From Sulfurovum sp. (GTDB lineage Bacteria; Campylobacterota; Campylobacteria; Campylobacterales; Sulfurovaceae), in assembly GCA_026193735.1 (NCBI GenBank), contig JAPHUJ010000044.1:1-11994 (forward strand): a DNA stretch of 11,994 nt, given 5' to 3'. This document shows, piece after piece, positions 1 to 11,994 of this stretch (the first letter of the stretch is position 1; each line of letters opens with the position of its first letter). The notes under the pieces were generated by a model. The model searched no databases, had not been told where the DNA came from, and was given only the letters and a program-made list of their open reading frames with translations. The position numbers were made by a program, and so were the translations under genes.

Positions 1-229
1 CAGTAGTGTTAGTTTTGTTATTGTCTGCAGTTTCATTGGTTTCGTTATCTTCTAGCCAATGACTCACTGTTGTATCTATTATATCAGACCACTTTATAAT
101 TTTTTCAGAAAAAGTCTTGTGCATTTTATCTATATAGCTAGGTTCATCTACTATGTTACTATTGCTGTCAGCACTACATAGAGATAATAATAATGACAAG
201 ATCACGATGCCTCTTAAGATAATAACCAC
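1..229 (-). CDS. Exported protein of unknown function, N-terminal part only
   Basis: The open frame runs off the left edge of the window, leaving the first 76 residues. I chose the GTG start at 229 because an AGGG Shine-Dalgarno lies 8 nt before it; a TTG two codons upstream is possible, and the frame is closed by TAA at 253-251. The protein begins MVIILRGIVILSLLLSLCSA, a clear signal peptide. Cys18 could be a lipidation site (LSLC, although Leu at -1 is unusual), or signal peptidase I could cut after Ala20. The mature part has DEPSYIDKMHKTFSEKIIKW, then WSDIIDTTVSHWLEDNETNE, and a run rich in Asn and Thr: acidic, polar and helix-like. I do not recognise a named family. It follows the DUF4282-like gene by 52 nt on the same strand. 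That it is a real gene rests on the signal peptide plus the Shine-Dalgarno; function is unknown. Confidence 0.66.
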   Translation of the reverse strand, partial: MVIILRGIVILSLLLSLCSADSNSNIVDEPSYIDKMHKTFSEKIIKWSDIIDTTVSHWLEDNETNETADNNKTNTT

Positions 230-281
230 TTCCAAATCCCTATCATAAATTTATCTACATAATATATCATAATATTTTTAA

Positions 282-590
282 TTAAGTTAATTTCATAAGT
301 GCATCATGCATATCAAAATAAGCGATGAAGAACTCAAATATTACTCGCCAAAGTATTTCCATACAGAAAAAACAGATGAAAAAAACGGCATATATAAGGA
401 AACGTTGTCTAGAGACAGTATGTGTTTCCAATGATGTTTTAACTTTTTTAGATATTTCTGAAAAATATACCTTTTTAATCCAACGTGCAAGATACCAACT
501 TACCACTGGAATAAGAATAGCACCGATGTAATACATAAATATGAGAAGTGCCGGGGTAATAAATGTATGAAAAGTTAAGAAATCTTTCAT
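282..590 (-). CDS. DUF4282-like small membrane protein
   Basis: This encodes 102 residues from the ATG at 590, preceded by AAGGA with 5 nt spacing. The same frame stays open a further 32 codons upstream, but that stretch lacks a comparable ribosome site and would run into the divergent gene's start. The protein begins MKDFLTFHTFITPALLIF, which together with two hydrophobic helices (about 12-36 and 63-91), a basic loop between them (KVYFSEISKKVK), and an ending with WRVIFEFFIAYFDMHDAL resembles DUF4282 proteins, whose usual architecture is two helices and a conserved FEFFIAYF-like end. No biochemical role is known for the family. It is divergent from the ADP-ribosylglycohydrolase gene and is followed by the exported-protein gene. 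Family assignment is from recall of the motif pattern, not a search. Confidence 0.75.
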   Translation of the reverse strand: MKDFLTFHTFITPALLIFMYYIGAILIPVVSWYLARWIKKVYFSEISKKVKTSLETHTVSRQRFLIYAVFFICFFCMEILWRVIFEFFIAYFDMHDALMKLT

Positions 591-617
591 TGTTATCCTT
601 TCTAGTCGTGATATGTA

Positions 618-623
618 AGTATA
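618..623 (-). promoter_or_regulatory. Candidate -10 box for the DUF4282-like gene
   Basis: The minus strand reads TATACT here, 28 nt before the ATG at 590, a suitable place for a sigma70-type -10 element. I see no convincing -35 hexamer at 16-18 nt, which is common in Campylobacterota promoters. The surrounding 94-nt gap (591-684) separates two divergent genes; no clear -10 for the plus-strand gene could be fixed in its AT-rich right half. Confidence 0.35.
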
Positions 624-684
624 CACTAGGTAAGTAAAGTTTGTTTGGTTATATTGAAATAATAATATTAATGATTGGAATAAC

Positions 685-1749
685 ATGAATGTAAGAACAA
701 AACAAGAAGCTATAGAAGGTGCATTTTTCGGTGCATTAGTGGGAGATGCCCTCTGTCTAGGAAGTCACTATGAATATGACGCACAAAAGATATTTAAAGC
801 TTATGGCAACAAACCTATAGAAAAGTTCATGAGTCCGGGAGAGATGATGGGTGGGCAGACGCATGGTATAGGGTGGGGTGAGCGAAACTATCATCCTGGA
901 AAGAAAGCTGGTGGTACAACTGACTATGGTGACTATAACATTTTGGTTCTGGAACATTTGGCTGCCACTGCTTACCCACCAAGAGAGTTTGATGTCGCTG
1001 CACTCATTCCACACTGGATGAACCGCTTGACAAATAACTGGGGCTCATGGATATGTACCATGACACGTGAAACTTTTGCACAGGTTCAAGCAGGAAAACA
1101 TGTAAACGAATTAGGAGGCATCTCAAATGCCATGGCCATCCGTCATGTAGCAGCTCATGGGTATTATGATGATGAAGAAACACTAGCGAAGGTAGCAAGA
1201 AAAGCCATGTTCACACACACCAGTGAAGAAGCCTTGAGTGGTGGTGAATTTTTTGCACGGGTTACACATAGAGTCATACATGGTATGCATCCGCGTGATG
1301 CCATAGAACTCGTGGCTGCGCAGATGAACCCTTTTATTGCTTCTAAAGTATCACAAGCCTTAGGAAAATATCAAGAAGCTGTTGATCCGGATACAGAACT
1401 TTCACAGGAACAATTTGTTGATGACTTAGCACTGACATCTATGGCAAGACTTTGGGATATAGGCCGAAGTGAGCCTATAAGAGTTGGAAAAGCAAGTCCA
1501 ACAGAAGGTACACTCCCAGGAGCTGTTTATTTTATACTTAAATATGCCAATGAGGAAGAGGGGTTAAAAAAAGCCTTACAAGCCAACACTATGGTAGGAG
1601 GAGACAATGCCTCTAGAGCTATTGCCATAGGCATGGTATTGGGTGCCTACAAAGGTGTAGATGCTATATCTTCTGAATGGAAAGAGAGTTTAGATGATTG
1701 GGCGTATTGCGAAGGATTGTTGAAGAAATTACCGTTGATGAAGGTGTAA
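685..1749 (+). CDS. ADP-ribosylglycohydrolase family protein (divergent metal site)
   Basis: The 354-residue product matches the length and signature layout of the ADP-ribosylglycohydrolase (DraG/ARH/J1-crystallin) family. It opens with GAFFGALVGDALCLGSHYEY (12-31), the usual family N-terminal motif, and ends with GGDNASRAIAIGMVLGAYKG (305-324), the counterpart of the GGDTDT...GA..G motif. Classical members use a TDDT-like site near residue 70-80 and a D-x-D in the second motif to hold two Mg2+ ions. Here the first is GGTTDYGDYN (76-85) and the second has Asn-Ala in place of T-D, so only part of the dinuclear site is kept. It may remove ADP-ribose from some substrate, or act on or bind something else. 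No DraT-like partner is in the window. It is cytosolic, with no signal peptide. It is a single gene, divergent from the DUF4282-like gene and convergent with the TauE/SafE gene 13 nt away. The ATG has only a weak GGAA ribosome site. Confidence 0.85.
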   Translation: MNVRTKQEAIEGAFFGALVGDALCLGSHYEYDAQKIFKAYGNKPIEKFMSPGEMMGGQTHGIGWGERNYHPGKKAGGTTDYGDYNILVLEHLAATAYPPREFDVAALIPHWMNRLTNNWGSWICTMTRETFAQVQAGKHVNELGGISNAMAIRHVAAHGYYDDEETLAKVARKAMFTHTSEEALSGGEFFARVTHRVIHGMHPRDAIELVAAQMNPFIASKVSQALGKYQEAVDPDTELSQEQFVDDLALTSMARLWDIGRSEPIRVGKASPTEGTLPGAVYFILKYANEEEGLKKALQANTMVGGDNASRAIAIGMVLGAYKGVDAISSEWKESLDDWAYCEGLLKKLPLMKV

Positions 1750-1762
1750 CTCAGAGAGGGTG

Positions 1763-2524
1763 CTACTTAAGTACCTCAAAGGGTCTTAATCCACTTGCAT
1801 TGACTTCTTTCTCTTCTTCACAACAGTTAAGTACAGATTTTTCCGGGTTTTCTATAAAGTCGTACCCTCTATATATAGTGTGAATACCAAATAGAATAAC
1901 TACAATAGAAGCCAGGTTCATCATCACTTTTCGAAATGCGCTTTTACCAAGAAGCTGTGTAAAGAATCCCAGACTAAAAAGTGCAGGTACTGTACTGATA
2001 CCAAAGGTAAGCATCACAAGTGCTCCCCAAAGAGGACTGCCTGTACTTGCAGCGGTTACAGCAAAAAAGTAGACCAAGCCACAAGGCAAAAGACCATTGA
2101 GAAGCCCTAAAATATAAAAACTATAAAGTGATTTTGACTGTAATACTTGACGGAAAACATTCTGATACCATTTACTTTTAGAAAAAGAATGTTCAAGTTT
2201 TGTCAAGAACTCAATCTTTCCTAAAAGAGATAATCCTGCCAATATCATAAAGATACCTGCGATAATAGTAAGTGCTGCCGTAGTGTAGCCGTTAAACTGT
2301 GCCACCCCACCAATGGCTCCAAAAATGGCTCCCAGCATGACATAGGTTGTAATACGTCCAAAGGAATACACAAGATGTGCAAAGCTCTGCATGAGATTAG
2401 ACCATTTATCATCCACCTTTCTACTGCTATAAGCAATGACTATACCTCCGCACATCCCTATACAGTGTCCAAAAGAACCTAAAAAAGCGATCGTCGCAAT
2501 AGAAAACATATCAATACTTTCCAT
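1763..2524 (-). CDS. TauE/SafE family (DsbD_2-type) integral membrane protein
   Basis: This 253-residue polytopic membrane protein has GSFGHCIGMCGG (16-27) in helix 1 and NGLLPCGLVYFF (143-154) in the middle helix, the twin half-motifs of the cytochrome c biogenesis transmembrane/'sulfite exporter TauE/SafE' group (DsbD_2-like). Cys21, Cys25 and Cys148 are the conserved cysteines. About six hydrophobic helices are visible. After the last helix comes a soluble tail with NCCEEEKE (Cys234, Cys235), an additional candidate metal or thiol site. Members of this group are linked to copper handling, oxidase maturation or transmembrane electron transfer; the exact cargo is unproven. It is the last gene of the eight-gene block: its ATG follows the stop codon of the preceding NosL-like gene with no gap, so translation is probably coupled. 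No hairpin with a T-run follows it; the next gene is convergent. Confidence 0.85.
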   Translation of the reverse strand: MESIDMFSIATIAFLGSFGHCIGMCGGIVIAYSSRKVDDKWSNLMQSFAHLVYSFGRITTYVMLGAIFGAIGGVAQFNGYTTAALTIIAGIFMILAGLSLLGKIEFLTKLEHSFSKSKWYQNVFRQVLQSKSLYSFYILGLLNGLLPCGLVYFFAVTAASTGSPLWGALVMLTFGISTVPALFSLGFFTQLLGKSAFRKVMMNLASIVVILFGIHTIYRGYDFIENPEKSVLNCCEEEKEVNASGLRPFEVLK

Positions 2525-3028
2525 CTATGTTCCCAATAACTTTTTTCTTATTTTTGGGTTAGCCAAATTTTCACCTCTCAACATGCGAAGCTGCATTTCT
2601 GAAAAGTCTATAGTATCTTCAATTTTATGTTCTCTTGCTCCAAACCCATATTGCATTGCTGTTTTGTCTTTTACTCCATACCATGCAGTTTTGGCATCTA
2701 TCCATTTATCAGTATCGATCGTGTAGACCCATATTTTTGCATCTTCTTTAAACGATTTGTCTTCCAACCATAAGATCATACAGCCCGGATCATCAAAGAA
2801 CCATGTTTTCCCATCAGGAGCAACCACTTGTAGACTGTTTCTCTTTGTTGTGATAAGCATCTTGCAGTATGAATCATTGGTAAAATTTACCTTGATGGGC
2901 AAGGCCTTCATCTGTATGTTGTTCTTTACGACAGTTATGGGTTGTGTGTCTTTGGCCATCGAAACAAAAATAATAGCAATAATACTAATGATTACAAAGA
3001 TGACAAGCAGGGGTAAAAGTTTCTTCAT
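2525..3028 (-). CDS. Divergent membrane-anchored NosL-like protein
   Basis: I start this at the ATG at 3028 (MKKLLPLL), which has GGAG 5 nt upstream; a longer frame to 3091 would overlap the preceding gene and lacks such a site. The 167-residue product has one N-terminal helix (about 4-24), then a periplasmic domain. That domain retains the order of NosL features in reduced form: YCKML (54-58; Cys55 and Met57 in place of CxxCGM), WFFDDPGCMILW (76-87), DTDKWIDAKTAWYG (105-118), and TAMQYGFGA (123-131). The last two line up with TDFYTLKVINARKAFYVV and TTLKFIDVLRSWYVV in the two other NosL proteins of the block. NosL binds Cu(I) for N2O reductase maturation; here Cys55, Met57, Cys83 and Met84 are candidate ligands. 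It would usually be called hypothetical; the NosL relation is my reading of the pattern. Confidence 0.72.
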   Translation of the reverse strand: MKKLLPLLVIFVIISIIAIIFVSMAKDTQPITVVKNNIQMKALPIKVNFTNDSYCKMLITTKRNSLQVVAPDGKTWFFDDPGCMILWLEDKSFKEDAKIWVYTIDTDKWIDAKTAWYGVKDKTAMQYGFGAREHKIEDTIDFSEMQLRMLRGENLANPKIRKKLLGT

Positions 3029-3039
3029 AAAGACTCCAT

Positions 3040-4008
3040 TTATAATAATACACCATTTCTCAGGTAGTAAACTGCCACATATGCTGTGCATAATAGCACA
3101 AACAAGCTAAGCAACCATACAACAATATTTTTCGACTTAGGATCTGTTTTTCCTAACCATAGAGTAGAGATAGCATCACTTAATCCTATATATGTTCCCA
3201 TAAAAAGTGATGCCCATAAAAGGTACCCTACATAAGCATACTCTGCCTGTAACATACAAAATGGACATTTATGCGTAGGAAGTTGGTAAACATATGTACC
3301 AAAAAAGTAAACTACCGCATAGTAAGCGATATAAACAAAAAGTATATTCGTAAGTATATAAAGTAATGTGTACCCACTTTTAAGGCTTAAAATGACCAAA
3401 ATATAGAGCAAATAAAATAATACTAACAGTAACGAGACAGATAAACCAAAGGGAAGGGGGTTAGCACCTTCAAGTTGACCAAAAAGTGCCGAACAGCAGC
3501 TTACAGGCAGATGCGTGTCTATGTTTGAAAAGTAACTAAAGTCTAAGCCTAACTCCAAAACAATGAACACAAAGATAAGGCTAAAAAGCCATGACTTATG
3601 CTTGAACCATTGATGGTTTTTAGTACGCATATCATAATAGTGTATATAGAACCAAAGGGTCAATAAAAAGAGTATGGATAATTTTAATACTAAAAGATAT
3701 GAACCGTATACGTTGGCTTTTATGACTCCTGCACCACACATGGCACCGGGCAACAAAAGCGACAATGCATCTATACTGAAAATAAAATAGACGACCAAAA
3801 TAAACTTCATCACAAAGACAAAAAGAATAATGGTACTCACCAAATAAGCCTGTCTTTCTAAAGCAAACTGAAATGGCATGAAGCTCTCAAAATCCCATTT
3901 AACCAAAACTTTTAAGGATACAACAAACGCAACAAGAAGCAGGATAAAAAGTGTAGATTCACTGAGGAGAAAGACAATGATCTGATTTGAGAGAAGTACT
4001 TCATTCAT
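3040..4008 (-). CDS. Cys-rich polytopic membrane protein of unknown function
   Basis: The 322-residue product has about eight hydrophobic helices (roughly 14-36, 54-76, 104-123, 139-156, 186-208, 217-237, 255-277, 296-316). Basic loops (MRTKNHQWFKHK around 127-138 and KTDPKSK around 287-293) put loops 1, 3, 5 and 7 in the cytoplasm. The remaining loops carry all the loop cysteines: GAMCGAG (Cys91), PVSCCSALFG (Cys171, Cys172) and THKCPFCML (Cys248, Cys251). The CPFC pair recalls thiol-disulfide or metal-binding CxxC sites, as in DsbB/VKOR-like proteins, but I cannot place it in either family. Its ATG at 4008 has AAAGGTG just upstream, directly after the ATPase stop (10-nt gap), and the next gene starts 11 nt after it. 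I infer a role in the block's envelope metal or thiol chemistry; the function is not known. Confidence 0.78.
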   Translation of the reverse strand: MNEVLLSNQIIVFLLSESTLFILLLVAFVVSLKVLVKWDFESFMPFQFALERQAYLVSTIILFVFVMKFILVVYFIFSIDALSLLLPGAMCGAGVIKANVYGSYLLVLKLSILFLLTLWFYIHYYDMRTKNHQWFKHKSWLFSLIFVFIVLELGLDFSYFSNIDTHLPVSCCSALFGQLEGANPLPFGLSVSLLLVLFYLLYILVILSLKSGYTLLYILTNILFVYIAYYAVVYFFGTYVYQLPTHKCPFCMLQAEYAYVGYLLWASLFMGTYIGLSDAISTLWLGKTDPKSKNIVVWLLSLFVLLCTAYVAVYYLRNGVLL

Positions 4009-4018
4009 CAGAACACCT

Positions 4019-4699
4019 TTAACCTATCATGCCATCGACCATAGGTATGACGGTACTCTCAAATGATAAGCTATCAAACAAAGGATCATGAGTAGCAATT
4101 ACGATGGTTTTGCCCATGCGATGTAACTCGCCGAGTATCTCGATGAATAACAGTGAATTGTCTCTGTCAAGATTGGCAGTGGGCTCGTCACAAAGAATGA
4201 TGTTCGGGCTGGCTACTAACGCTCTAGCGATTGCTGTACGCTGTTTCTCTCCACCAGATAGCCTGCTTGCCAAGACTTCTTTTTTATGCATGATGTTTGC
4301 AACTTTCAGTGCATCATCCACTTTTTCATGTATCTCTTTCATTTTTAATCCAGAAGGAATAAGAGGGATAGTGACATTTTCATTTACAGACAAATGTTCA
4401 AAAAGATTGAAATGCTGAAAGATCATACCTATCTTTTTGGCACGTAGTTCGGAAGCAAATAGATCTGGCAGTTTACTTATGGGTTCACCTTCTATGAGGA
4501 CTTTACCTGAACTGGGTTTGTCAAGTCCTGCTATAAGCGAGAGAAGGGTTGTTTTACCACTGCCACTCACACCTTTCAGTACGACACACTCACCTTGTCC
4601 TATGCTTAGGTTTATATCTTTAAGCACGGGCATTGCATTACCCGCATGGTGAAATGTTCTATAGAGGTTTTCTATCTGTATCATCGTCTTATTACTCAT
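4019..4699 (-). CDS. ABC transporter ATP-binding protein, LolD/MacB type
   Basis: All catalytic parts of an ABC ATPase are present in 226 residues: Walker A GVSGSGKT (43-50), Q-loop Gln95 in IFQHFNLF, signature LSGGEKQR (147-154), Walker B IILCDEP (167-173) followed by TANLD, and the switch His204 in ATHD. The length and the phrase DEPTANLD are typical of the LolD/MacB/FtsE branch, whose members power an FtsX-type permease in mechanotransmission or lipoprotein release rather than solute import. Its start codon overlaps the permease stop as ATGA (4 nt), so the two are translationally coupled and surely form one complex. This differs from NosF, which is longer and works with a NosY-type permease. 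The substrate cannot be read from the ATPase; context suggests a partner among the NosL-like envelope proteins. Confidence 0.95.
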   Translation of the reverse strand: MSNKTMIQIENLYRTFHHAGNAMPVLKDINLSIGQGECVVLKGVSGSGKTTLLSLIAGLDKPSSGKVLIEGEPISKLPDLFASELRAKKIGMIFQHFNLFEHLSVNENVTIPLIPSGLKMKEIHEKVDDALKVANIMHKKEVLASRLSGGEKQRTAIARALVASPNIILCDEPTANLDRDNSLLFIEILGELHRMGKTIVIATHDPLFDSLSFESTVIPMVDGMIG

Positions 4700-5874
4700 A
4701 GCATGGCCTCTTTGGGCTCAGTTACAGAGACTCTCCATACAGGTATCAATACTGCTGCTATGAATGGCAGAGCATAGATAAGAAAAATAGAAGTCAGTAC
4801 TGAAAAGTCAAGCACCGGAACAAATGTTAGTGTGTTCTGTAAGTTTTGACCACCTAAAAAAACTTCTTTAAGTAAGGGTGCACCCAAAACAAAAACATAC
4901 ACATATGCGAAGAATACACCTAAGATATAAGAGGCAAATACTATGACAAGTGTCTCAGTGAATTTAAATTTCAACACATCGTTAATACTCCATCCCAGTG
5001 CACGCAGTAAACCTATATTCCGTCGTTCTGAAGAGTAGACCATGCTGTAACGTTGGTAGAGTATTAAAGTAAAAGTACTCAACACGACTAAAAAGAGGAT
5101 AAGAAATAGACCTCCTTTATAGTTGTAGAGGTTTTCATAGGATTTTTGTACATCTTTTTTATTGACTACTTGAAGATCATAATGCAAGGCAGAGACTTTG
5201 TCGGTCATCATGTCCCACTCATCCGGATTAGGAACGTTAAACGTAATGTCTGATACCTCTTCTTCACTATATCCTAAGATTTTTCGGGCCAAGTCTATGG
5301 GCATGACCATCATGTCATTGGCTATGAGATTACTTTGGAAGGGAAGGGTTTTAAAAATATTTACTTTTTCAAAGGTTCCCTCAGGTGTTAAAAAATTGTA
5401 ATCATCTTTGTAAAAGTGTGCATCCAAATATGTCTTTACACCTTCTCCTACTAACATTTTACTACCATTCAAAAAGGCTTTGATGTCGGTTTTGGCTATA
5501 AGTTTTTGAAGATTTTCATGGCTTTGTTCTTCAAGAAAATCTACACCAACTATAAGAAAAGATCTCTCTTTAGCTTTAAAAAAATATCGCCCATAGACTC
5601 TTTGGATCACATTACTCACACCATAGATATCAATAAGTTCATCTTCCCATATCATAGGGGTAGGGACAGATATACCACCTTGTACACGTGAGACTACAAA
5701 GTCTGGTTGAACCTTTAAAGTCTCTTCTAAAGAAAAACGTATGGAAGAAGAGATAAAAAGTACAGAAGAAAGTAAAAAAAGTATCATCGCTGATATCACG
5801 ATCACGCTTAAGTGTTTACTTCGTTCTTTAAAAAGTTGAAGGGTGAGGAAGTGCCAAAAAGCATTAGCGTTCAT
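4696..5874 (-). CDS. ABC transporter permease, FtsX/MacB-type
   Basis: The 392-residue protein has the MacB/FtsX plan: one helix near the N-terminus (about 22-45), a large periplasmic domain (about 46-253), then three helices (about 254-274, 307-330, 358-380). The sequence SSERRNIGLLRALGWS (281-296) after the second helix is the coupling segment typical of FtsX-domain permeases, and the C-terminal VTEPKEAML corresponds to the usual '..P..AL' end. The periplasmic domain shows no cysteine, so it is not itself an obvious metal site. The ATG at 5874 sits inside the end of the 77-aa gene (11-nt overlap) with GGA about 8 nt upstream. It pairs with the ATPase encoded just downstream. In known relatives the periplasmic domain works with a periplasmic or lipoprotein partner; here the NosL-like proteins and the small anchored protein are the candidates. 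Confidence 0.92.
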   Translation of the reverse strand: MNANAFWHFLTLQLFKERSKHLSVIVISAMILFLLSSVLFISSSIRFSLEETLKVQPDFVVSRVQGGISVPTPMIWEDELIDIYGVSNVIQRVYGRYFFKAKERSFLIVGVDFLEEQSHENLQKLIAKTDIKAFLNGSKMLVGEGVKTYLDAHFYKDDYNFLTPEGTFEKVNIFKTLPFQSNLIANDMMVMPIDLARKILGYSEEEVSDITFNVPNPDEWDMMTDKVSALHYDLQVVNKKDVQKSYENLYNYKGGLFLILFLVVLSTFTLILYQRYSMVYSSERRNIGLLRALGWSINDVLKFKFTETLVIVFASYILGVFFAYVYVFVLGAPLLKEVFLGGQNLQNTLTFVPVLDFSVLTSIFLIYALPFIAAVLIPVWRVSVTEPKEAML

Positions 5875-6097
5875 AAACGAAATCCATTCTGCCCAATGCC
5901 GTCATTTCAGGGTAGGTACTATTATAAACTGACTCATCGTAGCCTACACTTAAAGAGAGGTGTGTCATATGTGTAAGTGCGGTCATCTCTTGCATGGTTT
6001 TTGTGGCTTTACTATAAGGGAAAAGTCCGTAATGTAAGCTCATAGAAAATAACAAGATAACCAATAAGACGGCAAAAGCTACAAAAGGTTTTATCAA
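5864..6097 (-). CDS. Small membrane-anchored Met/His-containing protein
   Basis: The start is a TTG at 6097 preceded by AGGAA 6 nt upstream; the ribosome site lies in the 16-nt gap after the NosL stop. The 77-residue product has one helix (about 5-21) and a ~55-residue tail that should be periplasmic. The tail contains EMTALTHM (37-44) and EMTALGRM (64-71), an internal repeat of EMTALxxM, plus His43 and His46 in between. The methionines and histidines would suit Cu(I) or Cu(II) binding, but this is inference. Its end overlaps the permease start by 11 nt, which supports it being translated and linked to the transporter. I do not recognise a family; the tight coupling, signal-anchor and repeat are the only evidence that it is a real and relevant protein. 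Confidence 0.72.
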   Translation of the reverse strand: MIKPFVAFAVLLVILLFSMSLHYGLFPYSKATKTMQEMTALTHMTHLSLSVGYDESVYNSTYPEMTALGRMDFVYER

Positions 6098-6113
6098 ACG
6101 TATTTCCTATGAA

Positions 6114-6821
6114 TTATTCGGTATATTCTAAACCATCAAGCCCCATAACGAGCTTGGGTGTGATATCATCAAAGCTGATGATCTTCTCACCTCTATGATC
6201 AGTCATAAAGTTTTGTGCTGCCTCTTTGGTAAGAAAAGGTATGAGCTCATTACCCATAGGACCATAGACATCTGAACCTACAACATAAAAAGCTTTACGT
6301 GCATTTATCACTTTAAGCGTATAAAAGTCTGTAACCTCGATGTGAACTATTTTGCTTCTATCATAAGGGAAATCTATGTCGAAGATGTAAAACTTCATCA
6401 TATCTTTTACACCATCAAAATAGTGCTTTTCAATTATATCCTTTTTGGCTGCTATTTCTATGCGTGCAGCCCATTTAGGATACTTAGAGACAAACATACC
6501 ACAAACAGGACATTTAACTGCTTTAGGGACATCCATTTCTCCTTTAACATCTGTCAAATTCTCTGACTGACCGGCCATGAGAAAATAGGCTAAGGCTTCT
6601 TTGTTTCGCGCATTGAGTGTAATACACGGTTTTATGGTTTCAATCTGTTGAAGGATATCATGGAGTTGTTCACTTTTAATTTGGGATAGTTTATTTTCAT
6701 CACAAAGTTTTAATGCCACTTTCTCACCCCTCTGAACAAGCTTGGCATATTTGGAAGGGGAGAGTCCTTCAGCATATACTAGCCCAAAAATTAAAAAAGC
6801 AGCTAAGAAAATCTGTTTCAC
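6114..6821 (-). CDS. NosL-family protein with N-terminal two-cysteine domain
   Basis: The GTG at 6821 follows the previous gene by 8 nt; the ribosome site is weak (AAGTAAGA). The 235-residue product starts with a signal peptide (cleavage after about residue 17, LVYA|EGLS). Residues about 29-83 form an extra domain with Cys40 and Cys66: QRGEKVALKLC, then KPC and EALAYFLMAG. The NosL domain follows: CPVCGMFVSKYP (104-115), YFDGVKDMMKFY (136-147), TDFYTLKVINARKAFYVVG (164-182), GPMG (187-190), and AAQNF with GEKIISFDD. The usual second-motif Cys (FDSxxCM) is Asp here, so the Cu(I) site would rest on CxxCGM and Met residues. NosL delivers Cu(I) for N2O reductase in bacteria that have NosZ, but no nosZ is seen in this window, so I give no gene symbol. 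It is the second gene of the block and a paralogue of the first. Confidence 0.9.
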   Translation of the reverse strand: MKQIFLAAFLIFGLVYAEGLSPSKYAKLVQRGEKVALKLCDENKLSQIKSEQLHDILQQIETIKPCITLNARNKEALAYFLMAGQSENLTDVKGEMDVPKAVKCPVCGMFVSKYPKWAARIEIAAKKDIIEKHYFDGVKDMMKFYIFDIDFPYDRSKIVHIEVTDFYTLKVINARKAFYVVGSDVYGPMGNELIPFLTKEAAQNFMTDHRGEKIISFDDITPKLVMGLDGLEYTE

Positions 6822-6829
6822 CGGGAATC

Positions 6830-7555
6830 TTACTTGTTACGTAAGTTTAAGTAAATACCGATTGCTTGTAGTTGCCCACCTTCAATATCACCACAAGGTT
6901 TTTGTGTTGTTAAGTATGTTTTAGCTTCAGCAGTACTGGTAAAATTTACATCTACAGGCGTACACATATTTTTATACATCATTTCACCTTTTTGCGCAAC
7001 CATAGCCTGCTTTTCATGTATCATAGCACTCTCAGTTGCAAGAGTACTTTTTACAGAATCCAAAACAGCATAAAATGTCATCACTTTTCCACCAAACTCT
7101 TTCGCAAATTTTTCAGCATCAGACTTTTTACCAAAAGCATATTTGCTGGTCATGCTCATAGTACCAGGTTTAGTACTGCCCACTACATACCATGATCTTA
7201 GTACATCTATAAACTTGAGAGTAGTATTATCAACCACTTTAATTCCAGTCACTTTCACACCATCAGCCATTCTTTCAGCCAAACAGTGAATAGAACAAAA
7301 CTGCTCTACCTTACCATCTACATTAGCAGCATGATTTGTCTTATAGAACATTGGAAGTGTCATTCCACATTTAGGACAATACATTTTGTTTTCACCCTCT
7401 TGGAGTATTTGCGCTTTATCGGAAGAGACGGCCTGAAATTGCATAGGCATTTTTTTGCCTGTTTGCGTTTCATTCATCTCTTGCTTCATTTCCTCAGCAA
7501 AACTACTTGAACCTATCATAAACAACGCTGATATAAACATTAACATTTTTTTCAT
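6830..7555 (-). CDS. NosL-family protein with C-terminal two-cysteine domain
   Basis: This first gene of the block starts with ATG at 7555 with AGGA upstream and the promoter at 7586-7615. The 241-residue product has a signal peptide (cleavage after about residue 20, SSSFA|EEMK). A Met-rich linker precedes the NosL-type site MYCPKCGMTLPM (58-69). FCSIHCLAERM (86-96) supplies a second Cys pair (Cys87, Cys91), unlike its neighbour. TTLKFIDVLRSWYVVGST (111-128) and a GGKVMTF end match the NosL core. After residue about 185 comes an extra domain with AQKGEMMYKNMC (187-198), KPC (219-221) and LQAIGIYLNLR, the same pattern seen at the N-terminus of the next protein. Cys60, Cys63, Met65, Cys87 and Cys91 are candidate Cu ligands. 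The role is inferred as copper or other metal delivery in the periplasm; the partner enzyme is not in this window. Confidence 0.88.
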   Translation of the reverse strand: MKKMLMFISALFMIGSSSFAEEMKQEMNETQTGKKMPMQFQAVSSDKAQILQEGENKMYCPKCGMTLPMFYKTNHAANVDGKVEQFCSIHCLAERMADGVKVTGIKVVDNTTLKFIDVLRSWYVVGSTKPGTMSMTSKYAFGKKSDAEKFAKEFGGKVMTFYAVLDSVKSTLATESAMIHEKQAMVAQKGEMMYKNMCTPVDVNFTSTAEAKTYLTTQKPCGDIEGGQLQAIGIYLNLRNK

Positions 7556-7585
7556 AATTCCATCCTATTAATTGTATTTACTTAT

Positions 7586-7615
7586 ATTATAATATTTATG
7601 TTAAATTTGTGTTAA
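7586..7615 (-). promoter_or_regulatory. Sigma70-type promoter of the NosL/ABC operon
   Basis: On the minus strand TTAACA (7615-7610, one mismatch to TTGACA) is followed after 18 nt by a perfect TATAAT (7591-7586). Transcription would start near 7579, giving a leader of about 24 nt before the ATG at 7555. The next seven genes follow with gaps of at most 16 nt, so this promoter could serve the whole block. Confidence 0.7.
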
Positions 7616-7670
7616 AAAAGTAAATATATCGATCTATTCTTCCTATAGTTTATCTGTAAAAATGAGGGTA

Positions 7671-7689
7671 GTGTAAATATAAATTACAC
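7671..7689. repeat. Inverted repeat GTGTAA-N7-TTACAC, operator-like
   Basis: GTGTAA (7671-7676) and TTACAC (7684-7689) are perfect inverted 6-mers around seven AT bases. The centre lies 48 nt upstream of the candidate trkA -10 and about 100 nt upstream of the NosL start site. Symmetry and spacing fit a dimeric regulator such as a CRP/FNR-type protein, but the half-site is not a consensus that I recognise. Confidence 0.5.
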
Positions 7690-7727
7690 CGTATAAAGAT
7701 GAATATCTTTCTGAACGTGAAAAAAGG

Positions 7728-7733
7728 TATAAT
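7728..7733 (+). promoter_or_regulatory. Candidate -10 box for trkAH
   Basis: TATAAT reads on the plus strand within AAAAAAGGTATAATATTGGG. No good -35 hexamer is visible at 16-18 nt. If used, transcription starts near 7740 and leaves a leader of about 138 nt that includes the 7765-7798 inverted repeat. Confidence 0.4.
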
Positions 7734-7764
7734 ATTGGGAATTCAGATACTTAGTTTTTTACTA

Positions 7765-7798
7765 GAATGACAAGTGTCTAGATTATGAGGTGTCATTC
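7765..7798. repeat. Inverted repeat GAATGACA-N18-TGTCATTC
   Basis: The 8-nt arms at 7765-7772 and 7791-7798 are exact reverse complements. Inside, a competing CTAGA (7762-7766) / TCTAG (7777-7781) pairing and a GACA-AG-TGTC motif (7769-7778) overlap it. If the trkA leader is transcribed from about 7740, these could form alternative hairpins; as DNA, three TGTC/GACA half-sites could bind a regulator. No known element is recognised. Confidence 0.45.
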
Positions 7799-7878
7799 CA
7801 ATGTAAAAATTACTTCATTAAAAAAGAGAGAAGTTATATTACGAAAAGAGAATCGTAAATAAACTTAAAAGGGTAAAA

Positions 7879-9195
7879 ATGGATATTATTATAGCTGGTG
7901 CCGGTAAGGTTGGATATAACCTTGCCAAGACTCTTTCAATCGGTCACAATGTTACGGTAATTGATAAAAATGGTGAAGCATTGAAAAGATTGCAAGAAAA
8001 CTTGGACATATTACCAATTCAAGGAAATATAGAAGACCCGCTGACATATGAAAAGTCAATGGATAAAAATATTGATTTATTTATAGCAGTTACAAACTCA
8101 GATGATGCTAATATTATTTCAACTATTATTGCGAATGATATTATTACAATTGAAAGAAAATTTATACGACTGCAAAATGATTTTTTTGCTAAAAGTTCAA
8201 TAAAAGAAAAAATTGGTATAGATAAAACAGTATTTCCGATCCAACTGACTTCTAAATCTATAGCCACTCTGCTAAAATATCCAAAAGCAAATAATGTAAA
8301 AGCATTTAAACATACTGAATTTAAACTCATATCTGTAAGAATTTCTAAAAATATTGAACCTCTAATTCCTAATTATAATAATGTCGCATTAGTAGGTATT
8401 GAAAGAAGTAAAGAATTCATTATTCCCCAAAAGAATGAATTACTCCAACCAAATGATTTAATTTATTTATTTGGTAATGATGAAAATATAAAAACAATTT
8501 GTTTGCAACTTGAAACTACAGCTCCAACAAAGATAGAAAAGTGTGTGATCTTTGGTGCAGATCATTTAGGTAGAAGCATAGCGCAGGTGCTTATTGAAAA
8601 CAATATAGAAGTAAAGATCATTGAAAACGACATAGAATTATGTGAGATAACAGAAGAAAAGCTTGAAGGCAAAGCTATGGTTATCAATTCAAAATACTCT
8701 TCGTCAGATATGTATGAAGATGAAGGTCTTATACATGCAGATATGATCATTGTTGCTACTAACAATGATGAATATAATATTATAAAAGCAATAGAAGCGC
8801 AAGAGCATGGTATCAATAAGGTTGTAGTGATCAATAATGATATGCAATACTATAATATAATGCACTCTCTTGGACTCATAGTTGTCAGAGGTCCAAAAGT
8901 GAGTACGTACCACTCGATACTTGAAGAGATAAATACAAATGGAATAATTACCGAAAGAATGTATTGCGGAGGTAAATCAACTTTTTATATGCGTAAAATT
9001 TTTTCAAATTCAAGACTGATAGGTAAAACGATCAAAGCACTAAAAATACCCGATAAATTACTCTTATTTATTATTAGAGATGAACAGCTTATACATTTTA
9101 ATGAAAAAATTACAATTGAAGAAAAAGACACTATTGCAGCATTTTGTACAACAAAATTTGCACATAAAATAAAAGTTTGGATGTATGGACTTTAA
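7879..9195 (+). CDS. trkA: Trk system potassium transporter, NAD-binding subunit TrkA
   Basis: The 438-residue length and duplicated RCK plan are those of TrkA: RCK_N 1 (about 1-118) with the nucleotide motif GAGKVG (7-12) and acidic Asp29 at the end of strand 2, RCK_C 1 (about 140-215), RCK_N 2 (about 220-340) with GADHLGRS (226-233) and Glu249 in IIEND, and RCK_C 2 (about 365-438). The acidic residues after strand 2 favour NAD(H) over NADP(H). TrkA is the cytoplasmic gating ring that binds to the TrkH channel and controls K+ uptake in response to nucleotide state. The ATG has AAGGG upstream. The gene overlaps trkH by 11 nt. Its DNA is clearly richer in AT than the NosL block or the mfr genes. 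Confidence 0.96.
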   Translation: MDIIIAGAGKVGYNLAKTLSIGHNVTVIDKNGEALKRLQENLDILPIQGNIEDPLTYEKSMDKNIDLFIAVTNSDDANIISTIIANDIITIERKFIRLQNDFFAKSSIKEKIGIDKTVFPIQLTSKSIATLLKYPKANNVKAFKHTEFKLISVRISKNIEPLIPNYNNVALVGIERSKEFIIPQKNELLQPNDLIYLFGNDENIKTICLQLETTAPTKIEKCVIFGADHLGRSIAQVLIENNIEVKIIENDIELCEITEEKLEGKAMVINSKYSSSDMYEDEGLIHADMIIVATNNDEYNIIKAIEAQEHGINKVVVINNDMQYYNIMHSLGLIVVRGPKVSTYHSILEEINTNGIITERMYCGGKSTFYMRKIFSNSRLIGKTIKALKIPDKLLLFIIRDEQLIHFNEKITIEEKDTIAAFCTTKFAHKIKVWMYGL

Positions 9196-10627
9196 AAATA
9201 TTTTTAAGCTTTTAAGCATTATCGGTTTGACTTTAGGGATATTCTTTTTCGCGGATATAATCATAGGATATATACATAATGAATCCTATAATAAATTTTT
9301 TTATTTCGATATTATTTTTACATTGACAAATATTTTCATATGGCTTATTCTCAAAAATCATACCATCAATTTAACCATAAAAGAAAGTATATTAACTGTA
9401 AATTTATTATGGATCCTACTGGGTGTTGCTGGTGCTATACCTTTAGTTCTTTATTCAGATATTTCCTTTGCATCTGCCATATTTGAAGCAATTAGCGGTT
9501 TTACAACAACTGGTGCTACGGTATACAGTGACATAGAAGCATTACCGAAAATGATCTTATTTCATCGCTCTTTAATGCATTGGATCGGTGGTATGGGTAT
9601 TATTGTTTTGGGCGTTGGATTACTCTCTATTATTAATCCAACTGGAAGTCTTAGCCTTTTTAAAGCAGAATCTACCGGTATTTCACTCGACAAGTTAACG
9701 CCAAAAATAAAAGATACTGCACTTAGTTTATGGGCTGTATATATTGTTTTAACTATTCTGGATATGATACTTTTGAAATTTTTTGGTATGAGTTGGTTTG
9801 ATGCGATAAATCATGCTTTTTCAACGATCTCAACCGGTGGATTTTCAACAAAAAACAATTCGATTGCCTACTTTAATAGCGATGGTATTATTTGGGTTAC
9901 AACTATTTTTATGATACTTTCAGGTGTAAACTTTTTAGCCCATTTGAAACTTTTATACTATGACACCAGTGGATATAAAACAGATGAATTTAAATGGTAT
10001 ATAACTATTTTTCTAATACTTGGGACAATACTAACCTTTGTCCACTCTGACATAACGGGAGATGCAATATATGATTCTGCAAAACATTCATTCTTTATCA
10101 TATCATCGGTTATCACTACAACCGGATTTGCTACTATAAACTATGGTTCCTGGCATCATGCCGCTATAGCCATAATATTAATAGCTATGCTTATAGGCGG
10201 AAATGCCGGGTCTACGGCTGGTGGTATCAAAGTGATAAGATATGTTGTGATCTTTAAAACATTATTTGCAGAATTTAAAAGAATTTTGCATCCCAATGCA
10301 TTTCTCTCCGTCTTTGTTGATGGTGCAAAACTAAATAATAAAATATTAGCATCAACCTTTGGCTTTTTCTTTTTATATGTTTTAACAACGGCTTTAATGA
10401 CAGCTTATATTTATGCAAGAGGTTTTGATGCTATGACAGCTATATCTGGTGCAATAGCTGTAGTAGGAAATATTGGACCTGGTTTTTCTCTTGTAGGGCC
10501 AATTGATAACTTTGGGTTTTTTAATGATTTTGATAAGATCATTTTATCCATAGGAATGATAATAGGTAGATTAGAATTTTATACTGTACTCATTTTATTC
10601 AGTTCTTCTTTTTGGAAAAAATTTTAA
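9185..10627 (+). CDS. trkH: Trk system potassium uptake protein TrkH
   Basis: The 480-residue membrane protein has the four pore loops of the SKT family in order: SGFTTTGAT (104-112), STISTGGFS (213-221), SVITTTGFAT (308-317) and IAVVGNIGPG (424-433), each with the selectivity-filter Gly. HRSLMHWIGGMGIIVLGVG (127-145) and GGNAGSTAGGIK (338-349, the intramembrane loop region) are also typical. The C-terminus with GRLEF (461-465) is complete. With TrkA it imports K+ across the inner membrane. The ATG lies inside the end of trkA (11-nt overlap), so the two are coupled. No other Trk component gene adjoins it. It is convergent with the reductase gene; a weak inverted repeat and a palindrome lie in the 121-nt gap after its stop. 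Confidence 0.97.
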   Translation: MDFKNIFKLLSIIGLTLGIFFFADIIIGYIHNESYNKFFYFDIIFTLTNIFIWLILKNHTINLTIKESILTVNLLWILLGVAGAIPLVLYSDISFASAIFEAISGFTTTGATVYSDIEALPKMILFHRSLMHWIGGMGIIVLGVGLLSIINPTGSLSLFKAESTGISLDKLTPKIKDTALSLWAVYIVLTILDMILLKFFGMSWFDAINHAFSTISTGGFSTKNNSIAYFNSDGIIWVTTIFMILSGVNFLAHLKLLYYDTSGYKTDEFKWYITIFLILGTILTFVHSDITGDAIYDSAKHSFFIISSVITTTGFATINYGSWHHAAIAIILIAMLIGGNAGSTAGGIKVIRYVVIFKTLFAEFKRILHPNAFLSVFVDGAKLNNKILASTFGFFFLYVLTTALMTAYIYARGFDAMTAISGAIAVVGNIGPGFSLVGPIDNFGFFNDFDKIILSIGMIIGRLEFYTVLILFSSSFWKKF

Positions 10628-10677
10628 TGTAACAAATTTTTATGTAATGTGCTACTTCATTATTATGTATTGGAGTT

Positions 10678-10718
10678 GTTTTTGTAATTTTAAGTAAAGT
10701 AGGCGTCCCCACAAAAAC
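10678..10718 (+). repeat. Weak long-range inverted repeat after trkH
   Basis: GTTTTTGT (10678-10685) and ACAAAAAC (10711-10718) are complementary 8-mers separated by 25 nt. The stem is AT-rich and has no T-run after it, so it is at most a 3' stabilising structure for the trkAH transcript. Confidence 0.25.
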
Positions 10719-10731
10719 TATGGGAACAAAG

Positions 10732-10752
10732 GTAGGTAATATTATTACCTAC
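10732..10752. terminator. Palindrome at the trkH/mfrE junction, possible bidirectional terminator
   Basis: Ten-base arms GTAGGTAATA (10732-10741) and TATTACCTAC (10743-10752) flank one central base, so a hairpin would have a 9-bp stem and 3-nt loop. The right arm covers the TAG stop of mfrE at 10751-10749. Neither side is followed by a T-run (GCAGTATAG on plus, CTTTGTTCCC on minus), so terminator function is uncertain; an operator or mRNA-end stabiliser is an alternative. Confidence 0.45.
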
Positions 10753-11636
10753 GCAGTATAGAGCTGAGTAGCTTTCTGAACATGGAATTTAAGTCCTATC
10801 TCTTTTTCTGTACAGCCAAGAGCTAGTGCGACCATTTGTGGCATGTGTAGCACTGGGAGTTCTACATCACGACCCATGACTTTACCGATGCTGTCTTGGT
10901 ACGTATCCATTTTGAGGTGACAAAGAGGACATGGTGTTACCATTATATCAGCGTTGTTGTCCATAGCATCAAGTAGGGCATTACCTGCCAATACTTCTGA
11001 AGTGTGGTTTGCCTGAAGTTCTACATGGAAACCACAACATTTATTTTTACTCTCATAGTTCACCGGGTTACCCTCAAGTGCGTCTATCAGACGGTCAAGT
11101 GAATTAGGTGTATATGGGTTTTCGTGTCCATTTGAATCTTCGTGTAACTCAGAGGGTCTGATGTTATGACAACCATAAAATGGGGCGATGTTCAAGTGAC
11201 TAAGTGGCACGGTAACTTTCTCTTTAACATTCTCCAAACCATACTCATCTATGATAGCATAGAGGAAGTGTTTGATCTCAGATGTACCTTTATACTCCAG
11301 TCCCACTTCTGCTAATTTTTCATTTACACGAGCTTTTAGTTCAGGGTTAGTGTCTAAAGCATGTTTGGTCATAGCAGAGTTAAGCTGACAGGTATTACAG
11401 ATAGTGATCATCGTTAGACCCAGTTTTTCTGCGTAACAGATGTTTCTAGCGTTAAGAACGTGCGCTAAAAACTCGTCAAAGTCTTGTAGGTGACTCGCAC
11501 CACAACAAGATGCTTCTTCTAAAATCGTGATTTTTATACCTAATTTATCAGCTACTGCAAGAGTAGATGAAAGCAACTCAGGTGTAGATTGTTTTGCTGT
11601 ACACCCTGTAAATAATGCATAATGTAATTGGCTCAT
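10749..11636 (-). CDS. mfrE: Fumarate reductase/succinate dehydrogenase subunit E, HdrB-like (two CCG domains)
   Basis: The 295-residue product has two cysteine-rich CCG domains. The first has Cys12, Cys44-Cys45 (SCCGASH) and Cys80/Cys83 (ICNTCQ); the second has Cys156 (YGCHN), Cys200-Cys201 (KCCGFHVELQ) and Cys236/Cys239 (TPCPLC). In heterodisulfide reductase HdrB such domains hold noncubane [4Fe-4S] clusters. In Campylobacterota the same protein is subunit E of the methylmenaquinol:fumarate reductase (formerly sdhC/sdhE), which replaces the haem membrane anchor of classical complexes. No transmembrane helix is visible, consistent with that type. The ATG at 11636 has AAGGAG upstream, and the iron-sulfur subunit gene ends 9 nt before it. 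Whether the enzyme works as fumarate reductase or succinate dehydrogenase in this organism cannot be read from the sequence. Confidence 0.92.
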   Translation of the reverse strand: MSQLHYALFTGCTAKQSTPELLSSTLAVADKLGIKITILEEASCCGASHLQDFDEFLAHVLNARNICYAEKLGLTMITICNTCQLNSAMTKHALDTNPELKARVNEKLAEVGLEYKGTSEIKHFLYAIIDEYGLENVKEKVTVPLSHLNIAPFYGCHNIRPSELHEDSNGHENPYTPNSLDRLIDALEGNPVNYESKNKCCGFHVELQANHTSEVLAGNALLDAMDNNADIMVTPCPLCHLKMDTYQDSIGKVMGRDVELPVLHMPQMVALALGCTEKEIGLKFHVQKATQLYTA

Positions 11637-11645
11637 CTTTTCTCC

Positions 11646-11994
11646 TTACAGTTTATTTGTTTGTGAAATTTCAATGAGTTTTTGAAGTTCATCTAAATTT
11701 TTAATTTTTGGAATACTATTAATAAATGGTATACCTGAATGCCAATGGATCTTACCACTTCTCATCATCTTCATCGCTGTACCAATATGTTTATACATAC
11801 CTAAATAACCCTCAGAGTACGTAACAATATCCGCTTCATCCAAGTAACCGGTTTTCTTCATACCTCTTAAGAAACCTTCTGCATGACGAGTAGCTACATT
11901 ACTCTCAGCTACACCATGCACAAATTGTAGATTATGAAGTTTTCCGATTTTTTCAATAGGATTGATCTCTTTTGGACATGCTTCCGCACACTCA
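11646..11994 (-). CDS. mfrB: Fumarate reductase/succinate dehydrogenase iron-sulfur subunit, C-terminal part
   Basis: The frame enters from the right edge (first full codon at 11993) and ends with TAA at 11648-11646, leaving 115 residues. It opens with ECAEACPKEINPIEKIGKLH, where C-x3-CP is the last cysteine motif of the SdhB/FrdB-type ferredoxin domain. The remaining ~100 residues (HGVAESNVATRHAEGFLRG and YSEGYLGMYKHIGTAMKMM) form a long helical C-terminal extension, as in the MfrB/SdhB proteins that work with an HdrB-like subunit E. Since the first methionine-like codon inside the window (GTG at 11921) lies after the cluster motif, it is not the gene start. The flavoprotein subunit is expected upstream, outside the window. 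The gene is co-transcribed with subunit E, 9 nt away. Confidence 0.88.
   Translation of the reverse strand, partial: ECAEACPKEINPIEKIGKLHNLQFVHGVAESNVATRHAEGFLRGMKKTGYLDEADIVTYSEGYLGMYKHIGTAMKMMRSGKIHWHSGIPFINSIPKIKNLDELQKLIEISQTNKL

Follow-up and report, generated by a model that had tools for sequence, protein, structure and literature searches.

How N2O reductase obtains the copper of its CuZ site, and how copper gets to the oxidases and to the heme-copper site of the sulfite reductase MccA, is understood only in part. Among the closest known systems is the nosDFYL maturation of clade II N2O reductase, in which a NosL-type copper protein works with an ABC machine; NosL is given as a Cu(I) chaperone in the available part of the source (PMC6530538). 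In the nos clusters of Sulfurospirillum cavolei, five genes are inserted between nosL and nosY, in the order hypothetical, ABC permease, ABC ATPase, hypothetical, hypothetical (PMC4794192); as far as the accessible portion of that paper goes, they are unassigned extra genes within nos, with no stand-alone copy or function given.

The window analysed here is an 11,994-nucleotide stretch of Sulfurovum sp. DNA (contig JAPHUJ010000044.1) that holds a related set of genes with neither nosZ nor nosDFY beside it. The original prediction described eight same-strand genes with gaps of 0–16 nt or overlaps, and the reading frames bear this out: genes A to H lie on the minus strand (1763–7555), all open with no internal stops, at intergenic distances of 8, 16, -11, -4, 10, 11 and 0 nt from A to H. 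Its claim that unrelated genes close the block on both sides also holds, the neighbours being an ADP-ribosylglycohydrolase (by Pfam) and trkA/trkH (by reading). By gene layout, a spacer (7556..7878) separates the block from the divergent trkA and is the probable site of its promoter.

Two of the three predicted NosL-like proteins are clear from Pfam NosL (PF05573; cut-off 24 bits), namely A (6830..7555; 241 aa, with a CPKCGM motif and two cysteines in an extension at its C-terminus) at 54.6 bits and B (6114..6821; 235 aa, GTG start, CPVCGM motif) at 105.5 bits, and B matches the solved NosL 7og7 with an E-value of 5.1e-8. The third, the anchored protein G (2525..3028; 167 aa, its start revised to 3028 from the listed ORF start of 3091), is NosL-like by profile comparison only, its family profile aligning to that of B (HHalign probability 96.8, E 2e-10) while its Pfam score of 15.3 bits falls under the cut-off. 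The CxM motif, which reads CGM in A and B and CKM in G, is kept in 47/49 upstream A-type homologues, in 85/90 genes at the G position, and in 81/95 and 8/8 members of two further sets defined by position, the last of them small. Both A and B are predicted to be secreted, for A as read from its N-terminus, and in mcc-type loci the two are fused (for instance 349 aa in L096).

The remaining genes include the predicted FtsX/MacB-type permease and its ATPase. D (4696..5874; 392 aa) matches Pfam FtsX and folds like LolC, LolE and MacB, and E (4019..4699; 226 aa) matches Pfam ABC_tran, with FtsE and LolD as its best NCBIfam families, both under their cut-offs. Gene C (5864..6097; 77 aa, TTG start) encodes a small anchored protein with no Pfam match and is the least conserved of the eight (56–57% identity to L139 and L141); a small C-like gene precedes the permease in many loci. 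Gene H (1763..2524; 253 aa), found in only a subset of loci, is a TauE-like membrane protein matching Pfam DsbD_2 (E 8.6e-53), in which the predicted GHCxGMCGG signature reads GHCIGMCGG.

The product of gene F (3040..4008; 322 aa) has no Pfam match and no confident match among PDB folds. An AF2 model (pLDDT 89.8) gives a membrane protein of eight helices, in which cysteines 91, 171, 172, 248 and 251 occupy three loops on the same side. These five, which include a CC pair and a CPxC motif, are invariant in 37/37 and 65/65 aligned homologues (overlapping sets), as is H246. The original prediction of five periplasmic-side cysteines thus stands as to the five and their common side; that this side is periplasmic is probable, as read from charge only.

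Protein F is present in 107/298 Campylobacterota genomes, as 126 copies, though these genomes are related and the counts not independent. Among the places with room to see, the ATPase is directly upstream of the F gene in 57/58 and 72/78, and both permease and ATPase are upstream in 54/57 and 68/74, an order that exceeds chance and shows the core to be kept as a unit. Fifteen of the 126 copies lie near nosZ (9.9–19.6 kb), 47 lie 9.4–13.3 kb from mccA and 64 are apart from both, and the block is therefore not simply a nos sub-operon. All 48 genomes with a type-I MccA have F, as do 67 of the 88 with nosZ and 5 of the 37 with a type-II MccA (the MccA query, from G167, aligns along its full 690 residues with the solved MccA, 4rkm). 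Because type-II MccA genomes mostly lack F and 21/88 nosZ genomes do so too, neither enzyme class strictly needs it. Conversely, nosZ is missing from 40/107 F genomes, which apart from the window's own are all listed as 98–100% complete, so the block does not occur always and only with nosZ, the pattern that the original prediction had named as its refutation. Both nosZ and type-I MccA are missing from 28/107, the incomplete genome of the window included.

The claim that the system is undescribed was only partly right. The S. cavolei insertion matches C to G in order and annotation, the identity of the genes being inferred from order in the available part of that report (PMC4794192), and two loci of one family (f10; L090, L092) carry C-D-E-F-G in the same place between nosL and nosY. 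The unit also sits in the octaheme-copper sulfite reductase (mcc) cluster of the Wolinella succinogenes type, as in genome G167. There C-D-E-F-G lie downstream of mccA, behind a tandem-NosL protein that corresponds to a fusion of A with B; the window differs in having no adjoining mccA or CcsA-type gene, in its separate A and B, and in the addition of H. Kern 2011 and Hermann 2015 reportedly deal with mcc, whose named genes include MccL besides those for MccA and CcsA1. A literature search reaching few subscription papers found none that treats MccL together with sulfite and no description of the unit as a copper module. Since relatives carry much of the set beside N2O reductase genes, beside sulfite reductase genes or alone, it looks like a reusable kit and not the leftover of one pathway.

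A further association is with copper uptake. The block is next to a TonB-dependent receptor in several Sulfurovaceae, and in this family F often has fabF on one side and, on the other, either nos genes or a copper receptor of the OprC/NosA type. The CxxxM-HxM copper-ligand motif of OprC, as given in the available part of the source (PMC8610252), is intact in the window genome's own receptor (contig C339), in 5/5 block-adjacent receptors and in 11/11 further matches (one gene being common to both sets), and the C, M, H and M are invariant in 6/6 and 12/12 aligned sequences (the own receptor in both). OprC structures are the only PDB relatives of the own receptor at E 1e-10, and for five relatives the best family is TIGR01778, at 173–190 bits, under the curated cut-off of 472. 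Weighing against the link, the receptor is absent, at the threshold used, from 51/107 F genomes and F from 27/83 receptor genomes. Copper, which the original prediction named alongside other thiophilic metals, is the best-supported metal, given the OprC-type receptor at the usual slot and the linkage to NosZ and MccA.

Gene content, conservation, the fold class of D and the genomic ties to a copper receptor and to copper enzymes are observed; the reading that we set beside them is that the block probably serves several cuproenzymes as a copper-delivery (metallation) module of the periplasm. Its strongest competitor is that the block is a displaced nos sub-operon, serving or having served only an N2O reductase that is present or recently lost, which we regard as unlikely though deserving of weight. 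In the genomes of Sulfurovum sisters the block is placed immediately after the nos genes and ahead of fabF, and the claimed freedom from nos is not borne out as worded; on this contig the block does stand alone. The predicted absence of nosZ and nosDFY holds within the window, and no nosZ was found in the rest of a genome that is only 78.1% complete, which does not prove its absence. Three genomes (G306, G329, G335; loci L147, L171, L177) carry nos genes beside the block with no nosZ detected, so that absence from draft genomes is weak evidence, and a fourth (G204) has an empty slot like that of the window's genome with nosZ elsewhere. Against this, the own slot between TonB receptor and fabF is assembled, with no block and no nos genes inside, the block lying elsewhere in the genome; none of the seven genomes with the best F matches by E-value (L139–L145, including the four most similar F) has nosZ, though the eighth (G305) does; the nosZ-free genomes counted above are nearly all close to complete; and pN/pS, measured against two relatives, is low across the eight genes (0.14–0.43).

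A second alternative makes F and H a DsbB/DsbD-like membrane thiol relay that maintains heme sites or substrate cysteines in the reduced state, as a thiol-disulfide or cytochrome-maturation system in which copper is secondary. The invariant CC and CPxC cysteines of F, the DsbD_2 match of H, and the closeness of the mcc copy to a gene reading as a CcsA-type heme lyase are all in keeping with it, but the links to NosL proteins and a copper receptor are not, and no solved thiol oxidoreductase matches the fold of F with confidence (a missing match being weak evidence); we consider this quite improbable. A third alternative, a MacAB-like efflux or lipoprotein-extraction system whose cargo would be the NosL-like proteins and whose role would lie in envelope trafficking or copper detoxification, is highly improbable despite the LolE/LolC/MacB-like fold of D and the nearness of E to FtsE and LolD, as no MacA-like adaptor or outer-membrane channel is found among the block genes, A, B and G have no lipobox by simple pattern, and the neighbours that recur are reductase clusters and a receptor for import.

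On the copper-delivery reading, copper would enter the periplasm probably through the OprC/NosA-type receptor encoded elsewhere in the genome, and A and B would hold Cu(I) through their CxM motifs. Anchored G and the five-cysteine F may form a docking and relay site at the inner membrane, where ATP-driven strokes of the LolCDE/MacB-like D and E in the periplasm would release copper or hand it to an apo-cuproenzyme, with H probably supplying metal or reducing thiols. The metal, the order and direction of transfer and the client are all parts that we infer. In relatives, the client would be NosZ or the heme-copper MccA. For the window's organism, in whose 78.1% complete genome no MccA was found at E 1e-30, nor any in the window, it is most likely another copper enzyme of respiration, perhaps a heme-copper oxidase, with cbb3 or aa3 types as first candidates. 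COX1-type oxidases occur in all 31 genomes looked at, among them four without F (G204, G264, G285, G139), so that co-occurrence does not show an oxidase client. COX2 exceeds 50 bits in 4/31, namely the own genome, two close relatives that carry the block (G298, G300) and one without F (G285); six other COX2 matches over the cut-off adjoin nosZ matches, and that of G125 is under it. A caa3/aa3 oxidase as sole client is left as a candidate. Separately, a Sulfurospirillum multivorans NosL (SMUL_3232) is 31-fold up in pyruvate-adapted cells, according to the available part of the source (PMC6242987); we rejected it as an operon mate of F, since in the genome taken as this species (G235) F maps to 2.674 and 2.718 Mb, unlinked to the tandem NosL at 3.107 Mb.

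More tentatively, and with some doubt, the copper-delivery module could be a general, enzyme-independent copper-loading machine of the Campylobacterota, combining a LolCDE-type mechanical ATPase, NosL-fold carriers and the new five-cysteine relay F, and plugging into oxidase assembly or the reduction of N2O or sulfite by placement beside client genes or an OprC-type receptor; the client in the window's lineage would then be neither NosZ nor MccA. If so, one ATP-driven unit moving between pathways would offer a single machine open to testing, and F would be a named candidate for a membrane site of a new kind that handles copper or thiols. The finding also cautions against taking NosL-plus-ABC genes as a sign of N2O reduction.

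The block resembles several known systems in part. With nosDFYL it has in common a NosL-type copper protein and an ABC machine; characterised NosL has a lipoprotein anchor, whereas A, B and G show no lipobox by a simple pattern. With the OprC/NosA receptors, the slot receptor has both the CxxxM-HxM motif and the PDB match in common, but in the window's genome it is on another contig and not beside the block. The permease fold of D is that of the type VII ABC systems (LolCDE, MacB, FtsEX, YbbAP). Whereas LolCDE has two different permeases, LolC and LolE, the block has one permease gene, and its LolCDE family score (TIGR02212) is 45.2 bits against a cut-off of 362.45. MacAB-TolC has a fused ATPase-permease and the MacA adaptor, whereas here the two are separate genes, with no adaptor among the genes of the block. 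In place of the LolA, MacA or EnvC partners of the type VII systems, the block pairs its single permease and separate ATPase with NosL proteins.

Eight minus-strand frames, A to H in transcription order, occupy 7555 to 1763 of the window, itself the complete 11,994-base contig C332 of its genome (G000; 357 contigs, 1.695 Mb, completeness 78.1%). The frames are all open and are spaced by 8, 16, -11, -4, 10, 11 and 0 nt, which bears out the tight same-strand arrangement first proposed, and the block (1763-7555) is flanked by an ADP-ribosylglycohydrolase gene and trkA. A Pfam scan identifies A and B as NosL, D as FtsX, E as ABC_tran and H as DsbD_2, and has no match for the small anchored protein C or the five-Cys membrane protein F. 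Three NosL-like proteins had been proposed: A and B stand by Pfam, while the third, G, matches NosL below the Pfam threshold and is linked to B by HHalign (profiles of 89 G and 54 B proteins; probability 96.8, E 2e-10, 111 columns). In loci of the mcc type (L096, L089, L101) A and B are fused as a protein of 349-350 residues with two NosL domains, seen in L096 as two Pfam NosL stretches, which argues that the two work together. Further along, 10749-11993 encodes an HdrB/SdhE-like CCG-domain subunit (best NCBIfam match, under its cut-off, the 8-methylmenaquinol:fumarate reductase anchor), and the adjoining frame is cut by the contig end. The labels fabF, accA, DedA, ExbB, ExbD, trkA/trkH, two-component genes and CcsA-type lyase come from reading the sequences, with no family scan.

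F is present in 107 of 298 Campylobacterota genomes, and among the best 120 of its 844 relatives the closest with an organism name are Sulfurovum sp. and Campylobacterota bacterium. We counted its neighbours in this phylum set and in a named set (the best 80 of at least 552 confirmed loci, with 82 F frames, some of them pieces of broken frames), leaving out the window and using as denominators the places with room to show the gene. The ATPase gene lies directly upstream of F in 57/58 and 72/78 places respectively, and permease plus ATPase in 54/57 and 68/74, so that these three genes are indeed conserved as a unit, as the original prediction required. A NosL-type gene is found within 4.2 kb upstream in 39/56 and 43/56, and a G-type gene downstream in 33/58 and 56/78; from these counts D-E-F is the core, with the NosL genes and H more loosely attached. 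Three genomes (G297, G008, G003) carry their NosL genes elsewhere, away from F. A tandem NosL gene unlinked from F (G235:C1:3107402-3108403) is perhaps the Sulfurospirillum multivorans NosL protein reported as 31-fold up in pyruvate-adapted cells (PMC6242987). Of the 80 named loci 77 are labelled Campylobacterota, and the labels of the others, two Krumholzibacteriota MAGs (L209, L210) and one "bacterium" (L216), are possibly the result of mis-binning. The Krumholzibacteriota-labelled contigs carry D-E-F(-H), for which mis-binning and transfer are both possible. Against the relatives L139 and L141, pN/pS for A-H is 0.14-0.43, a rough gauge of purifying selection, as synonymous sites are near saturation; a third relative, L140, covers E-H only.

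Two copper enzymes were compared with F across the phylum: N2O reductase (nosZ in 88/298 genomes) and the octaheme-copper sulfite reductase MccA (a relative in 85/298, E 1e-30), which we split into type I (at least 64% identity, 48 genomes) and type II (46-53%, 37 genomes). F occurs in 48/48 type-I, 67/88 nosZ and 5/37 type-II genomes, with Fisher values that ignore the kinship of the genomes and are not taken as proof; 28 of the 107 F genomes, the incomplete own genome included, have neither nosZ nor type-I MccA. One may ask whether the type-II relatives (37/298 genomes), mostly without F, are copper enzymes at all. With cut-offs of 20 and 30 kb and both genes required on one contig, the 126 F copies divide into 47 at 9.4-13.3 kb from type-I mccA (two of which also have nosZ no more than 30 kb away), 15 at 9.9-19.6 kb from nosZ, and 64 near neither. 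Broken assemblies inflate the last class (in G182 an F counted as alone has its mccA on another contig). A tree built from 59 F proteins places the 14 mcc copies in a single group (98/96), with nos-linked (13) and solitary (32) copies intermixed, 11 changes each. This suggests a single origin for the mcc link, and linkage to nos seems to have been gained or lost repeatedly. The two identical F proteins of G248 (L092, L093), one 10 kb from nosZ and the other alone, are a recent duplication.

No nosZ was found in the own genome, at its 78.1% completeness, or in the seven genomes of L139-L145, the first seven of the named-scan loci; the eighth, G305, has one, as do 17 of the 40 genomes in that search. 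These absences are not proof, because the completeness of the seven is not given, three genomes (G306, G329, G335) have nos genes adjoining the block and yet no nosZ match, and G204 has nosZ away from an empty slot of the kind described below. The whole-phylum counts are firmer support: 40 of the 107 F genomes lack nosZ, all but the own genome being listed as 98-100% complete, and the block is thus not tied to nosZ alone.

In Sulfurovaceae-type loci the block often terminates at fabF-accA-DedA. Its other side is a nos cluster (for example L063-L065, L146, L157, L167, L171, L203) or a TonB-dependent receptor (L170, L161, L144), and in L162 and L066/L067 a receptor adjoins it on the opposite strand. 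When every frame of the loci scanned was compared, the receptor turned up at these five places only, many stretches being too short to show one; the best family for these five is TIGR01778, "TonB-dependent copper receptor", at 173-190 bits, below the cut-off of 472. The receptor is within 2 kb of a nosZ match in G219, G221, G225 and G264, and lies between nos genes and block in G058; in G204 nosZ is elsewhere. When eight stretches (the own contig plus seven) were set alongside L170 and L063, the slot between receptor and fabF held nos plus block in G219, the block only in L170, and nos in G264, whose genome has no F; it was empty in the own genome, G298, G300, G285 and G204. The receptor of G234 is followed by A-B-C-D, with F-G-fabF on another contig, and the G299 stretch terminates at the receptor. 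In the own genome, then, the slot is assembled and contains neither nos genes nor the block, which is placed elsewhere, at 1763-7555 of the window, and the genomes of L139 and L141 (G298, G300) are in the same state. The own receptor matches OprC in the PDB through the stretch GACPNRMD (E 1.6e-24), and the four OprC copper ligands (CxxxM of the plug and HxM of the barrel) are intact in 6/6 and 12/12 receptors, two sets that share the own receptor and one further gene. This motif is taken from PMC8610252, which also treats a contested role of NosA in N2O reductase maturation. The receptor family extends beyond the block (83/298 genomes at E 1e-90, 56 of the 83 with F). Outside Sulfurovum as well, ExbB-ExbD-TonB-like genes are found a short way upstream of the unit (L204, L105, L111, L119, L077).

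Every one of the 31 genomes compared has COX1-type oxidases, including four that lack F. The own genome carries a caa3-like operon (L222, G000:C214, 527-4318) whose CuA subunit is fused to two cytochrome c stretches. Such a CuA subunit is also found in G298, G300 and G285, the last without F. In these three a COX1 gene of equally high score is accompanied, at about 6 kb, by a second one whose scores read as cbb3-like. G167, taken as W. succinogenes because its MccA equals the solved MccA over 690 residues, has a second, stand-alone copy of C-D-E-F (L097, 431-5918) one gene from a FixG/CcoG gene; its F is very divergent (end branch 2.84-2.97). PMC8267372 lists CcoG as a cupric reductase that serves cbb3 biogenesis. 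These observations point to an oxidase as a candidate client in this organism but fall short of proof.

The mcc cluster is already known, and its NosL-type gene, named MccL, has reportedly been studied before; our literature search found no paper on MccL. In the nos clusters of Sulfurospirillum cavolei a five-gene insertion appears as a hypothetical gene, an ABC permease, an ABC ATPase and two further hypotheticals (PMC4794192), which matches C-D-E-F-G by order. The system had been called undescribed, and this stands in part: genes that match it have been seen in both settings, and the search found no paper presenting it as a portable copper module. The block would belong with the known maturation of cuproenzymes by NosL and ABC proteins, and its F protein is uncharacterised.

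On balance we favour copper delivery as the function of the block, given its linkage to a copper receptor and copper enzymes, the CxM NosL domains, the permease of LolCDE/MacB type and its ATPase, and the five invariant cysteines of the membrane protein F. PMC6530538 connects the CxM motif of NosL with Cu(I) binding. A and B would hold Cu(I) and carry it to F and G at the membrane, where ATP-driven strokes of D2E2 may open or strip the carrier, so that the metal reaches the apo-enzyme. A similar mode of action has been proposed for NosDFY and NosL in the maturation of NosZ, but the ABC machine of the block is of an unrelated type.
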